64,000 nucleotides of DNA from Sulfitobacter indolifex (GTDB lineage Bacteria; Pseudomonadota; Alphaproteobacteria; Rhodobacterales; Rhodobacteraceae), in assembly GCF_022788655.1 (NCBI RefSeq), contig NZ_CP084951.1, positions 682,001 through 746,000 of the forward strand. The letters run 5' to 3'. Numbering within the stretch: position 1 is the first letter of the stretch; each line of letters begins with the position of its first letter. Below the pieces are notes generated by a model that was not told the DNA's origin, did not search any database, and saw nothing but the letters and a program-made list of their open reading frames with translations. This document shows, one piece after another, positions 1-64,000 of this stretch. The position numbers and the translations under genes were made by a program.

Positions 1-1
1 C

Positions 2-238
2 GAGGAAAGGGACATTGGCCATGACGATGTCGTGCGCGCTTGTCTGGAAGAGGCCGGTTTTGACCCCGACTTGGCGAACAGCGGGTTGTTGCAGGGCGCT
101 GAGACCTATTCAGCGAACCTTGAAGAGGCTGTGGCGCAGGGCGTCTTCGGTGCGCCCTTCTATATCGTCGGAGATCAAAAGTTCTGGGGGCAGGATCGGT
201 TGGAAGACCTTGATTTGCACCTCGGGGGCAAGCTGTGA
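2..238 (+). CDS. 2-hydroxychromene-2-carboxylate isomerase-like protein, C-terminal part (cut by window edge)
   Basis: Only the last ~78 codons are in the window; the frame is open from base 2, so the N-terminus lies outside. The segment EAVAQGVFGAPFYIVGDQKFWGQDRL is the C-terminal thioredoxin-fold part of the DsbA/HCCA isomerase family, with the cis-proline-type loop 'GVFGAPFY' followed by 'FWGQDRL'. Family members are glutathione-dependent isomerases of aromatic breakdown or general DsbA-like oxidoreductases; the substrate cannot be told from this fragment. Its TGA stop overlaps the GTG start of the next gene (GTGA), so the two are probably translated together. Confidence 0.8.
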   Translation, partial: EERDIGHDDVVRACLEEAGFDPDLANSGLLQGAETYSANLEEAVAQGVFGAPFYIVGDQKFWGQDRLEDLDLHLGGKL

Positions 239-1032
239 TTCCAGAGACCAACGCGCGCCGTTTCGGTCACGGCCCGCGCCCGGCGCTGGCGATCCATTGC
301 TCGCTGGCGCATTCCGGTGCCTGGCGCGGCGTTGGGGCCGCCTTGTCGGACGAGCTGACCCTGCGGGCGTTCGATCTGCCGATGCACGGACGTTCTGGCG
401 ATTGGGACGGGCAGGGCAATATCCACGATGTAGCGACCGATATGGCGCTGAGCCTGCTCGAAGCGCCGATGGACCTGATCGGCCATTCTTTCGGCGCGAC
501 CGTGGCGCTGCGGCTGGCGATCGAACACCCCGAATTGGTGCGCAGCATGACCTTGATTGAGCCAGTCTATTTTGCCGCAGCCAAGCAGGATGATCCTGAC
601 GCGATGGCCGAATACAACGATCAGAACGCGGCATTCGAGGCTGCGTTGGCCGAGGGCGACAAAGACACCGCCGCACGGCTGTTCAACCGGGTCTGGGGCG
701 ATGGCACGAAATGGGATCAAATCCCTGAACCGACCCGCGCCTATATGGTGGACCGGATTGGATTTATCCCCGCTTCTTCACCCTTCCTTGGCGAAGACAG
801 CGCCGGGTTGCTTGCGCCGGGCATGTTCGACCGCGCGTCGATGCCCGCGCTGCTGGTCGAGGGGAGCGCTTCGCCCAAGGCGGCACATGCGATCAACGAT
901 TCGCTCATGCGCCGCCTGCCAAACGCGCGGCGGGTTTCAGTCGACGGGGCAGGGCATATGGTGCCCATCACCCACCCCGCCGAGGTCGCCGAGGCGATCC
1001 GCGATTTCCTGAGCGACGTGCCGCTGGTGTGA
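235..1032 (+). CDS. alpha/beta-fold hydrolase
   Basis: 265-residue hydrolase of the alpha/beta fold. The nucleophile elbow GHSFG puts the catalytic serine near residue 85, the oxyanion segment is the early 'HCSLAHSGAW', and the catalytic histidine is in 'GAGHMVP' near residue 241. No signal peptide is visible, so it is likely cytoplasmic. The GTG start overlaps the stop of the isomerase-like gene by GTGA, which ties the two into one unit and hints at a shared small-molecule breakdown or detoxification role, but the substrate is unknown. It faces the threonine aldolase gene tail to tail with only 4 bases between them. Confidence 0.82.
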   Translation: MIPETNARRFGHGPRPALAIHCSLAHSGAWRGVGAALSDELTLRAFDLPMHGRSGDWDGQGNIHDVATDMALSLLEAPMDLIGHSFGATVALRLAIEHPELVRSMTLIEPVYFAAAKQDDPDAMAEYNDQNAAFEAALAEGDKDTAARLFNRVWGDGTKWDQIPEPTRAYMVDRIGFIPASSPFLGEDSAGLLAPGMFDRASMPALLVEGSASPKAAHAINDSLMRRLPNARRVSVDGAGHMVPITHPAEVAEAIRDFLSDVPLV

Positions 1033-1036
1033 GGGT

Positions 1037-2071
1037 TTAAAAGTGGCTTAGGAACTGGTCGATCTGGTCGCGGCTGATCGACCAGTCGCAGACCATCCGC
1101 GCGGCCAGCATCTCGCCATCGTCACCGTCCAGCGTGCCGTCCCACAGGTAATAGCGCGCGCCTGCGTCATGCAGTTTGCGGTGGATGGCGCGGGGGAAGC
1201 GGGCGAAGATCATATTGGCCGCAGGCTCATGGAGAAACTTAACGCCCGCCTTGCGCAGCCCTTGGGCGAGATGCGCTGCGTTGGCATTGGCAATTTTGGC
1301 CGTTTCCAACCATGCGCCATCGGCGAGATAGCCCGCCATCTGCGCAGAAAGGAACCGGTGTTTGGAGAAAAGATGCGCCCCGCGTTTGCGACGTAGTTCA
1401 AACTCCCACGCTTTCTGGGGGTCGAAAAACACCACCGCCTCCACGCCCATACAGCCGTTTTTGGTCCCGCCGAAGCTGACAACATCAACGCCCGATTTCC
1501 ACGTCATCTCTGCCGGGGTGCAGCCTAGAGCCACCAGCGCATTTGCAAAACGCGCGCCGTCCATATGGACGGGTAGATCGTGTTCCTTGGCGACCGCTGT
1601 CAGCGCCTGCAATTCGTCAAGGCTATGGACGCCGCCGCGTTCGGTCACTTGGGTGATTGACACCGGGCCGCGCTGCGGGCTGTGCACATCGCCAAGACCC
1701 CGCGCGGTGATGGCGCGGCGCAGGGCGTCTGGGGTCATTTTGTCGTCGGTCTCGACCAGCGTCAGCTTGGCCGCGCCGCTGTAGAATTCAGGCGCATTGC
1801 ATTCGTCTTCTTCGATATGCGCGACTTTGGAGCAAAAGATCGTCTGCCACGGCTGGCAATAGCAGGCCAGCGCCAGCGCATTCGCTGCCGTTCCGGTTGC
1901 AACAAGATAGACCGCGGCCTCAGGTGCCTCAAACTGCTCACGTATCTGCGCGCGCACCTCGTCCATGATCGGGTCTTTGCCGTAGGGCATGGCGTAATCG
2001 CTGTTGGCGGCGATCACGCGCTCCATCACCTTGGGATGGACGGGGCCGGCATTGTCAGAGGCGAAAAACAT
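1037..2071 (-). CDS. ltaE: low-specificity L-threonine aldolase (PLP-dependent)
   Basis: Cleaves L-threonine or L-allo-threonine to glycine and acetaldehyde in the cytoplasm. 344 residues from the ATG at 2071; an upstream in-frame ATG at 2104 would add 11 poorly conserved residues. The start MFFASDNAGPVHPKV is typical of the alphaproteobacterial enzymes. HMDGAR (Asp171) is the cofactor pyridine-nitrogen contact and SFGGTKNG holds the Schiff-base lysine (about Lys204). The start codon overlaps the stop of the YcgN gene (ATGA), making it the last gene of a tightly coupled run ribF-ycgN-ltaE. No terminator was seen before the convergent hydrolase gene. Confidence 0.92.
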   Translation of the reverse strand: MFFASDNAGPVHPKVMERVIAANSDYAMPYGKDPIMDEVRAQIREQFEAPEAAVYLVATGTAANALALACYCQPWQTIFCSKVAHIEEDECNAPEFYSGAAKLTLVETDDKMTPDALRRAITARGLGDVHSPQRGPVSITQVTERGGVHSLDELQALTAVAKEHDLPVHMDGARFANALVALGCTPAEMTWKSGVDVVSFGGTKNGCMGVEAVVFFDPQKAWEFELRRKRGAHLFSKHRFLSAQMAGYLADGAWLETAKIANANAAHLAQGLRKAGVKFLHEPAANMIFARFPRAIHRKLHDAGARYYLWDGTLDGDDGEMLAARMVCDWSISRDQIDQFLSHF

Positions 2072-2541
2072 CAGGTGGGCTCCTCGATAATATGGTCTTC
2101 CCATTCCTCGAACGGGGTGTCGAATTCGGACACGGTATCAAATTGCACGCTGACCCCGGCGTCATGGACACTGTCGGGCGTGCCGGTCAGCAGGGGGTGC
2201 CACTCGGGCAGCGGTTTGCCCTCCCAAAGCAGGCGGTATGCGCAGGTCTGGGGCATCCAATAGGCGTGGGTATCAAGGTTGTCGGGGCGCAGCACGATGC
2301 AGTCGGGCACAAACTCATGCCGGTTCTCGTAGTGCACGCAGCGGCAGGTGCTATCGTCCAGCAGACGGCAGGCGACACGGGTTAGGGCCACTTCTCCGCT
2401 GTCTTCGTCTTCTAGTTTGTTCAGGCAACATTTCCCGCAACCATCACAAAGCGCTTCCCACTCAGTTTGGGACATCTCTTTGAGGGGCTTTTGCTCCCAG
2501 AATTTCGGAGCCAAGCCCTTGCGGGGGATCGGGTCGCTCAT
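2071..2541 (-). CDS. YcgN family cysteine-cluster protein
   Basis: 156-residue protein of the YcgN/UPF0260 cysteine-cluster family; its biochemical function is not established. The N-terminal motif CDGCGKCC (Cys32, 35, 38, 39) and later cysteines in CRLLDDSTCRC and VPDC form the set expected to bind a metal or iron-sulfur cluster. The start chosen is the ATG at 2541, giving MSDPIPRKGL; an ATG 33 bases further upstream lies inside ribF. Both ends overlap neighbours by ATGA (ribF upstream, threonine aldolase downstream), so expression is almost certainly coupled to FAD synthesis. Confidence 0.9.
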   Translation of the reverse strand: MSDPIPRKGLAPKFWEQKPLKEMSQTEWEALCDGCGKCCLNKLEDEDSGEVALTRVACRLLDDSTCRCVHYENRHEFVPDCIVLRPDNLDTHAYWMPQTCAYRLLWEGKPLPEWHPLLTGTPDSVHDAGVSVQFDTVSEFDTPFEEWEDHIIEEPT

Positions 2542-3470
2542 AGAGCCTCCAGAATGGCACGGGCGCGGGTGCAATCGGCGTCCATCTGGGTGATGAGTGC
2601 CTCAAGACTGTCGAACTTCTCTTCACCACGCAGGTGCTCGACCAGTCCAACCGAGAGCGGCGCACCATAGAGGTCGCCTTTGAAATCAAAGAGATAGGTT
2701 TCAAGGTTGGCTTTGTTTTCGCCGAACATGGGGCGCACGCCGATGCTGGCCGCACCGTGATAGCTGCCCTTATGCGGCCCCTCCAGCACATCCACCAACA
2801 CGGCATAGACGCCAAAGGCAGGCGGGTGCAGCCCATCGATGGACATGTTGGCAGTGGGGAAGCCCAGCTCGCGGCCGCGCTGTTCGCCTGAGATCACTGG
2901 CCCATCAATACGGTGCCAATGGCCGAGCATGGCCGCCGCTTCGCGGGTCTCACCACCGCTCAGCGCTTCGCGGATCGCGGTCGAGGATACCGTCAGCTCA
3001 TCACGCTCCATCAGCGGGGCGATGGTGACGCCAAATCCATACTGATCGCCGAAGCGCACCAGATCGTCCGCCGTCCCTGCGCGGCCTTTGCCAAAGCAGA
3101 AGTCAGCACCGACCACCACATGTGCAAGCCCGAGCCCTTCGTGCAGCACATCCCGGGCAAATGCCTCGGGGCTGAGGCTGGCAAGCGTACCGTTAAAGGC
3201 TAGCTCATAAAGCCGTTCGACGCCGATCTTCTCCAGTCGATGTGCGCGGGCCTCGCGGCCCATCAGACGAAAAGGCGGGGCATCGGGGGCGAAATATTCG
3301 CGGGGATGCGGTTCAAAGGTGACCACACCGAGGGGCGCCTCGGGGGCCGCGCGCTGCGCCAGTTCGATTACCGACCGGTGGCCAAGGTGAACGCCATCGA
3401 AATTGCCAATCGCAGCGGTGGCACCACGATCGGGCAGGTCGACGAATTGATAATCTCGGATGATCCGCAT
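2538..3470 (-). CDS. ribF: bifunctional riboflavin kinase / FMN adenylyltransferase
   Basis: 310-residue enzyme that phosphorylates riboflavin to FMN and adenylylates FMN to FAD. The N-terminal nucleotidyltransferase domain carries GNFDGVHLGH (residues 22-31), the cytidylyltransferase-type nucleotide motif, and 'VSSTAIREAL' further on. The C-terminal riboflavin kinase domain shows RGRELGFPTAN and 'SIGVRPMF'. Length is normal for the family. It is the first gene of the ribF-ycgN-ltaE run; the next upstream gene (MaoC) starts its own unit about 60 bases away. Confidence 0.96.
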   Translation of the reverse strand: MRIIRDYQFVDLPDRGATAAIGNFDGVHLGHRSVIELAQRAAPEAPLGVVTFEPHPREYFAPDAPPFRLMGREARAHRLEKIGVERLYELAFNGTLASLSPEAFARDVLHEGLGLAHVVVGADFCFGKGRAGTADDLVRFGDQYGFGVTIAPLMERDELTVSSTAIREALSGGETREAAAMLGHWHRIDGPVISGEQRGRELGFPTANMSIDGLHPPAFGVYAVLVDVLEGPHKGSYHGAASIGVRPMFGENKANLETYLFDFKGDLYGAPLSVGLVEHLRGEEKFDSLEALITQMDADCTRARAILEAL

Positions 3471-3531
3471 GGACCTTGCCTAGCCGTGCCTGCGCGCAAG
3501 GGCAAGATGCAGGCAGAGCGAAACTGTACGG

Positions 3532-3975
3532 TCAGTCGAACTTGGCTGAAGGTGCGAGCACGGTGGCCTCACCTTCGAGAACGGGCTTGCCGTCGACCGA
3601 ACATCGGCAATCCATTTTGACCCGGCGCTTGCGGATATCCATGTCGGTGACTGTCACTTCCGCCAGCACCATGTCGCCGGGGCGAACGGGGGCAAGAAAC
3701 CTAAGCGACTGTCCGAGGTAGATCGTGCCGTGACCGGGAAGCTGTTCGCCGATCACGGCAGAGATCAGCCCCGCGGTCAGCATTCCATGAGCGATGCGCC
3801 CTTCAAAGATCGTGTCACGGGCGTAATCGTCATCCAAATGCACCGGGTTATGGTCGGTGGAGACCTGCGCAAACATCTCGATATCCGTATCAGTCACGAC
3901 TTTGCGCAAATGGCGGGTCATCCCGATTTCGATGTCTTCGATGCAAATCGTCCCGCGCGGCAGATTATCCAACAT
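3532..3975 (-). CDS. MaoC family (R)-enoyl-CoA hydratase-like protein
   Basis: 147-residue single hot-dog domain. The hydratase 2 motif is present: 'STDHNPVHLDDDYA' supplies the catalytic Asp41 and His46, followed by 'FEGRIAHGMLTAGL'. Such proteins hydrate trans-2-enoyl-CoA to (R)-3-hydroxyacyl-CoA in PHB or fatty acid metabolism; the actual substrate here is not given by context. It is transcribed in the same direction as ribF but is separated by about 60 bases. Confidence is high for family, low for substrate. Confidence 0.88.
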   Translation of the reverse strand: MLDNLPRGTICIEDIEIGMTRHLRKVVTDTDIEMFAQVSTDHNPVHLDDDYARDTIFEGRIAHGMLTAGLISAVIGEQLPGHGTIYLGQSLRFLAPVRPGDMVLAEVTVTDMDIRKRRVKMDCRCSVDGKPVLEGEATVLAPSAKFD

Positions 3976-4064
3976 GACGGCTCCCTAGTAACAAAGTGAC
4001 GCCGAGAGGCGTTGAGATGCAACTTTATTACTTCGCAACTGCAGAAAATCAAGTGAAATCTGGG

Positions 4065-4937
4065 TTAACGCAGGAACCCGATGGCGTAAGTCGGGGAGGA
4101 AGATTCGCGGGTCAGGTAAGACGTCAGCTTCTCTTCATCGGGTTGGTGAGTGGTATCCGTTTCCGCAGCCGCCAGACCGCCGGTGATGAAGAGCGAATCG
4201 ATGCCTTCGTCGATCGCGCCCTTAACGTCCGTCAGAATGCCGTCACCGATAGCGAGAATACGGTCGTCGGAAATTTCGACATCAAGTGCGGCAAGGCGAC
4301 GGCGCGCAAGATCGTAGATCGGACCGTGTGGCTTGCCAAAGTAGAGGCTTTCACCGCCCATTTTTGTATAGAGCGCAGCCAATGCCCCGGCGCACCACTC
4401 GCGCACCTCGCCCCGGTCCACCACAATATCGGGGTTGGCACAGAGCAATTTCAGCCCGCGGGCGATGGCCTGCTCAAACTCGGGGCGCATCACGTCGGGG
4501 TCCGCCATTGGATCAATAGGGCCAGTGCAGACAATGCCGTCGGCCTGATCCAATGCGACAGTTTCAATATCTACTGGGTCTTCGAGAAGGGTCAGCGGCT
4601 CGAAAAACTTGCGCTCGCCGGGATGGCCGATGAACCAGACCTTTTCGCCCACCGCACCGCGGAACATGGCAGAGCGTGCGGAATCGCCGGAAGTAGCGAT
4701 GCTGTCCCATGCGTCTTCCGGCACGCCGAACTGCTGCAACTGTTTTTCCACGCCCGTGCGCGGGCGGGGGGAGTTGGTGACCAGCACGACCTTGCCGCCG
4801 GTTTTGCGATAGGCCTGCAGCGCCGCCACCGCATCAGGCAGCGCTTTGCGCCCGTCATGAACACAGCCCCAGAGATCGACGAACAGCGCGTCATATTGAT
4901 CGGATACGTCGGTCAGGGCAGAGATAATGCGGGTCAT
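4065..4937 (-). CDS. HAD-superfamily phosphatase, subclass IIA (TIGR01459-like)
   Basis: 290-residue cytoplasmic HAD hydrolase of the NagD/4-nitrophenylphosphatase-like group. Motif I is FVDLWGCVHDG (nucleophile Asp about 21), motif II 'VLVTNSPRP', and motif III/IV 'FGKPHGPIYDLA ... ILAIGDGILTDVKGA'. The substrate is unknown. I chose the ATG at 4937 (MTRIISALTDV); an ATG 15 bases upstream is also in frame but places the start within reach of the upstream terminator hairpin. A strong terminator (4951-4980) separates it from the pyrophosphatase gene, so it should have its own promoter. Confidence 0.88.
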   Translation of the reverse strand: MTRIISALTDVSDQYDALFVDLWGCVHDGRKALPDAVAALQAYRKTGGKVVLVTNSPRPRTGVEKQLQQFGVPEDAWDSIATSGDSARSAMFRGAVGEKVWFIGHPGERKFFEPLTLLEDPVDIETVALDQADGIVCTGPIDPMADPDVMRPEFEQAIARGLKLLCANPDIVVDRGEVREWCAGALAALYTKMGGESLYFGKPHGPIYDLARRRLAALDVEISDDRILAIGDGILTDVKGAIDEGIDSLFITGGLAAAETDTTHQPDEEKLTSYLTRESSSPTYAIGFLR

Positions 4938-4950
4938 GGTGCGGCCTTTC

Positions 4951-4980
4951 AAAAAACGAGGGCGGGCACTTGGCCCGCCC
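4951..4980 (-). terminator. rho-independent terminator of the pyrophosphatase gene
   Basis: On the minus strand GGGCGGGC pairs with GCCCGCCC (8 bp, 5-nt loop, plus-strand 4960-4980) and is followed by TCG and six T. It starts a few bases after the ppaC stop. Confidence 0.88.
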
Positions 4981-4987
4981 GATTTGC

Positions 4988-5908
4988 TTACATCTTGAGG
5001 TTGGGGATGATCTGCTTTTTGCGGCTCATCACGCCGGGCAGCACGACCGTGTCGCCGGACACCTCAGCGCCAAAGCTCTGCTCGGCGATGTGTTTGACCA
5101 TGTCGTTGGGCACCAGCAGCGTCGCCTCTTCCTTAAGGATGTCGACGATGAACAAGAGCACCTGTGCGGCACCGTCGGCTTCGGCCACTTTCGGCATCTC
5201 AGCCATCAGCGCGTCCTTACGCTCAAGCAGCGGCGCGGGGGAGGTGGTCTCCAACACGCTGACGCGCAGGTTGGTGCCGTCGAGGTCGAATTCCTTGCTG
5301 TCCATGCGCAGCAGTTCAGCTTCGCTAAAGGACGACACATCGGATTTCGCCGCGAACATCTCGGCCGCGTATTCGCTGATGTCGACGCCTAAATCGCGCG
5401 CGATATCTTCGGCAATCGCGCGGTCTTCTTGGGTGGTTGTCGGGCTGCGGAATTCCAGCGTGTCGGAAAGGATGCAGGACAGGGCCGCCGCTTTGACGCC
5501 GCGCGGGGCCTGTGCCCAATCTTTGCCGATCATCTTGAACATGATGGTCGCGGTGCAGGCGAGCGGCTGGATGTTGATCTCAATCGGCCCGCGGGTTTCC
5601 AAGCCCGCCACCAAACGGTGGTGGTCGATGATGCCGGTGATGTCGGCCTCGTTGATGTTGGCGGGAAGCTCGGCTGGGTTGTTGGTGTCGACGATGACAA
5701 CCTTGGTGTCGGCCTCAAGCGCGGTCAAGATTTCCGGCTTATCGAGGTTCCATTTGTCGAGCATGAACAGCGCTTCGGTGTTCGGCTCGCCCAGCAGAAC
5801 GGGCTTGGCGGGGATGCCCTTAACCTCGTTAAGATACCAGGCCCAGACAATCGGGCTGCCGGTGCTGTCGGTGTCGGGGGATTTATGGCCAAAAACAAGC
5901 GTTGTCAT
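4988..5908 (-). CDS. ppaC: manganese-dependent inorganic pyrophosphatase (family II)
   Basis: 306-residue DHH-family pyrophosphatase that hydrolyses PPi to phosphate in the cytosol and drives biosynthetic reactions. The metal ligands are visible: FGHKSPDTDST (His8, Asp12, Asp14), 'VIVDTNN' (Asp74) and GIIDHHRLV (Asp95-His96-His97). The C-terminal DHHA2 domain has 'SRKKQIIPNL', which matches the conserved substrate-binding SRKKQ. Length is normal. It is a single transcription unit with its own terminator just downstream. Confidence 0.96.
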   Translation of the reverse strand: MTTLVFGHKSPDTDSTGSPIVWAWYLNEVKGIPAKPVLLGEPNTEALFMLDKWNLDKPEILTALEADTKVVIVDTNNPAELPANINEADITGIIDHHRLVAGLETRGPIEINIQPLACTATIMFKMIGKDWAQAPRGVKAAALSCILSDTLEFRSPTTTQEDRAIAEDIARDLGVDISEYAAEMFAAKSDVSSFSEAELLRMDSKEFDLDGTNLRVSVLETTSPAPLLERKDALMAEMPKVAEADGAAQVLLFIVDILKEEATLLVPNDMVKHIAEQSFGAEVSGDTVVLPGVMSRKKQIIPNLKM

Positions 5909-6006
5909 GGGGCGGTCCTGTCTGTTCGGGTGGATTTGCGGGCCTTATAGCAGGTTCAAGAGGCTTGTCACCTGCGCCTGCTGCATCGCGGCATTGCACG
6001 CAGCGC

Positions 6007-6360
6007 CTAAAGGCCCAGTTCTGCACGTTTCTTTTTTGAAAGTGCGGCGGCGATCATGTCGTAGGAGGCGCGGATGTGATCCCGTAGGCCATCGTCACCA
6101 AGCCCCGGTTCGGCGTAATGTTGGATCCATTTCAGCCCGCGTGACGCCAAATAGGGTGCAGGCCGCAACCCGGGACTGTCTGAAAGCACCTCAAAACCCA
6201 GTTCGGTCACCTTGAAGGTGAAAGCAGGCGCGTCGTCGGCCCAGCCGCAGATCGCAAAGACCTTGCCGCCGACTTTCCACACGTCAGCGTTGCCCCATTG
6301 CACGACGTGGGATGTCTGGGGCAGGGCGGCGCAAAAGGCGTTGAATTCGTCGCGGGTCAT
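6007..6360 (-). CDS. MmcQ/YjbR family protein
   Basis: 117 residues, full length for the MmcQ/YjbR (CyaY-like fold) family. Matching features are the N-terminal 'MTRDEFNAFCAALP', 'HVVQWGNADVWKVGGKVFAI', the central 'FKVTELGFEVLSDSPGLRPAPYLA' and 'KWIQHY'. Family members bind DNA weakly or are of unknown role; no function can be given. It is divergent from the DUF2161 gene, with about 64 bases between the two starts, so they share a promoter region. Confidence 0.85.
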   Translation of the reverse strand: MTRDEFNAFCAALPQTSHVVQWGNADVWKVGGKVFAICGWADDAPAFTFKVTELGFEVLSDSPGLRPAPYLASRGLKWIQHYAEPGLGDDGLRDHIRASYDMIAAALSKKKRAELGL

Positions 6361-6424
6361 TGCATCAGCTTAAGCCGCACGCGGCCCTTTGCATAGCGCT
6401 GCGCGATGGGGCAAGTTGCCCGCC

Positions 6425-7105
6425 ATGAGTAAGCCCCGTGAGACCGATCTTTACCCTCCAATCAAGGCGTTCCTTGAAGATCAGGGCTATGTTGTAAAAT
6501 CCGAAGTCGGCGCGGCAGATGTGGTGGCGGTGCGCGGGGCAGAACCGCCGGTGGTGGTGGAGCTGAAACTCGGCTTTTCGCTGGCGCTGTTCCATCAATG
6601 CCTGGCGCGGCTCAAGGTGTCGGATGATGTCTACCTCGCCGTGGCGCGCCAACCCGGCAAGCGTTTTGCCAAGTCGGTGAAGGATAACGTCACGCTGGCG
6701 CGGCGGCTCGGGCTAGGGCTGATTACTGTGCGGCTCTCGGATGGGCTGGTCGAAGTGCATTGCGATCCCGGCCCCTATGCGCCGCGCAAGAATGCCAAGC
6801 GCGCGGCTATGCTCTTGCGCGAATTCGCTCGGCGGCAGGGGGATCCGAATGACGGCGGTCAGACCCGCGCGGGTCTGGTGACGGCCTACCGCCAAGACGC
6901 ACTGAAGCTGGCGGTATTCCTCTTTGAGGCTGGCGCAAGCAAGGGCGCTGACGTGGCCCGCGCGACCGAGGTGTCGGCAGCAACCCGCATGATGCGCGAC
7001 GATCACTATGGGTGGTTTGAAAAGGTCGACAAAGGCATATACGGCCTGACCCCAACGGGGGCAGAGGCTGTGGCTACCGCTGGCCGCATTCTGGGCGCGG
7101 GTTAA
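6425..7105 (+). CDS. DUF2161 family PD-(D/E)XK-like nuclease domain protein
   Basis: 226 residues from the ATG at 6425 (MSKPRETDLYPPIKAFLEDQ); an ATG 36 bases upstream is unlikely because the coding signal begins at MSKPRE. The N-terminal half looks like a PD-(D/E)XK nuclease core: 'YPPIKAFLEDQGY', then 'GAADVVAV' (Asp) and 'VVVELKLGF' (Glu-x-Lys). The C-terminal third, 'ASKGADVARATEVSAATRMMRDDHYGWFEKVDKGIYGLTPTG', reads like a winged helix. The combination is the DUF2161 family common in Rhodobacterales, role unknown. It sits directly upstream of the groESL promoter but is a separate unit. Confidence 0.82.
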   Translation: MSKPRETDLYPPIKAFLEDQGYVVKSEVGAADVVAVRGAEPPVVVELKLGFSLALFHQCLARLKVSDDVYLAVARQPGKRFAKSVKDNVTLARRLGLGLITVRLSDGLVEVHCDPGPYAPRKNAKRAAMLLREFARRQGDPNDGGQTRAGLVTAYRQDALKLAVFLFEAGASKGADVARATEVSAATRMMRDDHYGWFEKVDKGIYGLTPTGAEAVATAGRILGAG

Positions 7106-7141
7106 CAGTTCCAACCCGCGCAAAATTTTTTGACGCCGTTG

Positions 7142-7170
7142 TTGACAGGACGCGGACCGCTGCTTAGCTA
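7142..7170 (+). promoter_or_regulatory. candidate groESL promoter
   Basis: A perfect -35 hexamer TTGACA (7142-7147) lies 17 bp upstream of TAGCTA (7165-7170), a poor -10 match. The CIRCE operator follows immediately, at the position expected for transcription start, which supports this being the operon promoter. The start site is not proven. Confidence 0.55.
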
Positions 7171-7177
7171 TGCCTCG

Positions 7178-7204
7178 TTATCACTCACATGGGTTGAGTG
7201 CTAA
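7178..7204 (+). promoter_or_regulatory. CIRCE operator (HrcA binding site) of groESL
   Basis: TTATCACTC-N9-GAGTGCTAA matches the CIRCE consensus TTAGCACTC-N9-GAGTGCTAA at all but one position (the fourth base of the left arm), with the exact 9-base spacer. It lies between the candidate promoter and groES. HrcA binding here would repress the operon until protein-folding stress titrates GroEL. Confidence 0.95.
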
Positions 7205-7271
7205 CGGCTGCACCCCTCGACCGGAGGGGGTGGCTTGGAAGAGTAACTTTGAGCCTTAAGGAGCTGCAAAG

Positions 7272-7559
7272 ATGGCATTGAAACCGCTTCATGACCGTGT
7301 GCTGGTAAAGCGTACCGAAAGCGAAGAAAAAACCGCCGGCGGGTTGATCATCCCTGATTCCGCCAAAGAAAAGCCTTCCGAAGGTGAAGTTGTTGCCGTG
7401 GGCACCGGCGCACGCAAGGACAACGGCGAGCTGATCGAAATGGCCGTCGCACCCGGCGACAAAATCCTGTTCGGCAAATGGTCCGGCACAGAGGTCACCG
7501 TCGAAGGCGAAGAAATGCTGATGATGAAAGAAAGCGACATCATGGGGATCATCGCGTAA
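7272..7559 (+). CDS. groES: co-chaperonin GroES (10 kDa)
   Basis: 95 residues, the normal length. '[40 protein letters not shown]' is the standard GroES beginning including the mobile loop (GGLIIPD) that docks on GroEL. It has an AAGGAG ribosome binding site shortly before the ATG. It caps the GroEL ring and is co-transcribed with groEL 66 bases downstream. Control is by the CIRCE operator upstream. Confidence 0.99.
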
Positions 7560-7586
7560 GCCACCCGGCTTGCCGACCCTTTTTGA

Positions 7587-9272
<1,686 letters not shown>

Positions 9273-9299
9273 GCCAGCCCAATCGGCTCAAGATCAGGG

Positions 9300-9332
9300 G
9301 GCGTGCCAGAAATGGCGCGCCTCTTTTTCTTT
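9300..9332 (+). terminator. rho-independent terminator of groESL
   Basis: GGCGTGCCA and TGGCGCGCC pair around a GAAA loop (9300-9321; one G-T pair), followed by TCTTTTTCTTT. It starts about 28 bases after the groEL stop. Confidence 0.88.
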
Positions 9333-9372
9333 GGTGGGGGCACCGTTATATTTGCCCCTCAGTTTATTGCCC

Positions 9373-9801
9373 TCAATTGGGCAACTCGACAATCCGCGCA
9401 TAGGCATTCAGCATGTCGAGCGCATTTGCAAAGGTCTCTGACGGGTTCTCCTTCACAATATAGCCCGCGACATTCTTGCTGTAAGCCGATTGAACATCTG
9501 TGGGCATGTCAGATGTTGTAAAAACAAAAACGACCATACGTTCTAAAGCCGGATCCGCCCGAACGATTTCTAAAAATTCGAGCCCACCCATCCGCGGCAT
9601 ATTTAGGTCGAGTGTAATGATATAGGGCGGCAATCGCCCATGCTGTTTTACCTCCTCTGCTAAGAACTCTAGCGCATGTTGGCCGTCGTGGCAGACTGCC
9701 GTTTCGTTCACGATTTTCAATTTTCGCATCGCCCGCTGCATGGCCATCACACTAACCTTGTCATCATCGACGATAAGAAATTTTGCGGCAGTAGTTTTCA
9801 T
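9373..9801 (-). CDS. single-domain response regulator (Rcp1/CheY-like)
   Basis: 142 residues from the ATG at 9801, which has an AAGGA ribosome binding site 7 bases upstream; an in-frame ATG at 9828 is less likely. It is a receiver domain only: acidic pair Asp12-Asp13 in FLIVDDD, phospho-acceptor Asp65 in ITLDLNMPRMGG, Thr95/96 in FTTSD and Lys117 in GYIVKEN. The insertion 'EEVKQHGRLPPYIITLDLNMP' is typical of Rcp1-like regulators that pair with phytochrome-type kinases. There is no output domain, so it must act through a protein partner or as a phosphate sink. It lies 23 bases after the membrane kinase gene and is surely its partner. Confidence 0.93.
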   Translation of the reverse strand: MKTTAAKFLIVDDDKVSVMAMQRAMRKLKIVNETAVCHDGQHALEFLAEEVKQHGRLPPYIITLDLNMPRMGGLEFLEIVRADPALERMVVFVFTTSDMPTDVQSAYSKNVAGYIVKENPSETFANALDMLNAYARIVELPN

Positions 9802-9824
9802 CCAGCAGTCCTTCGAGGCTTGCC

Positions 9825-11813
9825 TCACGCCGCCGCCGCTATCGGCGGTGCAGGGCGGTGAGAGTCCGGTGCTTGTGGGAGTTCGACAATAAAGGTTGAG
9901 CCCCGACCTTTAACAGGGTCGGATATAAGGGTGATTTTGCCCTTCTGGTGGCTCGCCAATTTACTTACAATGGCAAGGCCAAGACCACTTCCCTCAACCT
10001 CATCACGCGGTCTCAGTGTCTGGAATAATTCAAATATTTTGTTTTGATGTTGCAGTTCTATTCCAGGGCCGTCATCGCGGACCATCAGGATCAAACGATC
10101 CTCAACAACGTCAGCGCTGACATGGATTTCACCTTGGGTACGGTCATGATGCTTGATTGCGTTAGAGATGAGGTTGCCCAAAATTTGCTGCAGCGGGCTG
10201 AGTTGCACGTCAATTAATTGATCCGTGCCAGTGAAGCTAATATCGAACCGATCCTCAGTATCGATATAGCGTGCCTGCTCTGCCACCAAGCGGGCAAAAT
10301 TGACTGGCTCTGGAATAGGCTGATCTTGCCCGGCGCGTGCATAGTCCAGTAGATCGTTCAGTAAGCGGTTGAGGCGATCAATTCGCTGCTGGGACATCAG
10401 TAGATACTCACGGCTTTCGTTGCTTAGAACGTTTTCCTCATCCTCGAGCACCCAAAGGCTTAGTTCGTGTACAGCACGTAGGGGAGAGCGAAGATCATGT
10501 GCGGCCACATAGGCAAACTTCTCTAGCTCAATATTCGAGCGACGAAGTTCTTCTGCATTTTGGCGGAAAATAACCAAAGCACGCGCCATTTCTCCCAATT
10601 CATCGCGGCCTCGGATGGTAATTGGATGATCTAGGTCGCCTCCTGCAATGGCCGCTACGGAATTGGTTAACTTTCTGATACGACGGTTGAATTGCCGCTC
10701 GATAACCAGCCCGTTTGTAAGAGCAATGGCGAAAAGCGCAATCGTAACTGTTGCGCCCACAATCCAAATGACCCGGTGAATAGCATTGCTAAGTTCCTCT
10801 GTCGCGCGATCAACCAGTTGTAATGCATTCTGCGTCAGGTCGGAGGACATGTCTGACAGTTCAATGATCATGGGCAAATGCTCAGCCTGCAGTGCCTTGA
10901 GGCCATTCTGAAACCGCAGGCGCGCATCGGTATGGACAAAAAAGCCAATTTCGGAGTCAAGCAGAACATCACGCAACGCGGTGATCTGACGTGCCAAGGA
11001 CTGCTGCTTTTCTGTATCGGCAATACGCGGAAGACGGGCTATGATATCTTGTAGGTGCTCCTTTACCTGAAGCTTCGCTCGTTCAAGCTGAAGCGGTTTG
11101 TCTTGCAGCCTTTGCGCGACAACAATGTTAATTAGCGTATCTAGGCTTAGGCGTGCATCATTAAGATTGACGGCATTTAGCAGAAGGTCCTGGAAGTTTG
11201 CGTTAAGCGCTCGAGTGGAGTCGTCGTCCGAAGGAGGAAACCCATCTGGGTTGCGTAGTAGGGCTTCGGACCTTTCCGAAAGCTGAAAAGCGAGGTCATC
11301 AATAATTAGATGGCTTTGATCCTGGACCTGCTCAATACTATCGAGCGCCTCTATAATTTGAGCATCTGAACGCCGCATCTCACGACGGTTTTGAATCGTC
11401 GCAGCCGACGCGCGCCGCGCCACCTGCAACCGCTCCTCAAGCTGGGTCAAAAGTGGCTGGTCTATTCCCAATTCTTTGAGGGTATCCAGCAAGCTGATAA
11501 CGCTACCGATCTTTGCGGAAATGTCCTCTTCAAGGGCTTCAAGGGAAACCGCAAACCCAGTCTGGTTTAACTGTTCAATCAGTAAGAATACGTCATTCAC
11601 TGAGCGCTCAATTCGTTGTGAAAGAGCCATCATTGGTAGCGCGGATAGACTTAAATGGGCATGACTGCTCAATGCAGAGCGCATTTGTATCGTAGCGGCT
11701 GACCCTGCCACGCAAATGATTGCAGCGACCAGGAAAAGCACCGCCCTAAGGCGGGTGCTAATGCGGCTGCCAAAAAGCTGCAGCAGTTGTCTGAGAGGGA
11801 GCATCGTAACCAT
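9825..11813 (-). CDS. membrane sensor histidine kinase with helical periplasmic domain and HAMP
   Basis: About 662 residues from the ATG at 11813 (11804 and 11858 are possible alternatives). Order: membrane segment near residues 23-45 (AVLFLVAAIICVAG), a ~300-residue periplasmic region rich in predicted helix, a second membrane segment (VIWIVGATVTIALFAIALT), a HAMP linker (RIRKLTNSVAAIAGGDLDHPI), a HisKA domain with the phospho-histidine in AAHDLRSPLR (about residue 439), and an ATPase domain with N box (LISNAIKHHD), DDGPGI and EGSGLGLAIV. No PAS or receiver domain. It is divergent from the solute-binding protein gene, with ~115 bases between starts. The long helical input resembles TorS-type sensors that read a periplasmic binding protein; that comparison is inference. 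Confidence 0.92.
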   Translation of the reverse strand: MVTMLPLRQLLQLFGSRISTRLRAVLFLVAAIICVAGSAATIQMRSALSSHAHLSLSALPMMALSQRIERSVNDVFLLIEQLNQTGFAVSLEALEEDISAKIGSVISLLDTLKELGIDQPLLTQLEERLQVARRASAATIQNRREMRRSDAQIIEALDSIEQVQDQSHLIIDDLAFQLSERSEALLRNPDGFPPSDDDSTRALNANFQDLLLNAVNLNDARLSLDTLINIVVAQRLQDKPLQLERAKLQVKEHLQDIIARLPRIADTEKQQSLARQITALRDVLLDSEIGFFVHTDARLRFQNGLKALQAEHLPMIIELSDMSSDLTQNALQLVDRATEELSNAIHRVIWIVGATVTIALFAIALTNGLVIERQFNRRIRKLTNSVAAIAGGDLDHPITIRGRDELGEMARALVIFRQNAEELRRSNIELEKFAYVAAHDLRSPLRAVHELSLWVLEDEENVLSNESREYLLMSQQRIDRLNRLLNDLLDYARAGQDQPIPEPVNFARLVAEQARYIDTEDRFDISFTGTDQLIDVQLSPLQQILGNLISNAIKHHDRTQGEIHVSADVVEDRLILMVRDDGPGIELQHQNKIFELFQTLRPRDEVEGSGLGLAIVSKLASHQKGKITLISDPVKGRGSTFIVELPQAPDSHRPAPPIAAAA

Positions 11814-11927
11814 GCAGGATGAATAGCCGGAACCAATTAACGCAATGTTAAGCGCCACCGACCTAAAACTGATTCATCGTCAGCGGACCATCCCGGCTGT
11901 CGGTATGAAAATCTGGAGGTTTATGAC

Positions 11928-13379
11928 GTGTTGAGAGGGAAGAAACTTACGCGACGACGGCTTTCCCTCGGCCTTGGGGCAAGTCTTACAGCGCTGGCAG
12001 CCGGCCCGGTATTCGGGTCGGAGGCAATTGACATAGTGGTCGCGGAAGATGCGCGTAAACTAGGCGACAACGGTCGCCCACTCTCTGTTTTGTTACCAGA
12101 AGGGTCTCGAGCCAATCTCGACCCGGTCGCTGCAGCTTTTACAAAGAAGACCGGTATTCAGATAAATTTAGAAGAGGTCCATGTCGATCAAATCAATGCT
12201 GAACTGATGTTAAATAGCGTGTTGGGTCAGGCGAAATATGACATTGCCTTACCGGCAACTTTCGGCGTAGCCGACCTTGTTGCAGCAGGCGCGATCCATG
12301 CTTTAGATGACTATATTGGGCGTTATGAACCTAACGGTTTTAGGAACGCGATGCTCTATCAGGAGGGCGATAAGTTCGACGGTCAGACGTACGGCTTCCA
12401 GACGGATGGTGACGCTTATTTGATGTTTTACCACCGCGAAATGCTGAATGATTTGGATGCGCAAAAACGCTATGCAGATCGCTTCGGCTATATTCTTTCC
12501 ACTCCAGAAACTTGGGAGGAATTAGATCGGCAAATTCGTTTTTTCGATTCGCCGGCGGAAGGCCGATATGGGGGGTTATTATTTCGCACGCCGGGTTATC
12601 TGGCCTGGGAATGGTGGGTTAGATTTCATGCCAACGGTTATTGGCCTTTGGCCTCTGATATGACGCCGCAAATCGCTGGGGAGGCGGGTATCGCGGCATT
12701 GGAGGAATTGATCGCGATTACAGACTGCCTCGTTCCAGAAGCATCCAGCCTTGGGCTATTCGGAAATTGGGCGCGGTATGCAAAGGGCGATGTGTATTGC
12801 AACATTGGCTGGGGCGGGACGCAGAAGTATCTGAATTCTTTGCAATCACCGATGCGGGGGCGAATGGTACATGGGCCCACGCCGGGCGGAAAGGTTGGGC
12901 ATGAATTGCTGTCAGCCCCATATTTCAATTGGGGGTGGAGCTTTGTCATCAGCACCGCCTCGACGCAGAAAGAGCTCGGATATCTCTTTGCGCTCTTTGC
13001 GGCCACTCCCGCAATGTCAACGCTTGCTGTTCGGCAACCCGGCGGGTTCTTTGACCCATACCGCGATGAACACTACAGCGATCCGGGTGTACAAAAGGCC
13101 TATTCCGAGCCCTTCTTAAAAGTGCATCGCGAGGCACTCGAAGGGGCGATACCCGATCTGTATCTCAAAGGGCAATCGGAGTACTTTCAAACTTTAGCCA
13201 GAGGGCTGGACAGAGCCCTCCAAGGGGACGTAACGCCGAAAGTGGCCTTAACCCGAGTCGCTCAAAAATGGCAACTTATTACAAGTCGCGCCGGGCGTGC
13301 GGAACAGATACAGCGATGGGCGCAGCTTCGGGCCAAATATCCGCCAGAAGCTCGCCGTTTACTGCGAGATATCGCGTGA
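11928..13379 (+). CDS. extracellular solute-binding protein (family 1, sugar-type), probable Tat substrate
   Basis: 483 residues from a GTG at 11928 with GGAGG 8 bases upstream. The N-terminus KKLTRRRLSLGLGASLTALAAGPVFGSEA has twin arginines and an Ala-rich stretch, a plausible Tat signal. The mature part is a family-1 binding protein: 'LDPVAAAFTKKTGIQINLEEV', 'YDIALPATFGVADLVAAGAIHALDDYI', and repeated aromatic residues that would line a carbohydrate-type pocket. No permease or ATPase gene is nearby; instead it lies between two histidine kinase genes. A signalling role, presenting a ligand to the membrane kinase, is the simplest reading, though transport with distant ABC subunits is possible. 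Confidence 0.87.
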   Translation: MLRGKKLTRRRLSLGLGASLTALAAGPVFGSEAIDIVVAEDARKLGDNGRPLSVLLPEGSRANLDPVAAAFTKKTGIQINLEEVHVDQINAELMLNSVLGQAKYDIALPATFGVADLVAAGAIHALDDYIGRYEPNGFRNAMLYQEGDKFDGQTYGFQTDGDAYLMFYHREMLNDLDAQKRYADRFGYILSTPETWEELDRQIRFFDSPAEGRYGGLLFRTPGYLAWEWWVRFHANGYWPLASDMTPQIAGEAGIAALEELIAITDCLVPEASSLGLFGNWARYAKGDVYCNIGWGGTQKYLNSLQSPMRGRMVHGPTPGGKVGHELLSAPYFNWGWSFVISTASTQKELGYLFALFAATPAMSTLAVRQPGGFFDPYRDEHYSDPGVQKAYSEPFLKVHREALEGAIPDLYLKGQSEYFQTLARGLDRALQGDVTPKVALTRVAQKWQLITSRAGRAEQIQRWAQLRAKYPPEARRLLRDIA

Positions 13380-13452
13380 TTACAGGGCTGCGCATATAAT
13401 TAGTGCTCAATCTATTTAATATAATTAATGGAGCCATCTTGGCTATTAGCAC

Positions 13453-14199
13453 ATGACACCACCGCTGTTGAACCTCACCCCCGACACTGATCCGCTTTCG
13501 GCCGCGCCGCCGGAAAACGCTGCCGTGGATACGCAAGAGTTTATCTATCTTTTAAGCCATGATCTACGAAGCTCCATCCGGGCATTACTAGAACTTCCTG
13601 AGTGGATCGCTGAAGACCTCGAAGAATCTGGGCTAGAAGTGAGTGCATCAGTACTTGATTCGATTTCCTTGATGAAACGGCATACGCGACGCTTGGACAG
13701 GATGCTGATCGACTTGCTGGAGTATTCTCGTGCGGGTGAAGGTCGAAATGTTCAAAAGGTCAATTTGCGTGATGCCTGTGATGTTGCCCTAGAAGAGTTG
13801 CGGCTGCCAAGAGAATTTCGATTCAACCAACAGTTCAATTGCCATTCATTTCCGATCTGCGAACAGGATCTGCATGCGCTCTTTACGGCATTGATTGGCA
13901 ACGCAGTAAAGCATCATGATCAGCTTGCGGGAATTGTTGAGGTAATGGGTCGGATGGAGGGAACGGCTCTGGTACTGACGATTTCGGACGACGGTCCAGG
14001 TATCCAGCCGGAGTTTCATGAGCGGGTTTTCAGGCCCATGACCACGCTGCGTGCGCGGGACGACGTTGAAGGGTCTGGCCTTGGGCTGGCCATCGTACGA
14101 AAAATCGCCAGGTGTTATGAAGGATCTGCAAGAATTCTTTTCGGACAGAAAGGGCGCGGAACGACGGTTGAAGTGAGATTGCAGACGGTCACGATGTAG
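13453..14199 (+). CDS. soluble histidine kinase without input domain
   Basis: 248 residues, no membrane segment or PAS/GAF domain. After a ~28-residue Pro-rich leader come a HisKA domain (His36 in LLSHDLRSSIR), a helical dimerisation region ending LIDLLEYSRAG, an N box (LIGNAVKHHD), DDGPGI and TLRARDDVEGSGLGLAIV. The last block is nearly the same as in the kinase at 9825-11813 (TLRPRDEVEGSGLGLAIV), so the two kinases are related. The ATG at 13453 has no clear ribosome binding site and is preceded by an AT-rich stretch of ~70 bases. It likely phosphorylates, or competes for, the stand-alone response regulator of this cluster. Confidence 0.88.
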   Translation: MTPPLLNLTPDTDPLSAAPPENAAVDTQEFIYLLSHDLRSSIRALLELPEWIAEDLEESGLEVSASVLDSISLMKRHTRRLDRMLIDLLEYSRAGEGRNVQKVNLRDACDVALEELRLPREFRFNQQFNCHSFPICEQDLHALFTALIGNAVKHHDQLAGIVEVMGRMEGTALVLTISDDGPGIQPEFHERVFRPMTTLRARDDVEGSGLGLAIVRKIARCYEGSARILFGQKGRGTTVEVRLQTVTM

Positions 14200-14370
14200 G
14201 AAGGTAAAAAGGGCCGGATCAGGTTTACCAATCCCGTTCGGACGGGGAAAGAGGTGGCTCGAAACAAGCAAATCCGGTGAAGCCGTAGGAGGTGAAGCAT
14301 CACAACCCGTTTAGATTGCCAGGCCAGAGAGATTCCGTGCTTGGCGCAGCCAAGTCTGGAGGCTAATCGA

Positions 14371-15225
14371 ATGGCTATGCAACTGCTCCTTCTTTCCGCC
14401 CTCACCATGTGCGCTTTTGCGGCCAATTCCATTCTGACACGGATGGCGGTCGACGGTGGGCATATTGATCCCGCTGGCTTTGCCTTGGTTCGGGTCGGCG
14501 CGGGTGCTGTGGTATTGGCGGTGATGGTGGCGTTGAGGGGAGGGCGATTACCACTTTTACGACGTAACAGGATTGGCGGGGCGTTGAGCCTTGCTGTCTA
14601 CATGATTGGTTTTAGCCTCGCTTACATGACGTTGGATGCCGGTCTTGGCGCGCTTATTCTTTTCGGCGTGGTGCAGATAACCATGTTCACCCACGCAGCG
14701 CTTACCGGCACGGCACCTACAGCAAGGCAGGTAATCGGTGCGGCAGCAGCCTTCGCGGGCTTGGTGCTTGTACTTTGGCCTGATGGGCAGAGTTCTACAG
14801 ATGTCGCGGGTGCTGGGCTTATGGTTCTCGCCGGGATCGGCTGGGCCGCCTACACGATCGTCGGGCGCACATCCGGTGATCCTTTGGCCGCAACTTCAGC
14901 AAACTTTTTGCTTTGCTTGCCTTTCATGCTGATCCTGCCAGCATTTTCGGGCGGGTATTTTAGCGTATCAGGTCTTCTGCTCGGTGCGCTGTGCGGTGGG
15001 ATAACTTCGGGCCTTGGCTACGCGTTGTGGTATGCAGTGCTGGCCCGGATCGACGGAGGGACGGCAGCCGTGGCGCAACTCAGTGTGCCGATCATTGCGA
15101 TTTTTGCTGGCGCGCTGATTCTCGGGGAACCGCTGAGTTTTACCCTACTCATCGCCACGGTTCTGGTGCTGGGCGGGATCGCCTGGGCGATCAGCGCAAG
15201 ATCGGCTCCAACGGATCATAGGTAA
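14371..15225 (+). CDS. EamA/DMT-family membrane transporter
   Basis: 284 residues from the ATG at 14371, which has GGAGG 8 bases before it; a TTG 30 bases upstream is open but less likely. About ten hydrophobic segments, two EamA repeats, with the signature 'LGYALWYAVLARIDGGTAAVAQLSVPIIAIFAGALILGEPLS' near the C-terminus. Family members export amino acids, metabolites or drugs; the substrate is unknown. Its last 35 bases overlap the 3' end of the oppositely transcribed Nudix gene. Confidence 0.88.
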   Translation: MAMQLLLLSALTMCAFAANSILTRMAVDGGHIDPAGFALVRVGAGAVVLAVMVALRGGRLPLLRRNRIGGALSLAVYMIGFSLAYMTLDAGLGALILFGVVQITMFTHAALTGTAPTARQVIGAAAAFAGLVLVLWPDGQSSTDVAGAGLMVLAGIGWAAYTIVGRTSGDPLAATSANFLLCLPFMLILPAFSGGYFSVSGLLLGALCGGITSGLGYALWYAVLARIDGGTAAVAQLSVPIIAIFAGALILGEPLSFTLLIATVLVLGGIAWAISARSAPTDHR

Positions 15226-15655
15226 TCGCCGCATCTGCGATGCCGAAAGCGACCGCGCCAAGGCTGTCTGGCTTATGGGGCACCTGCGCAAGTTCGGATT
15301 TGGTTACCCATTGGTGCCGGGTGACGATGGCCTCGCGGTCTTGCCAATTGGGCGCAATTTCAGCCGAACCCAAGAGAAGGCAACGAAAGTAGATATCTAC
15401 TTGATGGAAATCGCCGCCCGGGTCGTGGAATTCATTCACCAGACAAGGCTGGCCTACCGAAATATGCAGACCGGTCTCCTCGAAAACTTCACGACGCAGA
15501 TTCTCAGGTAACGACGCTCCGGCCTCTACCCCGCCACCTGGGGCGCACATCAGACCGAGCCTGTTGTCGGAATAGGCGTTTACCAGCAGCAACCGGCTTT
15601 CATGGAGCAAGACCGCACGGGCGGCCAATCGGGGGCAGGGGCGGGGCATCGGCAT
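15191..15655 (-). CDS. Nudix hydrolase with an altered Nudix box
   Basis: 154 residues. The Nudix motif reads GVEAGASLPENLRREVFEET plus GL: the metal-binding REVFEETG is intact, but the glutamate of the leading G-x5-E is replaced by alanine (GVEAGA instead of G-x-x-x-x-GE). Such enzymes cleave nucleoside diphosphates linked to another group; the substrate cannot be predicted. The gene converges with the EamA gene and overlaps it by 35 bases, and is divergent from the secreted hydrolase gene with 63 bases between the starts. Confidence 0.88.
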   Translation of the reverse strand: MPMPRPCPRLAARAVLLHESRLLLVNAYSDNRLGLMCAPGGGVEAGASLPENLRREVFEETGLHISVGQPCLVNEFHDPGGDFHQVDIYFRCLLLGSAEIAPNWQDREAIVTRHQWVTKSELAQVPHKPDSLGAVAFGIADAAITYDPLEPILR

Positions 15656-15718
15656 ACTTTCGTCAGGTAACGCGCCAAGACCATTTCACAGTCCTGGCAA
15701 TCAGTCTATCTGGAGGGC

Positions 15719-16519
15719 ATGATGAAAAGCCTTTCCCTGATTTTCGCCGCGTTTTGGTTGGCGCTGCCGCAGCCTGCCAAGGCGGAAACTGCTGTAGGTC
15801 GCTGTGTTGTATTGCTGCATGGTTTGGCGCGGACCGAAACGTCTTTCGCCGTAATGGAGGCCGCCTTGGCTGCCGAAGGGTACCGTGTGGTACGTCCCGG
15901 CTACCCCTCGACCGAGGCCAATATCGCTGATTTGACGAAGCAAACCCTGCCGCGTGCGATAGCTGCCTGCGGAACCGGACGGATTGATTTCGTGACCCAT
16001 TCCATGGGTGGCATATTGGTGCGCAAATGGGTGGCAGAGGCCGGAGCTGATCGGGTGGGCCGGGTGGTGATGCTGGGGCCGCCCAACCATGGCAGCGAGG
16101 TGGTGGACGAACTGGTCGAAAATCCGGCGTTTGAATGGCTGAACGGCCCCGCGGGGGCCGAGATCGGTACCGGCGATGAAGCCTTGCCAAACCAATTGCC
16201 ACCCGTGCCGTTCGAACTGGGGGTGATCGCTGGCTCGCAGTCGCTAAATCCATATTTTTCAAGTCTACTGCCGGGACCGGATGATGGGAAAGTCTCTGTC
16301 GCGTCAACACGTGTGGCGGGTATGAAAGAGCATATCGTTTTGCCCGTGACCCATACTTTTATGATGAACAACCCGCGTGTGATTGCGCAGACCATGGCCT
16401 TTCTGAAAACCGGCAGCTTTGACCGTTCGATGACCTTTATCGATGGCGTATTGAATGCGATTGGCTGCCCCGAAGGGGGGTGCCTGCCGGGGATGGGAGG
16501 GACCGATGCCAAACCTTAA
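15719..16519 (+). CDS. secreted lipase/esterase-like alpha/beta hydrolase
   Basis: 266 residues. The start [25 protein letters not shown] is a Sec signal peptide with a likely cut after AKA, so the enzyme acts in the periplasm or outside. '[11 protein letters not shown]' is the oxyanion loop, '[13 protein letters not shown]' the nucleophile elbow (Ser in THSMG), and '[11 protein letters not shown]' likely holds the catalytic histidine. It resembles PGAP1/class-2 lipase-like bacterial esterases. An ATG 3 bases further in is equally possible as the start; GGAGG lies just upstream. The end overlaps the PhnM-like gene by 14 bases. Confidence 0.85.
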
Positions 16520-17648
16520 TTTGATCAACGCAGACGTTCTGCACCCCGAAGGGCTGAGCTGCGCGCCGCTGTCCTTTGCCGATGGGTTGATCCTCGAAGC
16601 CCCGGTGGGGCGGCGCGTCGATCTGACTGGTTTCCAGGTGCTTCCAGGGATCGTTGATCTTCACGGCGATGCGTTCGAGCGGCATCTGGCTCCGCGCCGG
16701 GGGGCGATGAAACAACTCTCCGAGGGGCTGGTCGCGGCGGAAGCCGAGTTGGCCGCCAATGGGATAACGACAGCGATTTTGGCGCAATTCGTCAGTTGGG
16801 AAGGCGGGCTTCGGGGGCTGGCGTTTGCCGATCAGGTCTTTACCGGCATTCGCGATACCGCGCCCGAACTGGTCACCGATGTCCGCCCCCAACTGCGGTT
16901 TGAGACCCATATGCTCGACCTCTATGACTGCCTGCCGCAACGGATCGCGGATTGGGGTGTGGGCTATGTGGTCTTTAACGATCACCTGCCGCATGATCGC
17001 TTGGCGCAGGGCAAAATGCCCAAACGGCTGGTGGGGCAAGCGCTGAAGGCCGGGCGCAGCCCCGAAAGCCATCTAGCGCAGATGCAAGAGATGCACGCGC
17101 GGCGCGATGAGGTGCCAGCGGCGTTGGATCGGCTCTGCGCAGACCTCGCGCAGCGCGGGGTCAAGATGGGTAGCCATGACGACCAGACCGCAGAGGGCCG
17201 CGCCTTATGGCGGGCGCGGGCTGTGACGCTGGCTGAGTTCCCAGAGACGCAGGAGGCCGCCGAGGCCGCGCATGTGTCGGGTGATGCGGTGATCATGGGC
17301 GCGCCGAATGTGGTGCGTGGCGGGTCGCATAACGGCAACCTCTCGGCGCTGGACTTGATCAGCATGGGGCTGTGTCATGCCTTGGCGTCAGACTACCATT
17401 ACCCGTCGCCGCGTCGTGCCGCGTTGATGCTGGCGCAGAGTGGGTTGATGGACCTCGCGAGCGCATGGGCGTTGGTTTCATCGGGGCCGGCGCAGGTGCT
17501 GGGGCTAACGGATCGTGGCACGCTCGCGCCGGGCAAACGCGCTGATCTCGTCGTGCTGGACAAGGCCACGGGCCGTGTTTCCGCTACTTTCGTGGCGGGG
17601 CGGGTGAGCTTTATGTCAGGGGTGATCGCAGAGCGTTTCGCCGCCTGA
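16506..17648 (+). CDS. phnM: PhnM-like alpha-D-ribose 1-methylphosphonate 5-triphosphate diphosphatase
   Basis: 380-residue amidohydrolase-superfamily protein. In the C-P lyase pathway PhnM removes pyrophosphate from ribose-1-methylphosphonate 5-triphosphate. Metal-site motifs are visible: '[16 protein letters not shown]', 'FNDH', 'MGSHDD', '[14 protein letters not shown]' and 'LASDYHYPS', all characteristic of PhnM. The start is the ATG at 16506 ([16 protein letters not shown]), overlapping the secreted hydrolase gene by 14 bases. No other phn gene is in the window, so it is either a satellite copy or acts on another triphosphate. It converges with purK, 2 bases apart. Confidence 0.85.
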
Positions 17649-17650
17649 AC

Positions 17651-18721
17651 TCAATCGCGGATGATCTGGTTCACATGGCCCATCTTACGACCCGGCTTCA
17701 CCTCGGCCTTGCCATAGAGATGCAGCGCCGTATCACGGGCGCGGGCAAGCTCTGGCACGCGGGCCATGTCATCGCCGATGAGGTTGGTCATCACCACATC
17801 CGCATGGCGCTGACCATCGCCAAGGGGCCATCCGGCCACGGCGCGGATGTGCTGCTCGAACTGGTCGATGGCACAGCCGTTCTGGGTCCAATGGCCTGAG
17901 TTATGCACCCGTGGTGCGATCTCGTTCACGATCAGCCCCTGCGGCGTGACGAAAAGTTCGACCCCCATGACACCGACATAATCAAGCGCATTTAGCACCC
18001 GACCGGCCAGCAAAACCGCGTCGGTGCGCTGTGCATTGCTGATCTTCGCGGGGACGGTGGTGGTGTGGAGGATGCCGTCGCGGTGGACGTTCTCACCGGG
18101 ATCGAAACAGGCGACTTCGCCCGTTGCACTGCGCGCGGCGATGACAGAGATTTCGGCGCTGAAGTTCACGAACCCTTCGAGCACGGACGGCGCGCCGTTC
18201 ATTTCGGCCCATGCGGCGTCAAGATCGGCATCGTCTTTCAGCCGCGCCTGGCCCTTGCCGTCATAGCCAAAACGGCGGGTCTTGAGGATCGCGGGCGTGC
18301 CGATTTGTGCCACGGCGGCTTTCAGGGTCGCAGCGTCAGTGACATCGGCGAAGGGGGCCACCTTCAAGCCGAGGTCGCCGAGGAAGGTTTTCTCCGTCAG
18401 CCGGTCCTGTGAAATCCGCAGCGCTTCGCGGCCCGGGCGGATGGGGGTGATTGCCTCCACCACGTCGAGCGCCTCGGTGGGGATATTCTCAAACTCGAAG
18501 GTCACGATGTCACAGGCGCGGGCGAAAGCCTCTAACGCTTTGTGGTCGTCATAACCTGCGGTGGTCACAGCATGGGCCACATCGGCGGCGGGCGGGTTGG
18601 CACCCGGCTCAAAGATATGGGTGCGAAAGCCCAAGCGGGCAGCGGCGACGGACAGCATCCGGCCCAGCTGACCGCCGCCCAATATGCCGATGGTGGCGCC
18701 GGTTTGCAGTGCCTCAGTCAT
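17651..18721 (-). CDS. purK: 5-(carboxyamino)imidazole ribonucleotide synthase
   Basis: 356-residue ATP-grasp enzyme that carboxylates AIR to N5-CAIR using ATP and bicarbonate in purine synthesis. Typical motifs: '[21 protein letters not shown]', '[15 protein letters not shown]', '[14 protein letters not shown]', '[15 protein letters not shown]'. It overlaps the end of purE by 8 bases, a normal purEK arrangement that couples the two successive reactions. Confidence 0.97.
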
Positions 18722-19199
18722 GCGGCACCTCAGGGATCGAGGCGCTGAGCGCCTCGCGCCAATTATCCAACCGTTTGGCCAGTTCCGCGTCTTGCAGGGC
18801 CAGAATGCCCGCCGCCATCAAGGCCGCGTTGGCGGCGCCCGCCGCGCCGATAGCCATCGTTGCCACAGGAAAGCCGCGCGGCATCTGTAGGATGGAATAA
18901 AGCGAATCCACACCCGAGAGCGCCTTGGTCTGTACCGGCACGCCGATCACCGGCACGCGGGTTTTTGAGGCCATCATGCCGGGCAGATGCGCCGCACCGC
19001 CAGCGCCTGCGATGATCACTTGCAGGCCGCGATCCACCGCTGTTTTGCCGTACTCCCACAGCCGGTCCGGCGTGCGATGCGCTGATACGATGCGCGCCTC
19101 AAAGGGGATGTTAAGCTCTTCCAGCAGGGTTGCTGCTTCGCGCATGGTGGCCCAGTCGGACTGGGACCCCATGATGATGCCAACCGGGGGCGTGGTCAT
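18714..19199 (-). CDS. purE: 5-(carboxyamino)imidazole ribonucleotide mutase
   Basis: 161 residues, class I PurE, converting N5-CAIR to CAIR. The phosphate/ribose-binding '[12 protein letters not shown]', '[13 protein letters not shown]', '[15 protein letters not shown]' and '[13 protein letters not shown]' are all present. It is the first gene of a purEK operon; the intergenic space to the DUF465 gene upstream (~95 bases) would hold the promoter. Confidence 0.97.
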
Positions 19200-19294
19200 T
19201 GCGCAGGGCCTTCTCGTGGTGGATCAGAGCGCGCACTATACCCATCCCGGCCCATGTGGCAACGTCGATTGCCACGGGCCGCAGGGATAATGGG

Positions 19295-19519
19295 TTAAGC
19301 GATAATGTCGGGGGTAAGGCGGTCTTCGATCTGGGCGATGAGATCCTTGAGCCGCAGCTTGCGCTTTTTCAGCCGTTGCAGGGTCAGCTGATCGCCAGTC
19401 CCTTTTTCAACGAGCGCATGGATGGCGTCATCCAGATCGCGATGTTCCCGTCGGAAGACTTCAAGTTCGACACGCAGCACTTCATCCGTTTTCATCGACA
19501 GATCGGTAGGGGCATTCAT
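19295..19519 (-). CDS. YdcH/DUF465 family small protein
   Basis: 74 residues, charged and helical: 'FRREHRDLDDAIHALVEKGTGDQLTLQRLKKRKLRLKDLIAQIED'. This is the DUF465/YdcH pattern (an H-x-x-L-D-x-x-I helix followed by a basic K-K-x-K-L-x-L-K-D helix), a predicted two-helix coiled coil of unknown role. It stands alone between purE and ibpA. Confidence 0.85.
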   Translation of the reverse strand: MNAPTDLSMKTDEVLRVELEVFRREHRDLDDAIHALVEKGTGDQLTLQRLKKRKLRLKDLIAQIEDRLTPDIIA

Positions 19520-19584
19520 GGTTGAGTGATTCCGTTAGGCAACTGAACTTTGAATATAAGCGCTTGAGATCATTTGGCATAGCC

Positions 19585-19613
19585 CTTGCGCAGGCAAGAA
19601 AGCCCCCCCATAT
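19585..19613 (+). promoter_or_regulatory. candidate RpoH (sigma-32) promoter of ibpA
   Basis: CTTGCG (19585-19590) and CCCCATAT (19606-19613), with 17 bases between the CTTG tetramer and the -10 element, match the heat-shock sigma pattern (CTTG, then CCCCATnT). It is 70 bases upstream of a small heat-shock gene, which fits. Confidence 0.65.
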
Positions 19614-19682
19614 TCTAGACAACGGGCTGCCGGTTGCGGGGCCTGTGAAACACTGTCGCTTGACCTGATAAGGACGTGTCGC

Positions 19683-20096
19683 ATGACGAAACTAACGCTT
19701 GCCTCTTACCCACATATGCTTGGGTTTGAACAATTGGAACGGGTGCTCGAACGCAGCGCCAAAGCCGGAAACGAAGGTTATCCGCCGTTTAATATCGAAC
19801 AAACCTCGGACTTTAGCTATCGGATCACACTTGCCGTTGCGGGTTTTTCGGAACAGGATCTCTCGATAACCGTTGAGGATAGACAGCTCGTGATCCGTGG
19901 GCGTCAGGCTGACGATGGCGAAGATCGGGTGTTTCTGCATCGCGGCATCGCTGCGCGACAATTTCAGCGCTCGTTCGTTCTGGCCGATGGGGTCGATGTG
20001 GGTGAAGCCGTAATGGAGAATGGTCTGCTGCATGTGGATCTGACCCGTGCCAAGCCTGAAACGGTGGTTCAAACCATCAAGATCAAGAAGGGGTAA
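19683..20096 (+). CDS. ibpA: small heat-shock protein Hsp20 (IbpA type)
   Basis: 137 residues with one alpha-crystallin domain: 'YPPFNIEQTSDFSYRITLAVAGFSEQDLSITVEDRQLVIRGRQ' and 'FLHRGIAARQFQRSFVLADGVDV ... ENGLLHVDL', the classic IbpA/HspH pattern. It binds unfolding proteins and holds them for refolding. The N-terminal 'LGFEQLERVLERSAKA' is also typical. It is followed after 4 bases by the DUF1150 gene; a candidate RpoH promoter lies upstream and a terminator closes the pair. Confidence 0.95.
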   Translation: MTKLTLASYPHMLGFEQLERVLERSAKAGNEGYPPFNIEQTSDFSYRITLAVAGFSEQDLSITVEDRQLVIRGRQADDGEDRVFLHRGIAARQFQRSFVLADGVDVGEAVMENGLLHVDLTRAKPETVVQTIKIKKG

Positions 20097-20100
20097 TATC

Positions 20101-20319
20101 ATGCAAGACGCAATCACCCACGGAAATGACCGTATGGTCTATGTCAAAACCATCGCTGTCGCCGATCTGCCGCGCGAAGTGCGTGATCAGGCCGAGGGGC
20201 TTGAACTTCTTTATGCGGTCCATGATGCCGAAGGGCAGCAATTGGCGCTTGTCGGCGATCAGAAACTCGCGTTCTCACTGGCGCGTGAACACGACTACCG
20301 CCCGGTTATGGTGCATTGA
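20101..20319 (+). CDS. DUF1150 family protein
   Basis: 72 residues from the ATG at 20101. 'YVKTIAVADLPREVRDQAEGLELLYAVHDAEGQQLALVGDQKLAFSLAREHDYRPVMVH' matches DUF1150, a small alphaproteobacterial family regularly found next to hsp20 genes. The function is unknown; the placement 4 bases after ibpA and before a terminator implies co-expression with the heat-shock protein. Confidence 0.88.
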   Translation: MQDAITHGNDRMVYVKTIAVADLPREVRDQAEGLELLYAVHDAEGQQLALVGDQKLAFSLAREHDYRPVMVH

Positions 20320-20354
20320 CGCCATAGACGGCGACGATAATCTAAGCCTGATGC

Positions 20355-20381
20355 AAGGCCGCAGTCCGCTGCGGCCTTTTC
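20355..20381 (+). terminator. rho-independent terminator of ibpA-DUF1150
   Basis: AAGGCCGCAG / CTGCGGCCTT, a 10-bp perfect stem with loop TCCG (20355-20378), followed by TTTT. It sits only ~17 bases before the next start codon. Confidence 0.9.
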
Positions 20382-20397
20382 TATTGGGAGCGGGCTT

Positions 20398-21276
20398 TTG
20401 AATTTCGATTTCGACTGGGTAGATGCCTTCACGGATCAGGTCTTCGGTGGCAACGGTTGTGCCGTGGTGCACGGCGGGGCGGTGCTTTCTGATGCGATTT
20501 GCATGGCCTATGTGCGTGAGACATCTTTGGTGGAGTGTACCTTTACTGGTCCATCCGAGGTCGCTGACTTCAAGGTGGAATACTACCTCGCCAGCCGCGA
20601 GATACCCTTTGCAGGCCACCCGACCATCGCCACCGTGGCAGCACTGCGCCATCGCGGATTGATCGGCGAAGGGCCGCTAAGGTTGGAAACGGGGGCGGGA
20701 ATTGTCAACGTGGAGGTGCGTGGCGCGCAGATCGCGATGACGCAGATCGCGCCGGTTTTCGGGGCCGAGGTGCCGGCTAACCTTGTGGCGCGGGTGGGCA
20801 GAGTTGTGACCAGCGATATCATCGGACAGCCGCAGGTGGTCTCCACCGGGCTGCCTTTCTGTATAACCGTTCTGCGCAGCCGCGCGGCGTTGGAGACATT
20901 GACGCTCGATCCAGATGCATTGGCGGAGTACAACGCTCATTTAGGGCAAGACAGCGACATGATGGAGCCCTTCTGGGTGGCCCTCGAAGGGGCGACTTCG
21001 GCAGGCGATACCTATGCGCGGCTTCTGCTGGCGCCACCCAGCCCCGCCGAAGACCCTTTCACCGGATCAGCCACTGGCGCCATGGCGGCCTATCTCTGGG
21101 CGCGCGGTTTGATAGACAGCCCGGCTTTCGTGGCAGAGCAGGGGCATCTCATGGGCCGCCCCGGCAGGGCCGAAGTGGAGGTGCTCGGCCCGCGCGATGC
21201 GATCACGGGCGTGCGCGTGGCGGGGCAGGGCCGCGTGGTGATGTCAGGTCAGGTTTTCATGCCTGAAACGGCCTAG
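20398..21276 (+). CDS. PhzF family phenazine biosynthesis-like isomerase
   Basis: 292 residues, starting at a TTG (20398) with GGGAG 7 bases upstream. The fold marks are 'FDFDWVDAFTDQVFGGNGCAVVHGG' at the N-terminus (PhzF usually has 'VDVFT..pf.GNP.AVv'), 'LVECTFTGPSEVADFKVEYYLASREIPFAGHPTIATVAAL' including the catalytic Glu region and GHPT, and 'DPFTGSATGAMAAYLW'. Members are isomerases or epimerases of unknown substrate outside phenazine producers. Only one gene of this sort is present and no phenazine operon, so a phenazine role is not implied. Confidence 0.88.
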   Translation: MNFDFDWVDAFTDQVFGGNGCAVVHGGAVLSDAICMAYVRETSLVECTFTGPSEVADFKVEYYLASREIPFAGHPTIATVAALRHRGLIGEGPLRLETGAGIVNVEVRGAQIAMTQIAPVFGAEVPANLVARVGRVVTSDIIGQPQVVSTGLPFCITVLRSRAALETLTLDPDALAEYNAHLGQDSDMMEPFWVALEGATSAGDTYARLLLAPPSPAEDPFTGSATGAMAAYLWARGLIDSPAFVAEQGHLMGRPGRAEVEVLGPRDAITGVRVAGQGRVVMSGQVFMPETA

Positions 21277-21289
21277 TCCGAAACGCAAA

Positions 21290-21311
21290 ACGCAGCCCCG
21301 AGGGGCTGCGT
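21290..21311. terminator. bidirectional terminator between the PhzF and sulfate-activation genes
   Basis: ACGCAGCCCC / GGGGCTGCGT, a 10-bp perfect inverted repeat around GA. On the minus strand it is followed by TTTTGCGTTT, so it best serves the convergent sat-cysC gene; on the plus strand the T-run is weak. Confidence 0.75.
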
Positions 21312-21335
21312 GGTCGTTTCAAACGGCAACTCGGT

Positions 21336-23048
<1,713 letters not shown>

Positions 23049-23198
23049 AACTATCTCTTTTCATCAAGTCGCAGGCGGCTCTGGTTGGGGCCGCCATAGC
23101 GTCTAAGCGCGTTAGTTGTCTATAGAACCGGGCCGCAGCAGCGCGTTAAAGGGTCGAATTCCCAAAATATCGAGAATGTCCGTCATACGGGTTTAGGT

Positions 23199-23231
23199 GT
23201 GCGGCAGAGATGAGAATTATCTCCGCCGCAC
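23199..23231. other. 12-bp hairpin between trxB and sat-cysC
   Basis: GTGCGGC-A-GAGAT and ATCTC-C-GCCGCAC form a 7+5 bp stem with one A-C mismatch and a 7-nt loop. It begins 12 bases beyond the trxB stop on the minus strand. There is no T-run on either side, so it is either a 3'-end stabilising hairpin or a weak terminator. The rest of the 195-base gap shows nothing I can name. Confidence 0.45.
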
Positions 23232-23242
23232 TCTATTCCTTG

Positions 23243-24247
23243 TTAAACGCCTTCTCTCACCTCGGCCCCGTAGCCCAACGGCAGAGAGGTATCTTTGCCC
23301 TCATCATCGCCCACTTCGGCCAGGAAACGCTCGGCTTCCAGCGCTGCCATGCAGCCCATGCCCGCACTGGTGACGGCCTGACGGTACTTGTGATCCGTCA
23401 GATCGCCCGCAGCAAAGACGCCGGGGATTGAAGTTTCGGTGCTGTCGGGTTTGGTCACGACGTAGCCGCCCATATGGGTTTCCAGCGTGTCTTTGACCAA
23501 TTCGTTCGACGGCGCATGGCCAATGGCCACAAAGACGCCCTTGGCGGGGATGTCCGTGATCTCGCCCGTTTTGACGTGCTTTACCTTCACGCCTTCGACG
23601 CCCAGAGGGCTGTCGGTGCCATAGACTTCGTCCAGTTGGTGGAACCACAACGGTTCAATCTTTGGGTTTTTCATTAGGCGGTCGATCAGGATCTTCTCGG
23701 CGCGCAGCTCATCACGGCGGTGGATCAGGGTCACCTTGGACGCGAAGTTGGTCAAGAACAGCGCCTCTTCGACAGCAGTATTGCCGCCACCGATGACCAC
23801 GATCTCTTGCCCGCGATAGAAGAACCCGTCGCAGGTGGCGCAGGCCGAGACGCCGAAACCTTTGAACTTCTCTTCCGACTCCAGCCCCAACCACTTGGCG
23901 CGGGCGCCGGTGGCTAGGATCACAGCGTCGGCCACATAGGTGGTGCCGCTGTCGCCTTTAGCATGGAAAGGGCGGCTGGAGAGGTCGAGATCGGTGATGA
24001 TGTCGCCGATGATCTCGGTGCCCATTGCTTTGGCGTGCTCTTGCATGCGGATCATCAGGTCAGGGCCCTGAACCTCGCTGTCGCCCGGCCAGTTCTCAAC
24101 CTCTGTCGTTGTAGTCAGCTGGCCGCCGGGCTCGATCCCTTGCACGAGGATCGGCTCAAGCATCGCGCGGCTAGCGTAGACACCAGCGGTATAGCCCGCA
24201 GGGCCGGAGCCGATGATCAGTACCTTGGTTTTACGTGTCTCGGCCAT
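23243..24247 (-). CDS. trxB: thioredoxin-disulfide reductase
   Basis: 334-residue NADPH- and FAD-dependent enzyme that keeps thioredoxin reduced. 'VLIIGSGPAGYTAGVYASRA' is the FAD site, 'SACATCDGFFYRGQ' the redox CxxC, 'VIGGGNTAVEEALFLTNFAS' the NADPH site and 'GVFAAGDLTDHKYRQAVTSAG' the C-terminal FAD motif. The start at 24247 (MAETRKTKV) fits the family; ATGs at 24268 and 24286 are less likely. The C-terminal tail (~20 residues after RFLAEVGDDEG) is a little longer than in E. coli. It is divergent from the Lrp-type regulator. Confidence 0.96.
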   Translation of the reverse strand: MAETRKTKVLIIGSGPAGYTAGVYASRAMLEPILVQGIEPGGQLTTTTEVENWPGDSEVQGPDLMIRMQEHAKAMGTEIIGDIITDLDLSSRPFHAKGDSGTTYVADAVILATGARAKWLGLESEEKFKGFGVSACATCDGFFYRGQEIVVIGGGNTAVEEALFLTNFASKVTLIHRRDELRAEKILIDRLMKNPKIEPLWFHQLDEVYGTDSPLGVEGVKVKHVKTGEITDIPAKGVFVAIGHAPSNELVKDTLETHMGGYVVTKPDSTETSIPGVFAAGDLTDHKYRQAVTSAGMGCMAALEAERFLAEVGDDEGKDTSLPLGYGAEVREGV

Positions 24248-24410
24248 CTGGCGCCCCCGGGCTGTCATTGATATTGCCCGCTTCATATAGCGGTAGCGGG
24301 GGAGCCGTTAAACCCCTGCCGTCGCCGATGCGCCATACGTCTATGTGAGGGGCGCAACCAGATCTGGCCGTGGTCGGTGACAAAGAATATTGCGCTTGCG
24401 TGAAACTTTA

Positions 24411-24438
24411 TTGCGTGTAGACCGCAGGCTGCTATAAG
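24411..24438 (+). promoter_or_regulatory. candidate sigma-70-type promoter of the Lrp-family gene
   Basis: TTGCGT (24411-24416) and TATAAG (24433-24438) are 16 bp apart and end 23 bases before the start codon. The assignment rests on sequence match alone. Confidence 0.5.
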
Positions 24439-24461
24439 AATCGAAAATCATTGAGGGCGAT

Positions 24462-24962
24462 ATGGCAGGTACACGACTAGATCCGATTGACCGGATGATC
24501 TTGGCCGAATTGCAATCGGATGGTCGGATGACGAATGTCGAACTGGCCAAACGCGTTGGTATTTCTGCGCCGCCTTGTTTGCGCCGGGTCCGCACGTTGG
24601 AAGAGCAGGGCTATATCAAAGGCTATCATGCCGATGTCGATGCGCGCGAATTGGGGTTCGAGGTGCAGGTTTTTGCCATGGTCGGACTGGCCAGTCAGGC
24701 CGAAGCTGACCTGAGCGCTTTTGAGGAAAAATGTCGTGGTTGGCCGCTGGTGCGCGAGTGCCATATGCTAAACGGTGAAGTTGATTTCATCCTGAAATGC
24801 GTGGCGCCTGATTTGTCGAGCTTTCAGAGCTTCCTGACCGGGCAGTTGCTGACCACGCCAAATGTGGAAAGCGTGAAGACCAGTCTCGTGATCCGTGGCG
24901 CAAAAGATGATCCCGGTGTGCCCTTCGACGTGCTCGAAGCGCGACTTTCGACTGCGCCTTAA
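24462..24962 (+). CDS. Lrp/AsnC family transcriptional regulator
   Basis: 166 residues. The N-terminal helix-turn-helix 'LDPIDRMILAELQSDGRMTNVELAKRVGISAPPCLRRVRTLEEQGYIKGYHADVD' is typical of Lrp/AsnC, followed by a RAM-type effector and oligomerisation domain (AMVGLASQAEADLSAFEEKCRGWPLVRECHMLNGEVDFILKCVA). These regulators respond to amino acids. It is divergent from trxB (~215 bases between the starts) and converges with the Hint protein gene 1 base away; the regulated genes are not known. Confidence 0.93.
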   Translation: MAGTRLDPIDRMILAELQSDGRMTNVELAKRVGISAPPCLRRVRTLEEQGYIKGYHADVDARELGFEVQVFAMVGLASQAEADLSAFEEKCRGWPLVRECHMLNGEVDFILKCVAPDLSSFQSFLTGQLLTTPNVESVKTSLVIRGAKDDPGVPFDVLEARLSTAP

Positions 24963-24963
24963 C

Positions 24964-25683
24964 TCAGCCGGTCACGCTCTCGGCTGGTGTGTCAGGCGCG
25001 CGGGGATGGGCGAGGGGGCCAAAGTCTGTCGCATGACCAATCTGTGGAAACATAGATAGAAACCGATCACGTTGGTTTGGCGTAGCATCGCGCAGCGCTT
25101 GTGCGCCGGGATGAAAGGTCTCCATCTCCAACCCGCCGGCTTTGACCGCCGCATGGCGGGACAGGCAAATGTGAAACAGGCGCACCGGGGTCGGCGGGGC
25201 CACTTCGATTACATTCACCCCATCCACAAACTCACGTACCGGCGCCAGCAGACGGGTGCCGCCCGCCTCTGCGCGCAGATGGTGTGGCGTATGCAATACC
25301 CGCGCGGCAGGGCCAACGGTTAGGAATGAACTGGGCCGTCCCTCTCCGAAACTGTCGGGCATGATGCGGATCAGCGGCAGGCGCCGCCCGGTATCAGCGG
25401 GGATAAAATTGCTCGACCCGATCCAGATCAGCTGGGCTGGCTCTCCCGACGAAGTGTTGATTATGTCGCCGGGCTGCAGATCCTCGATGGCGATGTCACC
25501 CTGCACGGTCTGGATCAACGTCCCACGGGCAAAGGCGGCAAAGGCTGCTTCAAAAAGTGGCAGGGCGGGCGCATTGTCCTGACCGATATAAAGCGAGCCA
25601 TCGGCCCGCAAAGCAGCGACTTCGTAGGTGCGCAGCGGTTCGGGCGTGGGGCTGCCGTGATCGGTGGCGGCGGTCAGTGTCAT
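24964..25683 (-). CDS. Hint (hedgehog/intein)-domain protein
   Basis: 239 residues. The region 'GTLIQTVQGDIAIEDLQPGDIINTSSGEPAQLIWIG' is the start of a Hint_2 domain as found in many roseobacter proteins, followed by 'HTPHHLRAEAGGTRLLAPVREFVDG' and 'HICLSRHAAVKAGGLEMETFHPG'. In self-processing Hint domains the block begins with Cys (C-x-A-x-GT); here it reads AFARGT, so the nucleophile appears missing and autocleavage is unlikely. No signal peptide or membrane segment. The partner and role are unknown. Confidence 0.82.
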   Translation of the reverse strand: MTLTAATDHGSPTPEPLRTYEVAALRADGSLYIGQDNAPALPLFEAAFAAFARGTLIQTVQGDIAIEDLQPGDIINTSSGEPAQLIWIGSSNFIPADTGRRLPLIRIMPDSFGEGRPSSFLTVGPAARVLHTPHHLRAEAGGTRLLAPVREFVDGVNVIEVAPPTPVRLFHICLSRHAAVKAGGLEMETFHPGAQALRDATPNQRDRFLSMFPQIGHATDFGPLAHPRAPDTPAESVTG

Positions 25684-25900
25684 TCAAAACCTCTTATCGG
25701 TCCGCTGCATCCGGCATCGCTGACATCAAGCAGCTGTACCTCGGTATTAGTTGGCGCGGTCTGACAGTCAAATCGCCACGTCTGGCATGGATTGTCAAAG
25801 TATCCAGAACATTAACGACTTATTCATAGCCAATTTTGACTAAAACCAAGGTTCTGTTTCCGACGGGGGGAGGTTGCTTGCCACATTTAAATGAAAGCGC
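25684..25900. other. upstream region of the Hint gene, no recognised element
   Basis: About 217 bases that should contain the minus-strand promoter of the Hint gene. It is less GC-rich than the surroundings (25790-25860). I see no convincing hexamers, repeats or small gene. Confidence 0.4.
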
Positions 25901-25972
25901 CCCCCGGCACGAATCAACGTACCGAGGGGCGGTCAGTTGCACCGGGCGCTTTGGCGCTGGCGGTGCCGGGGG
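25901..25972 (-). ncRNA. 72-nt structured region after the 47-residue protein gene
   Basis: The ends CCCCCGGCAC (25901-25910) and GTGCCGGGGG (25963-25972) are perfect 10-base complements. Read on the minus strand, the first arm begins 7 bases after the stop codon. Inside, GCACCG and CGGTGC (with GCGC-CAAA-GCGC between) form a competing local hairpin that uses the same GCAC bases, so two folds exclude each other. After the distal arm comes CGCTTTCATTT, a weak T-rich tail. It may be an elaborate terminator or a stable 3'-UTR RNA; no known family is recognised. Confidence 0.45.
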
Positions 25973-25979
25973 AAACCTA

Positions 25980-26123
25980 TCAGGCGCTTTTGCGGACCGG
26001 GGCGGCACCTGCGCGCTTGGCGATAAAGGCAGCGCGACGTGCGCCGCGGGCCCACGGCATGACCGTGTCGGTCTTGGCGGCAGTCTCGACGATGGACTTG
26101 ATGAAACGCGGGTTCTTTTTCAT
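25980..26123 (-). CDS. 47-residue basic hypothetical protein
   Basis: A short gene of 47 codons plus stop, starting at the ATG at 26123 with GAGAGGAAC as ribosome binding site. Sequence features: N-terminal MKKNPRFIKSIVETAAKTD, a central MPWARGARRAAFIAKR, and a basic end PVRKSA; ten Lys/Arg and few acidic residues, no membrane segment. I recall similar small proteins in other Rhodobacterales genomes, always unnamed. The clear start, the good ribosome site and the structured 3' region argue that it is real. It may bind nucleic acid; that is a guess. Confidence 0.7.
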   Translation of the reverse strand: MKKNPRFIKSIVETAAKTDTVMPWARGARRAAFIAKRAGAAPVRKSA

Positions 26124-26398
26124 GGCTCTGTTCCTCTCGGGTCACGCAGGCATCTTTGCTTGATGATCACTATCGCAGGGCAATCGGGCCGGTTTTTGAC
26201 GGTAAAGGAAAAACTTACGGAAAATCCCGGGCAGAGCGAGGGGCTTTGGGGCGCGCTCGCCACATTTCGAAAGATTTTTTATTTCAAAGGGTTACTGAAT
26301 TTGTGATCAACAGTGCGCTTAGTTTGCGGCAACTGTTTCGCAACTTTTCAGAGCAATGGGGCGTAAAGCGGACGGGCTTTGCCCCAATCCCGCCCCGT
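26124..26398. other. intergenic region between pgeF and the 47-residue protein gene
   Basis: 275 bases with no gene. It contains an A/T-rich part (26270-26300) that could serve the minus-strand promoter of the small protein, and an imperfect GGGGC/GCCCC pair near 26355-26387 that may end pgeF. Nothing stronger is seen. Confidence 0.4.
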
Positions 26399-27154
26399 TC
26401 AGAGCGTGATCGCCGACAGCAAACGCCCGTAATCTGCTTCTTTGGCGTGGGTCGTGCGGCGATAGGAATAGAATCGCGCCGGATCAGCATAAGTGCAGTG
26501 CCGCGTCCATTCCGCATGGCCCACGCCCGCCGCGCGCAGACGGTTCAAGCCAAAGCCCGGCAGATCGAAATGCAGCCGGTCACCTTCACCTTGGGCAAAG
26601 TAGCGGGCGAATTCGGGGTCGGCGTTCATGAAGTTGTCGAGAAACTCTGGCCCAACTTCGTATGCACGCTGGCTGATGGAGGGGCCGATCACGGCGGTGA
26701 TTTTTTCGCGCGTGGCACCTAAATCAACCATCGCGTCGACAGTCGCCTCAAGTATCCCATCAAGCGCGCCGCGCCAGCCTGCGTGGGCTGCGCCCACCAC
26801 ACCAGCTTGCGGATCTGCAAAAAGCACCGGCTGGCAATCTGCGGTCAAGATCGACAGCGCAATCCCCGGCGTCTTGGTCACCAGCGCGTCGGCGCGGGGT
26901 TTGTCCTCGCGTGGCTCTGTAACGGTGACGACCGTGGCAGAATGTACCTGATGCACGCCCACCAGATGATCGGCTGGCAGGCCCATCGCCTCGGCCGCGC
27001 GGGTGCGGTTAATGCGCACAATTTCGGATTGGTCAGAACTGCCGCTGCCGCAGTTAAGCCCGGAAAAGACTCCCGACGACGCACCGCCGCGCCGGGTGAA
27101 AAAACCGTGCCGCAGCGGGGCAAGCGCGTCTGAGGTGAGAATTTCGAGCGTCAT
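26399..27154 (-). CDS. pgeF: YfiH/PgeF family protein (purine nucleoside phosphorylase / peptidoglycan editing factor)
   Basis: 251 residues of the COG1496 (laccase-like, DUF152) family. Copper/zinc-site motifs: 'GFFTRRGGASSGVFSGLN', 'VGVHQVHSATVVTV', 'ALVTKTPGIALSILTADCQPVLFAD' and 'VVGAAHAGWRGAL', which contain the conserved His, Cys and His ligands. Members have purine nucleoside phosphorylase or adenosine deaminase activity, and the E. coli protein edits peptidoglycan precursors. Its start overlaps the stop of the methyltransferase gene (4 bases), placing it third in lgt-midA-pgeF. Confidence 0.9.
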   Translation of the reverse strand: MTLEILTSDALAPLRHGFFTRRGGASSGVFSGLNCGSGSSDQSEIVRINRTRAAEAMGLPADHLVGVHQVHSATVVTVTEPREDKPRADALVTKTPGIALSILTADCQPVLFADPQAGVVGAAHAGWRGALDGILEATVDAMVDLGATREKITAVIGPSISQRAYEVGPEFLDNFMNADPEFARYFAQGEGDRLHFDLPGFGLNRLRAAGVGHAEWTRHCTYADPARFYSYRRTTHAKEADYGRLLSAITL

Positions 27155-28209
27155 ATTTCTGTTCCCGGAGGCGGGGTCTGACCCTTTGGGTAGAGCCCCA
27201 TAACTTTGAACAGGTTTCCCATTTCCGCCGGGTGCGTCAACCGTCGATGTGCAGCAATGTGGCTGTGAAGCGCGTCATCTGTGAGCGCTTCGGCCAATTT
27301 CTGCGCCCGGGCCGTGATGCCCAAACGCTCTAGAAAGACACCTTGCGTGACCAGGCGGCTGTATTGACAGGGGCACGCGAGGGCGAGCGCTTCGAAATCG
27401 ACATGGGCGGTCAGATCGGCGCAGCCGGGGTTGGCCAGCGGATCGGCGGGGGCGTGGTGTTCCATCGCTTGCAACGTGTCACCGAGCGCGCGCCAGTCGC
27501 CATAGTCGATGATCAGCGCGGCACCGCCCTGTTGTGCGATGCGATTGCCGATCTCAAGCATAATATCGGCCGCCGGAGCGCAGACCTCGACCAAATCGCC
27601 ATCCTTCGTATCGTCCAACCGGTGGGCGATAGCTGGATGTGGTGCGACCGGGGCAAGTCCGAAGCAAAGGCCGTTTTCCGCCGCTCCGATGCGCCGCTCG
27701 GCCCAGCCTGCGCCTTGGCGGAGGAACTGGCGGATCGGCAGCGCGTCGAAAAATTCGTTGGCAATGAGGAAAAGCGGTACGTCCGGCAATTCCGTCACGG
27801 TATCGTGCCAAGTGGCCTCAAACCCCTCTAGGGTCTGGCGTTGCAAGTCGCGCAGGGCAGGGGAGGCTTCGATCAACCTTACCTGTGCTGCAGCCAGAAA
27901 CCCCGGCACGCGCGCGCAGGCACGCAACACATCGGCCATCAGCGTGCCCCGCCCCGGCCCCAATTCGGCCAGCGTGAAGGGTGCAGGCGCACCTTGATCC
28001 AACCAGCATTGCGCCAGCGAGAGGCCAATTAACTCCCCAAACATCTGGCTGATTTCCGGCGCGGTTGTGAAATCCCCCTGCACACCAAAAGGCATGCGCG
28101 TCGTGTAATAGCCCCAGTCTGGATGCAGCAGGCAAGACTGCATATAATCGTCCAGCCGCATCGGGCCTTCAAGCGCGATCCGGGCCAGCAGATGGTCCTT
28201 CAGGCTCAT
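27151..28209 (-). CDS. MidA/NDUFAF7-family SAM-dependent methyltransferase
   Basis: 352 residues from the ATG at 28209 ([23 protein letters not shown]). The family (COG1565, DUF185) includes the mitochondrial complex I assembly factor NDUFAF7, which methylates an arginine of a NADH dehydrogenase subunit. Visible marks: '[33 protein letters not shown]', the SAM loop '[17 protein letters not shown]', '[15 protein letters not shown]' and 'ALIIDYG'. A role in complex I assembly in this bacterium is inference from the family. It overlaps lgt by ATGA upstream and pgeF downstream. Confidence 0.9.
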
Positions 28210-29090
28210 GCCTGCCGCCGCGCCCGGATGATAAGAAAGAGGCCTACGGCGATCATCGGCAGCGACAGGATTTGCCCCATGGTCAGACCCCAGCCACCGA
28301 AATGCCACGCCAGCCCCAGCGGGTTGCCCGGCGTCACGAATTGCGCATCAGGTTGGCGCAGGAACTCTACCGCGAAACGTGCCGCGCCATAGCCTGCAAG
28401 GAAGGTGCCGCCAATTAACCCCTGCGTTTTCAACGCACCGCGCTTCCACGCCATCCAGATCAGCACGCCGCCCAGCAGCAGCCCTTCCAGCAGCGCCTCA
28501 TAAAGCTGCGAGGGGTGGCGCGCGCAGATACCGGCCACGTCCGGGCAGAACTGCGCGGCATCACCGGGAAAGGCGACGCCCCAAGGCAGGTCGGTCGGGC
28601 GCCCCCAAAGCTCGGCGTTGATGAAATTCGCCAGCCGGCCCAAAAACAGCCCCGGTGCCAGCCCCAAACAGACCATATCCCCGGTCGAGATGACGGGGAT
28701 GCGGTGTTTCCATGTATAAAAAAGCCCCGCCAGAATGACCCCAAGCGCCCCGCCGTGGAAAGACATGCCGCCTTCCCACAGTTGCAAAATGGCGGCGGGG
28801 TTCGACAGGTAATAGGCCGGCTGATAAAACAGCACATAGCCCAACCGCCCGCCGAGGATCACGCCAAGGATCACCCAAAACAGCAGGTCTTCAACCTGAC
28901 CGGGCTTCATAACTGGCGTGTCATTCTTCCATAGCGTTGGCCGTTTGATCGCCGCAGTGGCAACACGCCAGCCCAGCAAAATGCCCACGATATAGGCGAG
29001 CGCATACCACCGTAGCGCGAAGGTGGCACCAAACAGGTTAACCGAAAAGATTTCCGGCGCGATATCGGGGAAGGGGAGCATGGCTATCAT
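28206..29090 (-). CDS. lgt: phosphatidylglycerol-prolipoprotein diacylglyceryl transferase
   Basis: 294-residue inner-membrane enzyme that attaches diacylglycerol to the lipobox cysteine of lipoproteins. About seven membrane segments are visible. The Lgt signature '[29 protein letters not shown]' is complete, with the key Arg and Asn, as are '[17 protein letters not shown]' and '[10 protein letters not shown]'. I chose the ATG at 29090 ([12 protein letters not shown]); 29081 is also possible, while the open frame further upstream is not conserved. It heads the lgt-midA-pgeF unit. Confidence 0.95.
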
Positions 29091-29185
29091 GTCGCTGATT
29101 GAGCAAGGCCGCGCGGGGAAGTCAACCTTGCGAGTGAGGGCCTTGCGCCCCATATAGAGGTCAAGCAGACACCTGGAGGCCAGAC

Positions 29186-29428
29186 ATGCAGACCCGTAAC
29201 AAGTTTTTCGACGATGTTTCACAGATGATGACAAATGCGATGGGCGTCGCCCAAGGCGCCAAAGACGAGGCCGAGACTGCCATGAAAGGCATGCTTGACC
29301 GTTGGTTGGCCGATCGTGATTTCGTCACCCGCGAAGAATTCGACGCGGTGCGCGCGATGGCGCAAAAGGCCCGCGAAGAGAACGAAGCGCTTAAAACCCG
29401 GCTCGACAAGCTGGAAGCCAAGGACTGA
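29186..29428 (+). CDS. ubiK: UbiK-type ubiquinone biosynthesis accessory factor (BMFP)
   Basis: 80 residues. '[77 protein letters not shown]' is the membrane-fusogenic BMFP/UbiK pattern: an amphipathic N-terminal helix and a C-terminal coiled coil with the conserved FVTREEFD. UbiK helps organise the ubiquinone synthesis complex and binds UbiJ and lipids in E. coli. It is divergent from lgt with ~95 bases between the starts. Confidence 0.9.
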
Positions 29429-29745
29429 GCGCTAAGCGACGCCCCACCAAAAATTGATCTGCTGCCCCTGCGTGGGGCGGTGATCCTTCCGGTAGCCTGA
29501 GGCCCAAATCTGGGCCGCGCGCCGCATGCCCCTCCAAATCCTAGACGTTTTCCGCGACTTACCCACAAGTTATTGCGGTTATCCCCTACCTTTTGTGGTT
29601 ATCCCCAAGAAAAAGGTTGCCAGAGCGGCCTGCTGGAAGCACCATATATTGTATGGGCGAGGTAAACCTACACGCCTATTTGTGCAGGCTTCCATGGCTG
29701 GTGGCGCCACGGCCCATCCTATGGAACAGATTGAGAGGTGGCGAA
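29429..29745. other. 317-base intergenic region between ubiK and ybjN
   Basis: It holds the 20-bp-spaced DnaA-box-like triplet (listed separately) and, after it, an AT-rich stretch around 29640-29655 that may contain the ybjN promoter. No gene, tRNA or terminator could be supported, although an open frame continues upstream of ybjN from 29593. Confidence 0.5.
29559..29607 (+). repeat. three DnaA-box-like 9-mers with exact 20-bp spacing
   Basis: TTACCCACA (29559), TTATCCCCT (29579) and TTATCCCCA (29599) all run in the same direction with starts exactly 20 bp apart. The first and third differ by one base from the consensus DnaA box TTATCCACA, the second by two. The flanks are also similar (CGG/TGG before, AC/AG after). 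They lie ~140-190 bases upstream of ybjN. Confidence 0.6.
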
Positions 29746-30246
29746 ATGGCCCTGTCCGAGCATTACCTTGAAGAAGACATTCACCCCATTGATATCGTAG
29801 AAAATCTCGCAGCCCACCATGATTGGGACTTTGACCGAGTTGCGGATGACCAGATCGCCATGGCTGTTGAAGGGCAGTGGCGTACTTATTCCATCACCCT
29901 TGCGTGGTCCGCCTATGATGAGACCCTGCGCTTGATTTGCACCTTTGAGATGGAGCCGCCTGCCGAAAAACTGCCGCAGCTTTACGAATTGTTAAACCTC
30001 GTCAACGATCAATGCTGGGCCGGGGCGTTCAGCTTCTGGGCCGATCAGCAAATGATGGTCTACCGCTACGGGTTAGTCCTAGCGGGTGGTCAGGTTGCGG
30101 GGCCTGAGCAGATCGACACGATGATTGGTGCCGCTGTCATGAGCGCGGAACGCTACTATCCTGCGCTGCAATTGCTGGTCTGGGGCGATCAAACGCCGAA
30201 GGCCGCGATGGATGTCGCCATTGCAGAGGCTTACGGCCGGGCGTAA
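29746..30246 (+). CDS. YbjN domain-containing protein
   Basis: 166 residues from the ATG at 29746 with GAGAGG upstream. 'HPIDIVENLAAHHDWDFDRVADDQIAMAVEGQWRTYSITLAWSAYDETLRLICTFEME' and 'LNLVNDQCWAGAFSFWADQQMMVYRYGLVLAGGQ' match the alphaproteobacterial YbjN family, which has a type III secretion chaperone-like fold and unknown function. It is followed by proC, 32 bases from stop to start, with a hairpin in between. Open sequence upstream to 29593 is not conserved-looking and is left out. Confidence 0.85.
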   Translation: MALSEHYLEEDIHPIDIVENLAAHHDWDFDRVADDQIAMAVEGQWRTYSITLAWSAYDETLRLICTFEMEPPAEKLPQLYELLNLVNDQCWAGAFSFWADQQMMVYRYGLVLAGGQVAGPEQIDTMIGAAVMSAERYYPALQLLVWGDQTPKAAMDVAIAEAYGRA

Positions 30247-30252
30247 CAAAGT

Positions 30253-30270
30253 CCCCGAACAACTTCGGGG
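30253..30270 (+). promoter_or_regulatory. hairpin covering the proC ribosome binding site
   Basis: CCCCGAA and TTCGGGG pair perfectly around CAAC. The right arm runs into GGGGGG (30267-30272), the only Shine-Dalgarno-like sequence before proC. There is no T-run, so it is not a typical terminator. The fold would hide the ribosome site; whether it regulates is unknown. Confidence 0.5.
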
Positions 30271-30278
30271 GGATGACG

Positions 30279-31094
30279 ATGAAAGACGGCAGAGTGGCAC
30301 GTGATGGCCTGGTTTTACTAGGCTGCGGCAAGATGGGGTCGGCCATGTTGGCGGGTTGGCTGGCAAAGGGACTGCCGGCAAGCTCGGTCTGGGTTCGTGA
30401 CCCGAAGCCGTCAGACTGGTTGCAAGGCACTGGCGTGAACCTTAACGCCGATCTGCCCGCCGCGCCCGCCGTGGTGCTGGTGGCAGTGAAACCGCAGATG
30501 ATGGCAGATGCGCTGCCGACGCTTCAGGCGATGGGCAATGGCGACACGCTTTTTGTCAGCGTCGCTGCGGGTACCACCATCGGCTATTTTGAAAGCGTCC
30601 TTGGCGGCGACACACCCATTGTGCGGGCCATGCCCAATACCCCCGCCGCCATTTCCCAAGGGATCACGGCAATCGTTGGAAATGCCAAGGCGGGCAGCCG
30701 GTCACTGGATGAGGCCGAGACCCTGCTAAGCGCCGTGGGCGAAGTCGTCCGCCTGACCGAAGAGGCCCAGATCAACGCAGTCACCGGGGTCAGCGGCTCT
30801 GGTCCGGCCTATGTTTTTCATATGATCGAATGCATGGCCGCCGCCGGTGTGGCGCAAGGGTTGCCCGAAGAATTAGCCATGCAGCTGGCCAAAGCGACCG
30901 TCGCTGGGGCAGGGGCATTGGCGATGCAGGCCGAAGAGGATCCCGGCCAGCTTCGCGTCAATGTGACCAGTCCAAATGGCACCACCCAAGCCGCGCTTGA
31001 GGTTTTGATGGACGAGGCCGAAGGCTTCCCGCCCTTGCTGAAACGCGCCGTTGCCGCCGCCGCAGATAGATCGCGGGAGCTGGCAAATGGCTGA
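30279..31094 (+). CDS. proC: pyrroline-5-carboxylate reductase
   Basis: 271 residues; last step of proline synthesis, reducing P5C with NAD(P)H. '[18 protein letters not shown]' is the Rossmann loop, '[10 protein letters not shown]' and '[20 protein letters not shown]' are family motifs, and '[30 protein letters not shown]' with '[15 protein letters not shown]' is the ProC signature. The ATG at 30279 is spaced correctly from GGGGGG; an ATG at 30273 is in frame but touches that site. The end overlaps csaA by 8 bases. Confidence 0.95.
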
Positions 31095-31425
31095 GATTTC
31101 CTTTGACGATTTTTTGAAAGTCGACATCCGCGTCGGGACCGTCACCCGGGCCGAACCCTTTCCTGAGGCCCGCAAGCCGGCGATCAAGCTTTGGATCGAC
31201 TTCGGCGATGAGATCGGCGAGCGTAAAACCTCGGCGCAAATCACCGCCCATTACAGCCCAGAAACGCTGGTGGGGCGGCAGGTTGTGGCCGTGGTGAACT
31301 TCCCACCGCGCCAGATTGGGCCATTCATGTCAGAGGTGCTGGTGCTCGGCCTGCCGGACAAAGACGGCGAGATTGTACTGCTTTCACCTGATCAACTGGT
31401 GCCACAAGGGGGGCGGATGCATTGA
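31087..31425 (+). CDS. csaA: CsaA-type tRNA-binding protein
   Basis: 112 residues, a single EMAP-II/tRNA-binding OB-fold: '[80 protein letters not shown]'. CsaA binds tRNA and was described as a secretion-related chaperone in Bacillus. The ATG at 31087 lies inside the end of proC; the stop overlaps the TTG start of the dehydrogenase gene (TTGA). The three genes form one coupled unit. Confidence 0.93.
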
Positions 31426-32372
31426 AAAAAGTATTGATTGCCAGACCCTTGCCAGAAGAGGTCACCAGCGCGCTGAAAGGCTGCGACGTGACCGTGCGCG
31501 AGGAGACCGCGCCCCTCTCGGCTGATGAAATGCGCGTTGCGCTGCGCGACTATGACGGGGTGATGCCGACCTTGGGAGATGCATTCTCGGCTGAAGTCTT
31601 TGCCGATGTGCCCAACCCACGCTGCAAAATCCTCGCCAATTTCGGCGTCGGCTATAATCATATCGACGCGGCTGCGTCCCGGGCTGCGGGGATTGAGGTG
31701 ACGAACACCCCCGGCGCGGTTACCGATGCGACGGCGGATGTCGCCATGACCCTTATGCTGATGTCCGCACGCCGCGCCGCTGAAGGGGAGCGGCTGGTGC
31801 GTTCCGGCGCGTGGGAGGGGTGGCACCCGACCCAGATGCTGGGGCTGCACGTGACAGGCAAAATGGTTGGTCTCGTTGGCATGGGCCGGATCGGGCAAGC
31901 GATTGCGCGGCGATGTCACTATGGGTTTGAAATGCAGATCAGCTATTTCAATCGGAGCGCCAAGGACCTGGATTTTCCAGCCACGCGTGTTGAAAGCCTG
32001 ATAGACCTTGCCACCTCCGTCGATATTCTTGTCATCGCCGTGCCGGGCGGGGGAGAGACGCGGCATTTGATCGATGAGACGGTGCTCAGCGCGATGCAGT
32101 CCCATGCTCGGCTGATCAACATCGCTCGCGGCGATGTGGTGCAGGAGGCCGCGCTGATCGAAGCCCTTCGAGCGGGCAAAATCGGCGGTGCTGGTCTGGA
32201 CGTTTATGAATTCGAGCCAAAGGTCCCGCAGGCGCTGCGTGATTTAGAAAATGTCGTGCTGTTGCCACATCTGGGCACGGCGGCGCATGAAGTCCGTGTC
32301 GATATGGGGCTGATGGCAGTGGCCAATCTGCAGGCCTTCATCGACGGAGAGACCCCACCGAACCGGGTTTAG
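31422..32372 (+). CDS. D-isomer-specific 2-hydroxyacid dehydrogenase (glyoxylate/hydroxypyruvate reductase type)
   Basis: 316 residues from a TTG that overlaps the csaA stop. The NAD-binding loop is [16 protein letters not shown]; the catalytic residues are in '[17 protein letters not shown]' (Arg), '[14 protein letters not shown]' (Glu) and '[13 protein letters not shown]' (His). '[44 protein letters not shown]' is typical of glyoxylate/hydroxypyruvate reductases (GyaR/GhrB-like). It likely reduces glyoxylate or hydroxypyruvate. Its 3' end overlaps the convergent tdk gene by 4 bases. Confidence 0.9.
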
Positions 32373-32950
32373 CCATCCCCCACGGCGGCGCGCCAGTGCT
32401 TGCGGCAGAGCGAGATATAGGTTTCATTCCCGCCGATCTGCACCTGCGCGCCGTCGCGCATGGCTTGCCCTTCGGCGTCGCGGCGCACGACCATCGTTGC
32501 CTTTTTTCCGCAGTGGCAGATGGTGCGCACTTCGCGCATTTCATCGGCCAGCGCCAATAGCGCCGCAGAACCGGGAAAAAGTTCACCGAGGAAATCGACC
32601 CGCAGGCCAAAGCACATGATCGGCACACCCAGATCATCCACCGCGCGGGCCAGTTGCCAGACTTGGTCAACCTCGAGAAACTGCGCCTCGTCGACGAAGA
32701 TACAGGCGCAGGGGCCTTGCTCTAAACGGCTTTCGATCTTGGCCAGAAGGTCTTCGCCGGGGCCGAAAGTGTCGGCTTCTTGGCCGATGCCGATGCGCGA
32801 AGCAATGCGCCCTTCGCCCGCGCGGTTGTCGAACTGGGCGGTTAGCAGATAGGGGACCATGCCGCGTTCCACGTAGTTATGCGCCGCTTGTAACAGCACC
32901 GTGGATTTACCGGCGTTCATGGTGGAGTAGTTGAAGTAGAGCTTTGCCAT
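32369..32950 (-). CDS. tdk: thymidine kinase (type II)
   Basis: 193 residues from the ATG at 32950 (MAKLYFNYSTMNAGKST). Phosphorylates thymidine with ATP. The P-loop is STMNAGKST, 'IFVDEAQFL' is the Walker B/DEAQF motif, and the lid region has 'YISLCRKHW'; zinc-type cysteines are in ICHCGKK and LCRKH. The upstream in-frame ATG at 33010 is not supported by conservation. It complements the pyrimidine salvage genes at 53744-57350. Confidence 0.95.
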   Translation of the reverse strand: MAKLYFNYSTMNAGKSTVLLQAAHNYVERGMVPYLLTAQFDNRAGEGRIASRIGIGQEADTFGPGEDLLAKIESRLEQGPCACIFVDEAQFLEVDQVWQLARAVDDLGVPIMCFGLRVDFLGELFPGSAALLALADEMREVRTICHCGKKATMVVRRDAEGQAMRDGAQVQIGGNETYISLCRKHWRAAVGDG

Positions 32951-33037
32951 GGGCAGGGTGTTACGCCGCCCATGACAGCGGATCAAGCCGCAAACCCCGC
33001 CCTCGTGCACAGAAGGCGGCGAGCATGTCGCGGGCTG

Positions 33038-34162
33038 TTACCCGCGTTTTTTGACGATCACCGAGCCGACAGAATAGCCCGCACCGAAGGAGCAAATCAG
33101 ACCGGTTTCGCCGTCTTTTAGGTCATCGGAATTTTTCGCAAAGGCAATAATCGACCCGGCGGAGGACGTGTTGGCATAGTCTTGCAGGATATTGGGTTGC
33201 TCACCTTGTTCAGGCTCCCGGCCCAGCACCTTGCGGCCGATAAAGTCATTCATCGACTTGTTCGCCTGATGTAGCCAAATGCGCTTCAGGTCAGAGGATT
33301 CTAGCCCATTGTCGGCCATATGTCCGCCGATATGGTCGGCCACCATGGGTAACACTTCCTTAAATACTTTGCGCCCATTCTGCATGAACTGCATATCGCG
33401 CCGGTCACTCAGCCCATCGGGGCGCGAGCGGCGGAGGAAGCCGTTGTTGTTGCGGATGTTGTTGGAATACTCTGTGGCGCAGCGGGTTGAGATGACGTCA
33501 AAACAGGGGCCGTCGGTATCTTCGGCGCGCTCTAGCAATGTGGCGGTGGCGACATCGCCAAAGATAAAGTGGCAATCCCGGTCGCGCCATTCGAGGTGAG
33601 CTGAGCAAATCTCAGGGTTCACCACCAGAGCAGAGCGGATGGAGCCGGAGCGGATCATATCTGCCGCGGCCTGGATGCCGAAGGTGGCCGAAGAGCAGGC
33701 GACGTTCATGTCAAAGGCGAACCCCTTAACCCCGAGCAGTTCCTGAATTTCAATGGCCACCGCAGGATAGGCGCGTTCCAGATTAGAGGCGGCGCAAATT
33801 ACGGCATCCACATCGGCGGCGGTTTTGCCAGCAGCGGCAAGCGCTTTCTGGGCCGCGTCAACGGCCATTTCCGCCATCAATGAGGGTTCCTCATCCGCGC
33901 GTTGGCGCAGCAGGGGGTGCATGATGTTGGGGTCAAGCACGCCGGATTTGTCCATGACATAGCGCTGCTCAATGCCGCTAGCTTTGAGGATGAATTCCTC
34001 AGAAGAATGCGCCTTGGCGTCCACGGTGCCCGCTTCGATCGCCTCGGCATTTTCGGCGTTGTAAAGATCGGCATAGGCATTGAACGCTTCGACCAGTTCC
34101 GCATTGGTGATGGTCTGTTGCGGCGTGAAGACGCCCGTGCCGGTGATGGCGGCTTGATACAT
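33038..34162 (-). CDS. 3-oxoacyl-ACP synthase III family protein (KAS III-like)
   Basis: 374 residues, longer than standard FabH (~320). The active-site triad is visible: Cys in 'FDMNVACSSATFGIQAAADMI', His in 'WLHQANKSMNDFIGRKVLG' and Asn in 'DYANTSSAGSIIAFAK'. 'MYQAAITGTGVFTPQQTITNAELVEAFNAY' and the extra segment around residues 40-60 are typical of the longer 'beta-ketoacyl-ACP synthase III' group of proteobacteria. It would condense an acyl-CoA with malonyl-ACP; a role in priming fatty acids or in a special lipid is possible. No other fatty-acid gene is adjacent. Confidence 0.9.
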   Translation of the reverse strand: MYQAAITGTGVFTPQQTITNAELVEAFNAYADLYNAENAEAIEAGTVDAKAHSSEEFILKASGIEQRYVMDKSGVLDPNIMHPLLRQRADEEPSLMAEMAVDAAQKALAAAGKTAADVDAVICAASNLERAYPAVAIEIQELLGVKGFAFDMNVACSSATFGIQAAADMIRSGSIRSALVVNPEICSAHLEWRDRDCHFIFGDVATATLLERAEDTDGPCFDVISTRCATEYSNNIRNNNGFLRRSRPDGLSDRRDMQFMQNGRKVFKEVLPMVADHIGGHMADNGLESSDLKRIWLHQANKSMNDFIGRKVLGREPEQGEQPNILQDYANTSSAGSIIAFAKNSDDLKDGETGLICSFGAGYSVGSVIVKKRG

Positions 34163-34577
34163 CGAAGTTATCCCTTTCTCACCAACAGCATGGCTGGTCT
34201 ACTAAAGCTGAGCAGCCCCAGAAGTTTTGCAAGGGGCCGCCGTCGCGGTTGCTGCACCTTTGGGTGCATACTGCAATGGTGCAGGTTTCGACTTTAACGA
34301 AACCACAACAGAGTTGCCACGGGTTTGACATGGCAGGCGTGGGAATGCCGCTACAATCACACAATCTGATATATCTCTATCTTGCGGCATGCCTTGACTA
34401 TGCAATCCGCAGGGGGCAGTGATCAGATATTAACAACCACTAATTGTTCAAATTTATTCAGAGTTTTGCACTGGCGTCGACGAAACTGGCAATGATTTTA
34501 CAGGCTATTTGCCGCTGATTTCGCGACGCAAAGCACAAAAACTCCTTACGATTTTAACCTCCGCAGAAGAGGGTGTC
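34163..34577. other. 415-base divergent intergenic region (KAS III gene / Tad genes)
   Basis: No gene is supported, although a frame open from a TTG at 34509 leads into the TadG gene. The central part (34380-34500) is AT-richer than the surroundings and is the likely promoter zone of the Tad genes. Short direct copies of TGCA occur near 34252-34286, too weak to call. No terminator or riboswitch is recognised. Confidence 0.45.
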
Positions 34578-36263
34578 ATGAGGCATAGAAGTAAATATAT
34601 GATGCTTATCAGCAGGATAGCGCATTTCCGCAAGGATGAGGGCGGTGGTATGCTGGTCCTTATGCTGATCGTATTCTTTGGGATTACGATCTTTGGCGGG
34701 CTCGCCGTAGATTTGGCAAACCACGAGCGGACGCGGACGACCTTTCAGACCCATCTCGATAACGCGGTGCTGGCAGCTGCCAGCCTGTCACAAGACCTCG
34801 ATGCTGAGGAGGTGGTGCGCAGCTATCTCACATCCGCGGGGCTTGACCCGTCGGAAGTCGAGATTGAGACACGCGAAGAAAAGATCGGCGGTATCTTGGT
34901 GGGCCGGACAGTCGAAGCGTCACTTCCTGCCGGGCTTAACACCTATTTCTTCCGCTTTTTCGATATAGACACGCTTGGCATGACGATCAGCTCAGAGGCC
35001 ACAGAGCGGGTGGAGGATATCGAGATTTCACTCGTGCTCGATGTTTCGGGATCGATGGGGGACATCACCAGCGACCGCAGCGGGATCAAGATGGATTTGC
35101 TAAAGAGGGCGGCAGGCGATTTTGTTGAGACGATTTTAAGTGATGCTGAAGAGGGGCGTGTGTCAATTTCAATCGTTCCATATTCGACAAAGGTGAACCC
35201 CGGGTCGGCGTTGTTGGGTCAATACACCGTGTCCCAAGAGCATTCATATTCGCATTGCGTTGACTTTGACGCTGATGACTTCACGCATCTTCGCATTGAT
35301 ACAGCCACCGAACTGCAGCGAACCGGGCATTTTCTGATCGGCAGTGAGTCGACTTCAAACCGAACTGCGGGGCAATGGGTGTGCCGGTTTGATTCGGGCT
35401 TCGCGGTGACGCCTTTGTCTAGTTCAGTCGCCGAGCTGAAAGCGCAGATTGCTGCGCTGACCCCTCTGGGTTCAACATCAATCGACATGGGTGCGAAATG
35501 GGGGTTGGCATTGCTTGATCCCTCCGCCCAAACACCCATCGCTGCCATGATTGCGTCAGGTCAGGTCAACCGCGCATTTCAGGGTCGACCCCATGTTTAT
35601 GGTGCCGATAATAGCATGAAAGTCTTGGTGCTGATGACCGACGGTGAGAACCGCGAGGAGTATCGCCTAAAGCCAGAATTTGCATCTGGCCAATCGGATT
35701 TGACCCGAACGACTTATGGGGGCTACACATACTATTCTGTCGCGTCTTCGGAGAGCAATTACGAGAATGACAGCGATTGGACTTATCCCGAATCTAACTT
35801 TTACGCGATACACCCGTTTGGAACCCAGCGAATGTGGAGCAATTACACGCTCGCGAACAATTCCGACTTCAGACAGGCACGAATGTCAACTGAAGTGCGC
35901 CTGGACTGGCCTGAAGTCTGGGCCGAAATGTCGCCCTACTACTACGGCTACAACATGTATGGGCGGCGATACAATTCGAGTTGGTACTGGTACCAGCGTG
36001 CGACAGATTTCCGAGATTACATTCAATGGACGGTCGACTCGGTGGAAAAAGACCGCCGCCTTCGGCAAATTTGCGGCGTGGCGAATGCTGCGGGGGTCGT
36101 CATCTATTCCATCGGCATGGACGTGGACAACACCAATTCGCTGAACCTTCTGAAGGACTGCGCCTCTTCTGAATCCCATTACTTCGATGTTGAAGGGCTG
36201 GAGATCCAGACAGCTTTTGACATGATCGCCGCGTCGATCTCAATGTTGAGGCTGACGAAATGA
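34578..36263 (+). CDS. TadG-like pilus assembly protein with von Willebrand A domain
   Basis: 561 residues from the ATG at 34578 (AGAGGG upstream); a TTG at 34509 is open but less likely. The N-terminus 'FRKDEGGGMLVLMLIVFFGITIFGGLAVDLANHERTRT' is the TadG membrane anchor (Tad_N). A VWA domain follows with MIDAS residues in VLDVSGSMGD, the Thr/Ser loop 'TPLGSTSIDMG' and 'VLMTDGENREE'. Between the last two strands there is a ~100-residue insert very rich in Tyr, Ser, Asn and Trp (genomic ~35715-36015). Tad machinery builds type IVc (Flp) pili for attachment. It overlaps the following TadE-like gene by 4 bases. Confidence 0.88.
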   Translation: MRHRSKYMMLISRIAHFRKDEGGGMLVLMLIVFFGITIFGGLAVDLANHERTRTTFQTHLDNAVLAAASLSQDLDAEEVVRSYLTSAGLDPSEVEIETREEKIGGILVGRTVEASLPAGLNTYFFRFFDIDTLGMTISSEATERVEDIEISLVLDVSGSMGDITSDRSGIKMDLLKRAAGDFVETILSDAEEGRVSISIVPYSTKVNPGSALLGQYTVSQEHSYSHCVDFDADDFTHLRIDTATELQRTGHFLIGSESTSNRTAGQWVCRFDSGFAVTPLSSSVAELKAQIAALTPLGSTSIDMGAKWGLALLDPSAQTPIAAMIASGQVNRAFQGRPHVYGADNSMKVLVLMTDGENREEYRLKPEFASGQSDLTRTTYGGYTYYSVASSESNYENDSDWTYPESNFYAIHPFGTQRMWSNYTLANNSDFRQARMSTEVRLDWPEVWAEMSPYYYGYNMYGRRYNSSWYWYQRATDFRDYIQWTVDSVEKDRRLRQICGVANAAGVVIYSIGMDVDNTNSLNLLKDCASSESHYFDVEGLEIQTAFDMIAASISMLRLTK

Positions 36264-36790
36264 AGGGTTTTCTCAAACATCGTTTTCGCCGATCCGAGGC
36301 GGGCGGGGTCACCATTGAGTTCGTCATCCTGCTGCCCTTGGTGCTTTATTTCTTCTTCTTAGCGCTTGAGACCGGCCTGTGGAGCGCGCGTGAAATCACG
36401 TTGCGGCGCGCAACGAACTTGGCCGTGCGGGATGTGCGCCTGTCGACCGGCACCACGCCGAGCTATGATGACATGAAGGCGTTGATCTGCGAGCGTTCTG
36501 TGTTTGAGGCAGGGTGTCTTGAGGGGATCCGTATTGAGATGCAGGCCAAGCCTGTGGCGGATTGGGCAGACTTTTCAGGGCCAGCCCCCTGTGTCGACCG
36601 AGACGAGGATTACGATCCGGCCAACGGCTTTCTACCCGGCCAGCAGAACAACCTGATGATGATGCGGGTCTGCCGCCTTTTCGACCCGCTTTTGCCGGGG
36701 ACCGGGCTGGGGCGCCGTCTGCCCGAAGGGTCTGACAGTCAGTATGGCGTGCGGGTCACTACTGCCTTCGTGACGGAGCCGCGCGGATGA
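36260..36790 (+). CDS. TadE-like pseudopilin / pilus assembly protein
   Basis: 176 residues. 'RRSEAGGVTIEFVILLPLVLYFFFLALETGLWSAREITLRRATNLAVRDVRL' is the TadE signature: a short basic leader, a prepilin-type G/A-G-x-x-x-E-F site and one membrane helix. The periplasmic part has paired cysteines (ICERSVFEAGC, PAPCVDRD, MMRVCRLFD). It overlaps both neighbours by 4 bases. Usually TadE and TadF are minor pseudopilins processed by TadV. Confidence 0.85.
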   Translation: MKGFLKHRFRRSEAGGVTIEFVILLPLVLYFFFLALETGLWSAREITLRRATNLAVRDVRLSTGTTPSYDDMKALICERSVFEAGCLEGIRIEMQAKPVADWADFSGPAPCVDRDEDYDPANGFLPGQQNNLMMMRVCRLFDPLLPGTGLGRRLPEGSDSQYGVRVTTAFVTEPRG

Positions 36791-37350
36791 TTGCAAATAG
36801 GTTCAAACGCTTCTTGAAGGCAGATGAGGGCAGTCAAACGATCGCCTTTGTCGTTCTATTGCCACTTTTGGTTTGGTCCATCATGGCGATGCTGACCTTT
36901 ACGGATGCATTTCGCATTCGTGCAATGGCCACGGATGCCACTGCCGTTATCGCCGACAGCCTGTCGCGGGAAACAACGCCAATTGACCTGAACGAGCTGC
37001 TTGGGCTTCAATCGGTCGCAGAGCAGTTGATCGGCTATGATGTGTCCCTGCGCATCACCCAAGTTCGCTGTCTCAGCAATTGCGCTGATCTTAACCGTCG
37101 GATCATTTTGGTCGATTTCTCGCAAGGGATTGGATTAGACAGTCTGCTGAACTTGGATTTCGCAGCAGGTCTGTCACGTCAGCGCGTGCCGCTGATGGCC
37201 GAAGGCGACCGGCTGGTGCTGGTCGAGACGTCGTTCATGCACGAACCGATCGCGCAGATTGGACTAGAGGGCCGGGAAGTCAGCGTATCCCACGCCACGC
37301 GAATGCGCTTTGCGCCGCAGCTGTGCTGGCTGAGGTGCATCGTCAGCTAG
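36787..37350 (+). CDS. TadE/TadF-like pilus assembly protein
   Basis: 187 residues. 'LKADEGSQTIAFVVLLPLLVWSIMAMLTFTDAFRIRAMATDATAVIADSLSRE' is again a TadE/TadF-type leader and membrane helix, here with S-Q-T-I-A-F instead of the common V-x-I-E-F (no Glu at +5). The periplasmic part has cysteines in 'VRCLSNCADLN' and at the end 'LCWLRCIVS'. It closes the three-gene Tad unit; no TadA ATPase, TadBC or secretin gene is nearby, so these work with a tad locus elsewhere. Confidence 0.8.
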   Translation: MIANRFKRFLKADEGSQTIAFVVLLPLLVWSIMAMLTFTDAFRIRAMATDATAVIADSLSRETTPIDLNELLGLQSVAEQLIGYDVSLRITQVRCLSNCADLNRRIILVDFSQGIGLDSLLNLDFAAGLSRQRVPLMAEGDRLVLVETSFMHEPIAQIGLEGREVSVSHATRMRFAPQLCWLRCIVS

Positions 37351-37450
37351 TTAGCCGTGTGGCACTTTGGGGCGCTTGAAAGGGCACCGATCCTCAGGGC
37401 AGCTGAGCGCATCAATGAAGTGGGGCCGCCCAATGGACAGCCCCAATTTC

Positions 37451-40400
37451 TTAACCTTGCAGGGCCTTCACCCCGATCTCATCTTCGGCCTGCGCCTTGA
37501 TCGCCAATGCGGCGGCATGTGCGCCTGCGGCGGTGGTGAAGTAGGGGATCTTGTCATAAAGCGCGATGGAGCGGATCGACTTGCTGTCTTCGACAGCCTG
37601 CGCGCCTTCCGTGGTGTTCATTACCAGATGTACATCGCCGTTCTTCATCATGTCGGTGATGTCGGGGCGGCCTTCGTAGACCTTATTCACCACATCGCAG
37701 GCATGGCCATTCTCAGACAGCCATTCCGCGGTGCCGCGGGTGCCGATGAGGGTAAAGCCTTGGTCCAGCAGGATTTCTGCCGCCTCAAACATGCCTTGGC
37801 CCTTGTCGGCATCTTTGACAGACAAGAATGCGCAGCCTTTGCGTGGCAACGGGTTGCCCGCGCCCAACTGCGCCTTAAGGAAAGCGCGGGGGAAATCGCG
37901 GTCCCAGCCCATAACCTCGCCGGTAGAGCGCATTTCCGGTCCCAGCAGCGTGTCGACGCCGGGGAAGCGGGCGAAGGGCAGCACGGCCTCTTTGACCGAG
38001 AACCACGGCATGTTGGGGTCGGCCAGCGTCATCGGATCGCCCAGCGGCAGGGTGTCCTCATAGGCGGCGGAGGCGTCATAGGGCGCGCGCAGGGGGAAGT
38101 TGCTGAGCGGCTCACCAGCCATGATCCGTGCGGCGATGGAGGCGATTGCGCTGTCGGTCGCTTTGGCCACGAAGGGCACGGTGCGCGAGGCGCGGGGGTT
38201 GACCTCGATGAGGTAAATCTCGCCGTCTTTGACCGCGAATTGGATGTTCATCAGGCCGACGACGTTGAGCGCCAGCGCAAGTGCGCGGGTTTGCTTTTCA
38301 ACTTCGGCGATGATTTCGCGCGGGAGGGAGTAGGGCGGCAGGGAGCAGGCGCTGTCGCCGGAGTGGACGCCGGCCTCTTCGATGTGCTGCATAATGCCTG
38401 CGACATGGACATCTTTGCCATCGCAGAGGGCGTCGACGTCTAGCTCCACAGCGCCCGAGAGGTAGCTGTCGAGCAGCACAGGGCTGTCGCCCGAGACGAC
38501 CACGGCGTTGGTGATGTAGCGCTCAAGGCTGGCTTGGTCGCGCACGATCTCCATGGCGCGGCCACCCAGAACGTAGGAGGGGCGGATCACCAGCGGGAAG
38601 CCGATTTCCTTGGCGATTTCCATCGCTTCGGCGTCGGAATGGGCGATGCCGTTGTGCGGCTGCTTGAGGCCGAGGTTCAGCACAAGCTGCTGGAAACGCT
38701 CGCGGTCTTCGGCAAGGTCGATCATGTCGGGCGTGGTGCCGAGGATCGGGATGCCCGCCTCTTGCAGGCCATTGGCGAGCTTCAGTGGAGTCTGGCCGCC
38801 AAACTGGACGATTACGCCGTGCAGCGTGCCGTTTTCCTGCTCAACACGCAGGATTTCCATGACATGCTCAAAGGTCAGCGGCTCGAAGTACAGGCGATCC
38901 GAGGTGTCATAGTCGGTCGATACTGTCTCGGGGTTGCAGTTGACCATGATGGTCTCATAGCCCGCGTCGGTCAGCGCGTAGCAGGCGTGGCAGCAGCAGT
39001 AGTCAAATTCGATGCCTTGGCCGATGCGGTTGGGGCCACCGCCGAGGATGACGACCTTTTTGCGGTCCGACGGGCGCGCTTCGCATTCGGCTTCGCCCAT
39101 GAGCGGGGTCTCATAGGTGGAGTACATGTAGGGCGTCTGCGCCTCGAACTCGGCCGCGCAGGTGTCGATGCGTTTGAAGACAGCTTTGACGCCGAGGGCG
39201 AGGCGGGCGTCGCGGACTGCGGCTTCGCGTTGGTCGGTCAAAATGGCGAGGCGGGCGTCGGTGAAGCCCATCATTTTGAGGTCGCGGAAGCTGTCGCTGT
39301 CTTCCGGCAAGCCATTCGTGCGGACGGCTTCTTCGGCCTCAATAATCTCGCGGATACGGGCGAGGAACCATGGGTCGAACATCGTGTGGGCGTGCAGATC
39401 TTCGTCCGCCATTCCGTGGCGCATAGCTTGGGCGATGGTGCGCATGCGGTCGGGGGTCTGGGCGGTGATCGCTTTTATAAGGGCGGCGCTGTTTTCCGGC
39501 GCGTCGTTTGGCAGATCGGCGTTGAAGCCGATGATCTTGACTTCGTCGAAGCCAGTAAGACCGGATTCCATCGACGCCAGCGCTTTTTGCAGGCTTTCAT
39601 GGATGGTGCGGCCAATCGCCATGGCTTCGCCCACAGATTTCATCGCGGTGGTGAGATGAGGCTCGGCGCCGGGGAATTTCTCAAAGGCGAATTTCGGGAT
39701 CTTGGTGACGACGTAGTCGATGGACGGCTCAAACGATGCGGGCGTGACGCCGGTGATGTCGTTGTCGAGCTCATCCAGCGTGAAGCCCACGGCGAGCTTT
39801 GCGGCGATCTTGGCGATGGGGAAGCCGGTCGCCTTGGACGCCAGCGCCGAGGAGCGCGAGACGCGCGGGTTCATTTCGATCACGACCATGCGGCCATCTG
39901 CGGGGTTCACGGCCCATTGCACGTTGGAGCCGCCGGTTTCCACGCCGATTTCGCGCAGCACGGCGATGGAGTGGTTGCGCATGATTTGGTATTCTTTGTC
40001 CGTCAGCGTCAGGGCCGGAGCCACGGTGATGCTGTCGCCGGTATGCACGCCCATTGGGTCGATGTTCTCAATCGCGCAGACGATGATCGCGTTATCGGCG
40101 GTGTCGCGCACCACTTCCATCTCGAACTCTTTCCAGCCGAGCAGGGACTCGTCGACGAGGATCTGCCCCATCGGCGAGGCGTCCATGCCCGAGCGGCAGA
40201 AGAATTCATAGTCTTCGCGGTTATAGGCCACGCCACCGCCGGTGCCGCCCATCGTGAACGCAGGGCGGATGATGGCGGGCAGGCCCACGTATTCCAGTGC
40301 CTCAAGTGCGAGGTTCACGCCTGCGGCGAGGTCTTTCTTGCCGTCCGCGCGTTTGGGGGCGGTGACGATGGTTGCCTTGGGGTTTTCGATGCCCAGACGG

Positions 40401-40810
40401 TCCATCGCGTCGCGGAACAGCTTGCGGTCTTCGGCCATCTCAATGGCTTCGCGCTTGGCGCCGATCATCTCAACGCCGAATTTTTCGAGCACGCCCATTT
40501 CTTCGAGCGCGAGCGAGGTGTTCAGGCCCGTCTGGCCGCCCATCGTGGGCAGCAGCGCGTCGGGGCGTTCTTTTTCGATGATCTTGGCAACGATCTCAGG
40601 CGTGATCGGCTCAATGTAGGTGGCATCGGCGAGGCCCGGATCGGTCATGATCGTGGCGGGGTTGGAGTTAACGAGGATGACGCGGTAGCCTTCCTCTTTC
40701 AGTGCCTTACAGGCCTGAGCGCCGGAATAGTCAAACTCGCAGGCTTGTCCGATGACAATCGGCCCCGCACCAATGATCATGATCGACTGGATGTCGGTAC
40801 GTTTTGGCAT
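37451..40810 (-). CDS. carB: carbamoyl-phosphate synthase large subunit
   Basis: 1119 residues from the ATG at 40810 ([37 protein letters not shown]). It makes carbamoyl phosphate from bicarbonate, glutamine-derived ammonia and two ATP for arginine and pyrimidines. Two ATP-grasp halves are present: '[18 protein letters not shown]' and '[21 protein letters not shown]' in the first, '[16 protein letters not shown]' and '[20 protein letters not shown]' in the second, then the MGS-like allosteric domain. The length is ~45 residues above E. coli CarB, mostly in the linker between the halves. carA is not in the window. An upstream ATG at 40852 is not conserved. Confidence 0.97.
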
Positions 40811-40966
40811 GGCGGCCCCCTGTGCTTGAAAATTGTCCTGCCTTATAGGCAAGGCGGCTGTGGCTGCAAGGGGGAATGGCGTTGACGGCCTGAGAACGCG
40901 GGGTTGAGCGGTGACTTCTACCCATGGGGTGATGCTCTGGTCCGTCTATGCGGGAGTAGGAGGTAC

Positions 40967-41752
40967 CTAGCTTGGCGTGTCCGCTCTTTCGGTATTCAGG
41001 AAGATGCGCAGCGTGGCTTCAAACTCTCGTGGTTTTTCGGCATGCAGCCAATGACCCGCGCCGGGGATCTTGGCAAAGCGCGCCTGCGGGAAGAGTTCCT
41101 TGATCGGACCTCGATGTTCGGCGCGGACATAGTCTGATGCGCCGCCGGATAGAAAAAGCGTCGGCCCGTCGAACTGGCCGCCGACACCTTCGGGCCAGCC
41201 GATGATCTTGGGCATCTCTGCTTCAAGCGCGTCAAGGTTCAAGCGCCAGCGTTTGCCGGGCACGTCAAGCGATTGGGTGAAAAAGCTTTGCAAGGCGCGC
41301 TCTACGCCGGCCTTGGCCAGCTGCGCCTCTGCGTCTGAGCGGCGCTCGATATGGGCCAGATCCACGCTGCGCATGGCGTCGATGAACATTTGCTGTGTGT
41401 GGCCATAGGGGACGGGCGCAATATCGGCGACAATCACGCGGCGCAGCAGCTCAGGACGGGTGAGTGCCAGCAGCATCACCGCCTTGCCGCCCATGGAGTG
41501 GCCGCAGATGTCCACTGGCCCACCCAGATGTTCGATGACCTCCGCGATGTCTTGGGCCATGTCGGGATAGCTGTGGCTGGCGTGATGCGGGCTGCTGCCG
41601 TGGTTGCGCATGTCCACGGTCACAACCCGGCGGTTATCGGAAAGACGTTTGGCAATCACGCCCCAATTGCGGCCAGAGCCATAAAGCCCGTGCACAATGA
41701 TCAAGCTCGGATGGTCGGCGGCGGTGTCGCCATATTCAGTGTAATTTAACAT
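40967..41752 (-). CDS. alpha/beta-fold hydrolase (YbfF-like esterase)
   Basis: 261 residues. 'IIVHGLYGSGRNWGVIAKRLSDNRRVVTVDMRNHGSSPH' and 'DICGHSMGGKAVMLLALTRPELLRRVIVADIAPVPY' are the YbfF/EntB-like esterase pattern, with nucleophile Ser in GHSMGG; the catalytic His is in 'IPGAGHWLHAEKP'. YbfF-type esterases hydrolyse acyl-CoA and short esters in E. coli; here the substrate is unknown. Cytoplasmic, no signal. Divergent from the small membrane protein gene. Confidence 0.88.
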   Translation of the reverse strand: MLNYTEYGDTAADHPSLIIVHGLYGSGRNWGVIAKRLSDNRRVVTVDMRNHGSSPHHASHSYPDMAQDIAEVIEHLGGPVDICGHSMGGKAVMLLALTRPELLRRVIVADIAPVPYGHTQQMFIDAMRSVDLAHIERRSDAEAQLAKAGVERALQSFFTQSLDVPGKRWRLNLDALEAEMPKIIGWPEGVGGQFDGPTLFLSGGASDYVRAEHRGPIKELFPQARFAKIPGAGHWLHAEKPREFEATLRIFLNTERADTPS

Positions 41753-41805
41753 GCGACTAAATTACGGTCATTGCAGCCCGGGGGCCAGAGCGATTAGATG
41801 CGGCC

Positions 41806-42180
41806 ATGATCGACCGTCAAGAATTCAACACCCGCGCCGAGGCGCTGCGCCCCCTGTTTGAGGATAGGTTGCGCATCAAAACGCGTGATCTGCGTCAGGC
41901 CTTTCATCGGGCAGGCCGGGAATTGCCGCGCGGCATTCGGGGCGATGGGGCCCTGTTGGGCAAGACCGAACATCTGGTCGCCAACCCTCATATTGCACGT
42001 CAGCTAGAGGACGCGCCTGTTTGGGCTGCCTTCGACCGGGTGACGACACATCTGCGTGAAATCGATGGCAAAGCCCGACGGCGCGGTAAGATTCTGGATC
42101 GCTTGGCAGGAATTGCCTTTAACATCCTCGTGGTTTTCGTGGGGTTTGTGATCTGGCTGTGGTGGCGCGGATACGTCTAA
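41806..42180 (+). CDS. hypothetical protein with C-terminal membrane anchor
   Basis: 124 residues. The first ~95 are charged and helical with many Arg and His ('DRLRIKTRDLRQAFHRAGRELPRGIRGDGALLGKTEHLVANPHIARQLEDAPVWAAFDRVTTHLREIDGKARRR'), followed by one hydrophobic helix 'LAGIAFNILVVFVGFVIWLWWRGYV' at the very end, so a tail-anchored topology is likely. I do not recognise the family. It has no operon partner: the cupin gene converges with it 18 bases away. Confidence 0.75.
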   Translation: MIDRQEFNTRAEALRPLFEDRLRIKTRDLRQAFHRAGRELPRGIRGDGALLGKTEHLVANPHIARQLEDAPVWAAFDRVTTHLREIDGKARRRGKILDRLAGIAFNILVVFVGFVIWLWWRGYV

Positions 42181-42198
42181 GCCACCGCGCCGTTTGGC

Positions 42199-42597
42199 TC
42201 AGGACGGATCGTAGTCCGCATCCGCGACCTGCTCCATCCATTCAACGGCTCCGCCGACCTGTGCCTCTTGCATGGCGATATGGGTCATGGCGCTGTCAGG
42301 TGCGGCCCCGTGCCAGTGCTTCTCTCCCGGTTCAAACCAGACCACATCGCCTTTGTTGAGTGTCTGCACCGGGCTGCCTTCGGTCTGGGCGCGGCCTGTG
42401 CCTTCGGTCACGATCAGCGTCTGACCGAGCGGATGAGTATGCCACGCTGTGCGCGCACCGGGTTGAAAGGTCACCGTCACAGCGCGCAGTCGGGCAGGGG
42501 CCGGGGCCGAAATCAGCGGGGCCATTTCGACCTCGCCGGTGAAGTAATCTTCGGGGCCGGGCTCAGTGGGGCGGCTGCCTTGGGGGTGAATGATCAT
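42199..42597 (-). CDS. cupin-domain protein
   Basis: 132 residues. Both cupin motifs are present: 'GARTAWHTHPLGQTLIVTEGTGRAQ' (motif 1 with two His and a Gln/Glu position) and 'GDVVWFEPGEKHWHGAAPD' (motif 2 with His). It resembles the (R)-mandelonitrile lyase-like or carboxymuconolactone-associated cupins ('MIIHPQGSRPTEPGPEDYFTGEVEM ... AQVGGAVEWMEQVADADY'). A metal-binding enzyme or binding protein of unknown substrate. Non-coding element copy A starts 99 bases upstream. Confidence 0.87.
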   Translation of the reverse strand: MIIHPQGSRPTEPGPEDYFTGEVEMAPLISAPAPARLRAVTVTFQPGARTAWHTHPLGQTLIVTEGTGRAQTEGSPVQTLNKGDVVWFEPGEKHWHGAAPDSAMTHIAMQEAQVGGAVEWMEQVADADYDPS

Positions 42598-42695
42598 GTG
42601 GGTCTCCTTTGCAGGAGAATGTGGCGCGGGGCGGGGGGATCGGCAAGGGGGATGTCTAGCGATGATCGCCCGGAATCAAGGCGTTTTGCGCCGCC

Positions 42696-42826
42696 GGGCA
42701 GCGCCCGACCGCCCCATGGGCGGGCGCTTTTGCAGCCGGACGCGTCAGCTTGGGAGCACATCATGGTTGAGAAATTAAGCGGTAGGAACGCTCGTTGCGA
42801 TGCCCACCCGCGGTCGGGCGCTGCCC
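42696..42826. repeat. structured repeat element, copy A
   Basis: A 131-base non-coding element. The outer arms GGGCAGCGCCCGACCG (42696-42711) and its exact complement (42811-42826) enclose 99 bases. Next to the left arm is a local hairpin AGCGCCCG/CGGGCGCT (42700-42728) followed by TTT, which shares bases with the outer stem. The core 42756-42790 matches 28 of 35 bases of copy B (63439-63473), including an identical 11-mer GCACATCATGG. The arm-to-core distances are alike in the two copies (44/47 and 20/21 bases). The type (mobile repeat or RNA) is unknown. Confidence 0.75.
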
Positions 42827-42856
42827 TGCTGAAGGGCGCTTTGAGTCCGGGCACAG

Positions 42857-42882
42857 AAAAGCCCCCGCATCTCTGCGAGGGC
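42857..42882 (-). terminator. rho-independent terminator of glyA
   Basis: On the minus strand GCCCTCGCA and TGCGGGGGC pair (9 bp, one G-U) around GAGA and are followed by TTTT. It lies within ~10 bases of the glyA stop. Confidence 0.85.
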
Positions 42883-42890
42883 CAAATGCC

Positions 42891-44168
42891 TTACAGGTTC
42901 GGATACATTGGGAAGCGCTCACACAGCGCTTCGACTTCGGCAGCCACTTTCGCCTCAACCTCGGCATTGCCTTCGGCACCATTCGCCGCAAGCCCATCAA
43001 CCACTTCGATGATCCAATCCGCGATCTGGCGGAACTCGGCCTCACCGAAACCGCGTGTCGTGCCTGCGGGGGAGCCCAAACGGATGCCCGAGGTCACCAT
43101 CGGCTTTTCGGGGTCAAACGGCACGCCGTTCTTGTTGCAGGTGATATGCGCGCGGCCCAGTGCCTTTTCGGTGTCGTTGCCTTTGACGCCCTTGGGGCGC
43201 AGATCGACCAGCACGACATGGGTGTCGGTGCCGTGGGTCACGGTATCAAGCCCACCTTTGATCAACTGATCCGACAGCGCCTGCGCGTTGGCGATGACCT
43301 GTTTGGCGTAGTCTTTGAAGCCGGGCTGCAACGCCTCGCCAAAGGCCACGGCCTTGGCCGCGATCACATGCATCAGGGGGCCGCCCTGAATGCCGGGGAA
43401 AATCGCCGAGTTGATCTTTTTCGAGATCGCTTCGTCGTTGGTCAGGATCATCCCGCCGCGCGGGCCACGCAGGGTTTTGTGGGTTGTGGTGGTGGCGACA
43501 TGGGCATGCGGGAAGGGCGAGGGGTGTTCACCCGCTGCAACGAGGCCCGCGAAGTGCGCCATGTCGACCAGTAGGTAGGCCCCCACGCTGTCGGCAATCT
43601 CGCGCATTTTGGCAAAATCGATCTGGCGCGGAATGGCAGAGCCGCCGGCGATGATCATCTTGGGCTTATGCTCGGCTGCCAATTCGGCGACCTGATCATA
43701 GTCCAGCAGGTTGTCTTGCTTGCGCACGCCGTATTGCACGGCGTTGAACCACTTGCCGGATTGGTTCGGCTTGGCCCCGTGGGTCAAGTGACCGCCGGCA
43801 TCAAGGCTCATGCCCAGAATGGTGTCGCCCGGTTGCAGCAGGGCGGTAAAGACACCCTGGTTCGCTTGGCTGCCGGAGTTCGGCTGCACGTTGGCGAACT
43901 GACAATCAAACAGCTTGCAGGCCCGCTCAATCGCGAGGTTCTCGGCCACATCAACATGCTCACAACCGCCATAGTACCGACGGCCCGGATAGCCTTCGGC
44001 GTATTTGTTGGTCATGATGCTGCCCTGTGCTTCAAGCACCGCAGCAGAGACGATGTTCTCGCTGGCGATCAGTTCGATCTCATCGCGCTGGCGGCCCAAT
44101 TCATCGCCAATTGCGGCGGCAATCGCTGGGTCAGAATCTGCAAGAGATTTGGTGAAGAAATCGGACAT
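42891..44168 (-). CDS. glyA: serine hydroxymethyltransferase
   Basis: 425 residues. Interconverts serine and glycine with transfer of a one-carbon unit to tetrahydrofolate. '[42 protein letters not shown]' is the N-terminal signature and '[19 protein letters not shown]' has the PLP lysine. Normal length. It is separated by ~180 bases from the divergent nadK gene and ends at a strong terminator. Glycine and methylene-THF made here feed the purine enzymes encoded at 17651-19199. Confidence 0.97.
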
Positions 44169-44350
44169 CAGGGGATCCTCATTGGAGCTGGTTTCGCGTG
44201 TTGCCTATCGGAAACGCGGGCCGAGGTGAAGGCTGTAAACCGACCATGTGCAAGATATGTGCGTCAACACTGGTGGCGCGCGGAATAATGTGGTTGTTTT
44301 GGCCCCAAACGCCGATGATCGGAAACTTTGCCCCGAGTGAGCTTGCTGAC

Positions 44351-45112
44351 ATGTCCCTAAAGATCGCCTTTGTGGCCAGCCGCGCCACCGTGGCCCAGAC
44401 AGCGCGTGCCGCCCTGATTGGCCGCTACGGCGATGTGCCTCTGCGTCAGGCGGATGTGATTGTGGCGCTGGGTGGTGACGGGTTCATGCTGCACACGTTG
44501 CACAGCACCCAAGAGATGGACGCGCCGGTCTATGGGATGAACCGGGGCACCATCGGCTTTTTGATGAACGCCTACCGCGAAGGTGACCTGCAAGCGCGTC
44601 TTGCCGCTGCCGAAGAGGCGGTGATTAACCCTTTGGTCATGCGTGCCACGCATATTGATGGGACCATCTCAACCGCGCTTGCGATCAATGAGGTGTCCTT
44701 GTTGCGCGCCGGGCCGCAGGCGGCCAAGTTGCGGATCACGATAGACGGGCGGCAACGGATGGAAGAGCTTGTCTGCGACGGCGCGCTGGTGGCAACGCCT
44801 GCGGGCTCCACCGCCTATAACTATTCCGCGCATGGTCCGATTTTGCCGATTGGGTCGGATGTGCTGGCCCTGACCCCTATCGCAGCCTTCCGCCCGCGTC
44901 GTTGGCGGGGGGCGTTGCTGCCCAAACGCGCCACGGTGCGTTTTGATGTGCAGGAGCCTGAAAAGCGCCCCGTTATGGCGGACGCCGACGGGCAGTCACA
45001 CCGCAATGTGACGACCGTTGAAGTGGCCTCAGATCCCGGGATCACCCACCGCATCCTGTTTGATCCTGGACATGGGTTGGAAGAGCGGTTGATCTCTGAG
45101 CAATTCAATTAG
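44351..45112 (+). CDS. nadK: NAD kinase
   Basis: 253 residues from the ATG at 44351 ([23 protein letters not shown]), the normal size for alphaproteobacterial NadK. '[16 protein letters not shown]' has the catalytic GGDG; '[13 protein letters not shown]' and '[32 protein letters not shown]' are the NAD-binding parts. It phosphorylates NAD to NADP. A 51-codon in-frame extension upstream to 44198 overlaps the glyA start region and is not supported. The ribosome binding site is weak. Confidence 0.95.
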
Positions 45113-45252
45113 GCTACGGGACGGGCTGACTGTTCCGCTGGCACCTTTCCGCTGCTGAGGATTGGCGCAGGAACCACGAACTTCCCGCCAGCGTTGTACT
45201 TGCAAGAGCGGGGCAATCCCGCATTTTCGCAGCCGATAAAAGGAGACCTGCT

Positions 45253-45450
45253 ATGAATTGGGATCGTATCGAAGGCAATTGGAAACAGATGACCGGCGCC
45301 GTGAAGTCGCAATGGGGTGATCTGACGGACGACGAGATTACCGAAGCACGCGGCAACCGCGAGCAGCTGGTGGGCAAGATTCAAGAACGTTACGGCGTGG
45401 CCAAGGACGAGGCCGAGCGTCAGGTTGACGACTTTGCTGCAAAGCATTGA
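45253..45450 (+). CDS. CsbD family stress-response protein
   Basis: 65 residues. 'MNWDRIEGNWKQMTGAVKSQWGDLTDDEITEARGNREQLVGKIQERYGVAKDEAERQVDDFAAKH' is a complete CsbD-like protein, a small charged family induced under general stress in many bacteria. The ribosome binding site AAAGGAGA precedes the ATG. It has its own terminator and probably its own promoter in the ~140 bases after nadK. Confidence 0.93.
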   Translation: MNWDRIEGNWKQMTGAVKSQWGDLTDDEITEARGNREQLVGKIQERYGVAKDEAERQVDDFAAKH

Positions 45451-45469
45451 GTTCTTGACGATAGATCAG

Positions 45470-45498
45470 AAAAGGCGACCCCGAGGGGTCGCCTTTTT
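45470..45498. terminator. terminator after csbD, possibly bidirectional
   Basis: AAAGGCGACCCC / GGGGTCGCCTTT, a 12-bp perfect stem around GA, followed by TT on the plus strand and preceded by AAAA (a T-run on the minus strand). It sits between the convergent csbD and carboxynorspermidine synthase genes and can serve both. Confidence 0.9.
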
Positions 45499-45521
45499 GC
45501 GTTTAAGTATGCGCTAAGGCA

Positions 45522-46763
45522 TCAAGCTTCGTGCCAAGCGCGGTCGCCCTTGTCGTCTTTTACGCGTGTTGGGAGGCCAATGTCGTCCAGCAGACCAAAC
45601 AGCGGCTTCGGGTCCAGCTCTTCCACATTAACCATCGTGCCCGTGTCATAAGCGCCTTCGGCGATCAGCATCGCAAAAGCGACCGGCGGCACGCCAGCGG
45701 TGTAGGAAATCCCTTGGCTGCCGACCTCGTTATAGGCGTCCTTGTGATCGGCGACGTTATAAACGAACACCTCAACCTCTTCGCCGTTCTTCACACCCTT
45801 CACCAGATCACCGATGCAGGTTTTGCCGGTGTAGTTTGGCGCAAGGCTCGACGGATCGGGCAGCACGGCTTTCACCACTTTCAACGGCACGACCTCTAGC
45901 CCCTCGGCAGTGGTCACCGGCTGCTCGGAAAGCAGACCGAGGTTCTGCAAAACGGTGAAGACATTGATGTAGTGATCGCCAAAGCCCATCCAGAAGCGCA
46001 CATCGGCCTCGGGGTAGTTCGCGGCCAGCGAATGCACCTCATCATGGCCCGACATATAGGCCTTTTGCTTGCCGACGACGGGCAGATCCCATTCGCGGCC
46101 CACCTCGAACATCTTGTTTTCTTGCCATGCGCCTTCTTGCCAGCTGTAGACGGTGCCGGTGAATTCGCGGAAGTTGATTTCCGGGTCGAAGTTGGTCGAG
46201 AAATACTTGCCGTGATCGCCCGCATTGATGTCAACGATGTCGATGGATTTCACTTCGTCCATGAACTCATCAACCGCGAAACGGGCGAAGGCATTGACCA
46301 TACCGGGATCGAAACCGGCGCCCAAGATCGCGGTCACACCTGCTTCGGCGCAGGCCTCGCGGCGCTTCCATTCATAGTTGCCATACCACGGCGGGGTTTC
46401 GCAGATTTTGGTCGGGTCTTCGTGGATCGCGGTGTCGATATAGGCAGCGCCGGTCTGGATGCAGGCCTCGAGCACGGTCATGTTTACGAAGGGCGAGCCG
46501 ACGTTGATGACGATCTGGCAGCCGGTTTCCTTGATCAGGGCGGCCACGGCTTCGGTGTCCATCCCGTCGACTGCATGGGCCTTGAACACGCCGTCTTGTT
46601 TCATCGCGTTCTTCTCATGCACGCTGGCGATGATCGCCTCGCATTTAGAGACCGTGCGGCTGGCGATATGCAGATCGCCCAATTTGTCGTTATTCTGCGC
46701 GCATTTATGCGCCACAACCTGTGCGACGCCGCCCGCGCCGATGATAAGAACATTGCGTTTCAT
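45522..46763 (-). CDS. carboxynorspermidine synthase (saccharopine dehydrogenase family)
   Basis: 413 residues from the ATG at 46763 (MKRNVLIIGAGGVAQVVAHKCAQNND). NADPH-dependent condensation of a diamine with aspartate semialdehyde to a carboxy-polyamine. Family marks: the GAGGVAQ Rossmann loop, 'LHIASRTVSKCEAI', 'TAIHEDPTKICETPPWYGNYEWKRREACAEAGVTAILGAGFDPGMVNAFARFA', and 'NAGDHGKYFSTNFDPEINFREFTGTVYSWQ'. The neighbouring gene is the matching decarboxylase, so the pair makes spermidine or norspermidine without S-adenosylmethionine decarboxylase. It lies 20 bases after nspC in the same operon. Confidence 0.93.
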   Translation of the reverse strand: MKRNVLIIGAGGVAQVVAHKCAQNNDKLGDLHIASRTVSKCEAIIASVHEKNAMKQDGVFKAHAVDGMDTEAVAALIKETGCQIVINVGSPFVNMTVLEACIQTGAAYIDTAIHEDPTKICETPPWYGNYEWKRREACAEAGVTAILGAGFDPGMVNAFARFAVDEFMDEVKSIDIVDINAGDHGKYFSTNFDPEINFREFTGTVYSWQEGAWQENKMFEVGREWDLPVVGKQKAYMSGHDEVHSLAANYPEADVRFWMGFGDHYINVFTVLQNLGLLSEQPVTTAEGLEVVPLKVVKAVLPDPSSLAPNYTGKTCIGDLVKGVKNGEEVEVFVYNVADHKDAYNEVGSQGISYTAGVPPVAFAMLIAEGAYDTGTMVNVEELDPKPLFGLLDDIGLPTRVKDDKGDRAWHEA

Positions 46764-46783
46764 GTAGGGTACCTCTCTCAATG

Positions 46784-47878
46784 TCACGACAGAGCGGCGG
46801 CGAAATCGTCATAGTCGAAATCGCGCACCATTCGGGTGGTTCCGTCCAACTCGCGGATCGCGATGCTGGGCATCTTGACGCCGTTGAACCAGTTTTTCTT
46901 GACCATCGTGTAGCCAGCGGCATCCTGAAACGACAGCCGGTCGCCAGCTTTCAGCGGCGCGTCAAAGCGGAATTCGCCAAAGATATCGCCCGCAAGACAG
47001 GACTTGCCGCAGATCATCCATTCGTGGTCGCCCGTGTTGGGGGCGATCTTGGCCGGTTCGCGGTAGATCAACAGGTCGAGCATATGCGCCTCGATTGAGC
47101 TGTCGACGATGGCGAGGTTCTTGCCGTTGTGCATCGTGTCGAGCACGGTGACTTCCAGCGTGGCCGCCCCGGTGATCGCGGCCTCACCCGGCTCTAGATA
47201 GACCTGCACGCCGAAGGCTTCGGCAAAGGCTTTGAGGCGCAGCGCCAAATCATCAAGCGGGTAGTCAGCGCCCGTGAAATGAATGCCGCCACCAAGGCTG
47301 ATCCAGTCCATCTTATGCAGCACGGCGCCAAAGCGGTCTTCGATCAGCGTTAGCATCTCGTCGAACCGCTCGAAGCTATCGTTCTCGCAGTTGTTGTGGA
47401 ACATCAGCCCGCTAATCCGGTCCGCCACGGCGTCAATCTCTTCAGGGTCGTGCTCGCCCAGACGGCTGAAGGGCCGCGCGGGGTCGGCAAGGTCAAACTC
47501 CGAGGTCGAGACGCCGGGATTTGCCCGCAGGCCGCGGATGTGGCCCGAGGATTGGGTGTCGAACTTGTCGAGCTGGCCGATGGAATTGAAGATGATCTTG
47601 TCAGCGTGGCCCAGCACCTCGTCAATCTCGTGATCGGCATAGGCGACGGAATAGGCGTGGGTCTCTCCGGGGAATTTCTCGGCCCCGAGCCGCACCTCGT
47701 AAAGCGAAGAGGAGGTCGAACCGTCCATATACTCCGACATGAAATCGAAAACCGACCATGTGGCGAAGCACTTGAGCGCCAGCAGGCAACGGGCGCCCGA
47801 AAGCGCGCGAAGGCGGGCGATCTTCTCCATATTGTCGCGGAGATTGGCCTTGTCGATCAGGTAATAAGGTGTCTGCAC
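46784..47878 (-). CDS. nspC: carboxynorspermidine decarboxylase
   Basis: 364 residues from a GTG at 47878 (MQTPYYLIDKANLRDNMEKI) with AAAGG upstream; the open frame from 47989 has no conserved residues before this. PLP enzyme of the alanine-racemase-fold decarboxylase group: 'CLLALKCFATWSVFDFMSEYMDGSTSSSLYEVRLG' contains the PLP lysine and 'SLGGGIHFTG', 'YLEPGEAAITG' and 'AHMLDLLIY' follow. It removes CO2 from carboxy(nor)spermidine. It is the first gene of the pair. The ~140-base leader has a 6-bp CCGGAG/CTCCGG hairpin near 47900-47917, not clearly regulatory. Confidence 0.93.
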   Translation of the reverse strand: MQTPYYLIDKANLRDNMEKIARLRALSGARCLLALKCFATWSVFDFMSEYMDGSTSSSLYEVRLGAEKFPGETHAYSVAYADHEIDEVLGHADKIIFNSIGQLDKFDTQSSGHIRGLRANPGVSTSEFDLADPARPFSRLGEHDPEEIDAVADRISGLMFHNNCENDSFERFDEMLTLIEDRFGAVLHKMDWISLGGGIHFTGADYPLDDLALRLKAFAEAFGVQVYLEPGEAAITGAATLEVTVLDTMHNGKNLAIVDSSIEAHMLDLLIYREPAKIAPNTGDHEWMICGKSCLAGDIFGEFRFDAPLKAGDRLSFQDAAGYTMVKKNWFNGVKMPSIAIRELDGTTRMVRDFDYDDFAAALS

Positions 47879-48013
47879 GTCGAAAACCTTTCTGCGCGGC
47901 CGGAGTGCATGCTCCGGGAGGGAAAAGACCCACTGGATGTGCTGTCGTGGTTGGCCCCGCTGCGGGGCATTTCCGAGGGCGCTTCGCATATTTCGCGCAA
48001 GCAGCGCAATTGT

Positions 48014-48044
48014 AAAAAAACGCGCGGGCAGGCAAGCCCGTGCG
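48014..48044 (-). terminator. rho-independent terminator of prpE
   Basis: On the minus strand CGCACGGGC and GCCCGCGCG pair (one A-C mismatch) around TTGCCT and are followed by seven T. It lies ~60 bases past the prpE stop. Confidence 0.85.
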
Positions 48045-48105
48045 TTTCCATGGGTGAGAGTTTAGCGCCAGACCTGCGAAGGTCCACCGCCCTGAGGTTG
48101 ATTGA

Positions 48106-49998
48106 TTAGCTCTGCGGGTAGCCGATGCCTTTCAGCGCCTCGCGGATTTCGTCCAAAATCGCCGGATCGTCGATGGTCGCAGGCGGCTTGAAGTCCTCTC
48201 CATCCGCGATTTTCACAATCGTCGCGCGGAGAATTTTGCCCGATCGGGTTTTGGGCAACCGGTCCACCACAACGGCCTGCTTAAAGGCGGAGACGGGGCC
48301 AATCTGCTCGCGCATTCGGGTGACGCATTCCGCGACGATCTCTTCATGCGGGCGGTCGACGCCTTTGGTGAGGCACAAAAAGCCCACGGGCGTCTGGCCC
48401 TTGAGGTCATCGCTAACCCCCACCACGGCGCATTCGGCCACATCGGGGTGGCCCGCCAAAACCTCTTCCATTGCGCCGGTCGACAGACGGTGGCCCGCGA
48501 CGTTGATCACGTCATCGGTGCGCGCCATGATCCAGACATAGCCGTCCTCATCAATCCGGCCCGCATCGCCGGTCTCATAATAGCCGGGGAAGGTGTTCAG
48601 ATAGGATTTGCGGAAGCGGTCTTCGGCGTTCCACAGGCCGGGCAGGGTGCCGGGGGGCAGGGGAAGCTTGATGGCGATGGCGCCCAACTCTCCGGCAGGC
48701 AGCGGCTGGCCGCGCTCATCCAAAATCTGCACGTCATAGCCCGGCATCGGCACGGTGGGGGAGCCGACCTTGACCGGCAGCGCCTCAAGCCCTGCGGGGT
48801 TGCCGACGATGGTATAGCCCGTTTCGGTCTGCCACCAATGATCGTAGACCGGTTTGCCCAGCTTTTCCTGCGCCCATTCGACGGTATCAGGGTCGGCCCG
48901 CTCACCCGCGAGATAAAGCGCACGCAGGCTCGACAGATCGTATTTCTTGATCTCCTCGCCCTTGGGGTCTTCGCGTTTCACAGCGCGGATCGCGGTGGGG
49001 GCGGTGAAAAAGCTCGACACGCCATGTTCTTCGATCACCCGCCAAAAGGTGCCTGCATCCGGCGTACCCACGGGCTTGCCTTCAAAGACGACAGTGGTGT
49101 TGCCGGCAATCAGCGGCGCGTAGCAGATGTAGCTGTGGCCCACGACCCAGCCCACGTCTGACGCGGCCCAGAACACCTCGCCCGGATTGACATTATAGAT
49201 GTTCTTCATCGTCCAGTTCAGCGCCACCAGATGCCCCGCTGTCGGGCGCACCACGCCTTTGGGCGCGCCAGTGGTGCCGGAGGTGTAAAGAATATAGGCC
49301 GGGTGGTTCCCCTCAACGGGGACGCAAGGCGCGGGGCGCACGCCGTCTTGGGCGGCGTACCAATCAATGTCCCGTTCGGGGTTCAACTCACAGGGTTTTT
49401 GGCCGCGTTGCAGGATGATGCAGGTGTCGGGTTTGTGCGTGGCCTGTTCGATGGCGCCGTCCAGTAGGGGTTTGTAATCCACCACGCGCGACGGCTCGAC
49501 CCCGCAGGAGGCGGCGATGATCGCCTTGGGTTTGCAATCGTCGATCCGCACCGCCAGTTCGCTGGAGGCAAAGCCGCCAAACACCACCGAATGGATCGCG
49601 CCGATACGCGCACAGGCCAACATCGCCTCCACCGCTTCGGGGACCATGGGCATATAGATCACCACGCGGTCGCCTTTTTCCACGCCCTGCGCCACCAGCG
49701 CCCCGGCGAGTGAGGCGACATGGGCCTGCAATTCGCTATAGGTCAGGGTAGATTTCTTGCCGGTGATTGGGCTGTCGTAGATGATCGCGACGCGCTTGCC
49801 GTTGCCCTGCTCCACATGGCGGTCCACGGCGTTGTAGCAGGTGTTTACACTGGCATCCGCGAACCATTCATAGATGTCATCGCCCCGGTCAAAAAGCGCC
49901 TGTTTCGGCGCGATGTCCCAGTCGATCGCCTCGGCCTGCTCTAACCAATAGGCTTCGGGGTCGGCCTTCCAACGGTCGTAGGTGTCGCGGTATCCCAT
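48106..49998 (-). CDS. prpE: propionate--CoA ligase (propionyl-CoA synthetase)
   Basis: 630 residues from the ATG at 49998 (MGYRDTYDRWKADPEAYWLEQAEAIDW), the beginning typical of PrpE and not of Acs. AMP-forming ligase motifs: 'AYILYTSGTTGAPKGVVRPTAGH' (A3), 'YDHWWQTETGYTI' (A5), 'YYETGDAGRIDEDGYVWIMARTDDVINVAGHRLSTGAMEEVL' (A7-A8) and the acetylation-site lysine in 'KTRSGKILR'. It activates propionate, with some acetate activity possible, for the methylmalonyl-CoA or methylcitrate route. It is a single gene with a terminator. Propionate arises from DMSP and odd-chain acids, fitting the marine setting. Confidence 0.93.
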   Translation of the reverse strand: MGYRDTYDRWKADPEAYWLEQAEAIDWDIAPKQALFDRGDDIYEWFADASVNTCYNAVDRHVEQGNGKRVAIIYDSPITGKKSTLTYSELQAHVASLAGALVAQGVEKGDRVVIYMPMVPEAVEAMLACARIGAIHSVVFGGFASSELAVRIDDCKPKAIIAASCGVEPSRVVDYKPLLDGAIEQATHKPDTCIILQRGQKPCELNPERDIDWYAAQDGVRPAPCVPVEGNHPAYILYTSGTTGAPKGVVRPTAGHLVALNWTMKNIYNVNPGEVFWAASDVGWVVGHSYICYAPLIAGNTTVVFEGKPVGTPDAGTFWRVIEEHGVSSFFTAPTAIRAVKREDPKGEEIKKYDLSSLRALYLAGERADPDTVEWAQEKLGKPVYDHWWQTETGYTIVGNPAGLEALPVKVGSPTVPMPGYDVQILDERGQPLPAGELGAIAIKLPLPPGTLPGLWNAEDRFRKSYLNTFPGYYETGDAGRIDEDGYVWIMARTDDVINVAGHRLSTGAMEEVLAGHPDVAECAVVGVSDDLKGQTPVGFLCLTKGVDRPHEEIVAECVTRMREQIGPVSAFKQAVVVDRLPKTRSGKILRATIVKIADGEDFKPPATIDDPAILDEIREALKGIGYPQS

Positions 49999-50188
49999 GG
50001 TGATCCTCCTCTTATTGCGCGGGCGGGGCAAACCCGCGGGCCGGGTATAGCTGTACTGACGCGCAAATATTTCCAGCCACTCTGGCCGCTTAGAAAGAAT
50101 TCAGCAAGCGGATCGCTATTGTTCCTGTCAGTTGTGGCGCGTCATGCTAAGTTGGCCTGAAACCCTGTTATCTTTGGAGCCTGCCCCC

Positions 50189-50950
50189 ATGCGCCTCGCC
50201 CTTTCACTGCCCCTTGCTTCCTGTCTTGCCTTGGTTGCCGCGCTGCCAGCAGCGGCACAGGACCGTTCGTTCAACTTCGCCCTGCGCGGCGGGGTCGGGG
50301 CGGCACCGGATTATCCGGGCGCCAGCAGCTACCGCGCGACGCCGGATTTGTCCTTCACCTTCGGGTCACTGGAATGGGGCGGTCGTAAGATCGGCACCAA
50401 CATCGGCGACGCGCCCAAAACCGGCTTCGGCTTTACCGGCGCATTCCGGTATGTGGGCGAGCGTGACACATCCGACTACCCCGAACTGGCGGGGCTTGAG
50501 GATATCGACGCGGCGGTCGAACTGGGCTTTGGCGTGGTCTACCGCGAAGTGAACTGGCAAGTCTTCGGTAAGGTGCGCCAAGGTTTTGGCGGGCATGAAG
50601 GCGTGACCGGTGACATTGGCGCAGACGTGATCTTCCGCCCCGATGAGCGTTGGACCATCACCGCAGGCCCACGTTTTAGCCTTGGCAATGACACCTATGC
50701 CGACACCTATTTCGGGGTTGATACCGCCACGCCGACACTGGCGGCCTATGAGGCGGATGGCGGCCTTTTGGGCGCGGGTGTTGAGGTGCAGGCGACCTAC
50801 CGTTTGGATGACGCATGGGCACTTGAAGGGGCTGTGGCCTATCAACGTCTGCTGAACGATGCTGCCGATAGCCCGATCACCCAAGCTGGTTCGGACGATC
50901 AATGGACCATGCGCCTTGGCGTCAGCCGCGCGTTCAACTGGCGGTTCTAA
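50189..50950 (+). CDS. MipA/OmpV family outer-membrane protein
   Basis: 253 residues from the ATG at 50189 (GGAG 9 bases upstream). The start MRLALSLPLASCLALVAALPAAAQD is a signal peptide, and the mature protein is an alternating-hydrophobic beta-barrel ending in Phe (VSRAFNWRF), as outer-membrane proteins do. 'GGVGAAPDYPGASSYRATPDLSFTFGSLEWGG' and 'DAWALEGAVAYQRLLNDAADSPITQAGSDDQWTMRLGVSRAF' match the OmpV/MipA family. The function in roseobacters is unknown; MipA scaffolds murein enzymes in E. coli. Confidence 0.88.
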   Translation: MRLALSLPLASCLALVAALPAAAQDRSFNFALRGGVGAAPDYPGASSYRATPDLSFTFGSLEWGGRKIGTNIGDAPKTGFGFTGAFRYVGERDTSDYPELAGLEDIDAAVELGFGVVYREVNWQVFGKVRQGFGGHEGVTGDIGADVIFRPDERWTITAGPRFSLGNDTYADTYFGVDTATPTLAAYEADGGLLGAGVEVQATYRLDDAWALEGAVAYQRLLNDAADSPITQAGSDDQWTMRLGVSRAFNWRF

Positions 50951-50958
50951 GCGGCATT

Positions 50959-50988
50959 GCGCCGCCCTTTGGGGCGGCGCGTCGTTTG
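50959..50988 (+). terminator. rho-independent terminator of the OmpV-like gene
   Basis: GCGCCGCCC and GGGCGGCGC form a 9-bp stem with loop TTTG, followed by GTCGTTTG, a weak T-run. It starts 9 bases after the stop codon. Confidence 0.65.
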
Positions 50989-51092
50989 CGACATCATGGT
51001 CGAAAACGGATCAGCGTGGGCAGGGGTTTTTGTCATGATGAGGGCAGGCGCGGCATGATGCCAGCGCCCCTCGCATGACAAAGGGCCCGACC

Positions 51093-51203
51093 ATGGGTGA
51101 CAAGATCAGCAACAAGAAAAAGCAAGCCAAGGCGGCGGCAAAGCCAGCCTCCAAGGCCCCGTCCTCCGTCGCGGAGATCAAGTCCGCCACGCCCCGTAAA
51201 TAA
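51093..51203 (+). CDS. 36-residue Lys/Ala-rich small protein
   Basis: A short gene, ATG at 51093 with AAAGGG 8 bases upstream; an ATG at 51075 in the same frame has no ribosome site. The product starts MGDKISNKKKQAKAAAKPAS and ends EIKSATPRK: ten Lys/Arg, seven Ala, no aromatic residue. It looks like a disordered, basic, possibly nucleic-acid-binding peptide, and is followed by a strong terminator. I do not recognise a named family. The spacing and terminator suggest it is a real gene. Confidence 0.55.
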   Translation: MGDKISNKKKQAKAAAKPASKAPSSVAEIKSATPRK

Positions 51204-51221
51204 GCCTACGCCCGATCGCGC

Positions 51222-51252
51222 AACGCCGTCCCCTGATGGGGGCGGCGTTTTG
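51222..51252. terminator. terminator between the 36-residue gene and maeB
   Basis: AACGCCGTCCCC and GGGGGCGGCGTT form a 12-bp stem (one T-G pair) with loop TGAT, followed by TT-GCTTT on the plus strand. Its position between convergent genes suggests it acts mainly on the plus strand and may also end maeB. Confidence 0.85.
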
Positions 51253-51260
51253 CTTTGGGT

Positions 51261-53534
51261 TCAACCGTAATGCGCGACCGGGGTTCCCGCGATGGCGCCG
51301 ACGTTGAGCAGCCCGCGCGCGGTGATTGAGGGCGAAACGATATGCGCCCGGTTGCCCATGCCCATCAGGATGGGTCCAACCTCAAGACCGTCGCCCTTCA
51401 TCTTCAAGATGTTCCGCACGCCCGAGGCCGCATCGGCATGGGCAAAGACCAGCACATTCGCGGCCCCTTCCATCCGGTTGCAGGGCAAGAGCCGCCCGCG
51501 CAATTCCGCATCAAGCGCGGTGTCGATGTTCATCTCGCCTTCATAGCAGAAATCATGCTGGCCCGCGTCGAGGATTTGCAGCGCGGCGCGCAGACGCTTG
51601 CCTGACCCTTCGCCCTGATTGCCAAACTGGCTTTGCGAACAGAGTGCGACCTTCGGCTCAATCCCAAAGCGCCGCACGTGGCGGGCAGCACCAATGGCGA
51701 TCTCGGCGATCTGTTCGGGAGAGGGGTGCAGATTCACCTGCGTATCGGCGATGAACAGTGGCCCGTCTTCGAGGATCATCATGCTTAACGCGCCATGCGG
51801 GCGGAAGCCGTCGCGTCCCAGCACCTGATTGACGTAGTTCAGGTGCCAGCCGAACTCGCCAAAGGTGCCGCAGATCAGGCTGTCGGCCTCGCCGCGATGC
51901 ACCATGACCGCGCCGATGGCAGTGGTGTTGGTGCGCATCACCGCACGGGCAATGTCGGGGCTGACGCCACGGCGGCACATGAGGCTGTGATAGGTCTCCC
52001 AATAGTCGCGGTAGCGGGGGTCATTCTCGGGGTTCACCAGATCGACGTTCTGACCCAGCTGCAGGTTGAGCCCGGCCTTTTCGATGCGCCGTTCGATCAC
52101 CTCGGGGCGGCCAATCAGAATGGGCCGTTCGACGGTTTCTTCGATGATCGCCTGTGCGGCGCGCAGCACGCGCTCGTCCTCGCCTTCGGCAAAGACCAGA
52201 CGGCGCGGGGAGGAGCGGGCGGATTCGAACACCGGGCGCATGATCAGCGCGGATTTGAACACCGATCCGTCGAGTTTACGCTTATAGGCGTCGAGGTCTT
52301 CGATGGGCCGTGCGGCCACGCCCGTCTCCATCGCGGCCTTGGCCACAGCAGAGGACACGACCCCGATGAGGCGCGGATCGAAGGGTTTCGGGATCAGATA
52401 ATCGGCGCCAAAGGTGAGCTGTTCGCCCTGATAGGCCGCCGCCGCTTCGGCGCTTGTCGTGGCGCGGGCGAGGGCGGCGATACCATCGATGCAGGCGATT
52501 TTCATCTCGTCGTTGATCGTTGTCGCCCCCACATCCAACGCGCCTCGGAAGATGAAGGGGAAGCAGAGGACGTTGTTGACCTGATTGGGAAAATCGCTGC
52601 GGCCTGTGGCAATGATTGCATCGGGGGCCACCGCGCGGGCCAGATCGGGTAGGATTTCGGGCGTCGGGTTGGCCAATGCGAAAATGATCGGGCGTTTGGC
52701 CATTTTCGCGACCATCTCGGGCAAGAGCACGCGGGGGCCGGAGAGGCCGAGGAAGAGGTCAGCATCGTCGATCACATCGTCCAGCGTGCGCAGATCGGAC
52801 TTTTGCGCATACTCGGCCTTGATCGGGTTCATATCCTCGGTACGGCCCTCATAGACCAGACCGTTAATGTCACACAGCCAGACGTTCTCGCGCTTTACGC
52901 CCAGTTTCAGCAGCATGTTGAGGCAAGCGATGCCCGCCGCCCCGCCCCCGGTGGAGACGATCTTGATGTCCTCGAACCGTTTGCCTGCGACATGCAAAGC
53001 GTTCTTCACAGCAGCACCGACGACGATGGCAGTACCGTGCTGGTCATCGTGGAAAACGGGGATGTTCATCCGCTCGCGGCAGATACGCTCCACCGTGAAA
53101 CAATCGGGGGCCTTGATGTCCTCAAGGTTGATCGCGCCGAAACTCGGCTCCATCGCGCAGACGATATCGGCCAGTTTTTCGGGGTCGGCTTGGTCCAGCT
53201 CAATGTCAAAACAGTCGATATTGGCGAACTTTTTGAAGAGCACGGCCTTGCCCTCCATCACCGGTTTGGAGGCCAGCGCGCCGATATTGCCGAGCCCCAA
53301 CACAGCGGTGCCGTTGGTGACCACGGCAACAAGGTTCCCGCGCGAGGTGTAGCGGGCGGCGGTGTCGGGGTCTTTTTGAATTTCGATACAGGCCTCGGCC
53401 ACACCGGGCGAATAGGCCCGTGCCAGATCGCGACCATTGGCCAGCGGCTTGGTCGCGCGGACCTCAAGCTTACCGGGCCGGGGGTGTTCGTGGTAATCCA
53501 ATGCTGCTTGGCGCAAGTTGGGGGTGTCGGACAT
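51261..53534 (-). CDS. maeB: NADP-dependent malic enzyme, MaeB type
   Basis: 757 residues. Residues ~1-430 are the malic enzyme: 'KLEVRATKPLANGRDLARAYSPGVAEACIEI', 'AAVVTNGTAVLGLGNIGA' type motif and the NAD(P)-binding 'IVSTGGGAAGIACLNMLL'. Residues ~430-757 are a phosphotransacetylase-like domain ('RRLVFAEGEDERVLRAAQ', 'GALSMMILEDGPLFIADTQVNLHPS') that in MaeB is inactive but regulates through acetyl-CoA. It decarboxylates malate to pyruvate with NADP+, giving NADPH and pyruvate for gluconeogenic growth. It is a single gene facing the small basic protein. Confidence 0.95.
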   Translation of the reverse strand: MSDTPNLRQAALDYHEHPRPGKLEVRATKPLANGRDLARAYSPGVAEACIEIQKDPDTAARYTSRGNLVAVVTNGTAVLGLGNIGALASKPVMEGKAVLFKKFANIDCFDIELDQADPEKLADIVCAMEPSFGAINLEDIKAPDCFTVERICRERMNIPVFHDDQHGTAIVVGAAVKNALHVAGKRFEDIKIVSTGGGAAGIACLNMLLKLGVKRENVWLCDINGLVYEGRTEDMNPIKAEYAQKSDLRTLDDVIDDADLFLGLSGPRVLLPEMVAKMAKRPIIFALANPTPEILPDLARAVAPDAIIATGRSDFPNQVNNVLCFPFIFRGALDVGATTINDEMKIACIDGIAALARATTSAEAAAAYQGEQLTFGADYLIPKPFDPRLIGVVSSAVAKAAMETGVAARPIEDLDAYKRKLDGSVFKSALIMRPVFESARSSPRRLVFAEGEDERVLRAAQAIIEETVERPILIGRPEVIERRIEKAGLNLQLGQNVDLVNPENDPRYRDYWETYHSLMCRRGVSPDIARAVMRTNTTAIGAVMVHRGEADSLICGTFGEFGWHLNYVNQVLGRDGFRPHGALSMMILEDGPLFIADTQVNLHPSPEQIAEIAIGAARHVRRFGIEPKVALCSQSQFGNQGEGSGKRLRAALQILDAGQHDFCYEGEMNIDTALDAELRGRLLPCNRMEGAANVLVFAHADAASGVRNILKMKGDGLEVGPILMGMGNRAHIVSPSITARGLLNVGAIAGTPVAHYG

Positions 53535-53743
53535 CGTTCATGCTTCTCCCGAATAATGGTTTAGCGTTAAACTATTTTTTGCGCGCAGGCAAAGCGGCAT
53601 TTGGGCCCCTGGTTGAAGGGGGGTGACTTGGCGTCGTTCTTGCAGGCCATTGCGCTAGAGATATGAGGGACGGCTGGAATGACGCGCGGTTTTGCATCGC
53701 ACAGGGCGGGGCAATTTTCTATAGTCCAAGAAAAAGGGAGATC

Positions 53744-54139
53744 ATGATGAGCGATTTGCGCGAAGCGGCTGTGAAGGTGCGGGAAAATGCCCATGCGCCC
53801 TATTCGAATTTCAAGGTTGGTGCGGCACTCCGCACCGCCTCGGGTGCGGTGTTCAGCGGCTGCAATGTCGAAAACGTTGCCTTCCCACAGGGCACTTGTG
53901 CCGAGGCCGGGGCGATCGCCGCTATGGTCGCGGCAGGCGAGCGTGAGATTGCCGAGGTCTATGTCGTGGCAGGCAGCGACATGCCGGTAACGCCTTGCGG
54001 TGGCTGCCGCCAGAAACTGGCCGAGTTCTCGGGCGACTTGGTGTCGGTGACCATGGCGACAGTCGCAGGCAAAGAACAGAAAATGACCATGGGCGACCTA
54101 CTGCCGGGGGCATTCGGCGCCGCCCATATGCAGGGTTAA
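53744..54139 (+). CDS. cdd: cytidine deaminase
   Basis: 131 residues, the small homotetrameric type. 'AVKVRENAHAPYSNFKVGAALRTASGAVFSGCNVENVAFPQGTCAEAGAIAAMVAAGE' holds the zinc Cys and catalytic Glu (TCAEAGA; the usual CAERTA is slightly changed) and 'TPCGGCRQKLAEF' the other two zinc cysteines. It deaminates cytidine and deoxycytidine. The ATG at 53744 follows AAAGGGAG; 53747 is an equal alternative. First gene of the cluster cdd-deoA-deoB-upp, 4 bases before deoA. Confidence 0.95.
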   Translation: MMSDLREAAVKVRENAHAPYSNFKVGAALRTASGAVFSGCNVENVAFPQGTCAEAGAIAAMVAAGEREIAEVYVVAGSDMPVTPCGGCRQKLAEFSGDLVSVTMATVAGKEQKMTMGDLLPGAFGAAHMQG

Positions 54140-54143
54140 GCCT

Positions 54144-55448
54144 ATGAGCGCGCGGAATATTTTGGCGCGTCTGCGCCACGGCAAGGCGCTGGACGCCGAA
54201 GCCCTGTCTTGGATGGCGGGCGCGTTGGCTGACGGCTCGGTGAGCGACGCACAGGCCGGGGCTTTTGCCATGGGCATCTGCCTTAACGGCTTGGATGAGC
54301 AAGGCCGCGTGGCGCTGACGCTTGCGATGCGCGATTCGGGGCGGGTGCTGGCGTGGGACTTGGACGGCCCGGTGCTGGATAAACATTCCACCGGGGGTGT
54401 GGGCGATTGTGTGTCACTGATCCTTGCCCCGGCGCTGGCCGCGTGCGGAGCGTTCGTGCCGATGATTTCGGGCCGGGGCTTGGGTCACACGGGCGGCACG
54501 CTTGATAAGCTGGAGGCGATTCCCGGCGTTAGTACTCAGTTGGAAGAGGCGCAGTTTCGCGAGGTCGTGAGGACAGTCGGCTGCGCCATCGTCAGCGCCA
54601 GTGGCGACATCGCCCCAGCGGATCGGCGGCTTTACGCGGTGCGGGATGTGACATCGACGGTCGACTCGCTCGACCTGATCACCGCGTCGATCCTGTCCAA
54701 GAAACTCGCGGCGGGGCTGGATGGGTTGGTGCTGGACGTGAAAGTTGGCAGCGGCGCCTTCATGAAAGATTTGGCCGAGGCGCGCGCTTTGGCGCAAGCG
54801 CTGAGCGGCACCGCTACGGCGGCGGGTTGCCCGACCACGGCGGTCATCAGCGACATGAACCAGCCGCTGGTGCCAAGCCTTGGCAACGCGCTGGAAGTGG
54901 CCGAAGTCATGCGGGTGTTGACGGGGGCGAAGACCGGGCCGATCCTTGATGTGACAGTCGAGCTGGGGGGCGGCCTGCTTGCCAGTGGCGGTTTGGCGGC
55001 GGATGCGGAAGCGGGCGCGCAAGCGCTGCGCGCAGCAGTTGCCGATGGCCGTGCATTGGAGCATTTCGCGCGCATGCTAAGTGCGATGGGCGCGCCTGCA
55101 GATTTCGCTGAGACTTGGCACCGCGTCCTGCCCGAGGCTCCTGTGATCCGCGCTGTGCCTGCGCCGCGCGCCGGTTATGTCAACGCAATCGACGGGGCCG
55201 CGCTTGGCATGGCTGTCGTCAACCTTGGCGGAGGTCGCGTGGTTGAGGCGGATCGGATCGACCCGGCGGTCGGCCTCTCAGAAGTGCTGCGTCTGGGCGA
55301 TGAGGTGCAGGCAGGTCAACCCTTGGCGATGATCCATGCGGCGCGGCCAGAGGCTGCGGATGCCGCCGAGGCGGCTGTACTGGCGGCGATCAGCTTGGGC
55401 GATGCGCCGGTCGCGGCACCGGATTTGATCTTTGAAAGGATCGGTTGA
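54144..55448 (+). CDS. deoA: thymidine phosphorylase
   Basis: 434 residues. Splits thymidine to thymine and deoxyribose 1-phosphate. '[49 protein letters not shown]' is the phosphate- and base-binding signature, with '[41 protein letters not shown]'. Normal length. Its TGA overlaps the deoB ATG (TGATG), so the two are translationally coupled. Confidence 0.96.
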
Positions 55449-56638
55449 TGGGACGTGCTTTTTTGGTCGTGATTGATTCCGTAGGTATCGGCGGTGCGCC
55501 GGATGCGGGGGATTTCTTTAACGGCGATCTGCCGGATAGCGGGGCCAATACGCTGGGCCATATCGCGCTGGCCTGTGCTGCGGGAAAGGCCGAGGAGGGC
55601 CGCAGTGGGCCGCTTACTTTGCCCAATCTCGACCGGTTGGGGCTGGGTGCTGCGCTGACGCTCGCCAGCGGGATGGAGGCACCGGGCTTGGGCGCCACGC
55701 CCGAGGGGCGATGGGGCGCGGCAACGGAAATCTCTCAGGGCAAGGATACCCCCTCGGGGCACTGGGAATTGGCCGGGTTGCCGGTGCCTTGGGCATGGCA
55801 TTACTTCCCAGATGAGCACCCTGCCTTTCCGGCCGACCTAACGGAGGAGGTCGCGCGGCTGGCGGGAACGGAGGGCATTTTGGGGGACTGCCACGCCTCC
55901 GGCACGGCGATCATCGAACGGCTGGGGGCAGAGCATTGCGAGAGCGGCTGGCCGATTTGCTATACGTCCGCCGACAGCGTTTTCCAGATCGCAGCACATG
56001 AAGAAACCTTTGGCCTCGACCGTCTGCTGAAGCTTTGCGAAGACATCGCGCCGCGCTTGCATGAGATGAAGGTCGGCCGGGTGATCGCGCGGCCTTTCAC
56101 CGGCAAGCCGGGCGCGTTTGAGCGCACTGCCAACCGCCGCGATTATGCCATCACGCCGCCGAAACCGGTGCTAACCAACTGGGTGCAAAACGCCGGGGGG
56201 CGTGTTTATGCGGTAGGCAAGATCGGCGACATCTTCACCATGCAGGGCATTGATGAGCTGCGCAAAGGCCCGGATGCGGTGCTGATGGGGCATTTGAATG
56301 ATCTGATGAACGAGGCCGAAGAGGGCAGCCTGACATTTGCCAATTTCGTGGAGTTCGACAGCCTTTATGGCCACCGCCGCGATGTGTCGGGTTATGCCCG
56401 CGCGTTGGAGTGGTTCGACGCCGAGATCGGCAAGGTCATCGACGCGCTGCGCGACGGTGACATGCTGGTCGTCACAGCGGATCACGGCAACGATCCCACA
56501 TGGTCGGGCAGCGATCACACACGCGAAAGGGTGCCGGTGCTGGTCGCCGGAACCGGGGCGGGGGAGCTGGGTCAGATTAGTTTTACCGATGTCGCGGCAC
56601 TTGTTGCCGGGCATTTGGGGATAAAGGTGCCGGAGTAG
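55448..56638 (+). CDS. deoB: phosphopentomutase
   Basis: 396 residues. Converts (deoxy)ribose 1-phosphate to the 5-phosphate. Alkaline-phosphatase-superfamily metal ligands are seen: '[23 protein letters not shown]', '[10 protein letters not shown]', '[25 protein letters not shown]'. The ATG at 55448 overlaps the deoA stop; a TTG directly before is not needed. No deoC is in the window, so deoxyribose 5-phosphate would be handled by an aldolase encoded elsewhere. Confidence 0.96.
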
Positions 56639-56708
56639 CCGCGCAGCCTTTGCTTGCGAGCGAGGCACTTGTGCGGCTAGAAGCAAGGCAACTAAAGGAG
56701 CCTGCCGC

Positions 56709-57350
56709 ATGACCGATATCCCCAACCACCTCACGATCGTCGACCACCCGCTGGTGCAGCACAAGCTGACCATCATGCGCGACAAGGACACGCCCACGGC
56801 GGTGTTCCGGCAATTGCTGCGCGAGATCAGCCAGCTTTTGGCCTATGAGGTCACGCGCGGTCTGCCGATGACGACCAAACGCATCGAAACCCCGATGCAA
56901 GAGATGGACGCGCCGACGCTAGACGGCAAAAAGCTGGCGCTGATCTCGATCCTGCGGGCGGGCAATGGTCTGATGGACGGTGTGCTGGAACTGATCCCGT
57001 CGGCACGGGTCGGATTTGTTGGTCTTTACCGGGACGAAGAAACGCTTCAGCCGGTGCAGTATTACTTCAAAGTGCCCGAAGGGCTGGATGACCGTCTGGT
57101 GATTGCCGTCGATCCGATGCTCGCCACTGGCAACTCCTCGGTTGCAGCAATTGATTTGCTGAAACAAGCGGGCGCCACGAATATCATCTTCCTATGTCTG
57201 CTTGCCTCGCCCGAAGGGGTGGCCACGATGAAGAAAGCGCATCCCGATGTGCGGATCGTCACGGCCTCGCTGGACGAAGCCCTGAACGAGAAGGGATATA
57301 TCATTCCGGGTCTCGGCGATGCGGGTGACCGGATGTTTGGCACCAAGTGA
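56709..57350 (+). CDS. upp: uracil phosphoribosyltransferase
   Basis: 213 residues. Makes UMP from uracil and PRPP. '[45 protein letters not shown]', the PRPP loop '[26 protein letters not shown]' and the uracil-binding '[18 protein letters not shown]' are complete. The ribosome site AAAGGAGCC precedes the ATG. It is 70 bases after deoB and completes the pyrimidine salvage set: cytidine/deoxyuridine to uracil to UMP. Confidence 0.96.
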
Positions 57351-57370
57351 TCGGGTAAAATCAGCAATGT

Positions 57371-57401
57371 AGCGCGCGGTGCTTTACTCAGGCCGCGCGC
57401 T
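57371..57401 (+). other. 9-bp hairpin after upp
   Basis: AGCGCGCGG and CCGCGCGCT pair perfectly around a 13-nt loop, 20 bases past the upp stop and 37 bases before the next ATG. There is no T-run, so it is probably a 3'-end hairpin or a weak terminator. Confidence 0.5.
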
Positions 57402-57437
57402 GATGCATCGTTCTACCAGATAGTGTGGGGGCATTAG

Positions 57438-58880
57438 ATGACACTTACCAGAAGTATTGCCATGGCGATGATCGTCGCTGCTTTGGGCGTCGGCGGATCG
57501 CAGTCGCAGGCCCAAGACAGCCGCAGCCAGCCAGCAGAATTTCCGCCGTCCTCTTACAAGGGCAAGCAATATGTCGACAGCGCGGGATGTGTGTTTATCC
57601 GGGCAGGGATCGACGGCAATGTGTCATGGGTGCCGCGCATGAGCCGGGCACGAGATCAAGTTTGCGGCTTTCAGCCAACCGGTGGCGTGCAAACTGCAGC
57701 GGCGCCTGCGGCGAAGGTCGCAGTGGCTGAAAAGGTTGCGGTTGAGCCGACACCCGCCAAGCCAGCTCCGACCCGCGTGACCGAAGCATCGGCCGCCACT
57801 GCAAAAGCGCGCAAAGCGCCGGTGGCCCGCCCCGCACCGCAAAAGGTCGTGCGCCGGGTGGCCCCTGCGCCGGTACGCACCGCCGCGCCCGTCGTCGTGC
57901 GTCAAACCGCGCCGCGTCCTGTGCCCGTGGTGCCGAGCAAACCAGTCACCTTGGCGGCGCCTACATTTGAGGGCACAGCTTGCCCCGACGCGTCGCCCTT
58001 GTCCCAACGCTACATGCGGCGCGGTGATGGCTATAGCGTGCGCTGTGGCCCGCAGGCCGAACCTATCGTGACGGGCCGGTTTGCGCCCTCGAGCCCACAG
58101 CGCGGCACGGCACCGCAGCCCTACCGCAGCGCGGGTATGATGCCCGGCGTTGTCGCAGCACCCGCACGGATCGTGACGCCTGTTGCAGTCACTGCCCCGG
58201 TGGTCACCGCGCCGCCTGCCAAAGCCGTGGGCACCCAGACGCGGATCGTGCCGAAACATGTGGCGATCAACCGTTTGAACACCACCAATGTGAAAGTCCC
58301 ACACGGCTATAAAAAGGTTTGGGAAGACGATCGTCTGAACCCGCACCGGGCCGAGCAGACCTTGGAAGGCCGCGCTGACATGCTGCTGGTCTGGACCCAG
58401 ACCTTGCCGCGCCGTTTGGTGAACAAGGCGACCGGCGAAGACGTGACTGCCAAAGTGCCGCTGATTTACCCCTATCTTGATATCGAAACACAGCGTCGCA
58501 AACTGGGGCTGGTCAAGATTGTTGAGCGGGACGGCCAAGTGGTGAAACGCGTCGTGCGCTACCGCAATGCCGCGCCGGTGCATCGCGACGCCCGCCCGAT
58601 CAAAGCAGAGCCGGTCTATTCCAGCCGGTCGACCCCTGTGCCACAGCCAAGCGCAAGCGCGGGTTACGTTCAGGTCGGTGTCTTTGGCAGCCCGGCCAAT
58701 GCCCAACGCGCGGCACGCCAGATCGCCGGTATGGGCCTGCCTGCCCGCATCGGCAAACAGACACGCGGTGGCAAGACCTATCACAGCGTTCAGGCCGGTC
58801 CTATCGCGGGTGGGTCGGTTCAATCGGCGGTAAGCCAGCTGCGCCGGGCGGGATACCGCGACGCCTACCTGCGCCGCTGA
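57438..58880 (+). CDS. SPOR-domain envelope protein
   Basis: 480 residues. A signal peptide MTLTRSIAMAMIVAALGVGGSQSQAQ, then a ~90-residue N-terminal segment with paired cysteines ('DSAGCVFIRAGIDGNVSWVPRMSRARDQVCGF'), a long Ala/Pro/Val-rich low-complexity linker (residues ~80-180 and 200-270), and a C-terminal SPOR domain 'YVQVGVFGSPANAQRAARQIAGMGLPARIGKQ' that binds denuded peptidoglycan at the division septum. Such proteins are typical for Rhodobacterales and probably work in cell division or wall maintenance. A strong terminator follows. Confidence 0.9.
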   Translation: MTLTRSIAMAMIVAALGVGGSQSQAQDSRSQPAEFPPSSYKGKQYVDSAGCVFIRAGIDGNVSWVPRMSRARDQVCGFQPTGGVQTAAAPAAKVAVAEKVAVEPTPAKPAPTRVTEASAATAKARKAPVARPAPQKVVRRVAPAPVRTAAPVVVRQTAPRPVPVVPSKPVTLAAPTFEGTACPDASPLSQRYMRRGDGYSVRCGPQAEPIVTGRFAPSSPQRGTAPQPYRSAGMMPGVVAAPARIVTPVAVTAPVVTAPPAKAVGTQTRIVPKHVAINRLNTTNVKVPHGYKKVWEDDRLNPHRAEQTLEGRADMLLVWTQTLPRRLVNKATGEDVTAKVPLIYPYLDIETQRRKLGLVKIVERDGQVVKRVVRYRNAAPVHRDARPIKAEPVYSSRSTPVPQPSASAGYVQVGVFGSPANAQRAARQIAGMGLPARIGKQTRGGKTYHSVQAGPIAGGSVQSAVSQLRRAGYRDAYLRR

Positions 58881-58898
58881 GCGTATTGCGAAGACAAC

Positions 58899-58936
58899 AA
58901 AGGCCAGCCGTGGTTCCCCCCGGCTGGCCTTTTGCG
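58899..58936 (+). terminator. rho-independent terminator of the SPOR gene
   Basis: AAAGGCCAGCCG / CGGCTGGCCTTT, a 12-bp perfect stem with a 10-nt loop, followed by TTG. On the minus strand AAAGG reads as CCTTT, so it may also serve the convergent gene. Confidence 0.9.
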
Positions 58937-58949
58937 TTGTGCGGGTCGG

Positions 58950-59966
58950 TCAACCGCCGCAGATGTTTTGCAATCTCAGCCAATCAGCATCCGACAACAG
59001 CGGCGCGGTCAGCTTACCGCTCATCGGATCGCCTTCGATCAGGGGCAGGGTGGTTTCGCCCGTGATGTCGCGCGCATAGCCATAAGGGGTGCTGCGCAAC
59101 TCAGCCTTGGCAAAGCGGGCCAGCTGCATGTCGACCTGCGGTTTGTTGGCAGCCGGGCGCAGCAGAAGTTGCTCAGCATAGGCATCAAGCGCCTCTGAGG
59201 AGATGTCGCCGGTGGTCAACAGTCGGAAGTTCTCACGCAGGCCAACCGCCTCTAGCAGCGCGCGCAAGGGGTCATGTTCTACCCGCAGGACATCTTCGGT
59301 CAACACATAGCCCGCGGCGACGTCTGGTTCTTCGTGATCTTCCAGCACCGCGCGGTCGAGCACGATAAGGCGTCCGGGCAGATGAAGGCTCGGACGGGTC
59401 ATATCGGGCAGGATCGCCACGCGTCCCACCTCCAACCGCTTGGAGAGGCGTGACAGCGCCGCACTGCCCCCCGCGCTTTCGCAGGCAGGGCCAGAGACCC
59501 GTTCAAGCCGTTTCAGCAGCGCGGTGCCCAAGGAGGTGCGTTTGACGTCTGGGACCACTTTGATGGCGTGATCGCGCAGTGCGCCGGGCATCCAGAACAC
59601 CGCGAGCGCGGCCACCACGGCCACAGATGCCGCCATGCCCATCCACCGCAGGCGGCCCGGTTTTGGGCGGCTGCGGTTGATTGCGCGGCGCAGCTTCTCG
59701 ATGGCCTCGATCATCTGGGTCTCATCGTCGGGCAGTTCCAGCGTTTCACCCGGATCACCGTCAGGATGATAGAGCGCGGGCAGTTGCCCTGCGTTGGCCC
59801 GCTCGATCGCCGCAAGCGACCAATGGGTCAGCGCCTGATCCTTAAGATCACTGATCACCAGCGTCGCATCACCGATGGATACGATCACCTCGCGTCGCTG
59901 CGCTTCGGGCGTAGCGCGCCAAAGGCCCGTCGCTTCGAGCCGGGCGTATTTTGTCAAGGCGGTCAT
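58950..59966 (-). CDS. membrane-anchored protein with degenerate M48-peptidase-like domain
   Basis: 338 residues from the ATG at 59966. An N-terminal ~110-residue cytoplasmic part ('YARLEATGLWRATPEAQRREVIVSIGDATLVISDLKDQALTHWSLAAIERA'), one membrane helix 'WMGMAASVAVVAALAVFWM' and a periplasmic C-terminal ~200 residues. The segment 'LHLPGRLIVLDRAVLEDHEEPDVAAGYVLTEDVLRVEHDPLRALLEAVGL' reads like the M48 core (PGG-x-I-x-V-x-x-G-L-L ... E-x-A-A-V-L-A-H-E-x-x-H), but the HExxH place holds LTEDV. It may be an inactive relative of a metalloprotease. This relation is inferred by eye. It is transcribed away from the acyl-CoA ligase gene's stop (87 bases). Confidence 0.6.
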   Translation of the reverse strand: MTALTKYARLEATGLWRATPEAQRREVIVSIGDATLVISDLKDQALTHWSLAAIERANAGQLPALYHPDGDPGETLELPDDETQMIEAIEKLRRAINRSRPKPGRLRWMGMAASVAVVAALAVFWMPGALRDHAIKVVPDVKRTSLGTALLKRLERVSGPACESAGGSAALSRLSKRLEVGRVAILPDMTRPSLHLPGRLIVLDRAVLEDHEEPDVAAGYVLTEDVLRVEHDPLRALLEAVGLRENFRLLTTGDISSEALDAYAEQLLLRPAANKPQVDMQLARFAKAELRSTPYGYARDITGETTLPLIEGDPMSGKLTAPLLSDADWLRLQNICGG

Positions 59967-60052
59967 GGGGTTCTGCTGCGGGCCTGTCAATTTTCGCCAC
60001 TCTACCACGCGCTGCGGGATCAGCAATGGGAGGTGACATAATGCGCCCCGAC

Positions 60053-61678
60053 TTAGAGCGCTGCGGCCCGTTTTCGAAGTTCAAATTTCTGTATCTTCCC
60101 GGTGGAGGTTTTAGGCAACTCGCCAAAAATCACCCGTTTGGGGGTTTTGAACCCGGCAAGGCTTTCGCGGGTGAAGGCAATCAGCGCCTCTTCGGTGGCC
60201 TCTGACCCCGGTTTTATCTCAACAAAAGCGCAGGGCACCTCGCCCCATTTGTCATGCGGTTGCGCCACCACGGCGGCCAGATTAACCGCGTCGTGACCCA
60301 TCAAGACGCCCTCAACCTCAACGCTTGAGATGTTCTCTCCACCAGAAATGATGATGTCCTTGGCCCGGTCAGAGATTTGGATATAGCCGTCGGGATGCTG
60401 CACCGCGATGTCGCCGGAGTGGAAATACCCGCCTGCAAAAGCCTCGGCCGTTGCTTCGGGGTTCTTGAGATAACCTTTCATCACCGCATTGCCCCGGATC
60501 ATGATCTCACCCTGCGCTTTGCCATCGCGCGGGGTTTGGGACATCTCGGCGTCTGTGACGGTGATCTCCTCCATCATCGGCATGGCAATGCCTTGGCGCG
60601 CTTTGATCGCGGCGCGTTCGTTTTCTGACAGGGCGTCCCAATCGCTTTGCCAGAGGCATTCGGTGACATGGCCAAAGGTTTCGGTCAGCCCGTAGACTTG
60701 CGTGACGTTGAAGCCCAGTTTCTCGATCTTCGACAGGGTTGCGGGGGCGGGGGGCGCACCAGCGGTGAAGACTTCGACCGTATGATCGAAGGCGCGGCGG
60801 TCTTCCTGAGCAGCGTTGACCAACATGTTCAGCACGATCGGTGCGCCGCCGAAATGGGTGACGTCGTGATCGGCGATGGCGTCATAGATCGCCGCCGCCG
60901 TGATGTCGCGACAACAGACCAGCGTGCCGCCCAGCAGGGGCATCATCCACGTGTGGTTCCAGCCGTTGCAGTGAAACAGCGGCACGATCTGCATAAAGAC
61001 CGGGCGCAGCACCATCTGCCATGAGACGACCGTGCCCATGGTCATTAGGTAGGCGCCGCGGTGGTGATAAACCACACCCTTGGGCCGCCCGGTGGTGCCA
61101 GAGGTATAGTTCAGCGCAAGGCTTTCCCACTCGTCGCTTGGCAAGATCCAATCGAAGGCGGGGTCGCCCTCGGACAGTAGGTCTTCGTAAAGCGGATGGC
61201 GGCCTGTGGGCGGGTGCCCCGCATCCGTGTCGGGCACTTCGACAATCGCAGGTGGCGGGCCATCCATGGCAGCGCAGGCGGCCTCGGCTAAAGCGATAAA
61301 CTCGCTGTCGACCAGCAGCACAACCGCGCCGCCATGATCAAGGATGTAGGACACCGTGCCCACATCGAGCCGGATGTTGATGGTATTAAGCACCGCACCG
61401 CAGGCGGGTACGCCAAAATGCGCTTCGGCCTGTGCGGGCAGGTTGGGAATGAGCGTGGCCACGACATCGCCCGGAGCAACGCCCAACTTTACAAGCGCAG
61501 AGGCCAGCCGAGTGCAGCGGTCATGGTACTGCGCATAGGTGGCGTGGTGGTTGGCATAGATCACCGCCGTTTGGGTCGGAAAGACCTGTGCCGCGCGACG
61601 CAGATGTGACAGCGGCGTCAGCGGCACAAAGTTCGCCGCGCATTTATCCAGCCCGCGCTCGTCTGTCATCCACCCCAT
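60053..61678 (-). CDS. AMP-forming acyl-CoA synthetase (DmdB-like)
   Basis: 541 residues from the ATG at 61678 (MGWMTDERGLDKC), with GGGAGGGG upstream; the longer open frame to 61837 is not conserved. 'SLALNYTSGTTGRPKGVVYHHRGAY' (A3), 'QVYGLTETFGHVTECLW' (A5), 'FHSGDIAVQHPDGYIQISDRAKDIIISGGENISSVEVEGVL' (A7-A8) and the C-terminal lysine 'LPKTSTGKIQK'. Length and the 'VPLTPLSHLRRAAQVFP' start are those of the family that includes 3-methylmercaptopropionyl-CoA ligase DmdB of DMSP demethylation; it could also use short or medium fatty acids. Confidence 0.9.
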   Translation of the reverse strand: MGWMTDERGLDKCAANFVPLTPLSHLRRAAQVFPTQTAVIYANHHATYAQYHDRCTRLASALVKLGVAPGDVVATLIPNLPAQAEAHFGVPACGAVLNTINIRLDVGTVSYILDHGGAVVLLVDSEFIALAEAACAAMDGPPPAIVEVPDTDAGHPPTGRHPLYEDLLSEGDPAFDWILPSDEWESLALNYTSGTTGRPKGVVYHHRGAYLMTMGTVVSWQMVLRPVFMQIVPLFHCNGWNHTWMMPLLGGTLVCCRDITAAAIYDAIADHDVTHFGGAPIVLNMLVNAAQEDRRAFDHTVEVFTAGAPPAPATLSKIEKLGFNVTQVYGLTETFGHVTECLWQSDWDALSENERAAIKARQGIAMPMMEEITVTDAEMSQTPRDGKAQGEIMIRGNAVMKGYLKNPEATAEAFAGGYFHSGDIAVQHPDGYIQISDRAKDIIISGGENISSVEVEGVLMGHDAVNLAAVVAQPHDKWGEVPCAFVEIKPGSEATEEALIAFTRESLAGFKTPKRVIFGELPKTSTGKIQKFELRKRAAAL

Positions 61679-61773
61679 GCGACCCCTCCCAAGGCATTGG
61701 TTGCGATTTAGGGTTGAGTATTGCTGCTGAGGCGTGACTTTGCAAAGAGGGCAGGACGCGAAAAGGAGGATTG

Positions 61774-62706
61774 ATGCAGGACGTAGCGGTAAAATCAGGC
61801 ATGGCGGCGCTATGCGCGGTGGGCGGCATGGCGGCATTGGGGCTCACGGATAACTTTGTGCCCTATATTTCTGAGCGCGGCTCGCTCTGGCAGTTCCATT
61901 TTGTGCGCGGGATCATGGCGGTGGCGATCCTCGCGGTGTTGGCGGCTTTTGGCCTTGGCATATTGCGTCCGCTGCGGTTCTGGGCGGTGGTCGGACGAAG
62001 CCTTTTCCAGGCTGGGGCCATGTTGATCTATTTCGGCTGTCTGGCATTTTTGCCTATCGGCGTTGTGGTGGCGGGGCTGTTCACCTCGCCGCTGTTCGTG
62101 TTGATGATCTCGGCCCTGTTTCAGGGCAAACGCGTCGGGCGCTGGCGGTGGGGTGCCGTGGCCGTGGGCTTTGCCGGGGCGTTGATGGTGATCCGACCCG
62201 ACCCGTCCGACCTTGATCCCGTGGCCTTTCTGCCGCTTCTGGCTGGGGTGCTCTATGCCATCGGTGCTGTGGCAACGCGGGCGTGGTGCGAGGGCGAAAG
62301 CACCATGGTCATGACCGCCGGGTTCTTTGGCATGTTGGCGGTGATGGGCGGGATTGGCATGCTGATCTTGCCGGGCGCCGAGGTGACGGGGGCGCAAGGC
62401 TTCGTCAGCCGCACATGGGGGCCGCTGGATGGGGCGATGTGGTTCTGGATCGCGGTACAGGCCGTGGGCTCGCTGGTGGGCATTGGGCTGTTGGTGCGCG
62501 GCTACCAATTGGGCGAGGCCGGGCATGTGGCGATCTTTGAGTATTCGTTGCTAATTTTCGCCAGTTTTTGGGCCTGGGTGCTTTGGGGGCAGACGGTCTC
62601 AGCGCTTGGCTTTGTTGGCATGGCATTGATCGCGCTGGCGGGCGCGGTGATTGCCCTGCGCAGCGATGAGCCTTCGACCCTGCGCGCGCCGGAGGCAGTA
62701 GAGTGA
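61774..62706 (+). CDS. EamA/DMT-family membrane transporter
   Basis: 310 residues from the ATG at 61774, 5 bases after GGAGG. Ten hydrophobic segments in two EamA repeats; 'LTDNFVPYISERGSLWQFHFVRGIMAV' and 'GRSLFQAGAMLIYFGCLAFLPIGVVVAGLFTSPLFVLMISALFQGKRVGRWRWGAVAVGFAGALMVIRP' are characteristic of the group that includes S-adenosylmethionine and riboflavin-type carriers. The substrate is unknown. The TGA stop overlaps the GTG start of the sulfotransferase gene (GTGA), so the two are coupled. Divergent from the acyl-CoA ligase with 95 bases between starts. Confidence 0.88.
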   Translation: MQDVAVKSGMAALCAVGGMAALGLTDNFVPYISERGSLWQFHFVRGIMAVAILAVLAAFGLGILRPLRFWAVVGRSLFQAGAMLIYFGCLAFLPIGVVVAGLFTSPLFVLMISALFQGKRVGRWRWGAVAVGFAGALMVIRPDPSDLDPVAFLPLLAGVLYAIGAVATRAWCEGESTMVMTAGFFGMLAVMGGIGMLILPGAEVTGAQGFVSRTWGPLDGAMWFWIAVQAVGSLVGIGLLVRGYQLGEAGHVAIFEYSLLIFASFWAWVLWGQTVSALGFVGMALIALAGAVIALRSDEPSTLRAPEAVE

Positions 62707-63350
62707 TCATCAGCCGCGGCCGTCGCTACGCCTTTGTGCATATTCCTAAAACTGGGGGCACCTCGCTGGCCTTGGCGCTGGAGGGGCGGGCGATGAAGGA
62801 CGATCTGATGCTGGGTGACACGCCCAAAGCGCTGAAACGGCGGCGGCGGTTGCAGGGGGGGCAGGCGGCGGGGCGGTTGTGGAAGCATTCCACGCTGGCA
62901 GATATCGACGGGCTGGTATCGGCGGAGGAGTTGGACGGGTTGTTCTGCTTCACGCTGGTGCGCAACCCGTGGGATCGGGTGGCAAGCTATTACCGCTGGC
63001 TGCGCGGGCAGGGGTTTGAGCATCCGGCGGTGCGTCTGGCCAAGGCGGAGGATTTTGCAGGGTTCCTGCGGCATCCGCAGACGCGTGCGAGTTTGCGGGC
63101 GTGGCATGCGCGGCGGTATATGGAGGACGCGGCGGGGCGGGAGCGCTGTGATTTGTATATCCGGTTGGAGCATTTTTCTGAGGATGCGCAGCCGTTGTTT
63201 GCGCATCTAGGGTTTGAATTGGAATTGCCACGGGTGAATGCTTCGGCTCGCGAGGAGGCGGCGGCTTACACGCCAGAGTTGCGCGATATCGTGGCCGAGG
63301 TCTGCGCCGAGGATATCGCACGGTTTGGCTACGTTTACGGCGGCCCCTAA
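62703..63350 (+). CDS. sulfotransferase family 2 protein
   Basis: 215 residues from a GTG. The two PAPS-binding motifs are clear: 'FVHIPKTGGTSLALAL' (5'-phosphosulfate loop) and 'CFTLVRNPWDRVASYYRWL' (3'-phosphate binding). The C-terminus 'EDIARFGYVYGGP' is usual for bacterial sulfotransferase_2 proteins. It would transfer sulfate from PAPS to a carbohydrate, lipid or small molecule. Base use is very G-rich (many GCG/GGG codons), higher than in neighbours. Coupling with the EamA carrier suggests that a sulfated or precursor compound is transported; that is inference. Repeat copy B follows 25 bases later. Confidence 0.9.
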   Translation: MIISRGRRYAFVHIPKTGGTSLALALEGRAMKDDLMLGDTPKALKRRRRLQGGQAAGRLWKHSTLADIDGLVSAEELDGLFCFTLVRNPWDRVASYYRWLRGQGFEHPAVRLAKAEDFAGFLRHPQTRASLRAWHARRYMEDAAGRERCDLYIRLEHFSEDAQPLFAHLGFELELPRVNASAREEAAAYTPELRDIVAEVCAEDIARFGYVYGGP

Positions 63351-63374
63351 GCCCGGAACCAAGCCGCAGGCGCC

Positions 63375-63511
63375 GGGCCATCGCCTGCCCGTCCCGGCGG
63401 GCTGGCGATTTGGTGAGGCTGGGTGCGACATTGAGAGCGCACATCATGGCCGAGACATAAAGTGGCATGAACGACCGTAATGATCGCCGACCCGCGGGCA
63501 GGCGATGACCC
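63375..63511. repeat. structured repeat element, copy B
   Basis: A 137-base element. The outer arms GGGCCATCGCCTGCCCG (63375-63391) and CGGGCAGGCGATGACCC (63495-63511) pair over 17 bases with one mismatch. The arm sequence differs from copy A at many positions while pairing is kept. A local hairpin ATCGCC-T-GCCCG/CGGGC-T-GGCGAT (63380-63409), followed by TTT, competes with the outer stem. The core 63439-63473 aligns with 42756-42790. As with copy A, a minus-strand gene's terminator lies 10-30 bases to the right. Confidence 0.75.
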
Positions 63512-63522
63512 TTGTGGTCCCA

Positions 63523-63549
63523 ATAAAAAGGGGCGCCGAAGCGCCCCGA
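63523..63549 (-). terminator. rho-independent terminator of the 3-hydroxyacyl-CoA dehydrogenase gene
   Basis: On the minus strand GGGGCGC and GCGCCCC pair around a TTCG tetraloop and are followed by TTTTTATT. It begins a few bases past the stop codon. Confidence 0.92.
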
Positions 63550-63553
63550 TCTA

Positions 63554-64000
63554 TCAAGCTGCCTTTGTGGCATCCGGGTTGAACCGCCCGTAAAAGCTCT
63601 GCCCCTTGCTCGCCATCTCGCGCAGCAACTCCGGGCAAGCAAACCGCTCACCGAACTTCTCAGTCAACTGGTCGCAACGTTCCGCGGCATAGGGCGCGCC
63701 GATCATGTCGAGCCAGCTCAGCGGGCCACCGGACCAAGGCGCGAAGCCCCAGCCGAGGATCGCCCCAACGTCACCCTCGCGGATGTCCATCAGCACGCCT
63801 TCCTCAAGCGCCCGCACAGCTTCCAGTACTTGGCTGAAGAGCAGTCGGTGCTGCACCTCAATCAGATCGGGCTGCTGCTCGGCCACGGGATACTTGTCCC
63901 CCATGCCCTTCCACAGACCCTCGCGCTTGCCCTTGGCGTCATAGCTGTAGAAACCAGCGTTCGCCTTGCGGCCCAAACGGCCCTCGCTCTCCATCCAGAA
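63554..64000 (-). CDS. 3-hydroxyacyl-CoA dehydrogenase / enoyl-CoA hydratase (FadJ/FadB-like), C-terminal part (cut by window edge)
   Basis: The last ~148 codons; the frame is open to the window edge at 64000. 'LGRKANAGFYSYDAKGKREGLW' is the end of the first C-terminal 3HCDH domain ('GRK.g.GFY.Y') and 'RLLFSQVLEAVRALEEGVLMDIREGDVGAILGWGFAPWSGGPLSWLDMIGAPYAAERCDQL' is the second one, as in the fused fatty-acid oxidation alpha subunits. It carries out steps of beta-oxidation. Which of FadB or FadJ it is cannot be judged from this part. Confidence 0.9.
   Translation of the reverse strand, partial: FWMESEGRLGRKANAGFYSYDAKGKREGLWKGMGDKYPVAEQQPDLIEVQHRLLFSQVLEAVRALEEGVLMDIREGDVGAILGWGFAPWSGGPLSWLDMIGAPYAAERCDQLTEKFGERFACPELLREMASKGQSFYGRFNPDATKAA

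Follow-up and report, generated by a model that had tools for sequence, protein, structure and literature searches.

A non-coding element of about 160 nt, present twice in the window (the 64,000-nucleotide stretch of the Sulfitobacter indolifex genome analysed here), is probably a palindromic DNA repeat of the ERIC/RIME/BIME kind that is non-autonomous and dispersed through intergenic regions of the Rhodobacteraceae. It consists of a P1 hairpin on the left, a long inverted repeat whose four arm segments allow two alternative pairings, and a rapidly changing centre in which a few bases are fixed. We observe dispersed, tandem and plasmid-borne copies, versions without the centre, flipped copies, a location at gene 3′ ends, compensatory changes in the arms and one pair of filled and empty sites. 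The covariation of the arms looks more like a trace left by processes acting on DNA than like that of a working RNA.

Architecture of the element

The earlier note on this DNA had described two related non-coding stretches of 131 and 137 bases. Both are real: they share GCACATCATGG, their outer arms pair as claimed (16 of 16 and 16 of 17 bp) and they align with further copies. Their extent was drawn too narrowly, because P1 opens the element 24–28 nt upstream of where the note began it (Table 1). The two sets of arms do differ in sequence, as noted, and since the second copy is typical of the family and the first is diverged (178.5 versus 109.4 bits), this represents divergence within one family.

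Table 1 Features of the two window copies (window coordinate = contig C1 coordinate minus 682000; boundaries of the whole copies are those of covariance model R1)
Feature	Position	Strand	Evidence
Diverged copy, the main finding	42668..42827	+	Model R1, 109.4 bits, E 6.3e-19; alignment
P1 hairpin, first copy (ends approximate, loop longer than usual)	42668..42698	+	Alignment with other copies
Outer 5′ arm, first copy	42696..42711	+	16/16 bp with 42811-42826
Outer 3′ arm, first copy	42811..42826	+	Pairs with 42696-42711
Typical copy of the element	63351..63511	+	Model R1, 178.5 bits, E 6.7e-33
P1 hairpin, second copy, GCCCGG...CCGGGC	63351..63378	+	Pairs 2-7 with 33-38 of alignment A3
Outer 5′ arm, second copy (overlaps P1 3′ strand)	63375..63391	+	16/17 bp with 63495-63511
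Outer 3′ arm, second copy	63495..63511	+	Pairs with 63375-63391
GCACATCATGG in the centre (common to both window copies, not conserved family-wide)	63439..63449	+	

Aligned copies run in the order P1, arm, loop, arm, centre, arm, arm, with P1 reading GCCCGG-AATCAAGCC...GGCG-CCGGGC. The outer 5′ arm has two possible partners: the outer 3′ arm, giving a long stem, or the adjacent inner arm, giving a short hairpin. Both window copies fold more stably than most dinucleotide shuffles (z −3.34 for the first and −2.39 for the second, equalled by 1 and 3 of 200 shuffles), and their plus and minus strands fold about equally well.

The 35-base core described in the earlier note contains the identical GCACATCATGG, which lies at 42756-42766 in the first window copy and occurs eight times in the genome, three of these inside the element. 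Most of that core is weakly conserved across 126 copies, in which the well-kept parts of the centre are an isolated ATAAA and the TTTGG that directly follows the inner 5′ arm. A coding role was considered and set aside: judged by eye, the frame of the ATGG in the core stays open in one copy and closes immediately in others.

The ends of the element are not sharply defined in aligned copies, so that duplications of 2–10 bp would not be visible there, and the conserved end positions of the 161-position consensus carry no GTAG/CGTC tag. Some copies hold a head-to-head pair of hairpins that begins CGTCACGCC and resembles a CGTC-tagged REP dimer. It occupies the loop that separates the outer from the inner 5′ arm, and its place there is always the same (L091, L092, L093 and L096, which are C1:248611, 2036178, 241040 and 990722 of the S. 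indolifex genome, and also L196, L203 and L259). Shortened versions without the centre are made up of P1 and a short hairpin or of a P1-like relic (L194, L206, L210, L213, L251 and L270; L096; L318 and L319).

Copy number, host range and genomic setting

A covariance model built from 33 copies (R1; 161 positions, 30 pairs) identifies 25 strong distinct copies in the S. indolifex genome at E <= 6.1e-8, so that the two copies of the earlier note belong to a set of at least 25; the 44 matching rows comprise these 25, four weak copies and 15 antisense duplicates of strong ones. Every one of the 25 strong copies is on the 3.27-Mb contig C1; the other seven contigs (C2–C8), about 27% of the genome, carry no strong copy and a single weak match, on C4. 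Same-orientation tandem copies separated by short spacers occur at L061, L062, L063, L071 and L094/L098, and in the S. indolifex genome at C1:2260691 and 2260885.

Relatives, which the earlier note had suggested searching, also contain the element. Model R1 matches 130 of 248 genomes (129 of 247 genera) in a family-wide sample at E <= 0.01, and 165 of 292 genomes (73 of 112 genera) in an order-wide sample at E <= 0.001, where every genome listed belongs to the Rhodobacteraceae and the listing leaves out 107 genomes without a match. In a class-wide sample only three of 289 genomes match, all of them Rhodobacteraceae. E-values from the model are rough, and 10–11 candidates were scored per genome in these large samples, which makes the copy numbers per genome minimum values and means that weak families may have been missed. 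A BLASTN search with the second window copy against 98 relatives gave matches at E <= 0.01 in 25 genomes, seven of which returned 10 or more rows. Of the 25, 23 belong to the same genus, counting the S. indolifex genome itself; the remaining two lie outside the family, and their matches are short and weak.

Scanning named genomes for the P1 pattern returned at least 119 stretches; among the 80 listed, 75 match the model, 65 of them over at least 140 nt. The five listed without a model match include all four titled from other groups (a Betaproteobacteria, a Clostridiales, a Prosthecobacter and a Rhodospirillales MAG); the remaining listed stretches come from Rhodobacteraceae/Roseobacteraceae, among them Roseovarius, Sulfitobacter, Salipiger, Nioella and Shimia, or from unnamed alphaproteobacteria. 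Two queries matched 10 and 53 plasmid records, many of them partially, from Sulfitobacter, Salipiger, Leisingera, Pacificitalea and Pseudosulfitobacter, and in none of these records is a feature annotated beneath the match. A phage origin was also rejected, one element copy giving no match in a phage collection.

Copies sit at the 3′ ends of genes, confirming the multi-copy intergenic distribution that the earlier note had named as support. With genes called by a purpose-built codon-usage caller and copies parsed by similarly purpose-built means, the 26 loci of the S. indolifex genome (25 strong, one weak) fall in 14 convergent, 11 co-directional and one divergent setting, and the 86 copies at named loci in 36 convergent, 34 co-directional and two divergent gaps, with five in a called frame and nine at a locus edge. 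Pooled, and counting tandem copies within one gap separately, 50 of 98 placed copies are convergent and three divergent, compared with 34 convergent and 58 divergent among 204 other gaps of at least 60 nt (Fisher 1.4e-9 and 2.7e-8). Many copies start a few bases past a stop codon. In co-directional gaps 24 copies lie on the gene strand and 21 on the opposite strand, with no bias. The element also lies between convergent genes in five annotated plasmid records, among them three that represent the same locus in different strains. A single locus is common to three S. faviae plasmids, and the copies there differ block-wise, as if copies had recombined with one another (by eye); at this place two relatives keep only a P1-like relic and three others have a parA gene.

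Orientation varies between orthologous sites. At locus A (C1:2372724) one of the eight relatives with the element (G045) has it oriented as in the S. indolifex genome (G000), and the other seven (G003, G029, G047, G023, G050, G025 and G038) have it reversed, P1 included. At locus B (window 63351-63511) the S. indolifex orientation is found in G050, G029, G047, G025 and G003, and the opposite in three of eight relatives (G045, G038 and G023, the last with its centre deleted). Among 30 loci examined for each site we found no clean empty site, the element being present in nine and nine and unrelated sequence elsewhere, with flanks not located in 4 and 10 of the 30 and long gaps viewed in part. 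When centres were compared with the 14 of 25 S. indolifex centres that could be parsed, flipped copies at locus A ranked the S. indolifex copy of that site 3, 3, 5, 8, 9 and 11 of 14. For locus B, the S. indolifex copy of the site came first with the flipped G045 copy, but 1, 2, 2, 5 and 5 with unflipped copies. These ranks do not separate inversion in place from independent insertion or replacement, because the centres change too fast.

Genome G007 gives further signs of spread: three of its copies, 96–97% identical, occupy different places and have related left flanks but unrelated right ones. A filled and an empty site can be paired here: the G007 copy L043/L385 has a counterpart in G053 with the same flanks and no element. 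The G007 unit is 304 nt long, made up of the element with roughly 10 nt on the left and 135 nt on the right, and is enclosed by 21-bp direct repeats of a sequence that is single in G053; by eye, G039 also seems to lack it. This is the only clean pair of its kind, and G007 is a draft genome in which an assembly error is possible. Another copy, L046, lies within a unit between 106-bp direct repeats that are 620 bases apart and 99% identical. Among 36 copies tested, these two stand alone with their repeats of 21 and 106 bp: around the other 34 no direct repeat exceeds 11 bp, and controls reach 12 bp; a short target duplication of fixed length was not found in this set, in which element ends are not sharp. 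A longer intergenic repeat containing ...TTCGCTGCATTTTTCACGAATGACCGC... occurs alone or beside the element in G007 and G053 (L039-L054, L345-L371) and looks like a mosaic family of its own. Several copies in these two genomes lie beside or within longer repeats, indicating that the spreading unit is often mosaic. Of the contigs G053:C2 and G007:C34, one ends 9 bases past a copy and the other starts 78 bases ahead of one, as is usual for repeats that interrupt an assembly.

Covariation and mismatches in the arms

The arms covary strongly. In alignment A3 (33 copies) 94.0% of cells pair and six pairs are changed on both sides, with a covariation score of 0.093 against 0.033 in shuffles (none of 500 shuffles reaches 0.093). 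Alignment A5 (98 matches, including a few antisense or truncated ones) pairs in 91.9% of cells, compared with 29–47% for slid partners, and 24 of 30 pairs are changed on both sides (267 such cells versus 78 in shuffles; score 0.246 versus 0.072). The covariation over many copies that the earlier note had proposed to look for is thus borne out. A5 was fitted to the structure and leans towards it, but it is hard to obtain from such fitting a pair that is GC in 43 copies, AU in 21, UA in 15 and CG in 3. The 139 distinct copies of at least 140 nt contain 56 different 10-nt outer arms, and all ten outer pairs are formed in 66 of the copies and nine of ten in 48. These 48 copies with one mismatch show that single changes precede compensation, as they would under selection, which counts against the DNA-repeat reading.

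Mismatches can distinguish between DNA and RNA. Selection on a plus-strand RNA is expected to leave many more G.U than A.C mismatches, selection on an RNA from the other strand the reverse, and DNA neither. Over all 30 pairs there are 71 G.U and 121 A.C among 4084 cells (p 0.0004); omitting three bulge-side pairs, a choice made after the data were seen, leaves 64 and 52 of 3680 (p 0.31). The P1 helix has 15 G.U and 4 A.C (17 and 4 with its tip, p 0.007), the outer stem 17 and 42 (p 0.0015) and the inner stem 12 and 6 (p 0.24). With the bulge-side pairs left out, G.U accounts for 1.7% of stem cells, compared with 24 of 336 cells (and no A.C) in 16 tRNAs from the loci analysed. Wobble pairs are thus rare and, again leaving out the bulge-side pairs, in sum no commoner than A.C, and there is no preference for wobbles on one strand. 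P1 and the outer stem point to opposite strands, so no single transcript explains both. Taken alone, the outer-stem A.C excess would fit an antisense RNA, and it is the main result against the DNA reading. The mismatch pattern, the strand neutrality and the changes of orientation together point to DNA rather than to a one-strand RNA. The earlier note was right that changes in the arms preserve pairing, but its step from there to selection on structure finds no support in the form given, for the same reasons (rare wobbles, no strand preference, differing orientation at orthologous sites).

Known families and explanations

ERIC/IRU sequences of enterobacteria and RIME sequences of rhizobia are non-coding, intergenic, multi-copy imperfect palindromes of over 100 nt. 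By description, the element shares each of these properties and can be likened to them as a type, although they belong to other hosts and the element has P1, four-segment arms and an ATAAA centre. A structured RNA, either a small RNA or a cis-acting 3′-UTR element on either strand whose stem is under selection in the transcript, is unlikely. The strong covariation and the stable fold of both window copies are as such an RNA would have them. Because many copies start just past stop codons, read-through transcripts will contain the element, and the outer-stem A.C excess fits an antisense strand and the P1 G.U excess a sense strand. Against it are precisely that the two helices indicate opposite strands, the scarcity of G.U relative to the tRNAs, the even split of copies between gene strand and opposite strand, the differing orientation at orthologous sites and the lack of an Rfam match. 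At gathering scores Rfam had no match in the whole window and eight loci, and with an E-value limit 301 bases and six loci gave only weak sub-threshold rows. On this lack of anything above threshold we reject a known Rfam family, in agreement with the earlier note, which did not recognise one.

A classical MITE, whose terminal inverted repeats would be acted on in trans by a transposase that a related insertion sequence encodes, is rather improbable. The element does have inverted-repeat ends (with P1 outside the left arm), lacks coding capacity and has dispersed near-identical copies. A comparable MITE, MITEPye1, is known in Paracoccus yeei, and by its description in PMC11578231 is likewise non-coding and intergenic with inverted-repeat ends, in the same bacterial family. 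That description also sets it apart: MITEPye1 has one to three copies, IS1182-type ends and fixed 4-bp direct repeats. Direct repeats over 11 bp, long in two and missing in 34 of the 36 copies tested, speak against a MITE, as do P1, present at the left end with none at the right, and arms that vary with compensation between copies, unlike a fixed transposase site. A RAYT-linked REP or BIME, mobilised by a Y1 tyrosine transposase, is very improbable. REPs are reported to be palindromic and enriched at gene 3′ ends and in convergent gaps (PMC3733652 and, for location, PMC1525189), as the element is. They are 20–40 bp hairpins with an unpaired GTAG/CGTC tag (PMC3733652), whereas the element covers 161 positions with untagged ends; in some copies its left loop contains CGTC-like dimers. 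CGTC repeats are reported in PMC3733652 from all alphaproteobacterial orders; the main text of that paper, figures aside, does not name Rhodobacter, Roseobacter, Ruegeria, Silicibacter, Paracoccus, Dinoroseobacter or Rhodobacterales, and PMC2267715 does not mention Rhodobacter, Roseobacter or Silicibacter. A profile search for Y1_Tnp (PF01797), the one family searched, revealed no parent transposase: at E <= 0.001 the domain occurs in three of 12 element-rich genomes (two over the cut-off) and in three of four genomes without a BLASTN match. It does not track the element across these 12 rich and four poor genomes, and we therefore reject a Y1/RAYT transposase as its mover.

For the dispersed DNA repeat that we favour, we propose that the element spreads as DNA and that copies would persist where they are harmless, at gene ends; some may also serve as mRNA 3′ stem-loops. 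The arms may stay complementary because one is copied onto the other by template switching in a hairpin or cruciform, because spreading needs the palindrome as DNA, or both. Template switching between inverted-repeat arms is reported to homogenise arms and invert spacers (PMC8604942), so covariation can arise here in the absence of selection on an RNA. It would explain both covariation and flips without an RNA, and the likeness extends to both effects, although it is presented there as a mutation process acting at single sites and not as a way in which a repeat family is maintained or dispersed. The covariation could equally well stem from selection on a DNA hairpin or from homogenisation by template switching. 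More speculatively, and somewhat unlikely, the element could be a selfish palindrome that needs no transposase at all, its hairpins stalling replication forks and template switching, both within and between copies, homogenising the arms, inverting copies, forming tandems and inserting composite units with long, variable duplications, of which those of 21 and 106 bp would be examples.

We found no description of the element in a literature search covering mostly papers outside subscription. The element would thus add to a major family of marine bacteria a repeat family for which no description was found and which is unannotated in the plasmid records examined. It also offers a test case, as strong base-pair covariation is usually read as a sign of functional RNA, yet here the evidence points to DNA. 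With the paired filled and empty site and the differing orientation of orthologous copies, it becomes directly testable how palindromic repeats that lack a transposase spread.
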